Assembly: GCA_030145345.1 (NCBI GenBank) | Contig: JAQYVT010000014.1 | Location: 1-46,532, forward strand | Reading direction: 5' to 3' | From: Desulfobacterales bacterium | GTDB lineage: Bacteria; Desulfobacterota; Desulfobacteria; Desulfobacterales; UBA11574 | DNA length: 46,532 nt | Shown: positions 1 through 46,532 of the stretch, piece after piece | Position numbering within the stretch: the stretch's first letter is position 1 | Layout: every line of letters starts with the position of its first letter | Notes under the pieces: generated by a model | Seen by the model: only the letters and a program-made list of their open reading frames with translations | Databases searched by the model: none | What the model was told of the DNA's origin: nothing | Program-made: the position numbers and the translations under genes

Positions 1-1
1 T

Positions 2-1921
2 ATTCCACGAATCGTGGACTTGCTGGGACTCGACCGCGGCAAGGAGACGGACCCATGGGCCCATATTATCGATCATAAGCTGCTGGTCCGGCTCTTACCG
101 GATTTTCCCATAATGGCCACCATCTGCGGCGGCGGCTCTTCAGGAAAATCGACGCTGTTCAACGCCATTGTGGGTGACCGGCTTTCACCGGTGGGCGGCA
201 GCGCGGGGCTCAATCGCCGCGTTCTCGTGTCCGCCCACGGAGACATCCTCCACCGGCCGGAGATTCTTCCCGCCCTGTTCGAACCCTTCGGGCATGGGCC
301 CGTCCGTCTTGAAAACCCCCAGGACCTCACCCTGTCGGGTCCTCCGCTCTATGTATTAAACGATGGGGTTCCCAGGAATCTGGTCCTCATGGACACACCG
401 GACTTTGATACCGGTGCCAAAGGTGTATACATCAACCGGGATGTCACCCGGCAAGCCCTGGAAGCATCCGATATCCTGATATATATTTTTACCAATTCCA
501 ACTACAACAATCGCGAAAACACCGATTTCATCGCCCAGATGCTCACCGGCATCGGCATTCGGAAATGCTTTTTGATCTATCGTGTTTATCCCAGCTTTTC
601 GGACGAAGAGGTGCGAGCACACGCTATGACCGTTGCCGGAAACTTATACGGCAGCGACGCTTCTCATTATGTGCTGGGTATTTATCGTACGGATGAGGAT
701 AATGCCGTGGCGGCCGGTGAAAAATCCATGAGATTGCGGTCCATCGATAAAAAAGATCCGTCGTTTATGGAGGCCCTTACCACCGTCGATTCCGGCACCC
801 TAAGACTCGAATTGCTGTCTTCTATTTTGAAAGATGTGCTGATCCAGGCCGGCAAAATCCTTGAACATGCAAAAATCTCCAACCATGAACTGCGCCTTTA
901 TCTCGATACGCTGCAGACCGCCCAGAGTCATTGTGTTCAAGAAGCGCTGCGGCATTTTCCCATGGATCGGGTCATGAAACGGTTTGTTGAGATATGGATG
1001 GAAACGGACCCCCCCTATGTCAAGGCCATGCGCAAAACGGGCAGCCTTATCGAAGTCCCCTTTAAAGTACTGGTGGGAACGGCAAAAAAGGTCAAACAGA
1101 TTTTTTCCGACACCGAAAAACAGGCTTCCCCTGCTGATTTTGTCGACCGGGTGGAAGAAGATCTTCTCAAAGCCGTTAACAGCATCCATTCCACGGCGGT
1201 CCATTCAGACATATCCGTCGAGGCCCCCCTGAAGGATCCCGTTACCCGGCGAATGCTTGAAACCCTCGGGCAGATCACCGCCCACGGGGCGCTCAAAGAC
1301 AGCGAAAGACCGTACACAGAGCCCGGCAGTGAAAAAGGAACCCTGACCTTCTTTGTTTCCGCCCATCCGGTGGTGTTTCAGGCCCAGGAAAAATTGCGGA
1401 GCATGGATTGGAAATCGGTGCTCGAGTCGATTCTTTCACGCCGGGATGTCATCGTGGAGCTGTCCCACGGAATCGAAATGACCCTGAAAGATCTGGCCGA
1501 CGAATACCGAAGCAAAATGGGCATGTGGATCAAGATTCGGCAGATGTTCGCCGCATTTTTGAATGTCGTTCCGGCCACCGCGGCGGTGACCTATATCATT
1601 TCAACCGGAGATCCCGTGGGGGCCGTGGGAATCAAGGTCAAGCTGACCGGCCTGTTCGGACTGCATGATCTGTATGCACTGGTTGCGATACCCGCCACCA
1701 CGGGACTTAAAAAAGCCGATCAGAAGCAGCTTGAAGAGATGCTCGGACCCATTGTGCAAACGTGGTTGAACGACAAGCTCAAAGCGGTACGGGATCTTTT
1801 CGAACAGGAGGTCACCGGCGGAATCATACGGGCTGCAACCGATACGCTGGAGGCCTCAATCCCGCTGATCCATGGAATCGAAACCCGCATCGAGACGTGC
1901 AAAAAAGCGATGGTATCATGA
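2..1921 (+). CDS. Dynamin-like / ribosome-binding-type GTPase, 5' end probably off the window
   Basis: The reading frame is open to the left edge, and the first usable start inside the window (GTG at 14) has no Shine-Dalgarno sequence, so the gene is probably cut by the window. Counting from that GTG it is 635 residues. A Walker A/G1 motif GGGSSGKST is at residues 39-47 and a G3 motif DTPDFD follows a beta strand (LVLMDTPDFD, about residue 127). No clean NKxD G4 motif is visible. The middle is helical and charged, and residues about 515-570 are hydrophobic and could be membrane-associated. It overlaps the next GTPase by 4 bases (ATGA), so the two are translationally coupled. Paired large GTPases of this kind are typical of bacterial dynamin-like or YfjP/YjiA-like families; the cellular role is unknown. 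GTPase assignment is secure, function is not. Confidence 0.75.
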   Translation: MPRIVDLLGLDRGKETDPWAHIIDHKLLVRLLPDFPIMATICGGGSSGKSTLFNAIVGDRLSPVGGSAGLNRRVLVSAHGDILHRPEILPALFEPFGHGPVRLENPQDLTLSGPPLYVLNDGVPRNLVLMDTPDFDTGAKGVYINRDVTRQALEASDILIYIFTNSNYNNRENTDFIAQMLTGIGIRKCFLIYRVYPSFSDEEVRAHAMTVAGNLYGSDASHYVLGIYRTDEDNAVAAGEKSMRLRSIDKKDPSFMEALTTVDSGTLRLELLSSILKDVLIQAGKILEHAKISNHELRLYLDTLQTAQSHCVQEALRHFPMDRVMKRFVEIWMETDPPYVKAMRKTGSLIEVPFKVLVGTAKKVKQIFSDTEKQASPADFVDRVEEDLLKAVNSIHSTAVHSDISVEAPLKDPVTRRMLETLGQITAHGALKDSERPYTEPGSEKGTLTFFVSAHPVVFQAQEKLRSMDWKSVLESILSRRDVIVELSHGIEMTLKDLADEYRSKMGMWIKIRQMFAAFLNVVPATAAVTYIISTGDPVGAVGIKVKLTGLFGLHDLYALVAIPATTGLKKADQKQLEEMLGPIVQTWLNDKLKAVRDLFEQEVTGGIIRAATDTLEASIPLIHGIETRIETCKKAMVS

Positions 1922-3702
1922 TGATTTCAAACCAAAAAACAGAATCCATCAAGGCCCTGGGCAGGATCGAGGGCTTCAAAAATGACGTTCACATGCTTCA
2001 CCAAGCCATTGATCGGGCGCCCCTTTGGCAGCCGGCGGCAGGGCTGAAAAAGCAGTGCAGCGAAGTCCTCCGAATGATGGGTGATCTCGAACAACGGTTC
2101 GAGCGCAAGCTCATCGTGACCCTCATCGGTCCCTGCGGATCCGGCAAGTCGACGCTGCTCAATGCCCTGGCTGAAGTCGACGGTCTGTCCAAAACGGGAC
2201 ATCATCGGCCCACCACCCGGAACCTGGTTGTTTTGAGCCAGGCAAAGAATGACGCCGATCCGTTGAGCGAACAGCTCGGCCTGGAGAATGTCGTGTTTCG
2301 ATCGAGTCACGCCGCAAAAACGCTGGAGCATGTATTGCTCATCGACACACCGGATACGGACAGCAGTGAACAGGAAACCCACATCCCGGTGGTGCAAAAA
2401 GCCATCGCGCTTTCAGACATACTCATCTGTGTTTTCGATTCTGAAAATCCCAAAAGAAGAGATCACATCGATTTTCTGGCATCTTATGTTCGCCTGTTTG
2501 CCGGGGATTCTCTGGTGGTGGTGATCAACAAGTGCGACCGTCAGGATGAAGGCGAACTCAAAGAAAAAATCGTACCGGAGTTCAAAACGTTCATCCATGC
2601 CGCCTGGGAAAGACCGGTTCAAACCGTCTTGTGCATTTCCGCCCGCCGGCACTTGTCCAATCCCGAGTGGGACCTTTCGGTGCGTCCGAAGCACGACTTC
2701 GATCAATTTAAGGACCTTAAGCAGATGATTTTCGGCACCTTCAATCGCCCCGGATACGTGGTGGACCGGCGGATCGAAAATGCCCGAAGTTTGCGGGATT
2801 ATATTTTTCAAGAGACGAAAATAGAAGTCGAAAAAGATGCCGAGGGGCTGGCGGCCGCAAGAACGCGCATTCGGTCCGCTGAAAAAAAAGCATTGGCGGA
2901 TGCGCTTTTTGCAATCAAAGACAACAACGCCGGTCAGTTTTTCGGCATTAATGTCCTGTTGTATCAGAAAATTGCACAACGTTGGCTGGGACCGGTGGGA
3001 TGGCTCATCGCCCTATGGGCGCGCATTCTGATTTTTGGCACCGGTATTGTGGGCATGTTGAGATTCGGAAACCCGATTCGTCAGCTGACGGGGATGGTTT
3101 CTTCTTTGCTGCATTTTAAAGAATCCCGGGCGGCGGTGGCCGAGACCGGCAAAAGCGATGGCGTAGATGCCGCCATGCGCAGTTACCGGATGACCATTTT
3201 GCAGGAGTGGCCGGATGTTGCCGAATCCCTGGTTAAAGCCCGGTTCAACCCATCGGTGCGTCATATGAAAAATGCCCTTTCACACGATAACACATTGGAC
3301 GGGGACCTGACCGCCCTCTGGAACCGTTGCCTGGACAATACCCTGGAAAAAACTTCCAAGACCCTTAGCGGATTTATATTCCAGGTGGTTTTCAACCTGC
3401 CGGTCATCGCCATACTCGGTCATGTGGGGTGGACCACCGCACGGGATTACTTTGCCGGGCAGTATCTGTCTTCGGATTTTTTTCTGCACGCATTTCTGAC
3501 CATCGCCATCGCACTGTTTTTAAGTTTTTTTGTCTTTCAGGCGTGTGTTCGTTTGTTTGCCGGATCCGGAAGAATTGTGAGCAAAACGTTTTCTGAAATA
3601 AAACACCAGGTGGAAGGGTTGCAGCCCTTATCGACGAACCCTGTGGGCGAGCAAGTCGATGCGGTGCTGGGTCTTGATTTTTCCAATCCGGATTCCGAGT
3701 AA
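1918..3702 (+). CDS. Membrane-associated dynamin-like GTPase
   Basis: Start chosen at ATG 1918, which overlaps the stop of the preceding gene (ATGA); a second ATG follows at 1921. The 594-residue product has G1 GPCGSGKS at 71-78, G3 DTPD at 143-146 and G4 NKCD at 204-207, so it is a complete GTPase domain. Three hydrophobic stretches (about 358-381, 484-503 and 521-548) flank a charged region, suggesting a membrane-inserted helical stalk as in bacterial dynamin-like proteins. Its partner upstream has a G1 but no clear G4, so the pair may work as a heteromer, one nucleotide-binding and one degenerate; this is inference. No pathway is indicated by neighbours. Confidence 0.8.
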   Translation: MMISNQKTESIKALGRIEGFKNDVHMLHQAIDRAPLWQPAAGLKKQCSEVLRMMGDLEQRFERKLIVTLIGPCGSGKSTLLNALAEVDGLSKTGHHRPTTRNLVVLSQAKNDADPLSEQLGLENVVFRSSHAAKTLEHVLLIDTPDTDSSEQETHIPVVQKAIALSDILICVFDSENPKRRDHIDFLASYVRLFAGDSLVVVINKCDRQDEGELKEKIVPEFKTFIHAAWERPVQTVLCISARRHLSNPEWDLSVRPKHDFDQFKDLKQMIFGTFNRPGYVVDRRIENARSLRDYIFQETKIEVEKDAEGLAAARTRIRSAEKKALADALFAIKDNNAGQFFGINVLLYQKIAQRWLGPVGWLIALWARILIFGTGIVGMLRFGNPIRQLTGMVSSLLHFKESRAAVAETGKSDGVDAAMRSYRMTILQEWPDVAESLVKARFNPSVRHMKNALSHDNTLDGDLTALWNRCLDNTLEKTSKTLSGFIFQVVFNLPVIAILGHVGWTTARDYFAGQYLSSDFFLHAFLTIAIALFLSFFVFQACVRLFAGSGRIVSKTFSEIKHQVEGLQPLSTNPVGEQVDAVLGLDFSNPDSE

Positions 3703-3726
3703 TTAATTATACGTGAATATTTTTAA

Positions 3727-4626
3727 ATGCTGATTTATATAAAACTCCTATTAACCGCCCTGTTATGGGGGGGTACGTTCATCGCCGGACGCGTGGTTGC
3801 CGGAGATGTGGGCCCGTTTTCAGCGGCCTTTTTCAGGTTCTTTATCGCCTCGATTTTCCTGGTACTGTTTACATACAGGATCGAGGGCAGGCTCACCATG
3901 CCGGGGAAGCGGCAAATGATTCCCGTTTTCCTTCTGGGCATGACCGGTGTATTTTTATACAATGTCTTCTTTTTTAAAGGACTCAAACTCATCAATGCCG
4001 GGCGGGCGGCCATTATTATTGCAGGCAACCCCATATTCATTGTACTTTTTTCCGCATATTTTTTTAAAGAAAAACTGAACCTGATCAAAGGTGTCGGCAT
4101 TATCATATCGGTGGTGGGTGCGGTGATCGTCATCTCGAAGGGGAGCCTGAACGAGATTGTAAACGGCGGCATCGGGTGGGGAGAAATTTTTATCTTTTGC
4201 TGCGTGTTAAGCTGGGCGGCGTATTCTTTGATCGGCAAAGCCGTCATGAACGGTCTGAGTCCTTTGGCTTCGGTAACCTATTCCTCGGTGATCGGCACCA
4301 TTTTGTTGTTTTTTCCCGCGTTTTTCGAAGGGATGTTCAAAGATTACAGCAGCTATCCCAACATGGCCTGGTTGAGTATTTTTTATCTCGGGTTTTTCGG
4401 AACCGTCATCGGATTTGTCTGGTATTATGAAGGGATCAAGAAAATCGGGGCCATCAGGGCAAGCCTCTTTATTAATTTTGTTCCGATCTGCGCGGTGGTA
4501 CTGGCTTTTTTTATTTTAGATGAACCCATTACCCTGAGCCTGTTCATCGGCACCGTACTGGTCTGTTCGGGGGTTTATCTGACCAACAAAAGATTCACCC
4601 CGGCTCGGGTTAAATCGACCGTATAG
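3727..4626 (+). CDS. EamA/DMT-family membrane transporter
   Basis: A 299-residue, very hydrophobic protein with about ten predicted membrane helices arranged as two similar halves, the pattern of the drug/metabolite transporter (EamA, formerly DUF6) family. It begins with the family-typical run of a helix followed by LLWGGTFIAGRVV, and the second half begins with EIFIFCCVLSWAAYSLIGKAV, the repeated counterpart. DMT proteins export or import small metabolites (amino acids, purines, sugars); the substrate cannot be told from sequence. The gene starts 24 bases after the GTPase stop in an AT-rich spacer and is followed 76 bases later by a transglutaminase-like gene. Confidence 0.85.
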   Translation: MLIYIKLLLTALLWGGTFIAGRVVAGDVGPFSAAFFRFFIASIFLVLFTYRIEGRLTMPGKRQMIPVFLLGMTGVFLYNVFFFKGLKLINAGRAAIIIAGNPIFIVLFSAYFFKEKLNLIKGVGIIISVVGAVIVISKGSLNEIVNGGIGWGEIFIFCCVLSWAAYSLIGKAVMNGLSPLASVTYSSVIGTILLFFPAFFEGMFKDYSSYPNMAWLSIFYLGFFGTVIGFVWYYEGIKKIGAIRASLFINFVPICAVVLAFFILDEPITLSLFIGTVLVCSGVYLTNKRFTPARVKSTV

Positions 4627-4702
4627 GCGTTTATTTTTTTGAGACCGTTGCAGACGGAAATTATATGGAATCCCGAAGCGATGGTATACATGGAGTGACG
4701 AA

Positions 4703-5383
4703 TTGGATCCTATGGATGAAAAATATCTTTCGGCCACGGCAATCCTCGACAGTGATCATGGGACGGTTGTGAAATATGCCAATGAAGCCGTAAACGATGC
4801 AGGGAACGACCCTGTGGATAAAGCTGTAAAACTCTACTACGCGGTGCGGGACGATATCTGGTACGATCCCTATTACCCGTTCTATCTTCCGGAGCATTAT
4901 CGTGCCAGCAATATCATTAAAAGCGGGCGGGGATTTTGCATCAGCAAGGCCGGACTCCTCTGCGCCCTTGGAAGGGCGTGCAATATTCCGTCCAGAATCG
5001 GATTCGCCACGGTCCGGAATCACTTGGCCACCCCCAAACTTCTTGAATACATCGGCTCGGACCGGTTTGTCTACCACGGATTTACAGAATTTTATCTGGC
5101 CGACAAATGGGTCAAGGCAACCCCGACATTCAACCTCGAATTGTGTGAAAAACATCATGTGGCCCCCCTGGACTTCAATGGCCGTGAAGATGCCATTTTC
5201 CATGAATACAGTCGGGATAAAAAACAGTTTATGGAATATCTGGAGTATAACGGGGTTTACGCAGACATCCCCGTGGATGACATCGTGGCCACATGGAAAA
5301 AGGCGTACGGCACCGCCCGGGTCCAAAAATGGATTGACGATTTTGAAAAAGCACGTCTGATCAACCCCGATCAACGGCCGTGA
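4703..5383 (+). CDS. Transglutaminase-like (papain-fold) protein
   Basis: Start taken as TTG 4703 because a GGAG lies seven bases upstream; ATG at 4712 is an alternative. The 226-residue protein has the transglutaminase-core arrangement: RGFCISKAGLLCALGRACNIPSRIGFA with the probable catalytic Cys79 at the start of a helix, then His125 in VYHGFTEFYL, then KWVKATPTFN. In many family members the third catalytic position is Asp in a DPT-like motif; here it reads TPT (Thr140), so the triad may be altered. No signal peptide is visible, so it is probably cytoplasmic. Such proteins act as peptidases or amide hydrolases. The substrate is unknown. Confidence 0.75.
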   Translation: MDPMDEKYLSATAILDSDHGTVVKYANEAVNDAGNDPVDKAVKLYYAVRDDIWYDPYYPFYLPEHYRASNIIKSGRGFCISKAGLLCALGRACNIPSRIGFATVRNHLATPKLLEYIGSDRFVYHGFTEFYLADKWVKATPTFNLELCEKHHVAPLDFNGREDAIFHEYSRDKKQFMEYLEYNGVYADIPVDDIVATWKKAYGTARVQKWIDDFEKARLINPDQRP

Positions 5384-5532
5384 AAGAATCATTATTTCCA
5401 TGATGTCACTTGGGGTCAATTCCATCCGAGCAGAGAAAAAGTCCGGAAATGCGGATCATTATCGTCGTTAAACTCATTTTGTCATATTCTTTATGCAACT
5501 ATAGGGTATAACGTTCCCGTGAAGGAAAGACC

Positions 5533-6012
5533 ATGATCGAATTCAATCCCATTGGCAGGATCCATACACCGTTTATGGACACACAGGGTATGCCCATCCA
5601 GCCGGCCGGCGCACAGGGGATATCCGGCACCGTTGAACTTCTTCCGGAGTATGCTGCCGGGTTACAGGACCTCCGAGGATTCTCTCACATTATTTTGCTG
5701 TATGTGTTTCACCATTCAAACAGCTACAGCCTGCGGGTAACACCATTTATGGATTCAGTGCCACGAGGGGTGTTCGCTACGCGTGCGCCGAATCGGCCGA
5801 ATCCCATCGGACTGTCCGTGGTCCGGTTGGTACGGGTTGACGATACAAAATTGCACATTGAAGGAATTGACGTACTCAATGGAACGCCGCTCCTTGACAT
5901 CAAGCCGTATGTTCCGGAATTTGACCATCCTACCGGCATTGTGAGAACAGGCTGGCTGGGGAAATCAAAGCAGGAGGTCTCTGAAAAAAGGTCGGATGAC
6001 CGGTTCAAATAG
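5533..6012 (+). CDS. trmO: TrmO (TsaA-like) tRNA t6A37 N6-methyltransferase
   Basis: A 159-residue protein of the TsaA/YaeB/TrmO family, which uses S-adenosylmethionine to N6-methylate threonylcarbamoyladenosine at tRNA position 37. It opens with the family pattern NPIGRIHTPF, has DLRGFSHIILLYVFH in the central strand, RGVFATRAPNRPNPIGLSVV as the signature loop, and ends with a DIKPYVPEFD motif. The length fits the beta-barrel domain without the C-terminal extension of the E. coli enzyme. A GAAGGAAAGA Shine-Dalgarno precedes the ATG. Some archaeal and anaerobe TsaA homologues act on other substrates, so the exact target is less certain than the family. Confidence 0.85.
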   Translation: MIEFNPIGRIHTPFMDTQGMPIQPAGAQGISGTVELLPEYAAGLQDLRGFSHIILLYVFHHSNSYSLRVTPFMDSVPRGVFATRAPNRPNPIGLSVVRLVRVDDTKLHIEGIDVLNGTPLLDIKPYVPEFDHPTGIVRTGWLGKSKQEVSEKRSDDRFK

Positions 6013-6269
6013 GCGGCCGGCAGCGCATTTCAGCCGGCGGGTCAGGGCCTTGCCGCTGAACGGGTTTGGAAACCGACATTGGGGTGGACCTGCGACACAG
6101 GACGGCGCGCAACTGAGTCCGGGTCGCCCGGGGCAGACCCATTCATAAGGAATTTATTTTGCCCTGAAAAACCGGGTCCTTCCCCGCGTGGCGGGATCTT
6201 CGATGGGCCAAGCCTGTCCCGCATTGCGGGGGTCAGAGTTCTCCGGCTCTGCCTGAGAATCTTGTTGCC

Positions 6270-6407
6270 GGAATAATGGAGTGATGGAGTAATGGGATGA
6301 TGGGCTTGAGAAACAGGATCGATTTTATCAGTACCATGAGTATTTCTGTGATTCTTGTTCAGAAAAATTACGTTTTTAGACCCAACACTCCAACACCCCA
6401 TTATTCC
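6270..6407. repeat. Imperfect inverted repeat (MITE-like) in the 6013-6493 gap
   Basis: Two 27-base arms, 6270-6296 and 6381-6407, are inverted complements with about four mismatches (left begins GGAATAATGG, right ends CCATTATTCC) and enclose 84 bases. The element is rich in GGAGTAATGG-like words. The rest of the 480-base gap (6013-6269 and 6408-6493) is G+C-rich, has a short hairpin near 6444-6461 (ACCCC/GGGGT) and no supportable gene. The structure resembles a short non-autonomous mobile repeat or a folded intergenic element; no transposase is nearby. Confidence 0.6.
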
Positions 6408-6493
6408 AACACGCCAACTGTTTGAGTTGAAGTTTATACTACACCCCTGTGGGGTGAAACCAAAGCCTGGTCCTCTGGGCCAGGATTCTTTAC

Positions 6494-7345
6494 ATGGGAA
6501 ATAACATGATAGCATATTTCAACGGCCAGTTCGTTTCTAAAGAAGATGTAAAGATATCCCCGGACGATCGCGGATTTTTGTTTGCCGATGGTGTATACGA
6601 AGTGATCCGCTCGTATGGGGGCAGGCTGTTCAAGGTCGATGATCATCTATCGCGCCTATCGCGCAGCTTGGGAGAACTCCGCATGGCGCCTGTTTCCCTT
6701 GCCCATCTCAAAACTGTCGCGAATCAGGTGATTCAGCGCAACAATCTTGAAAATGAAGATGCGACACTCTATATCCAGATTACACGGGGCGTAGCACCGC
6801 GCAAGCACCCATTCCCAGATATAGAGACGTCCCCGACGGTATATGTATCCGCGTCTGTGCTCCCGCCTTCCCATGGGGAATGGGAGAAAGGAATTGCCGT
6901 CATTCTCGTTCCTGACCTCCGGTGGGGACGATGCGATATCAAGTCGGTGGGGCTGTTGCCGAACGTTCTGGCCAGCCAGCAGGCCAAGGAGCGGGGGGCG
7001 GGCGAAGCTGTTTTTGTTCGGGACGGCGTCATCACCGAAGGATCACACACCAGTTTCTGTGCCGTGTTCGAGGGTCAGCTCGTAACACACCCTGCCAATC
7101 ATCACATCCTTGCCGGAATCACCCGGCGCGTGGTGCTGGATCTTTGCGTTACTTTGGGCATACCTTTCAGGGAATCTCCGATTCCTGAAAGAAATTTGAC
7201 AGGGGCGAGTGAGCTGATGGTCCTGGGTACGACGTCTGAAATCGTACCGGTTGTCCGGGTCAATGACTGGATGGTCGGTGACGGTAAACCGGGTCCGATA
7301 AGCGCAAAACTCAAGCGAGCCTTTGGGGATCTCGTGGCAGCTTAG
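6494..7345 (+). CDS. PLP-dependent class IV aminotransferase, D-amino-acid transaminase type
   Basis: The 283-residue protein carries class IV aminotransferase landmarks: DDRGFLFADGVYEVIR near the start, the probable PLP-binding Lys150 in CDIKSVGLLPNVLA, and ITEGSHTSFCAV with Glu182 beside the cofactor nitrogen. The overall pattern is closest to D-alanine aminotransferase, which supplies D-Glu for peptidoglycan, but branched-chain aminotransferases and 4-amino-4-deoxychorismate lyase share the fold. Two starts are possible: ATG 6494 with AGGA eight bases upstream, and ATG 6506 with GGGA seven bases upstream; the second gives the family-typical MIAYFNG opening. Its closeness to ior and paaK genes also allows a role in amino-acid/2-oxo-acid interconversion. 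Confidence 0.8.
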   Translation: MGNNMIAYFNGQFVSKEDVKISPDDRGFLFADGVYEVIRSYGGRLFKVDDHLSRLSRSLGELRMAPVSLAHLKTVANQVIQRNNLENEDATLYIQITRGVAPRKHPFPDIETSPTVYVSASVLPPSHGEWEKGIAVILVPDLRWGRCDIKSVGLLPNVLASQQAKERGAGEAVFVRDGVITEGSHTSFCAVFEGQLVTHPANHHILAGITRRVVLDLCVTLGIPFRESPIPERNLTGASELMVLGTTSEIVPVVRVNDWMVGDGKPGPISAKLKRAFGDLVAA

Positions 7346-7404
7346 ACGCCGTTTCAAGGAAACCCGCGCAGAAAACCAGATCGTGGTTCCGTGTTCGAAT
7401 TATA

Positions 7405-7433
7405 TTGACAGGCTTCGGTTGTTTTTCTATATT
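7405..7433 (+). promoter_or_regulatory. Sigma-70-type promoter for the ACT-domain gene
   Basis: TTGACA at 7405-7410, a 17-base spacer and TATATT at 7428-7433 match the sigma-70 consensus closely. It would give a leader of about 70 bases before the ATG at 7509. Confidence 0.6.
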
Positions 7434-7508
7434 TTCGGGATAACATCCTTTATTTTAAACATTAAACAATCCGTGATATGGTTGGATGGGAAAATTTTAA
7501 AAAAAACT

Positions 7509-7964
7509 ATGAAAGCCTATCAACTTACAATACCGGCGCAAAACAAACCCTGCATCCTGGCTCAAATTACGTCGATTCTTGCCCGGAAAAAGATCAATAT
7601 TCGGTCGGCCACCATATCGTCTTTTGGCGATTCGGGGTTTGTCAATCTCATTGTAGACAACCCCAAGCAAGGCGAAAAGGCCCTCCGTAAAGAAGGCATT
7701 GCGGTGGAACTCAAAGAAATTATTACGGTCCTGATCGATGATCGTCCGGGTGGCCTTGATGATCTATTACAGGTCCTTTGCACGGAAGATATCAACATTG
7801 AAAATGGCTATGGGTTTGTTATAGAAAGCCGGAAGCATGCCGTCTTTGTTTTGGATGTCAAAGACGCAGGGCGGGCTGAAGATGTGATCAAAGCATCGGG
7901 CTTTAAAACCCTCACCCCCCAAGAACTTTCCGAGATCGAGCCGTTTCATTACGTGGGATATTAA
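7509..7964 (+). CDS. Tandem ACT-domain amino-acid-binding protein
   Basis: The open frame runs from 7323, but similarity to ACT domains begins at ATG 7509 (MKAYQLTIPAQNKPCILAQ), giving 151 residues; no strong Shine-Dalgarno sequence is present. Residues 4-68 and 70-140 form two ACT domains; the second has ITVLIDDRPGGLDDLLQVL, the usual ligand-binding helix region. Stand-alone double-ACT proteins bind amino acids and act as regulators, and this type often sits beside indolepyruvate oxidoreductase and phenylacetate-CoA ligase genes, so sensing an aromatic or branched amino acid is likely. It has its own promoter (7405) and is followed three bases after the stop by a hairpin repeat. Confidence 0.75.
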   Translation: MKAYQLTIPAQNKPCILAQITSILARKKINIRSATISSFGDSGFVNLIVDNPKQGEKALRKEGIAVELKEIITVLIDDRPGGLDDLLQVLCTEDINIENGYGFVIESRKHAVFVLDVKDAGRAEDVIKASGFKTLTPQELSEIEPFHYVGY

Positions 7965-7966
7965 AC

Positions 7967-8108
7967 GAGACTTTTGCAAAACGTCCCCTTTTGCCCAATT
8001 CCTGCGTCTGACTCAAATTTTAATCCTCGAAATACATAATGTATGTCTGTGGTTAAAATTTTCGCCTTCCTTGGACTTGAACAAAATTGAACATTTTTCA
8101 AAGGTCTC
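7967..8108. repeat. ~140-bp hairpin repeat, copy 1
   Basis: The element starts three bases after the ACT gene stop. Its ends are inverted complements (GAGACTTTTGCAAAA at 7967-7981, TTTTTCAAAGGTCTC ending at 8108), with an inner AATTTTAA/TTAAAATT pair around CCTCGAAATACAT. It shares the core order GCCCAAT, GCGT, TTTTAA, TCCTCGA, GTATG, GGTTAAAA, CTTGAAC with the element at 11053-11192. The two are diverged copies of one family. It may terminate the upstream transcript. Confidence 0.7.
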
Positions 8109-8246
8109 TAAACGTCAACATATCCAACCTGGGCGTGTTCAGCCGGGTGGGATAAAGGGCGGTTTTGCCCATGGCGCATTTCCCGCCATCTGGTCGTGTG
8201 GACCGGATTGTAGAGAACCGGCCGGAGGAGAAACTAGGGAAAGCCC

Positions 8247-8275
8247 TTGACAAATGTATTTTACTTAGATAATTG
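8247..8275 (+). promoter_or_regulatory. Candidate promoter for the attenuator leader and iorAB
   Basis: TTGACA at 8247-8252 is followed by AT-rich DNA with GATAAT at 8268-8273 (15-base spacer) or TAATTG at 8270-8275 (17-base spacer). Transcription would begin near 8280, just before the Trp leader peptide. The -10 choice is uncertain. Confidence 0.5.
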
Positions 8276-8327
8276 GAGATATTCTTTAAACCGTTTTAAC
8301 ATTAAATCCATAGTCAGAGAAACGATC

Positions 8328-8363
8328 ATGAAATTTGAACTGTGGTGGTGGCACAGATTGTGA
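8328..8363 (+). CDS. Leader peptide with three consecutive Trp codons
   Basis: ATG at 8328 begins an 11-codon ORF, MKFELWWWHRL, ending at TGA 8361-8363. AGAGA seven bases upstream is a weak Shine-Dalgarno sequence. Codons 6-8 are all TGG (8343-8351). Three adjacent Trp codons are very improbable by chance in a short ORF that lies between a promoter and an intrinsic terminator, and match the control codons of known trp leader peptides. It is too short for ordinary gene calling. The peptide itself probably has no function beyond ribosome positioning. Confidence 0.7.
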   Translation: MKFELWWWHRL

Positions 8364-8460
8364 AGTTTGCTCACCACCTTTGAATACCTGATTAATTGAT
8401 TTCAGAGCTGTGAGCGGCTTCTTCAATCGGCGTTGAAGAGGTTCATGGCTCTTTTACTTT

Positions 8461-8495
8461 AAGCCAGCACTTCTTCAAAAAGTACTGGCTTTTTT
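8461..8495 (+). terminator. Intrinsic terminator of the iorA leader
   Basis: AAGCCAG (8461-8467) pairs with CTGGCTT (8485-8491) and ACTT (8469-8472) with AAGT (8480-8483), with one mismatch between, followed by a T run (8490-8495). It lies 60 bases before the iorA start and downstream of the leader peptide, so it is conditional rather than a gene end. Confidence 0.8.
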
Positions 8496-8555
8496 GTTCC
8501 ATGTAATCCTACCTGGGCGGGAATAGGCCCGCCCCGTTATTTATAGAGGACGTAA

Positions 8556-10394
8556 GTGATCAAACGAAAATTAATGCTGGGGAACGAGGCAATTGCGCTG
8601 GGTCTGATGGAAAACGGCTGCACAATGGCAACCTCATATCCAGGGACTCCGGCTTCGGAAATTCTCGCTTCATTTGCTGCGTTGCAAAAAGAAGAATCGA
8701 TGCCGAGGCACGTCCAGTGGGCGGTTAACGAGAAGGTCGCCTTTGAAATTGCCTATGCAGGAAGTATGACCGGACTGCGCGCCGCCGTCAGCATGAAACA
8801 GGTGGGTCTGAATGTGGCATCCGATTCTCTGATGAGCGCGGCATACCTTGGCGTAACCGGTGGCTTCGTGGTGATCAGTGCGGATGATCCGGGACCCCAT
8901 TCTTCACAGACCGAGCAGGACAGCAGGCTCATGGCCATGATGGCAAAGATCCCGGTCCTCGATCCGGATTCTCCCCTGCAGGCAAAAGAGATGGTCGCCA
9001 CCGCCTTCGAACTTTCCGAGACCTTTGAGATTCCCGTGATGCTGCGCCCCACCACAAGGGTCTGTCATGCCCGGCAGGATATTCAACCGGGAAAGATCCA
9101 GTGGCATCCAAGGGAAATCGATTTTCAAAAAGATCCTGCCCGGTGGGCGGCGACACCTAAATTTCGGTTTCATCTGCATCAAGCGCTGGAGAAAAAGCTC
9201 GACGCCATTGCCGGCTATCCGAAAACAGCACCGATCCGGCTCAATGCCGGGGCCAATGCTTCAAAAGCGCTGATCGTATCCGGTGTGGCAGCCGGCCATG
9301 CCAAAGAAATCATGAAAGATCTAAATCTGTGGGACCGGATCCCCATGTATCAGGTGCTGCAGCCGTTCCCGTTGCACAAAGATTTCGTCTCTCACATGAT
9401 CGACACCTATGATGAGATTCTGGTGGTCGAAGAGACGACCGGGATCATTGAGATGCAGCTGGCGGACCGCCATCGCATCAAGGGAAAGCTGACCGGTTCG
9501 GTCCCCCGGGTCGGAGAACTTCTCCCTGAGACCGTCCAAAAGATCATCAGCGAGTTTGCCGGTCTGGAACCAGTGAAAATCGATGCGGGGTCGGATCCCG
9601 GCGTCCGCCCGACACTCTGCGCAGGCTGCCCCCACCGGGCGGCGTTTTTTGCCATTAAAAAGGCGGCGCCAAAGGGGATATATCCCAGCGATATCGGATG
9701 TTACACCCTTGGGCTAAACCTCGGCGCGGTGGACACCGTCCTTTGCATGGGGGCCGCTGTCAGCCAGGCGGCGGGCTTTTACCATGCGTTCAAGAATGAA
9801 AAAAAACCACCGGACATTGTGGCGACCATCGGGGATTCGACGTTTTTTCATGCCGGCGTCCCGGCGCTGATCGATGCGGTGGTTCAGAAGGTGTCTTTTG
9901 TACTGGTAATTCTTGACAACCGAACCACCGCAATGACCGGAAATCAGCCCACACCGGCCGTGGGCCTGGGGGCCGGTGGAGAGCCCCTGAATTCCGTTGA
10001 GATTGAGGCACTGGTCGAAGGATGCGGCGTTAAATTTTGCCGGGTCCAAGACCCTTACAACCTGAACGAATTTATATCCCTGCTTAAAGATGCGGTAAAA
10101 TACAGCAGAGAACACGGACCGGCGGTGGTTATTTCGAGGCATCCCTGTCTGATTGACCGGCTCAGAAAAGAAAAACCGGCCCATCGTCCGATCCAGGTCC
10201 AAGTTTCAGATGAATGCGACGGCTGCGGCTTCTGCGTCAATCATTTTGAATGTCCGGCGCTGGTTTTGGATGAAGAAGCAGAGCAGGTAAATATCGACCC
10301 CATCTTGTGCAATGGGTGCGGCGTATGCATCGGTGTTTGTCCAAAAAATTCTATCAAGGAAAAGGGAAAAGATCGTTCCGAAAGCACGAAATAG
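8556..10394 (+). CDS. iorA: Indolepyruvate:ferredoxin oxidoreductase, alpha subunit
   Basis: A 612-residue protein with the IorA layout: N-terminal pyrimidine-binding domain (LMLGNEAIALGLMENGCTMATSYPGTPASE), a central transketolase-C-like part, a thiamine diphosphate domain (GDSTFFHAGVPALIDAV and a downstream NRTTAMTG motif), and a C-terminal ferredoxin domain with two four-cysteine motifs, CDGCGFC...C and CNGCGVCIGVCP. It oxidatively decarboxylates aryl pyruvates to arylacetyl-CoA with ferredoxin as acceptor; the reaction is reversible and can serve synthesis from arylacetates. The start is GTG 8556 with AGAGGA five bases upstream. It follows the Trp attenuator and is followed 91 bases later by iorB. 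Confidence 0.92.
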   Translation: MIKRKLMLGNEAIALGLMENGCTMATSYPGTPASEILASFAALQKEESMPRHVQWAVNEKVAFEIAYAGSMTGLRAAVSMKQVGLNVASDSLMSAAYLGVTGGFVVISADDPGPHSSQTEQDSRLMAMMAKIPVLDPDSPLQAKEMVATAFELSETFEIPVMLRPTTRVCHARQDIQPGKIQWHPREIDFQKDPARWAATPKFRFHLHQALEKKLDAIAGYPKTAPIRLNAGANASKALIVSGVAAGHAKEIMKDLNLWDRIPMYQVLQPFPLHKDFVSHMIDTYDEILVVEETTGIIEMQLADRHRIKGKLTGSVPRVGELLPETVQKIISEFAGLEPVKIDAGSDPGVRPTLCAGCPHRAAFFAIKKAAPKGIYPSDIGCYTLGLNLGAVDTVLCMGAAVSQAAGFYHAFKNEKKPPDIVATIGDSTFFHAGVPALIDAVVQKVSFVLVILDNRTTAMTGNQPTPAVGLGAGGEPLNSVEIEALVEGCGVKFCRVQDPYNLNEFISLLKDAVKYSREHGPAVVISRHPCLIDRLRKEKPAHRPIQVQVSDECDGCGFCVNHFECPALVLDEEAEQVNIDPILCNGCGVCIGVCPKNSIKEKGKDRSESTK

Positions 10395-10485
10395 GCTTTC
10401 GGAATCATCGGTAAATGGAACCGTCCTTTTAGCGTTTTAAAATAGGTTGGTTTATAGATAGCGTAAATTGAGAATAATCGGAAGT

Positions 10486-11052
10486 ATGAGCGGATCCATG
10501 AAACAGCAGATTGTTATCAGCGGCGTGGGCGGCCAGGGCGTCCTTTTTGTCACGCGTCTTCTGGCAGAGGCGGCCATCATGAAGGGATTTTCAGTCTTTA
10601 CCTCGGAAACCCACGGCATGGCCCAGCGGGGCGGAACGGTTTTATCACATCTTAAGGTGGGGAACTTTTCCAGCCCCTTGATACGGCCCGCCAATGCGGA
10701 CGGTTTGCTGGCATTAAAAGCGGGCGGTTTAAACCAGCACGGTCTTTATCTGAAGCCCCATGCTTGGGCTGCCGTGAACCGTCGTGAAGATGTTGTTCAG
10801 GATTCTGAATCGCCGGTGTTTGCGGTGGATGCGGATGAACTGGCACAGCGTATTCATCAACCGAAGTCCGTTAACTTGATCCTGCTCGGGTTTACCATTG
10901 GCGTTGTTTCAACAGCGGTGGAAAACCGTCTTTTCTGCTCCCTAGAGGATCTAAAAGCGGTTCTTGAAAAAAGTCTGGCAGGTAAAAAGAAGATGCTGGG
11001 CGATGCCATAACGGCGCTGGAAACAGGGTATAATGGATTGAGAACCATTTAG
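10486..11052 (+). CDS. iorB: Indolepyruvate:ferredoxin oxidoreductase, beta subunit
   Basis: The product (188 residues from ATG 10486) is the gamma-domain subunit of 2-oxoacid:ferredoxin oxidoreductases: KQQIVISGVGGQGVLFVTRLLAEAA, then SETHGMAQRGGTVLSHLKVG, both family signatures. It completes the IorAB enzyme with the upstream gene. In-frame alternatives are TTG 10468 and ATG 10498; none has an ideal Shine-Dalgarno, and the second ATG gives the shortest family-like start. The stop is followed one base later by a second copy of the hairpin repeat, which could end the transcript. Confidence 0.9.
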   Translation: MSGSMKQQIVISGVGGQGVLFVTRLLAEAAIMKGFSVFTSETHGMAQRGGTVLSHLKVGNFSSPLIRPANADGLLALKAGGLNQHGLYLKPHAWAAVNRREDVVQDSESPVFAVDADELAQRIHQPKSVNLILLGFTIGVVSTAVENRLFCSLEDLKAVLEKSLAGKKKMLGDAITALETGYNGLRTI

Positions 11053-11192
11053 AAGCTATCTCAAAATAATCTATTGGCCCAATCTCGGCGTTGGAGCCTC
11101 GTTTTAAGTCCTCGACATACTTGAGTATGCCTGCGGGTTAAAACTCGGCTCCGCCTTGATCTTGAACCAAAATCTTTATTTTGAGATGGCTT
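11053..11192. repeat. ~140-bp hairpin repeat, copy 2
   Basis: The ends AAGCTATCTCAAAATAA (11053-11069) and TTATTTTGAGATGGCTT (11176-11192) are inverted complements with one mismatch. The centre has TTTTAAGTCCTCGACATAC facing GTATGCCTGCGGGTTAAAA. Core words and length match copy 1 at 7967-8108, but the terminal arms differ, so arms seem to evolve by compensatory change. It begins directly after the iorB stop. Confidence 0.75.
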
Positions 11193-11305
11193 ATAGTTCT
11201 GTGAAAAAACATTCCGGACACGCCTTCCGGTGATCCGGCGTATCTGAATGCAGTATTTTTTCAAAGCGCCAATATGTTGTATCGAAGTAACGTTAGGAGT
11301 TTATC

Positions 11306-12607
11306 ATGAGTTTTATCCCGAAAAATTTAACCGAAGACCAGTTAAAAAAGATCCAGCTCGATGGCCTTAAATGGACCGTGGGCCACGTGTATAACCATTC
11401 ACCCTTTTACCGTAAAAAACTGGACAACGCAGGCATTAAACCCGAAGATATCCGTTCCCTCGATGATATCCAACACCTGCCCCTTACCGATAAAGATGAA
11501 TTGCAGAAAGAATATCCTTTTCCTTTGCGTTCCGTTCCATTCGAGGACATCGTTCGGATTCATGCCTCTTCAGGGACGACGGGGAAGCGAAAGGTGCTCT
11601 GCTACACCCAAAAAGATGTCGATGTGTGGGCCGATATTTTTGCCCGGTGTTATGAAACAGCGGGTTTAACCCGCAAAGACCGGGTGCAAATCGCCGTGGG
11701 ATACGGCTTGTGGACCGCCGGCGTCGGATTTCAAGCCGGCTGTGAAAGATTCGGGGCCATGGCGGTGCCCCTGGGTCCGGCCAATGCGGATATGCACTGT
11801 GAAATGTTGGTGGATATGGAGACGACGGTTTTCTGTTCCACGGCATCCATGGCATTGCTCATGGCAGAAGAGATTCATAAACGGGACCTCTTGTCAAAAA
11901 TAAAGGTCAAAAAGATTATCCTGGGGGCGGAACGCCACAGCGATGCCATGAGAGCGCGCATAAAAGAACTGATGGGGGTGGACCATATTTTTGATATTTA
12001 TGGATTGACGGAACTTTACGGCCCGGGAACGGGGCTCGATTGCCATCTTCACAATGGAATCCATTACTGGGCCGACCATTTTATTTTTGAAATTCTCGAT
12101 CCGGTTTCATTAAAACCGGTTTCCGACGGCCAGCAGGGCGAGCTCGTCGTGACGACATTGCGCAAAGAGGGCAGCCCGTTGATTCGCTACCGCACCTATG
12201 ACGTTACCCGAATTATGGATGGGGCGTGTCCCTGCGGTTCACCGTTTCCCATGCATGACCGGATCCTCGGCCGCACGGATGATATGTTCATCTACAAGGC
12301 GGTCAATATCTATCCGAGCCAGATCGATCATGTTTTGAGCCACCTTGACGGAATCGCCAGTGAATTCCAGATATATCTCAAACAGCGTGAAAGCGGACGG
12401 GACATGATGCTCATTAAAGTGGAACGGGAAGCAGGATCGAAAAACGCAGATGATGATCCATTGGCCGAACACGTGGCAACAGAGATCCGGCGCAAAATCC
12501 TGGTAAGGTGCCAGGTGGAGATCGTCGATTATGGATCCCTGCCGCGGACAGAGCGAAAAAGCCGGCGGGTCTTTGATCTAAGAAATAACGGTACAACTGC
12601 TGTTTAA
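11306..12607 (+). CDS. paaK: Phenylacetate-CoA ligase (AMP-forming)
   Basis: A 433-residue member of the PaaK family of adenylate-forming enzymes. The phosphate-binding loop HASSGTTGKRK is at about residues 86-96, YGLTELYGPG near 230-240 is the A5 motif, and the C-terminal small domain includes GRTDDMFIYKAVNIYPSQID. It activates phenylacetate or related arylacetates (including indoleacetate) to the CoA thioester with ATP. In anaerobes this enzyme is commonly encoded beside iorAB, recycling arylacetates formed by or consumed by that enzyme. A TAGGAGTT Shine-Dalgarno precedes the ATG. A separate promoter is likely because the repeat at 11053 separates it from iorB. Confidence 0.92.
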   Translation: MSFIPKNLTEDQLKKIQLDGLKWTVGHVYNHSPFYRKKLDNAGIKPEDIRSLDDIQHLPLTDKDELQKEYPFPLRSVPFEDIVRIHASSGTTGKRKVLCYTQKDVDVWADIFARCYETAGLTRKDRVQIAVGYGLWTAGVGFQAGCERFGAMAVPLGPANADMHCEMLVDMETTVFCSTASMALLMAEEIHKRDLLSKIKVKKIILGAERHSDAMRARIKELMGVDHIFDIYGLTELYGPGTGLDCHLHNGIHYWADHFIFEILDPVSLKPVSDGQQGELVVTTLRKEGSPLIRYRTYDVTRIMDGACPCGSPFPMHDRILGRTDDMFIYKAVNIYPSQIDHVLSHLDGIASEFQIYLKQRESGRDMMLIKVEREAGSKNADDDPLAEHVATEIRRKILVRCQVEIVDYGSLPRTERKSRRVFDLRNNGTTAV

Positions 12608-12686
12608 CCCGACTTTTTTTGAACAATCCGGATTAGAACGAAAACTTTTAAATGATCCGCGCACGGATTGGGGAGCATTGTTTGTT

Positions 12687-13460
12687 GTGAGTCGTCCCAA
12701 TTACATTCTTGAAATAAATAGCATTTCTAAAAATTTTGGGGGACTGCAGGCGATCACCCGTTTGTCATTCAATGTCGAGGAAGGCTTGATTTTTTCTATT
12801 ATTGGTCCAAACGGTGCAGGGAAAACCACAGCGATCAATCTGATTACAAGCATGTATCCGCCGACATCCGGCGAAATCTTATTTGAGGGCCAGAAACTGT
12901 TTAGAAAAAAACCGTATCAAGTGGCCCTCATGGGGATCGGTAGAACTTTCCAGAATATACAAGTTTTCCAGAAGATGTCCGTTCGAGAAAATGTCATGGT
13001 GGGATGTCATACCCAGAGCGATTCCGGATTTTTAAGGTGCCTTATGCATACGCCCTCGGTGTGGAAAGAAGAGAAGGTCATTCGGCAAAAAACCGATGCC
13101 GTTTTAAAATTTTTAGACCTCGATTCCAAAGCGGATATGCTGGTCGGCGGTCTTCCCTATGGAGTTCAAAAACGGGTGGAGATTGCTCGGGCACTGGCCA
13201 TTGAACCCAAACTTCTTCTTCTGGACGAACCGGTGGCCGGCCTTAATTTGCAGGAAACCGAAGAGATGGCGGGCACGATTCTCAAAATCAGGGACACGGG
13301 GATAACCGTCATTCTGGTGGAACACGATATGAATCTGATTATGGGTATTTCCAATAGGATTACCGTGTTGGATTATGGGAAAAAAATTGCCGAAGGAAGC
13401 GCCAAAGAGATACAGAACAACCCCAAAGTCATAGACGCCTATCTGGGAAAGGAATTGTAA
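12687..13460 (+). CDS. livG: Branched-chain amino-acid ABC transporter ATP-binding protein LivG
   Basis: About 257 residues. Walker A GPNGAGKTT, Q-loop RTFQNIQVF, a degenerate signature LPYGVQKRVEIARAL and Walker B LLLLDEPVAGL are all present, and the long LivG-type insertion after the Q-loop and the C-terminal NNPKVIDAYLG tail identify the subfamily. GTG 12687 is chosen because GGGAG lies 11 bases upstream; TTG 12678 is in frame but only two bases from that GGGAG. It is the first gene of livG-livF-livJ-livH-livM, an importer of branched-chain or other hydrophobic amino acids. Next to ior/paaK genes it may import aromatic amino acids or arylacids; that is inference. Confidence 0.9.
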   Translation: MSRPNYILEINSISKNFGGLQAITRLSFNVEEGLIFSIIGPNGAGKTTAINLITSMYPPTSGEILFEGQKLFRKKPYQVALMGIGRTFQNIQVFQKMSVRENVMVGCHTQSDSGFLRCLMHTPSVWKEEKVIRQKTDAVLKFLDLDSKADMLVGGLPYGVQKRVEIARALAIEPKLLLLDEPVAGLNLQETEEMAGTILKIRDTGITVILVEHDMNLIMGISNRITVLDYGKKIAEGSAKEIQNNPKVIDAYLGKEL

Positions 13461-13466
13461 GGAACC

Positions 13467-14186
13467 GTGCTGGTAATCGATGGCATAAGTGCCTACTATG
13501 GCGGTGTTCGAGCCCTCGATAAGATTTCTCTTGTACTGGAGGAAGGAGAAATTTTGGCGCTAATCGGTGGAAACGGCGCCGGTAAGACGACAATTTTAAA
13601 CCTTATCTCCGGTATTATCAAGCCTACCCATGGAACGATAATGCTTAGGGGAGAAGATATCGGATCTTTTTCCCCTGAGAGGATCGTTGAGCTGGGTATT
13701 ATCCAAGTTCCCGAAGGCAGACATCTTTTCGGACCGTTAACGGTCCAGGAGAATCTTGAGATCGGGGCGTATCGGCGGCGAGGGCGGCAAAACAAAAAAA
13801 AGATATCAGACGATTTTGAGCATATATTACAGCTTTTTCCGGTTCTCGGAAAACGGCTTAAACAACGAGCGGAGACACTCAGCGGTGGAGAACAGCAGAT
13901 GTTGGCCATCGGCAGGGGATTGATGGGAAGACCGCTTCTTTTGCTTCTAGATGAACCATCCTTAGGTCTTGCGCCGCTGGTGATGCAAGAAATTATCTCT
14001 ATTATTGGAAGACTTAGACAGGAGGGGACCACGATTCTTTTGGTCGAGCAGAATGCAAGAGCGGCGCTCAAGATCGCTGATCGCGCGTATGTCTTGGAAG
14101 CCGGAAAAATGCGCCTTCAGGGAAGCGCAGCGGATCTTCTTGAGAATGTGGAATTAAAAAAAGCATATCTGGGAAACGGGTCGTAA
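13467..14186 (+). CDS. livF: Branched-chain amino-acid ABC transporter ATP-binding protein LivF
   Basis: A 239-residue ABC ATPase: Walker A GGNGAGKTT, IQVPEGRHLFGPLTVQENL (the LivF-specific Q-loop region), signature LSGGEQQMLAIGRGLM, Walker B LLLLDEPSLGL and a switch His replaced by the LivF-typical VEQNA. It pairs with LivG to energise transport through LivH/LivM. It starts at GTG 13467, six bases after the livG stop, with AAGGA overlapping that stop region, so the two are co-translated. The length is normal for the family. Confidence 0.93.
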   Translation: MLVIDGISAYYGGVRALDKISLVLEEGEILALIGGNGAGKTTILNLISGIIKPTHGTIMLRGEDIGSFSPERIVELGIIQVPEGRHLFGPLTVQENLEIGAYRRRGRQNKKKISDDFEHILQLFPVLGKRLKQRAETLSGGEQQMLAIGRGLMGRPLLLLLDEPSLGLAPLVMQEIISIIGRLRQEGTTILLVEQNARAALKIADRAYVLEAGKMRLQGSAADLLENVELKKAYLGNGS

Positions 14187-14260
14187 AAAGGAAGGGGGGT
14201 GAAAAGAAATATCTATCAATGCCGGGAACGTATATACGAAAACGAATTGGGAGGAAAAAA

Positions 14261-15436
14261 ATGAACAGAAGATTATTGACACTCGTTGTAATGGTTATCA
14301 CCGTCAGTTTTATGGTAGGATCGTCACTCTGCTATAGTGCCGAGCCTATTAAAATTGCAGGAATTTTTGCGCTGACCGGCCGTGCTGCTCATATTGGAAC
14401 AGCGCAGAAGGATGCCGTATTGCTTGCCATCGATGAGGCAAATCAACAGGGAGGCATCAACGGCCGCATGCTGGAAATGGTGATGGAAGACACGGAAAGC
14501 AACCCCACCAAGGCGGTTATGGCCTTGAAAAAAATTCTGGAATCCCAAGACGTGGTGGCGATTATCGGACCGACACTGACCGGAACGGCCATGGCCATGA
14601 GGGGTTTCATTGAAAAGGAAAAGATTCCCGCCTTCATGCATTCAGGGGGGGACGTTATTTTAAAGGCGCCGCTCGACAAAAAAGATCCAAACTCAATGCC
14701 GAAATGGACGTTTAAATCACCGTATAAAGCGGCAGATGCAATGGGCAAGATCTGCCAGTATATGAACAAGCACGGCATCAAAAAAATAGGCTTCGTCTAC
14801 TCCAACGAAGGGTTCGGAAAAGACGGGCTCAGAAACGTAAAGGTCCAGGCACCGAAGTACGGGGTAGAGATTGTTGCCCAAGAGGCCTTTCAGCCCAAAG
14901 ACATCGATATGACCGCACAATTGACCCGTATCAACGCCAAGGGCGTCGATGCGATCATTGCCTGGACAGTGGGTCCAGCCATGGGAATCATCGCCAAAAA
15001 TATCAAACAGTTGGGTATCAAGGCGCCCCTGTTTGAATGCCACGGCGCCGGAGATCCTATCTTTTGGAAGGTTGCCGGTGAGTCCGGTGAGGGGGTGATG
15101 ATGCCTTCTACCAAAATTGTTGTGGGTGATCAACTTCCCGACAGCGACATCCAGAAAAAAAAGGTTTTAGACTATGTGAAGGCGTATCAGACAAAATTCA
15201 ATCGAGAGCCCGGCACCATGGTTGCCTATGGCGCGGATGCGGCGTTCATTATTATAGATGCGATTAAAAAGGTCGGGCCCGACCGGGCGAAAATCCGGGA
15301 TGCCATTGAGAATACAACGGGTTATGTGGGTATCAGCGGCATCTACAATATCAGCCCGCAGGATCATAACGGGCTGTCCATGGACGACATCGTCATGATC
15401 AAAGCCACCAAAGGGGGCTGGAAACTGCTCGATTAG
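14261..15436 (+). CDS. livJ: Periplasmic substrate-binding protein of the Liv transporter
   Basis: The correct start is ATG 14261, preceded by GGGAGGAAAAAA; the open frame upstream of it is not coding. The 391-residue product has a signal peptide (MNRRLLTLVVMVITVSFMVGS, cleavage about residue 25) followed by the type I periplasmic binding fold: IKIAGIFALTGRAAHIGTAQKDAVLLAIDEAN, and VVAIIGPTLTGTAMAMRGFIE around the ligand cleft. It captures the substrate for LivHMGF. The binding-protein family (LivJ/LivK, peripla_BP_6) covers branched-chain, aromatic and aliphatic amides, so the ligand is not determined here. A hairpin follows its stop. Confidence 0.88.
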   Translation: MNRRLLTLVVMVITVSFMVGSSLCYSAEPIKIAGIFALTGRAAHIGTAQKDAVLLAIDEANQQGGINGRMLEMVMEDTESNPTKAVMALKKILESQDVVAIIGPTLTGTAMAMRGFIEKEKIPAFMHSGGDVILKAPLDKKDPNSMPKWTFKSPYKAADAMGKICQYMNKHGIKKIGFVYSNEGFGKDGLRNVKVQAPKYGVEIVAQEAFQPKDIDMTAQLTRINAKGVDAIIAWTVGPAMGIIAKNIKQLGIKAPLFECHGAGDPIFWKVAGESGEGVMMPSTKIVVGDQLPDSDIQKKKVLDYVKAYQTKFNREPGTMVAYGADAAFIIIDAIKKVGPDRAKIRDAIENTTGYVGISGIYNISPQDHNGLSMDDIVMIKATKGGWKLLD

Positions 15437-15460
15437 AAGATTAACCCAATCATGCCCACT

Positions 15461-15497
15461 CTTCCCTCCCTTAGCCGTTAAGATGAAGGGAGGGGAG
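15461..15497 (+). terminator. Inter-gene hairpin between livJ and livH
   Basis: CTTCCCTCCCTT (15461-15472) pairs with AAGGGAGGGGAG (15486-15497) with one G-U pair. No T run follows, so it is not a full terminator. Such hairpins after binding-protein genes typically stabilise the upstream mRNA and reduce readthrough to the permease genes. Confidence 0.6.
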
Positions 15498-15513
15498 GGG
15501 AAAAAATAACCTT

Positions 15514-16401
15514 ATGGATTTTTCCCAACAAATCGCCCAATATATCATCACCGGCTTAACCATTGGCGCTATTTACGCCATTGTGGCCATGGGATTTAAT
15601 ATCATCCATAATGCCACCGGAATTGTCAATTTTGCCCAGTGTGAATTCATATCCCTTGGCGGGATGTTTATGTACTCTTTGGCGGTTCTTTTCAAAGTCA
15701 ACTTGATCATCGCCTTTTTTATATCCATGGCCGGTGTTGCGCTTATTGGCGCCCTAATAGAGATGGGACCGATACGGCATGCCCGTTCAAAGGAGATCAT
15801 CATTCTTATTTTTCTGACCATCGGGTTGTCGGAAATTCTCCGGGGAGCGGCCCAGGAGGTGTGGGGGACTGACAATGTGGGCGTCCCCGCCTTTTCAGGC
15901 GAAGCTCCGATTCATCTTCCGGGGGGTGCTGCCATAGTACCCCAGCACCTCTGGATATTTGCCATTACCGTGATGGTCATGCTGATGCTCCGTTATTTTT
16001 TTAAAAAAACATTAATGGGCAAGGCCATGCGGGCAACAGCGGTGAATCGAAGGGCGGCGGCGTTAGCGGGGATTTCCGTTAATCGTATGGTCCTATTCTC
16101 CTTTGCATTCAGCGGTGCGTTGGGGGCGGTGGCCGGAATGATCATCGCACCGATTTCTTCGACGTCCTATGATACGGGCATCATGCTGGGACTGAAGGGA
16201 TTTGCTGCAGCGATTCTGGGTGGGTACGGTAATTTTGCGGGTGCAATTTTAGGCGGAATAATCCTGGGTATTCTGGAATCACTCGGCGCTGGCCTGATCT
16301 CTTCTCAATATAAAGACGCCATCGCATTTTTCGTTCTCCTTTTGGTTCTCTTTCTGAAACCCACAGGGATTATGGGGTATGGAGAATCGGAAAGGGTTTA
16401 G
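15514..16401 (+). CDS. livH: Branched-chain amino-acid ABC transporter permease LivH
   Basis: A 295-residue membrane protein of the LivH family with about eight helices. It contains GLTIGAIYAIVAMGFNIIHNATGIVNFAQCEFISLGG, the conserved first-helix region, and a later AILGGYGNFAGAILGGIILGILE, the EAA-like coupling segment that contacts the ATPases. It forms the membrane pore with LivM. GGAGGGG lies upstream of the ATG, though at longer than usual spacing. Its 3' end overlaps the livM start by 23 bases. Confidence 0.92.
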   Translation: MDFSQQIAQYIITGLTIGAIYAIVAMGFNIIHNATGIVNFAQCEFISLGGMFMYSLAVLFKVNLIIAFFISMAGVALIGALIEMGPIRHARSKEIIILIFLTIGLSEILRGAAQEVWGTDNVGVPAFSGEAPIHLPGGAAIVPQHLWIFAITVMVMLMLRYFFKKTLMGKAMRATAVNRRAAALAGISVNRMVLFSFAFSGALGAVAGMIIAPISSTSYDTGIMLGLKGFAAAILGGYGNFAGAILGGIILGILESLGAGLISSQYKDAIAFFVLLLVLFLKPTGIMGYGESERV

Positions 16402-17446
16402 CCTGAATATATCAAAGGGGCATAATTTTATCCCAATTGAGCGAAAACGTACCATTGAGAGTTGCCTGTTATTGGTTAATAGAATGTTGTTAAAGCAAAA
16501 AGATAACCTTTGTTTCGGGATACTGGCCCTTGTCATTGTTGCCATTCCCATGTTTGTCGAGAGCAAGTACTATTTTATTGTTCTGAACGTGATCGGTCTC
16601 AACACCATCGTGGTTGTGGGGTTGAACCTGTTGATCGGTTTTGCCGGACAAATTTCATTGGGCCATGCTGCGTTTTACGGTCTCGGATCTTATTTTTCAG
16701 GGATACTTACCGTCAACTACGGATTCCCTATGTGGCCGGCGATGCTTGTGGGAATGCTGGCAACGGGAGCTGTGGCATATTTGATCGGATACCCGTCTTT
16801 AAAGCTCCGGGGGCACTATCTGGTAATGGCGACCTTGGGATTCGGTATAATTATCAATATCCTCATGGGCGAGCTGGAGCAATTCACCGGCGGGCATGAC
16901 GGTTTGATGGGGATACCGCCACTGACCATCGGCGGTCTGGCCTTTGATAATGACCTTAAAAATTTTTACCTGATTTGGAGTTTTGTTTTTTTCTTCATGC
17001 TGGCGGCCAGAAATTTACTGAACTCCAGGGTCGGCAGAGCATTGCGCGCTATTCACGGCAGTGAAGTGGCTGCAAATTCCTTGGGCATTAATACGGCCGA
17101 TTATAAAGTTAAGGTTTTTGTCTTGAGCGCCATGTTCGCATCCGTATCCGGCAGTCTTTATGCCCATTACATTACGTTTATCAGTCCCAGTTCCTACGAT
17201 TTTTATTATTCCATCCAGGTCGTGACCATGGTTATCGTCGGCGGTATGGGAAGTCTTTGGGGTTCTCTGTTCGGCGCCGGTATTCTCACCTTTATCTCCG
17301 AAGCACTCCATATCGCCGAACAATATCACATCATTGCATACGGCATTTTTCTATGTCTGGTCCTTGTCTTTTTGCCTGAAGGGATCGTGGTGGGCATTTA
17401 TAATTTCTTCCTAAAGATAAAGACGCGGAAGGCGATAATAAAATGA
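16379..17446 (+). CDS. livM: Branched-chain amino-acid ABC transporter permease LivM
   Basis: A 355-residue permease with the LivM signature VGLNLLIGFAGQISLGHAAFYGLGSYFSGIL and the coupling region VVTMVIVGGMGSLWGSLFGAGIL. ATG 16379 overlaps livH; it adds a polar 45-residue N-terminus before the first helix (LCFGILALVIVAIPMFV), and ATG 16484 is an alternative start nearer the family norm. It is the last gene of the liv operon, with a strong terminator 140 bases beyond the stop. Confidence 0.9.
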   Translation: MENRKGFSLNISKGHNFIPIERKRTIESCLLLVNRMLLKQKDNLCFGILALVIVAIPMFVESKYYFIVLNVIGLNTIVVVGLNLLIGFAGQISLGHAAFYGLGSYFSGILTVNYGFPMWPAMLVGMLATGAVAYLIGYPSLKLRGHYLVMATLGFGIIINILMGELEQFTGGHDGLMGIPPLTIGGLAFDNDLKNFYLIWSFVFFFMLAARNLLNSRVGRALRAIHGSEVAANSLGINTADYKVKVFVLSAMFASVSGSLYAHYITFISPSSYDFYYSIQVVTMVIVGGMGSLWGSLFGAGILTFISEALHIAEQYHIIAYGIFLCLVLVFLPEGIVVGIYNFFLKIKTRKAIIK

Positions 17447-17584
17447 ACGGATCAAAATCGTGGGAAAATCGGAATAGGTTCGAAAAAAATATTTGCGATT
17501 AAAAAAAACCTTGATTAATTGTTTTAGTTCTGTTAGCAAACCTCGAAACGCTGCAAAGAACCTTCGGGTTAAGTCTTATATTGA

Positions 17585-17656
17585 GCCTGGGTCGTAAACC
17601 TTTGATTTGTGCGAGAAAATGTAGCCTCCCACTGATACGGCCCAGGCCTTTTTTTT
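17585..17656 (+). terminator. Terminator of the liv operon
   Basis: GCCTGGGTCGTA (17585-17596) pairs with TACGGCCCAGGC (17636-17647) with one G-U pair, followed by a run of T. The loop is long (39 bases), so the region may also be a folded small RNA. It separates the liv operon from convergent moaA. Confidence 0.6.
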
Positions 17657-17667
17657 GAACTCCTTTT

Positions 17668-18660
17668 TCAGCCCCCTATGGCGCACATCTGAACCGCACT
17701 CCCGGCATTGTGATCCGTCGAAAGCTTGTGTTGCAAAGGTTTGTGGCGAACCGCCTCGAGAAAAACCTCAGCCAGCTCCCTGTCAGAGCAGCCTTTTCGG
17801 ATGATCGATTTTAAATCTTCCTGTTTGTCAAGCATCAAACAGGGTCGTAATTGGCCACTTGCGGTTAATCTTAACCGATTGCACGTCTGACAGAAATGAC
17901 GGCTTATGGGTCGAATAAAGCCGATTTCTCCGGGGCCCGATTCAAACTTGAATCGTTCTGCAGGACCGTCATTGGTGCTTCTATCAACCGGGACAAGTTC
18001 CCCCAATTGTTCGATGTGCTTTTTAATTTCAGGGGCGAGTAAATGGCGATCGATGTCCATATGATTTGAACCCATGGGCATGTATTCGATAAAGCGTATG
18101 TGAAACGGATGGTCCATGGACAGTCTGGCAATATCTACCAATTCATCGTCGTTGACGCCTTTTACGGGCACCACATTAATTTTAATGGGATAAAATCCCA
18201 TTCGTTGCGCCAGTTCTATGCCGTCCCATACTTGATGGAAAAAATCGTAGCCTGTAATTTGCTGATACTTTTCTCTGTTTAAGGTGTCTAGACTGATATT
18301 TATTCTTTTTATACCGGCGGATTTGATCCTGTGTATGTTATCTTTGAGCAGAACACCATTGGTGGTCAGAGATATATCCAGAAGTCCTTCTATTCCGGCC
18401 AGTTGTTCTAAAAAATGATAAACACCCTTTCTAACCAGCGGTTCTCCACCGGTGACTCTGACCTTGGAGATCCCAAGGCGAATGCTTACCCTGACAATAC
18501 GGAGTATCTCTTCATAGCTTAATATCTCACGGCTCGGGAGCTTGGGAATCAGATCTTGAGGCACGCAGTATAGACATTTCAGGTTGCAGCGGTCGGTAAT
18601 GGATATGCGAAGGTAGTTCAGATTTCGATTGAATCGGTCGATCAGTTTTGAGTTCGGCAA
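17668..18660 (-). CDS. moaA: GTP 3',8-cyclase MoaA (radical SAM, molybdopterin biosynthesis)
   Basis: A 330-residue radical-SAM enzyme. The N-terminal cluster motif CNLKCLYC follows SITDR, RVTGGEPLVRKG contains the SAM-binding GEP, and the C-terminal second [4Fe-4S] motif is FCQTCNRLRLTASGQLRPCL. The last two residues are Gly-Gly, as MoaA needs to complete its active site. It converts GTP to 3',8-cyclo-GTP with MoaC in molybdenum/tungsten cofactor synthesis. The start is TTG 18660; a GAGG lies 11 bases upstream. Other moa/moe genes are not in the window. It converges on the liv operon. Confidence 0.95.
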   Translation of the reverse strand: MPNSKLIDRFNRNLNYLRISITDRCNLKCLYCVPQDLIPKLPSREILSYEEILRIVRVSIRLGISKVRVTGGEPLVRKGVYHFLEQLAGIEGLLDISLTTNGVLLKDNIHRIKSAGIKRINISLDTLNREKYQQITGYDFFHQVWDGIELAQRMGFYPIKINVVPVKGVNDDELVDIARLSMDHPFHIRFIEYMPMGSNHMDIDRHLLAPEIKKHIEQLGELVPVDRSTNDGPAERFKFESGPGEIGFIRPISRHFCQTCNRLRLTASGQLRPCLMLDKQEDLKSIIRKGCSDRELAEVFLEAVRHKPLQHKLSTDHNAGSAVQMCAIGG

Positions 18661-18741
18661 TGTTTTTGTATCCTCTTAATTTGGATTTACCCCGGGAAAC
18701 CCAAACGTTCAATTGGAATAAAAGATGTCACAAGGATCCGG

Positions 18742-18780
18742 AAAAAAGAAAACACGAAACATCGAAGATTTCGTGTTTTC
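18742..18780 (-). terminator. Terminator of the gpgS operon
   Basis: A perfect 12-bp stem GAAAACACGAAA (18748-18759) with TTTCGTGTTTTC (18769-18780) is followed, reading the minus strand, by six T. It lies 12 bases beyond the gpgS stop. Confidence 0.85.
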
Positions 18781-18792
18781 TTGACGGCATGA

Positions 18793-19773
18793 TCAAAGCA
18801 TCGGTTTCTTGAACTTTTCACGATACTCTGGAATTTCGATAATGGGGGGCCTTTCGTGACCTTCGATTTTGTAAATATCCGGCATGTATTCGTTTTTTAC
18901 AAGGTTGTATTGTATCATTTCATCGAAAAGATCCTCTGTAAAATCGATCAATCCCAATTTCCTTTTACGTCTGATGAACGTTTGTAAAATCGCAAACGAC
19001 ATTTTTCCCAACGCCCGTGTGTCCTGGTTTCTGTGAATCCGCTTGTCAAGGTCCACCTGAGCCATGACATCGAGTCCCCATTTTTCATAGATATCGAGAA
19101 TGATGCTGGTTTCGACGCCATACCCGATGGGGAATGGAATTATTTCAAATAGTTCCCGAAATCCGGCATATTCACCGGATAACGGCTGTAAAATCTGTGT
19201 AAGTTCCGGGAAGAAAATAGAGAACAGCGGCCGGATAACAAGCTCGGTGACCCGGCCGCCGCCGGTGGGTCTGATTTTACTTTTTCCGATGGCAATCGGT
19301 CTGTCATAAAAGGCTTTGACGTATTTGATATCATCGAAAAGAAGCAGCGGCCCCAAGAGCCCATAGGCAAACCTGTGATGAATATTTTTTATGTCTGCAT
19401 CCAGGTAGACAATGATATCGCCTTGGGTAATATAAAGGGCTTTCCAGAGGTTTTCCCCTTTGCCTTTGAAATTTTCCAGATCCGGAAGAATTTCTGTTGC
19501 TTCGTAAACATTGGCCCCATATTCACTTGCAATATCTCTGGTATTATCTGTGGATCCGGAGTCGACAACAACGATCTCATCAAGAAGCGGATAGCGCGTC
19601 ATCAGCTCTGATTTCATTATCAGAATTTCTTTTGCGATGGTTTTTTCTTCATTCAACGTGGGCAGGCACAGAGAAATTTTCAGATTTTTCCGTTGTTTTT
19701 CTTCGACCAGCCGATTGAGGTTGTTGAATTCTGAATAATGGAAGGTATTGTTCTCAAGCCAGCTACGCTTCAT
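18793..19773 (-). CDS. gpgS: Glucosyl-3-phosphoglycerate synthase-type glycosyltransferase (GT81)
   Basis: The start is ATG 19773: GGAGG lies five bases upstream and the codon overlaps the end of the M20 gene by 11 bases. The 326-residue protein has a GT-A fold: LCLPTLNEEKTI near residue 35, VVVDSGSTDNT at 68-78, and the metal-binding DAD at 125-127 in VYLDADIKN; RPTGGGRVTELVIRPL and PIGYGVETSIILD are typical of GpgS. GpgS transfers glucose from NDP-glucose to 3-phosphoglycerate, the first step to the compatible solute glucosylglycerate. The matching phosphatase GpgP is not seen here, so mannosyl- or other variants remain possible. Confidence 0.8.
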   Translation of the reverse strand: MKRSWLENNTFHYSEFNNLNRLVEEKQRKNLKISLCLPTLNEEKTIAKEILIMKSELMTRYPLLDEIVVVDSGSTDNTRDIASEYGANVYEATEILPDLENFKGKGENLWKALYITQGDIIVYLDADIKNIHHRFAYGLLGPLLLFDDIKYVKAFYDRPIAIGKSKIRPTGGGRVTELVIRPLFSIFFPELTQILQPLSGEYAGFRELFEIIPFPIGYGVETSIILDIYEKWGLDVMAQVDLDKRIHRNQDTRALGKMSFAILQTFIRRKRKLGLIDFTEDLFDEMIQYNLVKNEYMPDIYKIEGHERPPIIEIPEYREKFKKPML

Positions 19774-20923
19774 CACATCCTCCGCTGTCAAGGGCCATCA
19801 ATACACCGATAATCTGGGCGATCCCTTTAAAGATGGGCTCGATTTCCACGGTGGCATTTTGCTGGTGATAGTTTTCACCCCGGGTAATTCCAAGTGTAAC
19901 CGCTGGAATTTTACGTGAAAGAAAGATTGAAAGCTCAGACTCGCTGGGCTCACTGATCGGTACTAAATTGAGTTTTTTCATCACAGCAACCGTACTCTTT
20001 ACCAGAGGATGACCGAAATTTAACCGTGCTGCATGGATATTGCTCAATGTTTTTAATTTCAAATCGACTTCATGTTCATGACCGATGCCCTCAACAACAT
20101 CCTTAATGTTGTTGAAAATCGATTTAACCATTTTGTCGGAGTTGCTTTGAATCTCAAAACCGAGGGTTGCGTTATATGCGATCACGCCGTGCTTGGAACC
20201 ACCTGAAATTTTTCCGATAATAACGCGAGATCGTGGTTTTTGGGGCAACCGGAGTTTAAGTATCTGGTTGATCACTTCGTTTAAAATTAGAATTGCATTG
20301 GGCTTGAATTTGAATTCCCAGCCGTTGTTTGAGGAGATGCTGCAATCGACTTCACATCGAATCATTCCATCCGTGTAGTAGCTGAGCCTTCCGAGTTCAC
20401 CGGACTCGATACAGACCGCCCCTCTGATGGGCGTGGCCCATGTTTTTAAAAGGTGCCGGATGCCTCTCAAGTTGCCTTTGCCCAAAGACTGTATAACACC
20501 GGCCAGGACAATGTCCGATTCAAAGCGCAGATTTAATTTTCGAAAAATATCCGGCAAAGAGAGCAGGACGCCCACCCCCACGGAATTGTCCATGATACCC
20601 GTACCGGTTATTGAATTCTCTTTGATGGTATAATAATGATCGATATCTTTGCCAAAAATGGTGTCCAGGTGTGCGACGACAAAGATGGGGGGCTTCTTTT
20701 CGGAGGTCCCTTTGATGATGCCGATGGGGTTACGGTAGCCATCGGTGGTGCATTCATCAACCTGGAATTCGGCCAGTCTTTCCATGAAGGCACTGGTGCG
20801 TTTTTTTTCCTTGAATGTGGGGGCGGGGACCTGTCCGATCAGTACGATGTTGGTGATAATGGTCTCTTTCATGGATGTAATCGTATCGACAAATCCATGG
20901 AGGTTATCAAGATGGTTGTCCAT
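19763..20923 (-). CDS. M20/M28-like peptidase-fold protein with altered active site
   Basis: The start is ATG 20923 (AAAGGGAA upstream), giving 386 residues; an open extension to 21142 is not supported. Metal-binding HLD (His85, Asp87) in FVVAHLDTIFG and Asp112 in GTGIMDNSVGVG match M20 zinc peptidases, and GENYHQQNATVEIE near the end supplies the last His. At the place where M20 enzymes have the catalytic Glu-Glu (about 145-146, in VIQSLGKGNLRG) there is Gln-Ser. The protein may therefore be inactive or use another chemistry. It overlaps gpgS and is translated with it, so a link to glucosylglycerate or a linked peptide is plausible but unproven. Confidence 0.65.
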   Translation of the reverse strand: MDNHLDNLHGFVDTITSMKETIITNIVLIGQVPAPTFKEKKRTSAFMERLAEFQVDECTTDGYRNPIGIIKGTSEKKPPIFVVAHLDTIFGKDIDHYYTIKENSITGTGIMDNSVGVGVLLSLPDIFRKLNLRFESDIVLAGVIQSLGKGNLRGIRHLLKTWATPIRGAVCIESGELGRLSYYTDGMIRCEVDCSISSNNGWEFKFKPNAILILNEVINQILKLRLPQKPRSRVIIGKISGGSKHGVIAYNATLGFEIQSNSDKMVKSIFNNIKDVVEGIGHEHEVDLKLKTLSNIHAARLNFGHPLVKSTVAVMKKLNLVPISEPSESELSIFLSRKIPAVTLGITRGENYHQQNATVEIEPIFKGIAQIIGVLMALDSGGCDEA

Positions 20924-21384
20924 GACGGTTCCCTTTAATTGTTTTGAGTGCTTGGAAAAAATTAAAGATACACTAAAATAGGGGAGCGGGTCAATATGTC
21001 TTTGTATTATGGTCCGGGTGAACGCATTTGATTTCGGTACACCGAAGCGACGGCGTGTTTCTCTTGGAAACCGAATGGCTGTTTGAAGGGCTTTAGCACG
21101 CGTTAGACCGAGCCGAATAAAATTATGATTTAATACATCCATCGGATATGTTTTTGATGAATTGTTCTTTATAACTCTAGCACGGCTTGGGCTTACGGGT
21201 GCTTAAGCACAAGTTCCAGTCGGTTGGAAAGAGATATGCGCCGTCGTGGAGCGCGCGCTCTCTCTATTGGGATTCAAATGCGGTTGTCCTGGTGTTAGGG
21301 GCCGGGTCGTTTCATTTTGAAACTTCACCTGGGAAACGCATGTTTTTCTCTCTTGAGGAACCCATTTCGGATCGTAAGATTCTT
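20924..21384. other. Gene-poor gap between cobA/hemD and the M20 gene
   Basis: No supportable gene. Short overlapping frames occur on both strands but have neither Shine-Dalgarno sites nor recognisable residues. It has a GTGCTTAAGCAC palindrome at about 21200. The region probably contains the 5' leader and promoter of the M20-gpgS pair; I see no clear -35/-10. Confidence 0.4.
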
Positions 21385-22899
21385 TTAGCTGAAATGTTTT
21401 AGAATTGCCTGGCACAGTCCCGGTATGGTGTAGGATTCTGCAACGATGTGGACGTCAAATCCCAGGTCTCGTGCGGTATCGGCGGTTACGGGACCGATGC
21501 CGGCGATGGTGACGCCCCCCATGAGAACCTTTAGATCTTCGTCGGGGAAAAGGGCGCGGAAGTTTTTTACGGTGGAAGAGCTTGTAAATGTGATCATATC
21601 TATGGATCGTTCTTTGAGACGTGCCGATAGGACCTCGGCGTTGTCCTTGACCGCATGGGTACGGTATGCGGTGACTTCGTCAACAACGGCCCCCATCTTT
21701 TTCAGTTCCAACGGCAGCACCGGTCTTGCCTCTTTTGCCCGTGGCAGCAGTATCTTTTTCCCGGTAACATCTTTTCCGGCAAATGCCTTGACCACAGACT
21801 CGGCCCGGTAGGTTTCGGGGACAATATCGCTTTTGAGCCCAAAATCGAACAGTCTTTTTTCTGTTGCCGGACCGATAACCGCCGTATGGATATCTTTTAA
21901 GACACGGACATCTTTGTTTTTTTGGAAAAGCCGCTCGAAAAAGAAGTTAACGCCGTTGACGCTGGTAAAGATCAGCCAGTCATAAGATGAAAGGTTTTCG
22001 ATGGCCCTGTCCAATGGTTTTACATCCTCCGGCGGGGAAACTTTTATGGTGGGGCATTCGAGACATTCGGCACCCAGATCGGAAAGACGTTTGACCAGAT
22101 CACTGGCCTGTTCCCTGGCTCGGGTTACCACGATGCATTGTCCCATCAACGGCCGGGTTTCAAACCATTGCATTTTTTCTCTTAATTTTACAACATGCCC
22201 CACAACAATAATGGCCGGCGGTTTGAGACCGGCGGCTTTTGTGCGTTGGACAATGGTATCGAGTGTTCCTGAAACAGTGGTCTGTTTGGGGGTCGTTCCC
22301 CAGCGGACCAGGGCAACCGGGGTCTCCGGGGACATACCGTGGTGCATGAGGCGGTCTGTTATATGGGGAAGATTTTTGACACCCATGAGGAAAACAATGG
22401 TTCCAATTCCCCTGGCAAGTGCTCCCCAGTCGACATTCGATTCCGCTTTTGTGGGGTCTTCATGTCCGGTGACAAAAGCGACGGTGGCGGTAAATTTCCG
22501 GTGTGTCAGCGGGATGCCGGCATAGGCCGGAGCGGCGATGGCTGAAGTGACACCGGGGATAATTTCAAACGGAATTCGGGCGTCGATGAGCACCTCTGCT
22601 TCTTCGCCGCCACGTCCGAATATAAATGGATCGCCGCCTTTCAGCCGGGTGACCGTAAACCCTTTTTGGGCTTTTTCCGCGATCAGGGCGTTGATTCTAT
22701 CCTGGGAAAGGGTGTGATCTCCTCCTTTTTTTCCCACATAGATGATTTCAGCATGCTCCCGGGCATGTTTTAACAGGCGTGGGGATGCAAGATAATCGTA
22801 AATAATAACATCGGCGTTCTGGATGCACTCCAGCCCCTTTATGGTGATCAACTCCGGATCACCGGGTCCGGCACCCACTAGATAGACTTTACCGCTCAT
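21385..22899 (-). CDS. cobA/hemD: Fused uroporphyrinogen-III methyltransferase / uroporphyrinogen-III synthase
   Basis: A 504-residue fusion. Residues 1-245 are SUMT (CobA): VYLVGAGPGDPELITIKGLE, the VTRLKGGDPFIFGRGGEEAEVL SAM-site and IPGVTSAIAAPAYAGIPLTHR. Residues about 255-504 are HemD: IVVTRAREQASDLVKRLSDLGAE and a second half with LPRAKEARPVLPLELKKMGA. HemD closes the tetrapyrrole ring, and SUMT then diverts uroporphyrinogen III to precorrin-2, leading to siroheme and cobalamin. This fusion is usual in anaerobes and sulfate reducers, which need siroheme for sulfite reductase. It overlaps the hemC stop by 11 bases, so hemC and cobA/hemD are co-translated. Confidence 0.95.
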   Translation of the reverse strand: MSGKVYLVGAGPGDPELITIKGLECIQNADVIIYDYLASPRLLKHAREHAEIIYVGKKGGDHTLSQDRINALIAEKAQKGFTVTRLKGGDPFIFGRGGEEAEVLIDARIPFEIIPGVTSAIAAPAYAGIPLTHRKFTATVAFVTGHEDPTKAESNVDWGALARGIGTIVFLMGVKNLPHITDRLMHHGMSPETPVALVRWGTTPKQTTVSGTLDTIVQRTKAAGLKPPAIIVVGHVVKLREKMQWFETRPLMGQCIVVTRAREQASDLVKRLSDLGAECLECPTIKVSPPEDVKPLDRAIENLSSYDWLIFTSVNGVNFFFERLFQKNKDVRVLKDIHTAVIGPATEKRLFDFGLKSDIVPETYRAESVVKAFAGKDVTGKKILLPRAKEARPVLPLELKKMGAVVDEVTAYRTHAVKDNAEVLSARLKERSIDMITFTSSSTVKNFRALFPDEDLKVLMGGVTIAGIGPVTADTARDLGFDVHIVAESYTIPGLCQAILKHFS

Positions 22900-23836
22900 G
22901 GTTTAAATCCAGATCAGATTTGAGGTTTTCCATTATGGTTTTCGCTCCCAGGGAAACCAGATGATCGGCAAGTTCTACGCCGATGGTTTCGGCCGAACCT
23001 TCAGGCCCTGAAAAGGTCTCCTTGATGAGGGTTTTTCCATCGACAGTGGCCACAAGACCGCAAAGGGCAAATCGGGTGTTGTCGATTTTTCCGTGGGCTG
23101 CAATGGGGACTTGGCAGCCGCCTTCAAGGCGGTTTAAAAAGGCACGTTCACCCATGACGATCGTTCTTGTTTGACGGTGTTCGAGTTCAGCGACAATCGG
23201 TGCTACCTCGGGATCATTTTCCCGGACCTCGATACAAAGTGCACCCTGGCCAACGGCCGGAAGCATAATATTTTCGTCGAGGAATTCGGTTATTCTGTTT
23301 TCAAGACCCAAACGCTTTACACCGGCGGCGGCCAGAACGATGGCATCCATATTTTCAGTTTCGAGCTTTTTAAGGCGGGTGTCCAGGTTCCCCCTGAGGG
23401 GGAATATACGCAGATCCGGTCTGACATGGAGAAGCTGCGCGGCACGACGAAGACTGCTGGTTCCGATCCTGGCGCCGGGTTCAAGTTGGGAAAGGGGCCG
23501 TCCTTTTTTTGAAATTAGAACATCTTGCGGATTTTCGCGCTCAGGAATTGCGCCGATGCACAGCCCTTTCGGTATTTCCGACGGCATATCCTTCATGCTG
23601 TGTACAGCAAGGTCTATGCGGCCGATTAAAAGCGCTTCTTCGATTTCTTTTACAAAAAGTCCTTTGCCGCCGACCTTGGCAAGGGGAACATCGAGAATTT
23701 TGTCCCCTTTGGTTTTGATGACGACAAGTTCGACGGAAAGGGAAGGGTGCTGGGTATTCAGCGCAGATTTAACCCAGTTTGCCTGCCAGAGTGCGAGTTT
23801 GCTGCCCCGGGTTCCTATTTTGAGTGTTTTTCCCAT
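22889..23836 (-). CDS. hemC: Hydroxymethylbilane synthase (porphobilinogen deaminase)
   Basis: A 315-residue HemC: IGTRGSKLALWQANWVKSAL at the start, KTKGDKILDVPLAKVGGKGLF and HSMKDMPSE for the active site, GTSSLRRAAQL for substrate phosphates, and the dipyrromethane cofactor Cys in LEGGCQVPIAAH (about residue 245). It polymerises four porphobilinogens to hydroxymethylbilane. It starts with ATG 23836, sharing one base with the stop (TGATG) of the upstream zinc-ribbon gene, so the order fmdB-like, hemC, cobA/hemD is one transcription unit. Confidence 0.96.
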   Translation of the reverse strand: MGKTLKIGTRGSKLALWQANWVKSALNTQHPSLSVELVVIKTKGDKILDVPLAKVGGKGLFVKEIEEALLIGRIDLAVHSMKDMPSEIPKGLCIGAIPERENPQDVLISKKGRPLSQLEPGARIGTSSLRRAAQLLHVRPDLRIFPLRGNLDTRLKKLETENMDAIVLAAAGVKRLGLENRITEFLDENIMLPAVGQGALCIEVRENDPEVAPIVAELEHRQTRTIVMGERAFLNRLEGGCQVPIAAHGKIDNTRFALCGLVATVDGKTLIKETFSGPEGSAETIGVELADHLVSLGAKTIMENLKSDLDLNHER

Positions 23837-24066
23837 CAGTGACTACAGCTCGAACAACTGGTCGCCGAACATCCGCCACACGATGATGCCGACGAAGCCG
23901 CCTTGACCGTTTGACCATGGCTGCCTTTACTATAGAAGGTGCATGCGGACATGATTTTTTTGACTTTTTTGTTGTTACATGACGGGCAAACGGGCTTCTC
24001 GTTTCCAAAAACCAGACATTCAAAATCTTTTTCACAGGTATCACAATGATATTCGAAAATCGGCAT
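23836..24066 (-). CDS. FmdB-family zinc-ribbon protein with Cys-rich tail
   Basis: A 76-residue protein with the FmdB/putative regulatory ribbon: MPIFEYHCDTCEKDFE and VCPSCNNKKVKKI give CxxC pairs that bind zinc. The last part is a Cys/Ser-rich tail (SCGGCSATSCSSCSH) with six Cys and a terminal His, which may bind a second metal or be flexible. FmdB proteins are of unclear function; the first was described near formamidase genes. Here it is coupled to hemC and probably co-expressed with tetrapyrrole synthesis. Confidence 0.85.
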   Translation of the reverse strand: MPIFEYHCDTCEKDFECLVFGNEKPVCPSCNNKKVKKIMSACTFYSKGSHGQTVKAASSASSCGGCSATSCSSCSH

Positions 24067-24336
24067 TATAAACGACTCCTTATCTTTTCAATAAATTCAA
24101 ATTCTTTCATGCACCCAGGTAGACTGCAACCGCGACCGCATGTTCAAATGGATACAACACCGTATGGCCGCCGGGAAGCACTGCCCAAGGCGGAACATTC
24201 CCTGCAGTGAACACGTAAAATTCCAGAACGCTTCAGATTGTCGATCTTTACGGGTGCCAAAATATAATCATCCATGCGGTGATATCAACCTGTTTTTGTG
24301 GGTGCGCGATACGATCTATCCAAAAATGGCAAAGGA

Positions 24337-24356
24337 CCACGGGCGTTAGCCCGTGG
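24337..24356 (-). terminator. Possible terminator hairpin after the DHS-like gene
   Basis: CCACGGGC (24337-24344) and GCCCGTGG (24349-24356) form a perfect 8-bp stem with a four-base loop just beyond the stop of the gene ending at 24361. The T run on the minus strand is weak (the nearest TTTTT is 13 bases off). The rest of 24067-24336 contains no supportable gene. Confidence 0.45.
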
Positions 24357-24360
24357 GAAT

Positions 24361-25308
24361 CTACCCGATGGCTTCAATAACTCCGGCAGCGATCAGCGGG
24401 AGCATGATTTCATGGTGGCCCGTAAGGTTGAAGCCCTGTCCGCCGCCGGCTGTGGGCCGGTTAACCACGTTGGTCATGGGCCGGTAGTGTCTGATGAAAT
24501 CCATGTTCACCGCTGTGAATTGATCGAGATGATGCCCCAGGTTCCGTGCCAGCGTCACCGCTTTTAAGAAGACTTCCGGCAGTATGACCGCAGATCCCAC
24601 ATTCAGGTAAACCCCTTCTTCGAGTGTGCCGATGACGGACGCAAACGTGCGAAAATCTCTGTGGGTCGCTTCCCCTGCTGCATTGGCATCAAAACCGGGG
24701 TGCATATGAAGGATATCGGTGCCAAATGCGACATGGACCGTAACCGGTATGCCGAGGCGTGCACCCGAAGCGAGAATGCTGTGTTCTGAATAGGGGAGCT
24801 TTTTTTCAATGATGGCAAAACCGATGGTTTCGCCGAGTCCTGCGGATTTTTCTCCGGCGAGACAGATGGCGTCGCATAAAAAAGCGCCCGTCTCGTGGGC
24901 CATTCCAAAGGTGCCGTCTCCGAGAGAGGCCGATACATCTTCGGATGTCTGGCCTGCCATGGCAAGTTCGAGATCATGAATAATACCGGCGCCGTTCATT
25001 GCGACGGCCGTGATAATACCGCGTTCCATTAGGTCGATAACAATGGGGTTTAGACCCACTTTAATGACGTGGGCGCCCATGGCAAAGACGATGGTTTTTT
25101 CTTTCTGAAAAGCGTTAACAATGGCGGAAATGACGGTCTTGAGATGGCTTCCGGCGAGTATGTCGGGAAGACGGTCCAGAAATTCCTTGAAACGGGCGCC
25201 TTTTGGCCATGTTTTTCCGAAATCCGTTGTGGATACTTTGCTTTTTCGTTGTGAAAGGGGGTATGTTTTCACCCGGCTCAAATCTATCGGCTTAAACTTT
25301 TGCGGCAT
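24361..25308 (-). CDS. Conserved protein, possibly deoxyhypusine-synthase-like
   Basis: A 315-residue cytoplasmic protein I do not recognise with certainty. It has VFAMGAHVIKVGLNPIVIDLMERG, AVAMNGAGIIHDLELAMAGQTSEDV, HSILASGARLGIPVTVHVAFGTDI and a Gly-rich loop NRPTAGGGQGFNLTGHHE near the end. The alternating Rossmann-like strands and the order of these motifs recall deoxyhypusine-synthase-fold proteins, which in bacteria act on substrates other than eIF5A; the classic catalytic Lys motif is not visible. It lies 90 bases from gmhA on the same strand and may share its transcript. Function unassigned. Confidence 0.45.
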   Translation of the reverse strand: MPQKFKPIDLSRVKTYPLSQRKSKVSTTDFGKTWPKGARFKEFLDRLPDILAGSHLKTVISAIVNAFQKEKTIVFAMGAHVIKVGLNPIVIDLMERGIITAVAMNGAGIIHDLELAMAGQTSEDVSASLGDGTFGMAHETGAFLCDAICLAGEKSAGLGETIGFAIIEKKLPYSEHSILASGARLGIPVTVHVAFGTDILHMHPGFDANAAGEATHRDFRTFASVIGTLEEGVYLNVGSAVILPEVFLKAVTLARNLGHHLDQFTAVNMDFIRHYRPMTNVVNRPTAGGGQGFNLTGHHEIMLPLIAAGVIEAIG

Positions 25309-25398
25309 AACGTTTTCTACCCTAATGAATTTGTAACCGTTCAGCTTTTTTAAAAAAACTATCCGGTTATATGATTTCCTTTGTTCGGATTTTGGTTG

Positions 25399-25983
25399 TT
25401 AAGGATCGCTAAATTTTTCCGGAAACAAAATCCGATCCACAAGGTCGCACAATAGATGACCCAATGTGATATGGGTTTCCTGAATTCTTGCCGTTGTGTC
25501 CGATTCCACGGCAAACACAAGATCGGAGCACGCTGCTATCTCGCCGCCGCGACCGGTCAATCCGATGGTGAACATTCCGATATTTTTTGCCGTCCGGATG
25601 GCTTTGACAACATTTTTAGAATTTCCGCTGGTACTGATTCCCACGGCAATATCATTTTTTCTTCCCAGGGCCGCAATCTGTTTGGAGAAGATTTCGTCAA
25701 AGTGATAATCATTCCCAATGCTGGTTATGATGGAGGTGTCGGTGGTGAGCGCCAGCGCTGCAAGGGGCGGCCGTTCAATCTGAAACCGGTTAACGAATTC
25801 GGCGGCAATATGCTGGGCATCCGCAGCACTCCCGCCATTACCGAAAATCAGGATTTTGTGACCGGAGACAATGGCCGATGCGAGGATATCCGCCCCTCTT
25901 TCAATGAGATCGATGTTATTTTTAATAAACCGGTCTTTGACGCGGATGCTGTCTTGAAGTATGTCAAGAATAATCTTTTTCAT
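25399..25983 (-). CDS. gmhA: Phosphoheptose isomerase (sedoheptulose-7-phosphate isomerase)
   Basis: A 194-residue SIS-domain protein: ILIFGNGGSAADAQHIAAEFVNRF with the conserved zinc/phosphate residues, ALTTDTSIITSIGNDYHFDEIFSKQI, GISTSGNSKNVVKAI (second SIS phosphate loop) and TARIQETHITLGHLLCDLVD. It isomerises sedoheptulose 7-phosphate to D-glycero-D-manno-heptose 7-phosphate for the LPS inner core. The length is normal. A gap of 199 bases (25984-26182) upstream holds no gene and may carry its promoter. Confidence 0.93.
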   Translation of the reverse strand: MKKIILDILQDSIRVKDRFIKNNIDLIERGADILASAIVSGHKILIFGNGGSAADAQHIAAEFVNRFQIERPPLAALALTTDTSIITSIGNDYHFDEIFSKQIAALGRKNDIAVGISTSGNSKNVVKAIRTAKNIGMFTIGLTGRGGEIAACSDLVFAVESDTTARIQETHITLGHLLCDLVDRILFPEKFSDP

Positions 25984-26182
25984 GGTTTAACCGATGCCGT
26001 GTTTTGAAAATCAAAATACATGGTGGATGATATACAACCCCTGCTCCGGGATCAACAGGCCAAACAGTTCGCATTTTTTAACCCTTCCCGGGACTTAAAA
26101 TTTTTTCCGAAATGGCTCAAAGTCGCTCGCAAAAAAGCGTTTACCCTTACGCTAAGATTCAAATGGGTTTGCCTTGCCGGTT

Positions 26183-27520
26183 TCAATTGCCCAGCATCAA
26201 TCGTTTAATCTTTTCGATCATGTCTTGCGAGTCGTGACCCAGATCGTGGGCTTTTTGGAACTGCTCCAGTGCGTCTTCAAGTTGATTCCTTTTGAGATAT
26301 AGGTTGCCAAGTCTGTGTCTGAACAGACCGTTTTCAGGTGCAATGTCGATGCTCTGCTGACATAAAATGGTTGTAATTTCAGGATTTTCACCCAAAAGAT
26401 CAAAGAGGTAGCCCAGCGCCGACAACGATTCTGCGTCGTTGGGGTTTTGCCGGGTGGCTTTTTTATATGCGGAAACCGCATCGTCTGTCATATTCATGGC
26501 GTGGAAACACTCACCCAGACAACGAAACGCAGGGCCTGACTCCGAATTGAGCGTTACGGCTTTTTCAAGGAAATTTTTCGCTTTTTCCGGTTCTCCCATT
26601 TTCAGATAAACGTTTCCGGTTTGAAACGTAATTTCAAAGATATCGTCTTCTTTTTCACCGGCTTCGAGAAAGTATTGGAGTGCCTTTTCGGTATCGTCGG
26701 TCAACATGTTGATCAGCCCCAAGTTGTATAGGGCCATGACTTCGTTGGGGTCGAGGCGGGCGGCTTCTTGGAATTCGATCCGTGCATTGTCATAATCGCT
26801 CAAAATACCGTAACATACCCCCAGACTGTTATGGACGTTGACATCCGACGGATCCAGCAGAAGCGCTGTCTTGAACTCATCGATGGCCCCGTCGATGTCT
26901 CCATTCTGATAGCGGATGTCTCCGCTGATATTTAAGCTCACCGCATCAAATGAAACCTTACTGCCGGGCCCGAAAAAGGCCGCGTGATCGAGGGCTTTGC
27001 CGGCGTTGTCGAGGATTTGATCTTTATCAAAACTTAGGGTGGGGTATACGGCCATGCCGATGGAGACCGTCTCATTTCTAATTTCTGCCAGGCCGTCGTT
27101 TATCTTGGTTGCAAGTTCTTCAGGGGGCGTCTCATTTTTTTCGTTAAAGAAACAACCGAACCGTCCCTGGTCGAGCTGTCCCCAAAATCCATTTTCGCGC
27201 CGGCATATTGCATCGATGACATGGGCCACATCGATCCACAGATCGATCCCGTAGTCACCGACTGTTTCGGCGTTGTGCTTGAGGGTGTCGATCTTGATAA
27301 CCATGGCTTGGAACTGTTCCGAAGATTCCAGATGCGCCATGGCGTAATCCATAAAGGTTTTTTGTTCAAGAATGTCCGGGAACGCTTTTAGAATTCTGTC
27401 CGACGCCACCGAAGATAGGGCTTCGGTGGTATCTTTTTCCGGAGTGGCATCGGTTTTGTAAAAAAGAAACTCCTTGCTGGAAGAGCGGTTGTGAAACAAT
27501 TCTGTTTTTTCGTGTGTCAT
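26183..27520 (-). CDS. Degenerate GGDEF domain joined to TPR repeats
   Basis: A 445-residue protein with two parts. About residues 45-200 have the alpha-beta order of a GGDEF diguanylate cyclase domain, but the signature motif is LDQGRFGCFF rather than GGDEF, so catalysis is not expected. From about 210 to 440 there are six or seven tetratricopeptide repeats, such as ALLLDPSDVNVHNSLGVCYGI and ARLDPNEVMALYNLGLINM. Degenerate GGDEF domains often bind GTP or proteins; the TPR part is a protein-binding scaffold. It ends the selA operon: its start lies two bases beyond the selA stop, so the two are translationally linked. Confidence 0.7.
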   Translation of the reverse strand: MTHEKTELFHNRSSSKEFLFYKTDATPEKDTTEALSSVASDRILKAFPDILEQKTFMDYAMAHLESSEQFQAMVIKIDTLKHNAETVGDYGIDLWIDVAHVIDAICRRENGFWGQLDQGRFGCFFNEKNETPPEELATKINDGLAEIRNETVSIGMAVYPTLSFDKDQILDNAGKALDHAAFFGPGSKVSFDAVSLNISGDIRYQNGDIDGAIDEFKTALLLDPSDVNVHNSLGVCYGILSDYDNARIEFQEAARLDPNEVMALYNLGLINMLTDDTEKALQYFLEAGEKEDDIFEITFQTGNVYLKMGEPEKAKNFLEKAVTLNSESGPAFRCLGECFHAMNMTDDAVSAYKKATRQNPNDAESLSALGYLFDLLGENPEITTILCQQSIDIAPENGLFRHRLGNLYLKRNQLEDALEQFQKAHDLGHDSQDMIEKIKRLMLGN

Positions 27521-27522
27521 GA

Positions 27523-28944
27523 TCAGGCCTTTTTCAGCATGTGTTCAACAGCATGTTGGATGATCGGCAGTTCGTCATCGAGTATGGTTCTGAGATCCAT
27601 GATAAAGAGATCTTCTTCGATCCTTCCAATGATGGGGAGTTCATGGTTCCGCATCTGTTCTTCCACCCCATTGGCGGAGATTCCCCGGACCTTGACCCCC
27701 ACACCTTTGCTGGGGAGGGTTAAAAGCGGGAGAGCACCGCCGCCGGGTCTCGAGGTTGTGTCGATGAGATCTACGGACAATCTGGTGTCGCTGATATTAT
27801 CGAGCATCTTGGCAAGGGCTTTTGCTTTTGATTCAATATGGGCCAAAGGAAGGGTCAATATGCGCAACGTCGGAATGGAATCCATTTCCCTGTCGATGTT
27901 TCTGTAATGCCGCAAGGTGCTTTCCAGGGCTGCAAGGGTAAGTTTGTCGATACGCAGTGCCCGGTTAATGGGATTTTCTTTGATTTTCATAAGGAGGTCT
28001 TTTTTGCCGACAATGATGCCGGCCTGGGGTCCGCCAAGGAGCTTGTCTCCACTGAAGGTGACAATGTCTACGCCGGCTTTGACGGACTCCTGAACCGTGG
28101 GCTCCTTTAACAGACCGTACTTTGAAAAATCTACAAAGGTTCCGCTGCCGAGATCTTCCATCACCGGGATCTTATATTTTTCGCCCAGAGCCACCAGCGC
28201 TTCAAGGGAGACTTCGGCGGTAAAGCCGACGACACTGTAATTGCTTTTGTGGACTTTTAAGAGAAGGGCGGTATCGTGCTCGATGGCATTTTCATAGTCT
28301 TTAACGTGGGTACGGTTTGTGGTTCCCACCTCCTTCAATATCCCGCCGCTTTTGGCCATCACATCCGGGATCCTGAATGACCCCCCGATTTCCACCAGTT
28401 CTCCCCTGGATACAATCACTTTTTTATCTTTGGCGAGGGTTTCCAAAGATAAAAAGACGGCTCCGGCATTGTTGTTGACCACCATGGCCGCTTCAGCACC
28501 GCTTATTTCACACAGAATATCTTCAACAATGCTGTATCTGGAACCCCGCATCCCTTTTGATAGATCGAATTCCAAATTGGAATACCCGGATGCAATGGCC
28601 AGAAGGTTCTGCACCGCATCGTCCGAAAGTAACGATCGGCCGAGGTTGGTATGTACCACAACGCCGGTGGCGTTGATGACCCGGGTAAGCACCGGCGCCA
28701 TGGCGCTTTTGACACTGTTTTTGATCTTTTTAAGGATGTTGGCGTCCGACAGGTCGGCCTCGGTGAGATCCTGTGGGTCGTCTAAGATAATCATCCGAAG
28801 ATTTTCAACAACAGAGCGGATGGAGCGGACCAGAACAGATTTTGGGACATTGTCGAACAAAGAATCTGCCTTTGCCAGCTCAAGGCTGTAATCCACTGCG
28901 GGAAGCATTCGCAAAAGGGTCTGCTGTTTTTCTGTTAGGTTCAT
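27523..28944 (-). CDS. selA: L-seryl-tRNA(Sec) selenium transferase
   Basis: A 473-residue PLP enzyme of the SelA family. Landmarks: NATGVVVHTNLGRSLLSDDAV, YSNLEFDLSKGMRGSR, VVNNNAGAVFLSLETLA and the PLP lysine in TFSGDKLLGGPQAGIIVG. It converts Ser-tRNA(Sec) to Sec-tRNA(Sec) with selenophosphate, the bacterial route for selenocysteine insertion. Its presence shows that the cell decodes UGA as Sec, which supports reading the in-frame TGA at 34355 in the HdrA piece as Sec. selB and selD are not in the window. It starts upstream of the TPR gene; the divergent gap 28945-29206 probably holds promoters for both directions. Confidence 0.96.
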   Translation of the reverse strand: MNLTEKQQTLLRMLPAVDYSLELAKADSLFDNVPKSVLVRSIRSVVENLRMIILDDPQDLTEADLSDANILKKIKNSVKSAMAPVLTRVINATGVVVHTNLGRSLLSDDAVQNLLAIASGYSNLEFDLSKGMRGSRYSIVEDILCEISGAEAAMVVNNNAGAVFLSLETLAKDKKVIVSRGELVEIGGSFRIPDVMAKSGGILKEVGTTNRTHVKDYENAIEHDTALLLKVHKSNYSVVGFTAEVSLEALVALGEKYKIPVMEDLGSGTFVDFSKYGLLKEPTVQESVKAGVDIVTFSGDKLLGGPQAGIIVGKKDLLMKIKENPINRALRIDKLTLAALESTLRHYRNIDREMDSIPTLRILTLPLAHIESKAKALAKMLDNISDTRLSVDLIDTTSRPGGGALPLLTLPSKGVGVKVRGISANGVEEQMRNHELPIIGRIEEDLFIMDLRTILDDELPIIQHAVEHMLKKA

Positions 28945-29206
28945 GTTTTCCCCAAAGGCGGTCTCGAATTTGTCGTAAAGGATTTATCCTTAGTTTTTAG
29001 AATAAATTTCATAACATTTTAAAGTCAGTAATTTCAATAGATTTATTAAAAATGTAAATGCTTGTTTAAAAAATTCCTTTATGGATGGATAATTATACGC
29101 TATGTGGTTTTTTAGCAGCAAATTTCGTGTATTTTTTATCCGTGTGTTGCCTGCCTTGACCCAGTAGGGGAATATTTAATGTTGTTAACGGGGAACAGGA
29201 GCTAAT

Positions 29207-30130
29207 TTGTCAAGGATCGCTTTTATCGTTAACCCCCATGCCGGAAACGGTTCAACGGGATCGAACTGGCCGATGATCGAAGCCCTTGCCAGAGATCGCG
29301 TGGGCCCTTTTGAGGCGTATATGACCCGAGGGCCTGGAGATGCGGAAAGGCTTGTAAAAAATGCCCTTGCTCAAAAGGTCAGGCTTCTCGTCTGCGTGGG
29401 AGGAGACGGTACCCTGAACGAGGTTGTTAACGGTATTATGATGCATCCAGCGTCCGTTAGGTCGGATTTGGCACTGGGTTTTATCCCCAATGGGACCGGC
29501 TGCGATTTCGTCAAAACCGTTTCAATATCCCAAGACCTCGAACCGGCCGTCGATCTGATTGCTGCCGGCACCGCCCGTACCATCGATTTGGGCGTGCTGT
29601 TTTTTCGAGATGACCAGGGTCATGAACGTCGTCGATATTTCCATAATATAACGAGTTTCGGTCTGGGCGGTGAAGTTGCCCAGCGGGTCAACCGGACCAC
29701 CAAAGCGTTGGGCCCGTTTATTTCATTTATGTGGGCAACGCTCATTTCTATTTTTTTATATGGAAAGAAAAAGATACGGATCCGCGTCGATAAAGATTTT
29801 GAACGGGAATTGCGGGTCTGGAACGTAGCGGTTGCAAACGGACAGTATCATGGCGGTGGAATGTGGGTCGCCCCGGGTGCATCGGTCTGTGACGGGCTTT
29901 TGAATGTTACGGTCATCGGGGACTTGACAATTCCTGAAATTTTTTTAAATCTTCCGAAACTGTATAACGGTAAAATAAATGATATTGACAACGTCATTAC
30001 GCTGACCGGTGAAAAAGTAGAAGCATCGTCAAACGAGCAGGTACTTCTCGATGTTGACGGGGAGCAGCCCGGCATGCTGCCGATTGTCATTCGCATCATA
30101 CCCGATGTTTTGAAAATCATAACAGGTTGA
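29207..30130 (+). CDS. YegS/BmrU-type lipid (diacylglycerol) kinase
   Basis: A 307-residue protein of the diacylglycerol/sphingosine kinase family: IAFIVNPHAGNG, VCVGGDGTLNEVVNGIM (the GGDGT catalytic loop) and GFIPNGTGCDFVKTV are all intact, and ITSFGLGGEVAQRVN and LLDVDGEQPG follow. It phosphorylates lipid alcohols with ATP in phospholipid turnover; the exact lipid cannot be told. The start is TTG 29207 with AGGAG five bases upstream. It is followed 10 bases later by pyrF, with which it forms a two-gene unit. Confidence 0.88.
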   Translation: MSRIAFIVNPHAGNGSTGSNWPMIEALARDRVGPFEAYMTRGPGDAERLVKNALAQKVRLLVCVGGDGTLNEVVNGIMMHPASVRSDLALGFIPNGTGCDFVKTVSISQDLEPAVDLIAAGTARTIDLGVLFFRDDQGHERRRYFHNITSFGLGGEVAQRVNRTTKALGPFISFMWATLISIFLYGKKKIRIRVDKDFERELRVWNVAVANGQYHGGGMWVAPGASVCDGLLNVTVIGDLTIPEIFLNLPKLYNGKINDIDNVITLTGEKVEASSNEQVLLDVDGEQPGMLPIVIRIIPDVLKIITG

Positions 30131-30140
30131 CATTTCAAAG

Positions 30141-30860
30141 ATGAAACACGCAAAAGATTACATCGTTTTTCCCCTGGACGTTCCGTCGGTGAAGACCGCC
30201 CAACACTATGTGGAACTGCTTTCGGAATCGGTGGGAATGTTCAAAGTCGGTTTGGAACTTTTTATCCGATCCGGCCCTGAAATCATCGATTTTATAAAAG
30301 CTTCCGGGACCGCCGAAGTGTTTTTGGATCTGAAACTTCATGATATTCCGGTAACGGTTTTTCGTGCTGTGGAGAGAATCGCAGATTTAGGTGTTGGGTT
30401 TGCAACGGTTCATTGCGGCGAGACTCCCCGGATGCTCGAAGCTGCGGTTGAAGGGGCCAAAGGGCGGGTCGGCATCCTTGGGGTTACGGTTTTAACCAGT
30501 GTCACCCGTGAAGACATTAAAGCCTCCGGGTTCAGGGAAATGTTTTGTGAGGACATGGGTCGGCTGGTGGTAAAACGGGCTGCCATGGCCAAAGCGGCCG
30601 GCTGCACCGGCATCGTCTGCTCGGGGCTCGAAGTTAAAATTATTAAAGAACGCTTTGGGCGCGACTTTATTGCGGTGACCCCGGGGATACGACCCGAATG
30701 GGATGTGACGGAAAAACATGACCAGCGGCGAATAACAACACCGGCCCGGGCGGTTTCAGATGGATCCGATTATCTTGTGATCGGCCGTCCCATCAGAGAT
30801 GCAAAGGATCCAAAGGCCGCGGCGGTCCGAATTGCCCAAGAGATTAAAACCGTTATTTAA
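30141..30860 (+). CDS. pyrF: Orotidine-5'-phosphate decarboxylase
   Basis: A 239-residue OMP decarboxylase: FPLDVPSVKTAQHYVELLSESV at the start, FKVGLELFI, the catalytic tetrad motif FLDLKLHDIPVTV (Asp-Lys-x-x-Asp), and VTPGIRPEW and DYLVIGRPI for phosphate binding. It makes UMP from OMP in de novo pyrimidine synthesis. No other pyr genes are adjacent. It is translated shortly after the lipid kinase stop. A tandem repeat follows 35 bases beyond its stop. Confidence 0.95.
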   Translation: MKHAKDYIVFPLDVPSVKTAQHYVELLSESVGMFKVGLELFIRSGPEIIDFIKASGTAEVFLDLKLHDIPVTVFRAVERIADLGVGFATVHCGETPRMLEAAVEGAKGRVGILGVTVLTSVTREDIKASGFREMFCEDMGRLVVKRAAMAKAAGCTGIVCSGLEVKIIKERFGRDFIAVTPGIRPEWDVTEKHDQRRITTPARAVSDGSDYLVIGRPIRDAKDPKAAAVRIAQEIKTVI

Positions 30861-30895
30861 TTTTGACGGGGTTTTCCCCCGGACCTTGCGTCGAT

Positions 30896-31100
30896 GGAAT
30901 ATTTTTTGACCGATTTGGGACCCCCTTTCAGCCGGATGCGGGGTCGTTCATTACCGCCATGGTCAAAGCGTTGAATGGTCAAACAGTTGATTCGGGGAAT
31001 ATTTTTTGACCGATTTAAGACCCCCTTTCAGCCGGATGCGGGGTGATTCATTGCCGCCAGGGTCAAACAGTTGAATGGCCAAACAGTTGATTCGGGGAAT
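30896..31100. repeat. Two tandem 100-bp repeats plus a partial third
   Basis: Units start at 30896 and 30996, each exactly 100 bp and opening GGAATATTTTTTGACCGATT, with about ten differences between them; a third start (GGAATATTT) begins at 31096 and then diverges. Each unit contains an ACCCC...GGGGT hairpin and a GGTCAAA motif pair. They lie between pyrF and the promoter of the Hdr operon. It is too short and spacer-less to be a CRISPR. Confidence 0.85.
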
Positions 31101-31248
31101 ATTTGTCGATAATTCATTGTGGTATATTCTTCAAGACGATTAATGCCAAAATTACATTAAAAATCAATATATTAGCGTGACATCAATGGCTTAAAACTTA
31201 ACCGTTTAACGGCGCGACAATATCTGTAACAAATTCATCAATTATTGT

Positions 31249-31277
31249 TTGACAAAACTTTGACTGCCTTATATTAG
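31249..31277 (+). promoter_or_regulatory. Candidate promoter of the Hdr/Nuo operon
   Basis: TTGACA at 31249-31254, 17-base spacer, TATTAG at 31272-31277, inside a 380-base AT-rich gap. The leader to the first gene would be about 200 bases; I see no conserved riboswitch in it. A minus-strand frame at 31198-31482 overlaps it but has no support. Confidence 0.5.
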
Positions 31278-31482
31278 ATGTTGATTTGGAAGTCGATTTT
31301 AATCTAATCAAAAGAATTCCTCGATGCTTTGCATCAGGGTTAATAAGATAAAAATTCATTTTGATACCTCGCAGTTCTGCTGCGGGGGAGTTCATTGTTT
31401 GGTTACAGTAACAAATCCAACTCCATGAAAATTCAGAGTTAGAGCAATCGATTCTTTTCGCTAAATTTTGGAGGTCTTCCAT

Positions 31483-33264
31483 ATGGTTTTTAATACGCTT
31501 CTTTATATTTCACTTATTATTTTCGTCCTGGGTCTGATCTACAAGTTTTATACGTGGTGTTCGATGAAAATCGGTATTTCAGCCCGGGATTATACACCCT
31601 CCCAGCGTTTGTCCGCATCCGTCAAAGGAATCGCCGGTGTTGTTTTCAGCTCAAAAATCTTGATCTTGGTGAAAGTATTTATCCTCGATGTTGTTTTGCA
31701 ACGAAGGATTTTGAAGGAAGACTTTACACGCTGGCTGATGCACATGCTCATTTACTGCGGATTTATGCTCCTGCTCCTGATGCATGCCCTGGAAAACTTT
31801 ATCTCTGCAAAACTGTTTTCCGATTACTATTCAACCGTCAATCCGTTTATGTTTTTAAGGGATTTTTTCGGCTTGATGGTGATCGTCGGTATCGGCATTG
31901 CCATATTTCGCCGGTTCATTTTTAAAGTCCCCCGCCTTAAAACCAACGCCATGGATCACTATGCAATTCTTATTCTGGTGGTCATTATGGTTTCCGGCAT
32001 CATGCTGGAAGGGGCTAAAATTACATCTTATACTGCATTTCAGGATATGGTGACCGATTATGCCGGTCTTACGGAAGAGGATGATGCAGAGGAAATAGCG
32101 TCCCTGGAAAGCTATTGGGTCAAAAATTTTGACGTGGTCTCCCCGAATGTCAAAGGGCCTTTTGAAGAGGAGATTTTGGAACAGGGCATGGAAAGCCACG
32201 AAGCCAACTGTGCAGAATGCCATTCTTCGCCCAAATGGGCTTTTACAGGCTATACGTTTGCCAAAATCATCACACCGGTGGCCCTGGGTCTCGATAATGC
32301 GGGGACCGCGAATATCCTCTGGTATATTCATTTTCTGGCATGCTTTATCGGTTTGGCCTATCTCCCGTTTTCCAAGATGTTCCATATCATATCGACGCCC
32401 GTCAGTCTTTTGGCCAATGCGGTCATGGACACGGAACGATCAGACCCGATAAATATCGCCACGAGACAGGCCATGGAATTGGATGCCTGCACCCATTGCG
32501 GCACCTGCAGCCTGCGATGCTCTGCCTCCACGGCGTTTGATGTCCTGGGCAATGAATACATACTCCCTTCGGAGAAGATGACGTTTCTGAAAACACTGGC
32601 CAAAGGCAAAGACCTGGGCCCTGAGAAATTGCGCGCCATTCAGGAGGGGGTTTATTTGTGCACCAATTGTGACCGGTGCACGGTGGTCTGTCCGTCCGGA
32701 ATCAATCTTAAAGCGTTGTGGTTCAATGTGAGGGAGGATTTGGTCCAAAAAGGGGTCCCGGAACTCTTGACGCTGAGTCCGTTTTCCTTCAGTCGCGCCC
32801 TGAATCGGGAGAATATCGCCGAAGATGATTATCGAAAGCCCGTTGAACACGCAAGCCGGGTGGTTGCCGGCAATTTCGAGCAGGTCATGGACAAGAGCAC
32901 ACCCATCTCCCTTAAAGACCGCGAAAGCGACCTTGTGAATCGACTTCCGGGTGCCGTTACATTTTCCTATTGTTTTGGATGTCAGAACTGCACCACGGTG
33001 TGTCCCGTGGTGATCAACTACGACAATCCTCAGGCGGTTCTGGGCCTTCTGCCGCATCAGATTATGAACTGTCTCGGATTGGGTCTGACTGAAATGGCAA
33101 CCGGTCCGCGGATGATTTGGGATTGTGTGACCTGTTATCAATGCCAGGAGCACTGCCCCCAGAATGTGAAGGTGACGGATATTTTATATCAATTAAAAAA
33201 TCTTGCCGTTGAAAATGCGCGCAGACCTTCAGAAGACGACACAGCTGTCTCAGCGGCAGTTTGA
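31483..33264 (+). CDS. Membrane cytochrome b/c iron-sulfur electron-transfer subunit (HdrE/HdrC-like)
   Basis: The start is ATG 31483 with GGAGG eight bases upstream, 593 residues. Residues 1-305 hold five to six membrane helices (about 3-22, 86-104, 127-146, 157-177, 283-303) with possible heme-b histidines (87, 101, 159, 283), like the DsrM/NarI/HdrE cytochrome b fold. Between helices, at 243-247, is CAECH, a c-type heme site, which should face the periplasm. Residues 336-590 are cytoplasmic with four four-Cys clusters: CTHCGTCSLRC (336-346), CTNCDRCTVVC, CFGCQNCTTVC and CVTCYQCQEHC, as in HdrC-type proteins. It should carry electrons between the quinone pool or a periplasmic cytochrome and HdrB. 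It leads the operon. Confidence 0.8.
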   Translation: MVFNTLLYISLIIFVLGLIYKFYTWCSMKIGISARDYTPSQRLSASVKGIAGVVFSSKILILVKVFILDVVLQRRILKEDFTRWLMHMLIYCGFMLLLLMHALENFISAKLFSDYYSTVNPFMFLRDFFGLMVIVGIGIAIFRRFIFKVPRLKTNAMDHYAILILVVIMVSGIMLEGAKITSYTAFQDMVTDYAGLTEEDDAEEIASLESYWVKNFDVVSPNVKGPFEEEILEQGMESHEANCAECHSSPKWAFTGYTFAKIITPVALGLDNAGTANILWYIHFLACFIGLAYLPFSKMFHIISTPVSLLANAVMDTERSDPINIATRQAMELDACTHCGTCSLRCSASTAFDVLGNEYILPSEKMTFLKTLAKGKDLGPEKLRAIQEGVYLCTNCDRCTVVCPSGINLKALWFNVREDLVQKGVPELLTLSPFSFSRALNRENIAEDDYRKPVEHASRVVAGNFEQVMDKSTPISLKDRESDLVNRLPGAVTFSYCFGCQNCTTVCPVVINYDNPQAVLGLLPHQIMNCLGLGLTEMATGPRMIWDCVTCYQCQEHCPQNVKVTDILYQLKNLAVENARRPSEDDTAVSAAV

Positions 33265-33300
33265 ACGAATGAAATACGACCAACGTAAGAGGATGTCATT

Positions 33301-34188
33301 ATGAAATACGCATTATTTTTGGGATGTAATATACCCGCCAGAGTCGTTCAGTATGAAACTGCTGCCAGGGCGATTATGCGGCAGGTGGGTATTCAGCTTG
33401 TCGATATCCGGGATTTTAAATGCTGTGGATATCCCGTTCGCAATTTGGACCAAAAGGCATTTCTCCTGTCTGCATCGGAAAATCTGGCGTGGGCCGAAAA
33501 ACTCGGGCTCAATATCATGACCCTGTGTAAATGTTGCTTTGGCAGCCTGAAGGAAGCGGAACACTTCTTGAAGGAAGACGGAGATCTTCAGGAAGAGATC
33601 AAAAAATTGCTTGCAGAAAAAGGCATGCAGTATGAAGGCAACTCCGAGGTGAAGCATTTTCTTTCGGTGCTCTATCATGATGTGGGCCTGGATACCTTAG
33701 AGCGCAATATCACCAACGCCTTTGAAGGCCTCAAAATTGCCACCCACTACGGATGTCATGCACTGCGGCCCAGCGACATTACGCAGTTCGATGATCCGGT
33801 TGCCCCCTCTATTTTTGACAAACTCGTGGAAGTCACGGGGGCCGAAAGCGTGGACTATCTCAGCAAGCTGGAATGCTGCGGTGCCCCGGTAATGGGTGTG
33901 AACGATGCTCTTTCAATGAATTTAACCGAAAAGAAACTGGCCAACGGAAAGAAAGCCGGCGCCGATTATCTGTGCGCCGCCTGTCCGTGGTGTCATTTGC
34001 AATTTGATACGGTGCAGAAAATGATGATCTCCCAAAATGGCAATGAAGCCCTTGCCTCAATTATTTATCCACAGCTCCTCGGTCTGTGTATGGGGATCGA
34101 TGAAAAGACGTTGGGAATCGATATGAACCAGCTTGATATCACGAATATCACTTCTTTTTTTAATACAGGAGAAGAAAATGCCGAATAA
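33301..34188 (+). CDS. hdrB: Heterodisulfide reductase subunit B-like protein
   Basis: A 295-residue protein with both CCG motifs that bind the non-cubane iron-sulfur clusters of HdrB: Cys9, Cys41-Cys42, Cys76 and Cys79 (FKCCGYPV...LCKCC), and a second set ([31 protein letters not shown]). All cysteines needed are present, so disulfide (or thiol-type) chemistry on a small carrier is likely; sulfate reducers use HdrB homologues with DsrC-like or other partners. It starts 36 bases after the membrane subunit and overlaps the HdrA piece by 11 bases, so the two are translationally coupled and probably in the same complex. Confidence 0.9.
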
Positions 34189-34573
34189 AAAAACAGGTGC
34201 CGTAATGGTGGTTGGCGGTGGCATCGCCGGAATGCAGTCCGCTCTGGATCTGGCCAATGCCGGTTACTATGTCTACCTCGTTGAAAAGTCCGGGGCCATC
34301 GGCGGGATGATGGCGCAGCTTGACAAGACCTTTCCAACCAATGACTGTGCCATGTGAATTATTTCGCCCAAACTGGTCGAGGTCGGCCGGCACATCAACA
34401 TCGAATTGATCACCCTCTCGGAAGTGGAAGATATTTCCGGCGAGGAAGGAGATCTCACGGTGAGAGTCAGAAAGCGAGCGCGCAGTATCAATATGGACCG
34501 TTGTACCGGGTGCGGCAGTTGCGTGGAAAACTGTCCGGTCATCTACCACCCGATGTCTGCTGATCAAGCATAA
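34178..34573 (+). CDS. N-terminal piece of HdrA, selenocysteine-containing
   Basis: An ATG at 34178 with AGGAG upstream begins a frame that meets TGA at 34355-34357 and then continues to TAA 34571-34573. Read as selenocysteine, it gives 131 residues with Sec60 in NDCAMU: HdrA proteins have NDCAMC at this place, a Cys/Sec residue near the FAD. A Rossmann GGGIAGMQ (13-20), [12 protein letters not shown] (42-53) and a four-Cys ferredoxin motif [11 protein letters not shown] (109-119) match HdrA up to the middle of its ferredoxin insertion, where it stops. A hairpin with a GAGGUC loop lies 22 bases after TGA. The remaining HdrA body is in the gene at 37073, beyond nuoE and nuoF. A disrupted gene is possible, but the homology through the TGA argues for Sec. 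Confidence 0.8.
34373..34390 (+). promoter_or_regulatory. Candidate bacterial SECIS hairpin
   Basis: CTGGTC (34373-34378) pairs with GGCCGG (34385-34390) including G-U pairs; the apical loop is GAGGTC. The loop begins 22 bases after the TGA, within the usual distance for a SelB-binding bSECIS, and contains a GGU like known loops. It supports Sec insertion at 34355. Confidence 0.6.
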
Positions 34574-34597
34574 CCATTGTGATAAGGATTGTTGCGA

Positions 34598-35101
34598 ATG
34601 AATAAAGTGAGTCCATCAACAACAGACCCGTGTGCCGAAGTAGAAATCGATTACCTGGAGCTTGATAAGATCATCGAACAAGAGTTTGACAATGACAAAG
34701 AAAACTTGATTATGATCCTCCAAGCGATTCAAAAGCGTTACAACCACCTTCCCCAGCCCACCTTAAAATATCTTTCAGAAAAAATAAACGTTCCTTACAG
34801 CCAGATTTACGGTGTCGGCACATTTTACGCCACGTTTAGTCTTGAACCCAAAGGCCGAAACATCATTTCCATCTGCTTGGGCACCGCCTGTCACGTCAGA
34901 GGCGGTGAAAGGGTACGTGAAAGAATTGAGGATAATTTAAACCTCGATGGCAAGCATACCACGGATGATATGCGGTTTACCCTCGAAGGTGTGCGTTGCA
35001 TCGGTTGCTGCAGCTTAGGGCCGGTCCTAAAGGTTAACGAAGACATTCACGGTCGAATCGGTGCGGATAAAGTTGAAGAAATCTTGGAAAATTACGAATA
35101 A
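34598..35101 (+). CDS. NuoE-like NADH-dehydrogenase 24-kDa subunit
   Basis: A 167-residue thioredoxin-fold protein: the start at ATG 34598 follows AAGGA at good spacing (an in-frame TTG at 34589 is too near that site). The [2Fe-2S] motif is CLGTACHVRGG followed by CIGCCSLGPVLKVN. This is the NuoE/HydB/HndA family, which pairs with a NuoF-type flavoprotein to accept electrons from NADH. It lies 24 bases after the HdrA piece and 23 before nuoF, so it belongs to the same operon. Confidence 0.93.
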   Translation: MNKVSPSTTDPCAEVEIDYLELDKIIEQEFDNDKENLIMILQAIQKRYNHLPQPTLKYLSEKINVPYSQIYGVGTFYATFSLEPKGRNIISICLGTACHVRGGERVRERIEDNLNLDGKHTTDDMRFTLEGVRCIGCCSLGPVLKVNEDIHGRIGADKVEEILENYE

Positions 35102-35124
35102 AACTTAAGATACGAGATAAGCGT

Positions 35125-37029
35125 ATGAAAATCCAGTCTACAGAAGATTTAGAAAAGATAAGTAAGGAATACAGCAGCAAACTGTACTATCCTGATACTA
35201 CCAAAGTTCTCGTCGGAATGGCATCCTGCGGTATTGCGGCCGGTGGTAAAGCTGCGTTTGAAAAGGCCATACAGGAGTTTCCCGATGGAAATGGCGTCCA
35301 AATCAGACAGACGGGCTGCATCGGTTTTTGTGAAGTTGAACCTTTGGTCGAAATTGTCGAAACCGGCAAACCCAGGGTTATTTATCAAAAAATCACCCAA
35401 GATAAGATTGGCGATGTCATTCGCAGTTATCTTGAAAACGATTTCAAAAAAACCAAATGGATCTTAGGGCAGGTTCGTGATCCCCGCAGTGTATTGGAAG
35501 ACCATCTTGAGAATCCTCTCGGGGGAATCGAGCCTTTAGAGAAGATTCCGTTTTTAGAAGACACGCCATTTTATGGTAACCAGGTAAAAATTGCATTGCG
35601 CAACTGCGGCTATATCGATCCGGATAGCATTGAGGAGTATATCGCCCGGGGGGGGTATTTTGCCCTTTTCCGTGCGCTCTTGGATCATACGCCTGAAGAG
35701 ATTATTCAAATAATTAAAGATTCGGGCTTAAGGGGCCGCGGCGGCGGCGGATTTTCCGCCGGCGTTAAATGGGCGACGTGTGCCAGACATCACGGTGAAA
35801 GATATATTATTTGTAATGCAGATGAGGGCGATCCCGGAGCCTATATGGACCGGAGCATTCTGGAAGGAGACCCCCACAGTGTCTTGGAAGGGATGTTAAT
35901 CGCAGCCGTGGCCATCGGTTCCAATCATGGTTTTATGTATGTCCGAAATGAATACCCGCTGGCCGTAAAACGTCTGGTAACCGCCATAAAACAGGCTGAA
36001 AAATATGGCCTCTTGGGCGAGAATATCGGGGGTACCGATTTTAGTTTTAATATTAAAATTTCAACCGGCGCCGGTGCTTTTGTCTGCGGTGAGTCAACCG
36101 CACTGATGGCCTCTCTGGAAGGTCAAGTGGGCCGGCCCAGGGCCAAATATGTGCATACCGTGGAAAAAGGTTTCAGACAAAATCCTTCGAATCTAAATAA
36201 TGTGGAGACCTATGCCAATGTTCCGGCCATCATCTCTAAAGGGGCCGATTGGTACGCCGGCATGGGGACCGAAGGCAGTAAAGGTACCAAGGTTTTCAGC
36301 CTTGTGGGTAAGATAAAAAATACCGGTTTGGTGGAAGTCGCCATGGGAACCACATTGCGGAATATTATTTATGATATCGGCGGCGGTGTTCTAAAAAAGA
36401 AACAATTCAAAGCCGTTCAAACCGGAGGTCCTTCCGGCGGATGTATTCCTGAAAAGTACTTGGATTTGGGCGTGGATTTTGATGAACTGACAAAAATTGG
36501 CTCCATCATGGGTTCCGGCGGTATGATTGTCATGGACCAGGATACCTGTATGGTGGATGTGGCCCGATACTTTTTGGATTTTCTGAAAGAGGAGTCCTGC
36601 GGGCAATGCAATCCCTGCCGAGAAGGAATCAAACGAATGCTGCAAATTTTGACCAATATTTGCGAAGGTCACGGCAAGGACGGTGATGTTGAGCTTCTCG
36701 AGGAGCTGGGCGATATGGTCGCTAAGGCTTCCCTTTGCGGGTTAGGGACTTCGGCTCCCAATCCGGTAATAACAACCATTAATTATTTCCGTAACGAGTA
36801 CGACGCCCACATCAAAGATAAAAAATGCCCGGCCGGTGTATGTAAAAACCTCTTTTATTACGAGATTGATCCGGAAGCCTGTACCGGTTGCCGATTGTGC
36901 GCCATCAAGTGCCCTCAAGAGGCGATCGCCGGTGAGAAAAAAGAGCCTCACGTGCTGGATCAAGAGAAATGCATCAAATGCAGCATCTGTTATGAAGCTT
37001 GTAAGTTTAATGCCGTCGTCATTAAATAG
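35125..37029 (+). CDS. NuoF-like NADH-binding flavoprotein
   Basis: A 634-residue protein of the NuoF/HndC/HydB type. The N-terminal 120 residues form a thioredoxin-like [2Fe-2S] domain (GMASCGIAAGGKAAFEKA, QTGCIGFCEVEPLV). The central NuoF core has GLRGRGGGGFSAGVKWATC (FMN/NADH), ICNADEGDPGAYMDR and GAGAFVCGESTALMASLEG. ESCGQCNPCREG binds the N3 [4Fe-4S] cluster. The C-terminus adds two ferredoxin motifs (CTGCRLCAIKCP, CIKCSICYEAC). It oxidises or reduces NAD(H) and is the electron entry/exit of bifurcating hydrogenases and Bam-type complexes. It is fully intact and 95 nt... operon-linked to NuoE and the NuoG-HdrA fusion (43-base gap). Confidence 0.95.
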   Translation: MKIQSTEDLEKISKEYSSKLYYPDTTKVLVGMASCGIAAGGKAAFEKAIQEFPDGNGVQIRQTGCIGFCEVEPLVEIVETGKPRVIYQKITQDKIGDVIRSYLENDFKKTKWILGQVRDPRSVLEDHLENPLGGIEPLEKIPFLEDTPFYGNQVKIALRNCGYIDPDSIEEYIARGGYFALFRALLDHTPEEIIQIIKDSGLRGRGGGGFSAGVKWATCARHHGERYIICNADEGDPGAYMDRSILEGDPHSVLEGMLIAAVAIGSNHGFMYVRNEYPLAVKRLVTAIKQAEKYGLLGENIGGTDFSFNIKISTGAGAFVCGESTALMASLEGQVGRPRAKYVHTVEKGFRQNPSNLNNVETYANVPAIISKGADWYAGMGTEGSKGTKVFSLVGKIKNTGLVEVAMGTTLRNIIYDIGGGVLKKKQFKAVQTGGPSGGCIPEKYLDLGVDFDELTKIGSIMGSGGMIVMDQDTCMVDVARYFLDFLKEESCGQCNPCREGIKRMLQILTNICEGHGKDGDVELLEELGDMVAKASLCGLGTSAPNPVITTINYFRNEYDAHIKDKKCPAGVCKNLFYYEIDPEACTGCRLCAIKCPQEAIAGEKKEPHVLDQEKCIKCSICYEACKFNAVVIK

Positions 37030-37072
37030 CCACATTTGCAAAACATAAACAGGACACAAGAAGGTTAACCCA

Positions 37073-40000
37073 ATGATCAGTTTTAAACTCAACGGTAAAG
37101 AAGTCCAGGGAAAGAAAGACCAATATCTCCTTCAGGTTGCTGAAGAACATGGAGTTGAAATCCCGACCCTTTGCCATCACAAAGCTCTCGAACCAGCCGG
37201 CATGTGCCGTCTCTGTACAGTGGAAATGCATTTCGGTGGACGTGTTCGATACGTTACCGCCTGCAACTATCCGATCTGGGAAGGCATGGAGATTAAAACC
37301 GACACCGAGGCGATTCACCAGATTCGGAAACTTATTGTTGAATTGCTGTATGCCAGATGTCCGGACGTGAAAATTCTTAAAGAACTGGCTGAGAAATACG
37401 ACATCGAAGAGCCTCGTTTTAGCAAAGAAGACGACACCTGTATCCTTTGCGGACTGTGCACCCGAATCTGCGAGAGAATGGGAAACAGCGCCATCAGTCT
37501 GACCGGAAGGGGTGTGGACATGAAAGTGGACACGCCGTTCCATATCCAGACGGAAGCATGCTTATCCTGTGGTGCCTGTGTTTCGGTTTGTCCCACCGGG
37601 CATATCACCTTTGAAAAAATTCAAGCCCACATTTCCAAAGATGATGTAAGACCGATTCCATCCGAATACGAAATGGGTCTTAAAGGACGCAAGCCGGTCT
37701 ATGTGGCGTACGCCCAGGCAGTCCCCAATACACCGGTTATCGATCGCACCCAATGTGTGCATTTTAAAACCGGCGGCTGTAAGATATGTGCGGAGTTCTG
37801 CGGCGTTGATGCCATCGACCATACTCAAGAAGATGAAATCGTCGACATTAAGGTCGGATCCGTCATTTTTGCGCCCGGTTCCGAACCGTATGATCCTGCA
37901 GAGCACGACACCTTTAATTATACCCAGCAGCCCAATGTGGTGACTTCCCTGGAATTCGAAAGGATACTATCCGCTTCGGGGCCCTTTGCCGGTCATCTGA
38001 TACGCCCTTCGGATCATAAAGAGCCGAAGAAGATCGCCTGGCTGCAGTGCATCGGCTCCAGGGACGTCCATCTGGGTGCAAAAGGATACTGCTCCGGGGT
38101 ATGCTGCACCTATGCCATCAAGGAGGCCATGCTGGCCAAAGAGCACAGCGAAAAAGGTCTGGATGCCGCCATTTTCTATATTGATATTCGCACCTATGGG
38201 AAAGACTTTGAAAGATACTACAACCGCGCCAAGGATGAACATGGTGTTCGGTTCATCAAGTCAAAGGTTACCAATATTGTTCATGATGAAGCGTCGGGGA
38301 TGCAGCTTATCCGATATGTGGACGAGGCCGGCCAGCGTGTGGAAGAAGAATTTGACATGGTGGTCCTGTCAATCGGTCTGACGGCGTCCATGAAAACAGC
38401 GGAGCAGGCCAAAAAATGGGGCATCGATCTGGATCATTACAACTTTGCCCGTACCAGCAGTTTTGATCCGGTTGAGACCTCCAGGTCCGGGGTATATGTT
38501 TGTGGTGTTATGCAGGCACCCAAGGACATTCCGTCTTCGGTGATCGATTCCAGTGCGGCTGCGGGTGTGGCAGGCAGCCGGTTGGCCGAGTCTCGATGGA
38601 CCCTCACAAAGACCCGAGAGATTCCGGAAGAGACGGATGTGCGGGGTGAGGCGCCCCGAATCGGTGTTTTTGTCTGCCGTTGCGGTACCAATATCGCGGG
38701 GACCGTCGATGTTCCCGAAGTGGTGGAATTTGCAAAGACCCTGCCCGGTGTCACCTATGTGGAGGAAAATATGTTCAGCTGCTCCCAGGACACCCAGGAG
38801 AAAATGACCGAGGTCATCAAAGAGCATCGGCTGAATCGAGTGGTTGTTGCCGCCTGCACACCCAAGACCCATGAGCCCCTTTTTCAGGAGACTTTAATCA
38901 ATGCGGGTGTCAACAAGTACCTGTTCGAAATGGCCAACATCCGCAACCAGTGCTCCTGGGTCCATAAAGACGATCCGGAAGAAGCCACGAAAAAATCCAA
39001 AGATATGGTCAGAATGGGCGTGGCCAAAGCAGCTCTGCTCCTGCCCCTGGCAGAATCGACCATGGCGGTCAACCAGTCGGTTCTGGTGATCGGGGGCGGC
39101 GTCGCCGGGATGGCTGCGGCCAAAAACATGTCGGATCAAGGGTATCAGACATTTTTGCTTGAAAAATCGGATGTTCTCGGTGGCCAGGCACGGAAACTTC
39201 ATGAAACCTGGCGCGGCGAGGATATTCAGGAATATTTAAAAGGCTTGACCGATGCGGTGGAGTCCGACCCGTCCATTGACATTTTTCTGAATTCTCGCAT
39301 TACGCAGGTTGACGGGTTTGTGGGGAATTTTAAGACAACCGTCACCGGCAACGGCAAGAGCAGGGTTCTTGAGCACGGCGTAACCCTCATCGCTTCAGGG
39401 GCTTCGGAGTTTAAACCCGACCAATATTTATACGGGCAGGATTCCCGGGTCGTTACCGGTTTGGACTTGCAGCAGCGGTTTATTGACAACGATCCGTCCA
39501 TCGCTCACGTCAACACGGCGGTATTTATCCAGTGTGTCGGTTCCCGCATACCGGATCGGCCCTACTGTTCAAAGGTATGCTGCACCCAATCCATCAAAAG
39601 TGCTTTGAAGCTGAAAGAGACCAACCCGGGTATGGACGTTTTTATCCTTTACAGGGATTTGCGTTCGTATGGTCTGCGGGAGGATCTCTATCGCCAGGCG
39701 CGCGCTGCCGGTATTGTATTTATCCGTTATGATTCTGACAAAGACATGACCGCAGTCTCTGAGGATGATGTACTTAAGGTATCCTTCACCGACCGGGTCC
39801 TTGGAAGAACCATGGACATCCATCCCGATCTGTTGGTTCTGGCCTCGGCGGTTGTACCGGAATCAGAGAATCCTTTGGCACAGCTTTATAAGGTGCCTTT
39901 GAATGCCGACGGATTTTTTGCCGAAGCCCATGTCAAACTCCGGCCGGTGGATTTTGCTACGGACGGTGTTTTTGTGTGCGGGCTGGCCCACGCCCCCAAG

Positions 40001-40318
40001 ACCATCGATGAATCCATCACACAGGCTCAGGCCGCAGCCGCAAGGGCGGTTACGGTTCTGGCAATGAAAAATGTTAAACTGGGCGGCATCATCACCCACA
40101 TCCGACCCGAGTTGTGTTCCGGATGTTTGGGGTGCATCAATGTCTGTCCGTTTGGCGCCATTACCTTTGACAGTGAAGCGTTTGTGGCTGAAGTGAATCC
40201 GGCCCTGTGCAAAGGGTGCGGCGCCTGCTCGGCGGTGTGTCCGTCCGAAGCGCCGGCATTGATGGGGTTTGACAACAATCAACTGTATGCCCAGATCAAA
40301 AGTGCACTGAGTATATAA
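37073..40318 (+). CDS. NuoG-HdrA fusion: [2Fe-2S]/[4Fe-4S] domain, HdrA C-terminal part, and second HdrA unit
   Basis: A 1081-residue protein. Residues 1-75 are NuoG-like [2Fe-2S] (Cys34, 45, 48, 64); then four-Cys motifs at 123-133 and 163-173. From about 198 (SEYEMGLKGRKPVYVAYAQAVPN) it is HdrA from the middle of the ferredoxin insertion on, with Cys228, 236, 239 and 243, to about 510: the part missing from the 131-residue protein at 34178. Residues 528-660 are an HdrA N-terminal domain (FVCRCGTNIAGTVDVPE) and 669-1000 a second FAD domain (VLVIGGGVAGM, 671-680) with no CxxC/U motif and no ferredoxin insertion. Two ferredoxin motifs, CSGCLGCINVCP and CKGCGACSAVCP, end it. It probably binds the split HdrA half and links NuoEF to HdrB. 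Full length, 43 bases after nuoF. Confidence 0.85.
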   Translation: MISFKLNGKEVQGKKDQYLLQVAEEHGVEIPTLCHHKALEPAGMCRLCTVEMHFGGRVRYVTACNYPIWEGMEIKTDTEAIHQIRKLIVELLYARCPDVKILKELAEKYDIEEPRFSKEDDTCILCGLCTRICERMGNSAISLTGRGVDMKVDTPFHIQTEACLSCGACVSVCPTGHITFEKIQAHISKDDVRPIPSEYEMGLKGRKPVYVAYAQAVPNTPVIDRTQCVHFKTGGCKICAEFCGVDAIDHTQEDEIVDIKVGSVIFAPGSEPYDPAEHDTFNYTQQPNVVTSLEFERILSASGPFAGHLIRPSDHKEPKKIAWLQCIGSRDVHLGAKGYCSGVCCTYAIKEAMLAKEHSEKGLDAAIFYIDIRTYGKDFERYYNRAKDEHGVRFIKSKVTNIVHDEASGMQLIRYVDEAGQRVEEEFDMVVLSIGLTASMKTAEQAKKWGIDLDHYNFARTSSFDPVETSRSGVYVCGVMQAPKDIPSSVIDSSAAAGVAGSRLAESRWTLTKTREIPEETDVRGEAPRIGVFVCRCGTNIAGTVDVPEVVEFAKTLPGVTYVEENMFSCSQDTQEKMTEVIKEHRLNRVVVAACTPKTHEPLFQETLINAGVNKYLFEMANIRNQCSWVHKDDPEEATKKSKDMVRMGVAKAALLLPLAESTMAVNQSVLVIGGGVAGMAAAKNMSDQGYQTFLLEKSDVLGGQARKLHETWRGEDIQEYLKGLTDAVESDPSIDIFLNSRITQVDGFVGNFKTTVTGNGKSRVLEHGVTLIASGASEFKPDQYLYGQDSRVVTGLDLQQRFIDNDPSIAHVNTAVFIQCVGSRIPDRPYCSKVCCTQSIKSALKLKETNPGMDVFILYRDLRSYGLREDLYRQARAAGIVFIRYDSDKDMTAVSEDDVLKVSFTDRVLGRTMDIHPDLLVLASAVVPESENPLAQLYKVPLNADGFFAEAHVKLRPVDFATDGVFVCGLAHAPKTIDESITQAQAAAARAVTVLAMKNVKLGGIITHIRPELCSGCLGCINVCPFGAITFDSEAFVAEVNPALCKGCGACSAVCPSEAPALMGFDNNQLYAQIKSALSI

Positions 40319-40323
40319 ATACA

Positions 40324-40504
40324 GGTAACAGGGCTCAGGGATCAGGGGGCAGAGCTCAGAAAAAAGCATTATTCATGGGGGCGATTTGACACATAAAAAC
40401 TCCCCGATCCCTCTGTTAATTTAAATCCGGTCAAGAGCAGCATGAAAATAACAACTGACCCCCGACCCCTGATATCTGATCCCTGACTTCTGGCCCCTGT
40501 TACC
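40324..40504. repeat. MITE-like element with terminal inverted repeats
   Basis: The left end GGTAACAGGG, then CAGGGATCAG, is matched on the right by CTGATCCCTG, then CCCTGTTACC (ending 40504). The interior is rich in CAGGG/CCCTG words. It fills the gap between the HdrA fusion stop and the amidohydrolase start, ending three bases before that ATG, so it displaces the expected Shine-Dalgarno site of the next gene. Confidence 0.65.
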
Positions 40505-40507
40505 ATT

Positions 40508-41353
40508 ATGATCATCGATTTTCATACACACATTTTCCCAAAAGCCATCCGTGACAACAGGGAAAAGTATTTTCCTTCCGAACCTGCCTTTAAACTTTTA
40601 TACGATTCACCGAAATCAAAACTCGTCGGGGCCAAAGAAATCGTTGCCGCAATGGACGCGCAAGGTGTTGACAGATCTGTGGTCTTTGGTTTTCCGTGGA
40701 AAGATTCGGCAACGTTTAAACTGCAAAACGACTATGTCATGGAGGTTGTAACCCGATATCCGGACCGCCTTGTGGGGTTGTGTTGTTTTGATCCGTTTAA
40801 CAGAAAAGCTGTTTCCGAGGCCCGGCGGTGTCTGGAAGGCGGTCTTTCAGGGATCGGGGAAATCGCTTTTTACCAATCCGGCATCGATGATACTGCGCTA
40901 AATATGCTGACGCCCCTTATGGAAATCTGTCTCGACAAAGACCTTCTGTTTTTGATCCACACCAATGAACCCGTGGGGCATCTCTATCCCGGCAAGACAC
41001 CCAATACCCTCAAACAGATTTACAACCTGGTCACCAGATTTTCGGAAAATAAAATCGTTCTGGCCCACTGGGGCGGGGGGATCTTCTTTTTCAATCTTTT
41101 AAAAAAAGAGGTCAAAGAGCGTCTTAAAAACGTTTATTTTGATACCGCTGCGTCTCCGTTTTTGTACGATCCGGAAATATACAGATATGCAGTTGAAATT
41201 GCCGGCCTGGATAAAATCCTCTTTGGCAGTGACTTTCCGCTGTTAACACCGGCAAGGTATTTTAAAGAGCTTGAAAACGCCGGGCTGACCCAGACGCAGA
41301 TGGATGCCATTTCCGGCCTCAATGCCGCAAAACTCCTCAAGCTGTTACCCTAG
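40508..41353 (+). CDS. Amidohydrolase-2 (COG2159) metal-dependent hydrolase/decarboxylase
   Basis: A 281-residue TIM-barrel metal enzyme: DFHTHIF (His6, His8) at the N-terminus, LIHTNEPVGH, LAHWGGGIFFF and FGSDFPLL with the final Asp. The amidohydrolase-2 family includes aromatic decarboxylases and hydrolases of ring-cleavage products; the exact substrate is unknown. No Shine-Dalgarno sequence is visible because a repeat element abuts the start. It follows the Hdr/Nuo operon on the same strand and may be an auxiliary metabolic enzyme, but it is separated by the repeat. Confidence 0.8.
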   Translation: MIIDFHTHIFPKAIRDNREKYFPSEPAFKLLYDSPKSKLVGAKEIVAAMDAQGVDRSVVFGFPWKDSATFKLQNDYVMEVVTRYPDRLVGLCCFDPFNRKAVSEARRCLEGGLSGIGEIAFYQSGIDDTALNMLTPLMEICLDKDLLFLIHTNEPVGHLYPGKTPNTLKQIYNLVTRFSENKIVLAHWGGGIFFFNLLKKEVKERLKNVYFDTAASPFLYDPEIYRYAVEIAGLDKILFGSDFPLLTPARYFKELENAGLTQTQMDAISGLNAAKLLKLLP

Positions 41354-41858
41354 ACGCTTCATAAATGTGTTTCCTTTTATCCGCCTTTGAAATGCAACAG
41401 CCATGATCCTTTCGACATTCTGGTAAGTGTCACCGCATTATGTTTCAACAGGTCGACCCATTGATGGTTAATTGATTTGATCCCTATTGACAAGTAGACT
41501 GTCCAGTTTTTTTCTTTTCAGAAAGCCGCGGGCAGTCAGGCCTTTGCTTAAAAAGCGATAACCGGTCGCGCTGCTGTATCCACGAATGCCCAGAAAACTG
41601 TGCATTACTACCTTATTTTCTGTGCATCAAAGACTTTGCTCTCTGTTCCTCTTCTGCTGCAAGCCTTCTTGAGACACGCCGGTCCGTGAGGATCGGTATG
41701 CCATTACATGTTGATATTATGGTAAATATTTTATGGATGAGTTCCGACCGATGGCCGCCTTTTTGCAGAATAATAATGCGAACCTTATGCAATGGTATGA
41801 AAATTGATAGTAGATGATTGGCTTTACCTTAAATCATTAACAATGACATTTAATTGGA
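41354..41858. other. Gene-poor gap before the integron
   Basis: No confident gene. A minus-strand frame 41468-41605 (45 codons, ATG 41605, AAGG five bases upstream) is possible but unrecognised. The rest lacks the N-terminal integrase coding that would be expected upstream of 41859, so a deletion has probably removed it. Confidence 0.4.
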
Positions 41859-42495
41859 GTGGTAATCGTTATGGAGGGTTTCAAATCCTATCTCTTATCC
41901 GGGCACGAATCTTCTTCTGGCAAAAACCATCTATGGATGCGGCCTTCGGCTCCGGGAATGTATGAATCTGAGAATCAAGGATATCGATTTTTCAAGAATG
42001 GCTGTGACAGTGCGCGGCAAGGGAGACAAGGATCGAGAAACGGTTCTTCCGGGAAGTATCAAAGGCAACTTGAGAAAGCACATCGAGTCCGTGCGCAAGA
42101 TATACGGAAAAGATAGGGAAAACGGTCTCGCGGGCGTCCAACTTTCAGGTGCTCTGGAACGCAAGTTGCCGAATGCAGGAAAAGAATGGGCATGGTTTTG
42201 GGTGTTCCCTTCACACAAAATTTCGGTTGACCCAACAACCCATATTATTCGACGACACCACATTTATGCTGGAAATTTACAGAGACAGATTAAACAGGCA
42301 GGAATAAGGGCGGGAATACCAAAGCGGATAACGGTACATGCTCTACGGCACAGCTTTGCCACCCACTTATTAGAAAAAGGGCATGATATCAGGACAATAC
42401 AGGAACTTTTAGGCCATGCAGACCTTAGAACGACGATGATATATACACATGTTGTTAGCAAAAACAGGCTTGGGATAATTAGTCGGCTAGATTAA
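41859..42495 (+). pseudogene. intI: Broken integron integrase (IntI), N-terminus deleted and frameshifted
   Basis: The C-terminal two thirds of a tyrosine recombinase of the integron type. Reading in frame 2 from about 41898, LLLAKTIYGCGLRLRECMNLRIKDIDF holds box I Arg; ALERKLPNAGKEWAWFWVFPS is the patch found only in IntI; HALRHSFATHLLEKGHDIRTIQELLGHADLRTTMIYTH contains box II His-Arg, His and the nucleophile Tyr. Upstream, VVIVMEGFKSYLLSG (from 41859) continues the family but in a different frame, so a one-base shift lies near 41900, and the N-terminal SAM-like domain is absent. It is inactive unless a partner rescues it. It reads toward the cassettes, whose attI would lie at its 3' side, the 'reverse' integron arrangement. 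Confidence 0.85.
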
Positions 42496-42520
42496 ATATG
42501 TCTCAGGTTTTTTTAGATTT

Positions 42521-42547
42521 GGAATTATGATGCAGCATCATAATTCC
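42521..42547. repeat. Near-perfect palindrome after intI
   Basis: GGAATTATGATGC and its exact complement GCATCATAATTCC flank a single central A. No T run follows, so it is probably not a terminator. A dyad of this kind could bind a dimeric regulator or belong to the attI region. The DNA to 42762 is AT-rich and without genes. Confidence 0.7.
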
Positions 42548-42724
42548 CATAATAAGAGCAAAAAGATGCAGTTATTACAGTTTTGTATAAGTTTGCCGCC
42601 GCCAAAAATAAGCATAGAAAATTAATATCATTATATATTTTGATTTTTCTTTCGTTTTTCCACTATTTTTGTATAATTGTCTCATATTAATAAATCCTGT
42701 AAAAAAGATGCAGCCGTATAATAT

Positions 42725-42745
42725 ATAATGTTATGTTTTATCAAA
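42725..42745 (+). other. Possible attI/first cassette boundary
   Basis: GTTATGT at 42730 resembles the GTTRRRY insertion core and precedes the first cassette gene by about 30 bases. No inverted-repeat partner is visible, as expected for attI, but the match is weak. Confidence 0.3.
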
Positions 42746-42762
42746 CCCCTAATTGAGATCTT

Positions 42763-43035
42763 ATGAATCTTGCCAATTCAGAGAAAAGTTTAATTGAAAA
42801 GGTAATTCGCAAAGAGCGCAGGTTTTCTTTTAAACAACAAATGATTATTTGGGGAATCCTCAGTGCAATATTATCATGTCTACTTCCCCTTTCTTTCTTT
42901 TTCGGCAAAACAGAATACTTATACACAATACTTTTTTTCTGGTTGATCTCATTTAGTTTTTGCAGCAGCAATTATCTTTTCAACGTCATTAAGAAATATG
43001 ATGATGAATATCTAAAACAAAAAAACAAACCATAA
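42763..43035 (+). CDS. Cassette 1: small membrane protein of unknown function
   Basis: A 90-residue protein with two predicted helices (about 27-50 and 54-74) after a basic N-terminus. I do not recognise its family. Its stop (TAA 43033-43035) is immediately overlapped by the start of an attC site, as is usual for integron cassettes. ATG 42763 has only a weak GAGA upstream. Confidence 0.65.
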   Translation: MNLANSEKSLIEKVIRKERRFSFKQQMIIWGILSAILSCLLPLSFFFGKTEYLYTILFFWLISFSFCSSNYLFNVIKKYDDEYLKQKNKP

Positions 43036-43134
43036 CATCCGCCTGGAGCAGACGGCGGGAAAATCGCGGTTTATCGTGAAAGAATGTAGTTGCCCGACCT
43101 TTGTCATGGCCGATGCTCAGGCGGGGCGTTCTGC
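43031..43134 (+). other. attC site 1
   Basis: AACATCCGCCTGGAGCAGACGG on the left (43034 on) and GATGCTCAGGCGGGGCGTT on the right (to 43130) are imperfect inverted complements, with an AAC left core and GTT right core. The spacer is about 50 bases. Confidence 0.75.
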
Positions 43135-43141
43135 TTCAAAA

Positions 43142-43591
43142 ATGAATGATGACTTAATGAAAATATATCCACCACTGTATATGATAGGCAGGAAAATTCC
43201 ATGTTGGCGTTGTGAAACCAGCATGCCGGTAATAGCGATTTTGGCACCTAAAATTGATGATACAGAGGATCAAGTCGGTGTATTGACTGGAATTGAAAAC
43301 CTTCCTGAAAATATTTTGAGATTTATTCAAAGCAGAGTTCCAACATTCAAATTAAAATATTCGAAAATGGCCGGGAAAAAATACTTTGCAAATACGTGCC
43401 CTAAGTGCGGAGTCATTTATGGTGATTTCTTCCTTCATGGTGAACCAGATTCGCCGTTTTTTCCTGAAAATGAAGACGCTGCCAGATTATTATATATGAA
43501 GGAAATACCCTTAACTGAACCTGTTGAAGTATCAGCCGGGTTAGGGTTTGGGCTTGGCGAAATAATATATTCTAATGCAAAAAGGATATAG
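43142..43591 (+). CDS. Cassette 2: zinc-ribbon-like protein of unknown function
   Basis: An open frame extends from 43076, but its first 22 codons lie in attC site 1, so the start is taken at ATG 43142 (MNDDLMKIYPPLY). The 149-residue protein has CWRC (about 23-26) and CPKC (about 86-89) pairs, which could bind one zinc. No family recognised, no signal peptide. Confidence 0.6.
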   Translation: MNDDLMKIYPPLYMIGRKIPCWRCETSMPVIAILAPKIDDTEDQVGVLTGIENLPENILRFIQSRVPTFKLKYSKMAGKKYFANTCPKCGVIYGDFFLHGEPDSPFFPENEDAARLLYMKEIPLTEPVEVSAGLGFGLGEIIYSNAKRI

Positions 43592-43665
43592 CAGAACATA
43601 CGTATTCACAAGGACGTGTGTTCCGCTAGTGCTCCACACACGCCTGTGATACGGGGGCGTTGGGC
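43591..43665 (+). other. attC site 2
   Basis: ACATACGTATTCACAAGGACGT and the complement near CACACACGCCTGTGATACG form the arms. The right core is GTTGGGC at 43659, a perfect GTTRRRY. The left core is AAC at 43595. The site starts right at the cassette 2 stop. Confidence 0.8.
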
Positions 43666-43687
43666 TTACCCATAGAGAAACAATAAA

Positions 43688-44413
43688 ATGGCTGACATCA
43701 ACATGCTGTCGGAAATAATTTCCGAAGATGTAACCCTAAATCTCGTCGAACCGGATATTTATTCCGTCTATTCAACCGGAGATTCACCGGGCTCTTATGA
43801 CGGCATTGGTGCGTCTACGATTTACGACGTGGTAGCCTGCAATAGGTTTTACAACTGGCTCATGTGGGGGTATTCCGTAAAAGATTATGCCGCCTTATGT
43901 GAAGATTCCCTAGCTTCGTCGTCTGAGGGTTGGGTTCTGGATCTCGCATGCGGCTCCTTGGCGTTTACGGCAGAAATTTATGCAATTTTTTCGAATCGGC
44001 CTGTAGTATTTCTGGATCAGTCACTGAAGTTGTTGCGAAAAGGCAAATCTCGATTGGAGAAACTAAAGGGGAATATATCTGAAAACATGTTCTTTTTGCA
44101 TGCAGATGCACTTGATTTACCTTTCAAGGACAATGTTTTTCATACCATTATATCGCTCAATCTCTTGCACTGTCTTAATGACGTAAAAACAGTACTGAGT
44201 GAAATCAAACGTGTATTGACAGTAGATGGAAATTCTGTACTAACCACGTTAATACAGAGCAGCCGTTGGAGCAATCGCTATCTGAATATGCTTGCCGGAT
44301 CAGGAGCGCTCATTTCCCGAAGTTCAGATGATCTGTTATCGGCATTTGATGAAATGGAAATGCAAGTTACACACGAGATCAAGGGAAACTTGGCGTTTAT
44401 CAAGTACGGATGA
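43688..44413 (+). CDS. Cassette 3: class I SAM-dependent methyltransferase
   Basis: A 241-residue Rossmann methyltransferase: WVLDLACGSLAFTAE (about 82-96) is motif I, VFLDQSLKLLRKGK (108-121) follows with the acidic SAM-ribose residue Asp110, LHADALDLPFKDNVFHTIIS is motif II-III, and LNLLHCLND gives motif IV-like helix. It resembles UbiE/COQ5-type enzymes. The substrate is unknown. As part of the cassette array it was probably acquired by recombination. AGAGAAAC upstream is a weak Shine-Dalgarno. Confidence 0.85.
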   Translation: MADINMLSEIISEDVTLNLVEPDIYSVYSTGDSPGSYDGIGASTIYDVVACNRFYNWLMWGYSVKDYAALCEDSLASSSEGWVLDLACGSLAFTAEIYAIFSNRPVVFLDQSLKLLRKGKSRLEKLKGNISENMFFLHADALDLPFKDNVFHTIISLNLLHCLNDVKTVLSEIKRVLTVDGNSVLTTLIQSSRWSNRYLNMLAGSGALISRSSDDLLSAFDEMEMQVTHEIKGNLAFIKYG

Positions 44414-44428
44414 ATTAGTTACGGGAAG

Positions 44429-44559
44429 GCCCAACAACACGCTTGAGAGGGACTGGGCAAAGCCGTGCCGTTTTTGAAAGGTAGTATTTGACCGGTAGTT
44501 TTTACCTTTATCATAGGTTTTCGGTTATCGTTGCCCAGCCCCTCAGCTTTGCGTTCTGT
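44429..44559 (+). other. attC site 3
   Basis: GCCCAAC (44429-44435) is a perfect RYYYAAC core. CTTGAGAGGGACTGGGCAA on the left pairs with TTGCCCAGCCCCTCAGCTTT on the right, followed by GCGTT (44551-44555). The spacer is long (about 75 bases), giving a 131-base site. Confidence 0.85.
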
Positions 44560-44569
44560 GTAAGAGATC

Positions 44570-45115
44570 ATGAAAAAACAGAAATCAAAAAAGCCAACTT
44601 GGATTGATGTTAAAAAATCAATAAAAGATATTGAAGATTCTCGTTTGGTTGAACTTGTGAAGGAACTTTACCAACTTTCAGATGAAAATAGGGATTTTCT
44701 TCACGCCCGTTTCTTAGGCGGTACTGCCTCCCTAAAAAAATACAGAAAGACAATTCAAAATTCTCTCTATCCAGATGTAATGGATGACGATGATAGTTTC
44801 GATTTTGAGAAAGCCGAAAATGCAATAAAGACATACGCAAAAGCTACTAACGACGATGAGGGCGTCGCTGATTTAATGATTTATTATGTAGAGTGCGGAA
44901 ATAAATTCACACTCGATTATGGTGATATCAATGAAGTATTTTATGATGCCCTTGTTGAAATGTATGAAAAAGCAATTAAAGCAATTTTTAAAATGCCCAA
45001 GAAAAAACAGGAACCCTTTCGTAAACGGCTCGAAAAAATTATGAAATCCGCCGATGGAATTGGTTGGGGTTATTATGATGACCTATGCCATTTTTATCAT
45101 GAAGCGTTTGAATGA
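44570..45115 (+). CDS. Cassette 4: DUF6155-like protein
   Basis: A 181-residue, soluble, Lys/Asp-rich helical protein: KELYQLSDENRDFLHARFLGG and later YYVECGNKFTLDYGDINEVFYDAL resemble the DUF6155 family, which is of unknown function. No motif gives an activity. It is flanked by attC sites 3 and 4, so it is a cassette gene. Confidence 0.55.
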   Translation: MKKQKSKKPTWIDVKKSIKDIEDSRLVELVKELYQLSDENRDFLHARFLGGTASLKKYRKTIQNSLYPDVMDDDDSFDFEKAENAIKTYAKATNDDEGVADLMIYYVECGNKFTLDYGDINEVFYDALVEMYEKAIKAIFKMPKKKQEPFRKRLEKIMKSADGIGWGYYDDLCHFYHEAFE

Positions 45116-45125
45116 AGGAAAAAAC

Positions 45126-45221
45126 ACAGAACAACTTGCTGCATTAGACAGCCAGGGCGGGACGGCCGTGGCAAATTGACATTCTGTATTGCCCTGTCTG
45201 CTAATGAGCATGGCGTTCGAC
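45126..45221 (+). other. attC site 4
   Basis: AACTTGCTGCATTAG and AGCCAGGGC on the left pair with GCCCTGTCTGCTAATGAGCA on the right, with AAC at 45130 and GTT at 45215 (GTTCGAC). The spacer includes a CGGGACGGCCGTGG hairpin. Confidence 0.8.
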
Positions 45222-45246
45222 ACACAAAAATAATTGGAGAGTAGTA

Positions 45247-45729
45247 ATGACAAAAAATTTTTCTTTTGAACATTTACTTATTTTATTATGCATTTTTTTT
45301 GTTTCACCTCTTTCATTATATGCTGCTGAGAAAAAAATTGAGTTATCGAAAGGGCAGATTCTTTATGTCCCTGCCTATTCACATATATACAGTGGCAATA
45401 GAGAGAAACCTTTCCTATTGACGGTAACGTTGAGCATCAGAAACATTGATCCGAAGCATCAAATCAAAATCACCTTGGCCGATTATTACGAGACACAAGG
45501 TAACCTATTAAAAAAACAAATAGATAAGCCAATAACGTTAAACCCATTAGAATCTTTACGCTATGTCATACCAGAAAGAGACAAGAGTGGGGGATCAGGC
45601 GCCAATTTTATAGTTGAATGGCACTCCGATAAATTTGTTAATCCACCCGTTGTTGAATCAATAATGATTGGTACGAAATCGCAACAAGGGATTTCTTTTA
45701 CCTCTCGTGGTCAAGAAATTTTTTCGTAG
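45247..45729 (+). CDS. Cassette 5: secreted DUF3124-like protein
   Basis: A 160-residue protein with an N-terminal signal peptide (residues 1-26, ending in LYAAEKK) and a beta-rich mature part: LSKGQILYVPAYSHIYSGN, LTVTLSIRNIDPKHQIKI, ADYYETQGNLLKK and VIPERDKSGGSGANFIVEW, the pattern of DUF3124 periplasmic or lipoprotein-like proteins. Function unknown. A GGAGAG Shine-Dalgarno precedes ATG 45247. Unlike the other cassettes, it has no attC after its stop; the higB remnant begins in overlap with it. Confidence 0.7.
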   Translation: MTKNFSFEHLLILLCIFFVSPLSLYAAEKKIELSKGQILYVPAYSHIYSGNREKPFLLTVTLSIRNIDPKHQIKITLADYYETQGNLLKKQIDKPITLNPLESLRYVIPERDKSGGSGANFIVEWHSDKFVNPPVVESIMIGTKSQQGISFTSRGQEIFS

Positions 45730-45980
45730 AGGACATTCAGTCCCCAAAAATACCCGCTGACATTCGTTCACGATTATTTAGGAAGCTACAACTGCTGGAT
45801 GATGCCACGAGTGATGCTGATCTGAGAAGTCCACCCAGCAATCATTTTGAAAAACTATCTGGCAAACTTAAGGATAAATGCTCCATACGTGTGAATAATC
45901 AATGGCGTATTATTTTTATTTGGGATGATGAACGCGGGGAGGCGGATGGTATTTACCTTGATAATCATACATACAAATGA
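45717..45980 (+). pseudogene. higB: HigB/RelE-family toxin, 5' end missing
   Basis: In the frame of codons ending at TGA 45978-45980, FFVEDIQSPKIPADIRSRLF, LQLLDDATSDADLRSPP, SNHFEKLSGKLKDKCSIRVN and NQWRIIFIW match the RelE/HigB toxin family through its C-terminus. No ATG, GTG or TTG start precedes the fold, and the frame overlaps the last codons of the DUF3124 gene, so about the first ten toxin residues have been lost, probably by a deletion that also removed the attC between the two cassettes. An unusual start is a less likely alternative. Confidence 0.75.
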
Positions 45981-45988
45981 GGTGTAAA

Positions 45989-46300
45989 ATGATTTTAACA
46001 AAACGTCAACCCGTCAGTGTTGGTGAAATGATCACTGAGGAATTTATGGTGCCTTTGGGAATTAATCAAGGACAGCTAGCTTCTGCGATGGGTGTCAGTC
46101 GTAGGACAGTAAATGAACTTTGCACCGGTAAAAGGTCTATCACCGTTGACACTGCATTAATGTTGGCAAAAGTATTCGGCAATACTCCGAATTTCTGGCT
46201 CAATTTACAGCAACGAAATGATTTATGGACCGCATTACATTCGCCGAAGCGAATGAAAAAAATTGAACGAGTTAGACCAATCCGTGAAGCAACAGCTTAA
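45989..46300 (+). CDS. higA: HigA-family antitoxin
   Basis: A 103-residue helix-turn-helix protein of the HigA type: MVPLGINQGQLASAMGVSRRTVNELCTGKRSITVDTALMLAKVFGNTPNFWLNLQQRNDL. It binds the operator and neutralises the HigB toxin. The start at 45989 follows GAGGTG and lies nine bases after the toxin stop. The upstream ATG 45977 overlaps that stop (ATGA) but has a poorer site. With the toxin broken, the antitoxin may now be an orphan. Confidence 0.9.
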   Translation: MILTKRQPVSVGEMITEEFMVPLGINQGQLASAMGVSRRTVNELCTGKRSITVDTALMLAKVFGNTPNFWLNLQQRNDLWTALHSPKRMKKIERVRPIREATA

Positions 46301-46350
46301 AAGTTCCCCGATTTATATTCAAAGAATGCGGTACATAAAAATTAGAAGGC

Positions 46351-46410
46351 GCCGAACAAGGCTAATGCAGCCGACGCAAAAAGCTGCGCGGCTGATTAGC
46401 AACGTTATGG
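46351..46410 (+). other. attC site 5
   Basis: AACAAGGCTAATGCAGCCGACGC pairs with GCGCGGCTGATTAGCAACGTT; AAC at 46355 and GTT at 46404 (GTTATGG). It is the shortest site (about 60 bases) and separates the higA cassette from the brnT cassette. An overlapping frame at 46263-46481 is spurious. Confidence 0.8.
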
Positions 46411-46442
46411 CCAAAAACCATATAAAAAGCCATATTAATATA

Positions 46443-46471
46443 TTGACACATATCTTGATCTGCCGTATCTT
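46443..46471 (+). promoter_or_regulatory. Promoter within the brnT cassette
   Basis: TTGACA at 46443-46448, 17-base spacer, TATCTT at 46466-46471. The ATG follows seven bases later, so the mRNA would be nearly leaderless. Toxin-antitoxin cassettes usually carry their own promoter. Confidence 0.45.
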
Positions 46472-46477
46472 AATCAT

Positions 46478-46532
46478 ATGACAAAACGATCTGATTTTGA
46501 GTGGGATTCCGCTAAGGACGAAGTGAATCAAA
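46478..46532 (+). CDS. brnT: BrnT-like toxin, cut by the window end
   Basis: The first 18 codons read MTKRSDFEWDSAKDEVNQ. FEWD-x-x-K followed by a polar helix is the opening of the BrnT family of ribonuclease toxins, whose partner BrnA usually follows. The gene continues past the window, so its family rests on this opening only. It fits the toxin-antitoxin content of integron arrays. Confidence 0.6.
   Translation, partial: MTKRSDFEWDSAKDEVNQ

Follow-up and report, generated by a model that had tools for sequence, protein, structure and literature searches.

The window analysed here is a stretch of 46,532 nucleotides from a Desulfobacterales bacterium (assembly GCA_030145345.1, contig JAQYVT010000014.1, positions 1-46,532, forward strand). 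Directly upstream of the gene cluster iorA-iorB-paaK-livGFKHM, the region 8247-8500 holds a promoter, a leader ORF rich in Trp codons and three successive hairpins including an intrinsic terminator (Table 1), and iorA itself starts with a GTG codon. An alternative weak -10 element of the leader promoter is GATAAT at 8268-8273. The generic sigma-70 scan did not score the leader promoter and called no promoter, and the generic terminator scan did not call terminator T, which was missed because of a mismatch inside its stem. The promoter is nevertheless conserved, as 15 of the 19 relatives checked keep an arrangement TTGACAAA-N17/18-(TA-rich) at a distance of 58-125 nt before the leader start, and the generic scan found no promoter-like site downstream of the terminator in the window. 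Two further elements flank the leader region, namely an imperfect inverted repeat, which is conserved in genome G003 and was not found at the other fetched loci, and a short perfect hairpin of G and C residues.

Table 1. Features of the ior locus, with positions in the window.
Feature	Position	Strand	Details
Imperfect inverted repeat	8015-8061		23-nt arms; between ACT gene and promoter
Promoter	8247-8275	+	-35 TTGACA 8247-8252; weak -10 TAATTG 8270-8275; 17-nt spacing
Leader ORF MKFELWWWHRL	8328-8363	+	11 codons; three TGG codons 8343-8351; stop codon UGA 8361-8363
Hairpin 1:2	8333-8385	+	From folding; segment 1 (8344-8351) inside Trp codons, pairs with 8371-8378
Segment 2	8361-8385	+	Starts at leader stop codon; pairs with segment 3 (8400-8422) as first antiterminator
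Hairpin X (segments 3:4)	8404-8452	+	From folding and alignment; conserved AGAGCYGUGAG..GGCUUC / GAAG..GGCUCAUGGCUCU
Alternative helix 4:5	8432-8479	+	8432-8451 with 8461-8479; second antiterminator
Intrinsic terminator T (segments 5:6)	8461-8495	+	Stem 8461-8491; U-tract 8490-8495
G+C hairpin	8515-8534		Perfect, 7 bp; between terminator and iorA ribosome-binding site
iorA	8556-10394	+	2-oxoacid:ferredoxin oxidoreductase alpha, divergent IorA; TIGR03336, 649.0 bits (cut-off 650.9)
iorB	10468-11052	+	NF004916, indolepyruvate oxidoreductase beta; 5e-61, 206 bits (cut-off 227)
paaK	11306-12607	+	PaaK-like aryl-CoA ligase PaaK1; TIGR02155, 393 bits (cut-off 646)
livG-livF-livK-livH-livM	12678-17446	+	Liv-type ABC transporter; ORFs, NCBIfam for livG, livK and livH
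LivK solute-binding protein	14219-15436		Within liv genes

The enzymes encoded behind the leader are divergent members of their families. IorA falls just under the cut-off of the model for canonical indolepyruvate oxidoreductase alpha subunits, which the other IorA of the same genome passes with 783 bits, and PaaK1 scores far lower than its paralog PaaK2, which comes nearer to the PaaK cut-off with 620 bits. The nearest solved structures of PaaK1 are PaaK proteins. Because the scores of IorA1 and PaaK1 stay below the curated cut-offs for the named functions, their substrates can only be proposed, and the scores of the two PaaK proteins and of the IorA paralogs would fit dedicated enzymes acting on different aryl acids.

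For the comparison of upstream regions, iorA orthologs were collected from 60 related genomes and a named genome collection (Desulfobacterales and neighbours). A W-rich leader recurs about 170-300 nt before iorA in these relatives, with peptides such as MKFKLWCWWWHRL, MEIRLWWWWRKL, MTIKFWWWWPNV, MKPTCWWWWWQRP, MSFNLWCWWWQKF and MVTFWWWWRIG, among others. Short ORFs with at least three Trp residues within five codons were present within 350 nt of iorA at 20 of 72 loci, compared to 0.3 expected from dinucleotide shuffles, which excludes chance, and with at least two Trp residues at 33 of them. About half of the fetched iorA1 loci (39/72) showed no clear W leader within 350 nt, and none was seen at the three iorA-paralog loci examined or at the iorA paralog on C153. 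In two relatives (L026 and L054), the leader is lost and the terminator kept, the deletion placing the TTGACA promoter against the terminator hairpin, which would then lie at the 5' end of the mRNA. The more distant iorA loci L080, L086 and L099 carry W leaders combined with a different hairpin architecture, which suggests that W leaders have been recruited repeatedly in front of iorA. Desulfonema magnum (L172) carries iorA with a partial form of the motif. An initial annotation of the locus had listed the promoter, the 11-codon ORF with its three TGG codons, the hairpins, the terminator and iorA, all of which are present in the sequence at the places given, and had proposed to look for conserved Trp codons and alternative hairpins before the ior genes of relatives. 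Both are conserved; neither of the two observations named there as counterevidence, a leader ORF missing from relatives or transcription starting past the terminator, was made, as W leaders precede iorA, paaK or trpB2 in relatives and the conserved promoter precedes the leader, with nothing promoter-like behind the terminator.

Alignments of the upstream regions (A1 and A2) show that the leader, the middle hairpin X and terminator T are conserved across the Desulfobacterales. The leader region 8279-8500 folds with a z-score of -3.1 relative to shuffled sequences, and the part comprising X and the terminator (8400-8500) with -4.8; the terminator by itself reaches -3.3 and hairpin 1:2 just -1.5, the GG(U)GG:CCACC pairs of the latter being nearly invariant across the aligned loci. 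Hairpins X and T jointly are paired in 96.1% of the alignment cells, with 19 double-change cells compared to 6.3 in shuffles, and the helices of the alternative conformation also covary: helix 2:3 is paired in 89.4% of the cells (10 double-change cells versus 4.6 in shuffles) and helix 4:5 in 85% (13 versus 5.5). Shifting the partner columns abolishes the pairing signals of 2:3 and 4:5. Accordingly strong duplexes are predicted from the native partners, with mean values of -22.7 kcal/mol for 2:3 and -21.9 kcal/mol for 4:5, as opposed to -13.3 and -12.2 kcal/mol with shuffled partners; if segment 5 is swapped between loci, 4:5 falls to -17.9 kcal/mol, and the native strength was matched in none of 10000 permutations. 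In the clade L049-L051, both sides of helix 4:5 have been rewritten. As judged from the alignments, both conformations, 1:2/3:4/5:6 and 2:3/4:5, are supported by covariation. The locus therefore combines a leader ORF in which codons for the regulatory amino acid follow one another, an intrinsic terminator ahead of iorA as first structural gene and, by pairing and covariation, mutually exclusive terminator and antiterminator helices, all of which are marks of ribosome-mediated amino-acid attenuators. The trp-type layout of the initial annotation stands as far as leader, hairpins and terminator are concerned, but the RNA has six segments instead of four, with covarying helices 4:5 and 5:6. At loci L067 and L095, hairpin X runs straight into at least seven U residues and no further terminator was seen behind it; X may therefore itself terminate transcription there.

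The geometry of these helices suggests how the switch would operate. With plentiful Trp, the ribosome would reach the UGA codon at 8361 and then either mask segment 2 or depart and let hairpin 1:2 form. A ribosome at the stop codon would mask the 5' part of segment 2, leaving segment 3 to pair with segment 4 as hairpin X, which would keep segment 4 from segment 5, allow the terminator 5:6 to form and end transcription. If Trp is scarce, the ribosome would stall at the three UGG codons and mask segment 1, whereupon segment 2 would pair with 3, segment 4 would be freed for 5, no terminator would form and iorA-iorB-paaK-livGFKHM would be transcribed. The probability of hairpin X, P(X), was estimated by equilibrium folding for the stage at which segment 5 has been made, with the nucleotides under an assumed ribosome footprint left out of the fold. 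For the window it amounts to 0.95 with the ribosome at the stop codon and 0.50 with a stalled ribosome, indicating a partial switch, and the mean values of 16 loci are 0.93 and 0.43, respectively; in several of the 16, such as L012, L018 and L053, P(X) barely shifts on stalling. As equilibrium folding leaves out kinetics, these values back the direction of the effect rather than its size. Geometry and folding together point to a switch that is ON when Trp is scarce, and ribosome stalling would be expected to have this effect in vivo.

A covariance model built from X plus T (R1) was searched against 291 genomes of the order and yielded 36 strong matches (E < 1e-8, the best down to 1e-19). The genes behind these copies are iorA (21 cases), paaK (nine), trpB2 (five) and a TRAP transporter (one), and none of the 36 precedes an unrelated gene. 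In the nine paaK-first operons, which have leaders such as MKLIFWWWWRS, genes for a Liv or TRAP transporter come after paaK, and an ior gene is not linked. The trpB2 genes belong to NCBIfam trpB_rel, and one of the five copies, in genome G093, heads a trpB2-iorA-iorB-paaK operon that has a TRAP dctM gene at some distance behind it. The transporter partner of these operons alternates between the Liv ABC and TRAP types, and in the single TRAP-only case (G035, locus L159) the attenuator lies directly before the transporter. In one scan over a spread of 395 genomes of the phylum, R1-type matches were confined to the order of the window. Comparison of the sequences thus establishes which parts make up the attenuator, that they are conserved and can pair in both ways, and which genes are its targets, and lends strong support to the regulatory part of a Trp-salvage reading.

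Leaders of related kind are found before other aromatic amino acid genes of these bacteria, and the identity of their codons differs. The own trpE gene has a leader MNNNSIQKTLKKVDIKYWWWQTQINGSAPGT with WWW, most trpE genes of relatives are likewise preceded by a W leader, and so is trpB2; the WWW leader about 390 nt upstream of the own trpE (G000, contig C39; L194) is accompanied by tandem terminators in an architecture unlike that of the ior attenuator. The second PaaK-like gene of the genome (contig C131) is preceded by the Phe-rich leader MRFRFFYFGFFSFLGGFFFRKSIHGLAG with tandem hairpins acting as presumed terminators (G000:C131:1383-1474, minus strand; L164 and L248, orthologs L249-L277), and the orthologous operon of G003 reads paaK2-ACT-livKHMGF (L240). 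F-rich leaders occur before paaK2 in about two thirds of the relatives, the mean paaK2 leader containing 9.5 F and 0 W, whereas the leaders of iorA, paaK1, trpB2 and trpE contain 3.3-3.7 W and about one F or fewer. Leaders of mixed Y/F/W composition with tandem terminators were observed before aro operons (L162, L163, L169 and L173), which code for enzymes of the DAHP synthase and aminodideoxyheptulosonate-synthase type. With W leaders on ior and trp genes and an F leader on paaK2-liv, codon identity tracks the presumed product. The earlier proposal that the enzyme is made when Trp is scarce and has a biosynthetic or salvage role gains from these data, both from the same attenuator being placed before trpB2, paaK-transporter operons and a TRAP transporter, and from the W leaders on real trp operons and the Phe leader on the paralogous paaK2-liv genes.

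Trp auxotrophy was considered as a general explanation and rejected for the window, whose own genome has a full set of trpEGDCF and trpBA, so that salvage would only be an addition there; it holds only for some relatives. G093 (91% complete), which carries the attenuator-trpB2-iorA-iorB-paaK operon, is without trpE, trpD and trpC, G026 without trpE, D, C and A, G030 (79% complete) without trpE, trpD, C and A, G051 without trpD, C and A, and G050 without trpE, C and A, these absences from incomplete assemblies being leads. The gene for TrpB2 is kept in G026, G030, G050 and G051, and iorA also in the latter three. Genomes G013, G016 and G020, which are without trpE, were not counted, as they contain parts of trpA/trpB, or genes truncated on short contigs. 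In G050 (L244:6200-7279) and in G190 (L170), a WWW leader accompanies an isolated trpD-like gene, and the protein encoded at L170 shows an altered version of the usual GTGG motif.

The best reading of these data is a salvage regulon induced by Trp starvation. The operon would import indole-3-acetate or a close aryl acid, PaaK1 would activate the imported indoleacetate to indoleacetyl-CoA, IorAB working in reverse with reduced ferredoxin would reductively carboxylate it to indolepyruvate, and an aminotransferase would turn the latter into Trp, while TrpB2 would provide an indole branch. Direction and substrates of IorAB and PaaK1 are inferred: since the leader signals Trp only, the expected acid is indoleacetate rather than phenylacetate, and of the biosynthetic route via indoleacetyl-CoA or phenylacetyl-CoA that had been suggested initially, the indole side is favoured for this operon. 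Salvage is preferred because all targets, together with the Phe system, make sense only as suppliers of whichever amino acid is read by the leader. The nine attenuated operons pairing paaK with a transporter and no linked ior speak against it, as do the iorA loci without a clear W leader or with the leader lost, the full trp set of the own genome, the small shift of P(X) at several loci and the scores of PaaK1 and IorA1 below the curated cut-offs. Altogether, we consider it probable that a ribosome-mediated transcription attenuator turns on an arylacetate-to-Trp salvage operon in response to a shortage of charged tRNA-Trp.

The main rival is a Trp-responsive attenuator controlling an operon for the uptake of Trp or other aromatic amino acids by the Liv or TRAP systems, with IorAB and PaaK doing something else. 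Amino acids are often carried by Liv-type transporters, iorAB is frequently partnered by Liv or TRAP genes even where no paaK is seen, and one attenuator stands before a TRAP transporter alone; yet the type of transporter is swapped, TRAP systems mostly carry organic acids, nine attenuated operons start with paaK, trpB2 under the same switch codes for an enzyme and not a carrier, and a cell starved of Trp would defeat its own purpose by producing enzymes that degrade it. We therefore regard uptake of Trp itself as unlikely. Even less probable is a catabolic role, in which IorAB and PaaK would convert Trp to indoleacetate with ATP or reduced ferredoxin and the leader would be tnaC-like or reversed. 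Indolepyruvate oxidoreductase is known to be catabolic or fermentative in peptide-fermenting archaea (PMC5817080) and the known regulation of ior in Desulfovibrio involves a sigma-54 activator (PMC4641369), but the leader has the geometry of a starvation-ON attenuator and several consecutive Trp codons in place of a single conserved one as in tnaC, trpB2 shares the switch, and the same codon rule applies to trp and aro operons. Least credible of all is a constitutive leader with terminators only, its Trp codons a remnant without regulatory effect, for although some relatives have lost the leader and kept the terminator, the mutually exclusive helices show compensatory changes and W leaders recur even with another RNA architecture before iorA.

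Returning to the salvage reading, we favour, with less assurance than for the single operon, a network of codon-addressed attenuation in the Desulfobacterales, in which W leaders would serve trp, trpB2 and the indoleacetate-to-Trp genes (transporter, PaaK1 and IorAB1), F leaders a phenylacetate-to-Phe route (PaaK2 and Liv) and mixed leaders the aro operons. If so, the leader codons would disclose which substrate each of the paralogous aryl-CoA ligases uses and serve as a general annotation aid for salvage operons, a direction and a substrate would be assigned to divergent IOR and PaaK proteins for which sequence alone does not suffice, and bacterial genes for reductive arylacetate carboxylation would be identified. 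These would also be candidate genes for the conversion of arylacetates to amino acids in anaerobic bacteria, which was reportedly observed with rumen bacteria in the 1960s. The pairing of attenuator and operon in many relatives points to a little-known route of Trp salvage, controlled in sulfate reducers by an RNA outside Rfam that acts as a six-segment relay on genes usually labelled as fermentative.

The amino-acid attenuators described so far come mainly from gamma-proteobacteria and control biosynthetic operons (PMC3766115), and our literature search found no earlier report of attenuation of ior or aryl-acid genes. Rfam has no family for the ior RNA and matched nothing relevant; neither Trp_leader (RF00513) nor the T-box model matched at the gathering threshold or among matches up to an E value of 5. 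In Actinobacteria, candidate trp attenuators with UGG leaders have been predicted comparatively for trp operons, trpB2A of C. diphtheriae and trpS (PMC1262725), and share a trpB2-containing target with the ior RNA, but belong to another phylum and another RNA, without ior or paaK targets. The biosynthetic direction of the enzyme has a precedent in Methanococcus maripaludis, where IOR is described as serving a route from aryl acids to aromatic amino acids (cited in PMC4162585); that organism is an archaeon, no attenuator is mentioned in the part of the source consulted, and the ior genes treated here are bacterial and divergent. The trp attenuator (trpL; RF00513) resembles the ior RNA in its consecutive UGG codons, the hairpin over them, the intrinsic terminator and the starvation-ON logic, but has four segments with 3:4 as terminator, an arrangement which the ior RNA does not show, and acts on trp biosynthesis genes instead of ior, paaK, trpB2 and transporter genes, the own trp operon having a separate attenuator. 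The closest counterpart in mode of action, with no homology claimed, is the ribosome-mediated his attenuator of E. coli and Salmonella, which likewise has six segments, with alternative 2:3 and 4:5 pairings and an extra hairpin between leader hairpin and terminator, proposed in a model study to keep basal read-through low (PMC1183508). The ior leader differs from it in having Trp instead of His codons, in a segment 2 that begins at the stop codon, and in a middle hairpin that has U-runs behind it in many relatives and appears as the sole terminator in L067 and L095.
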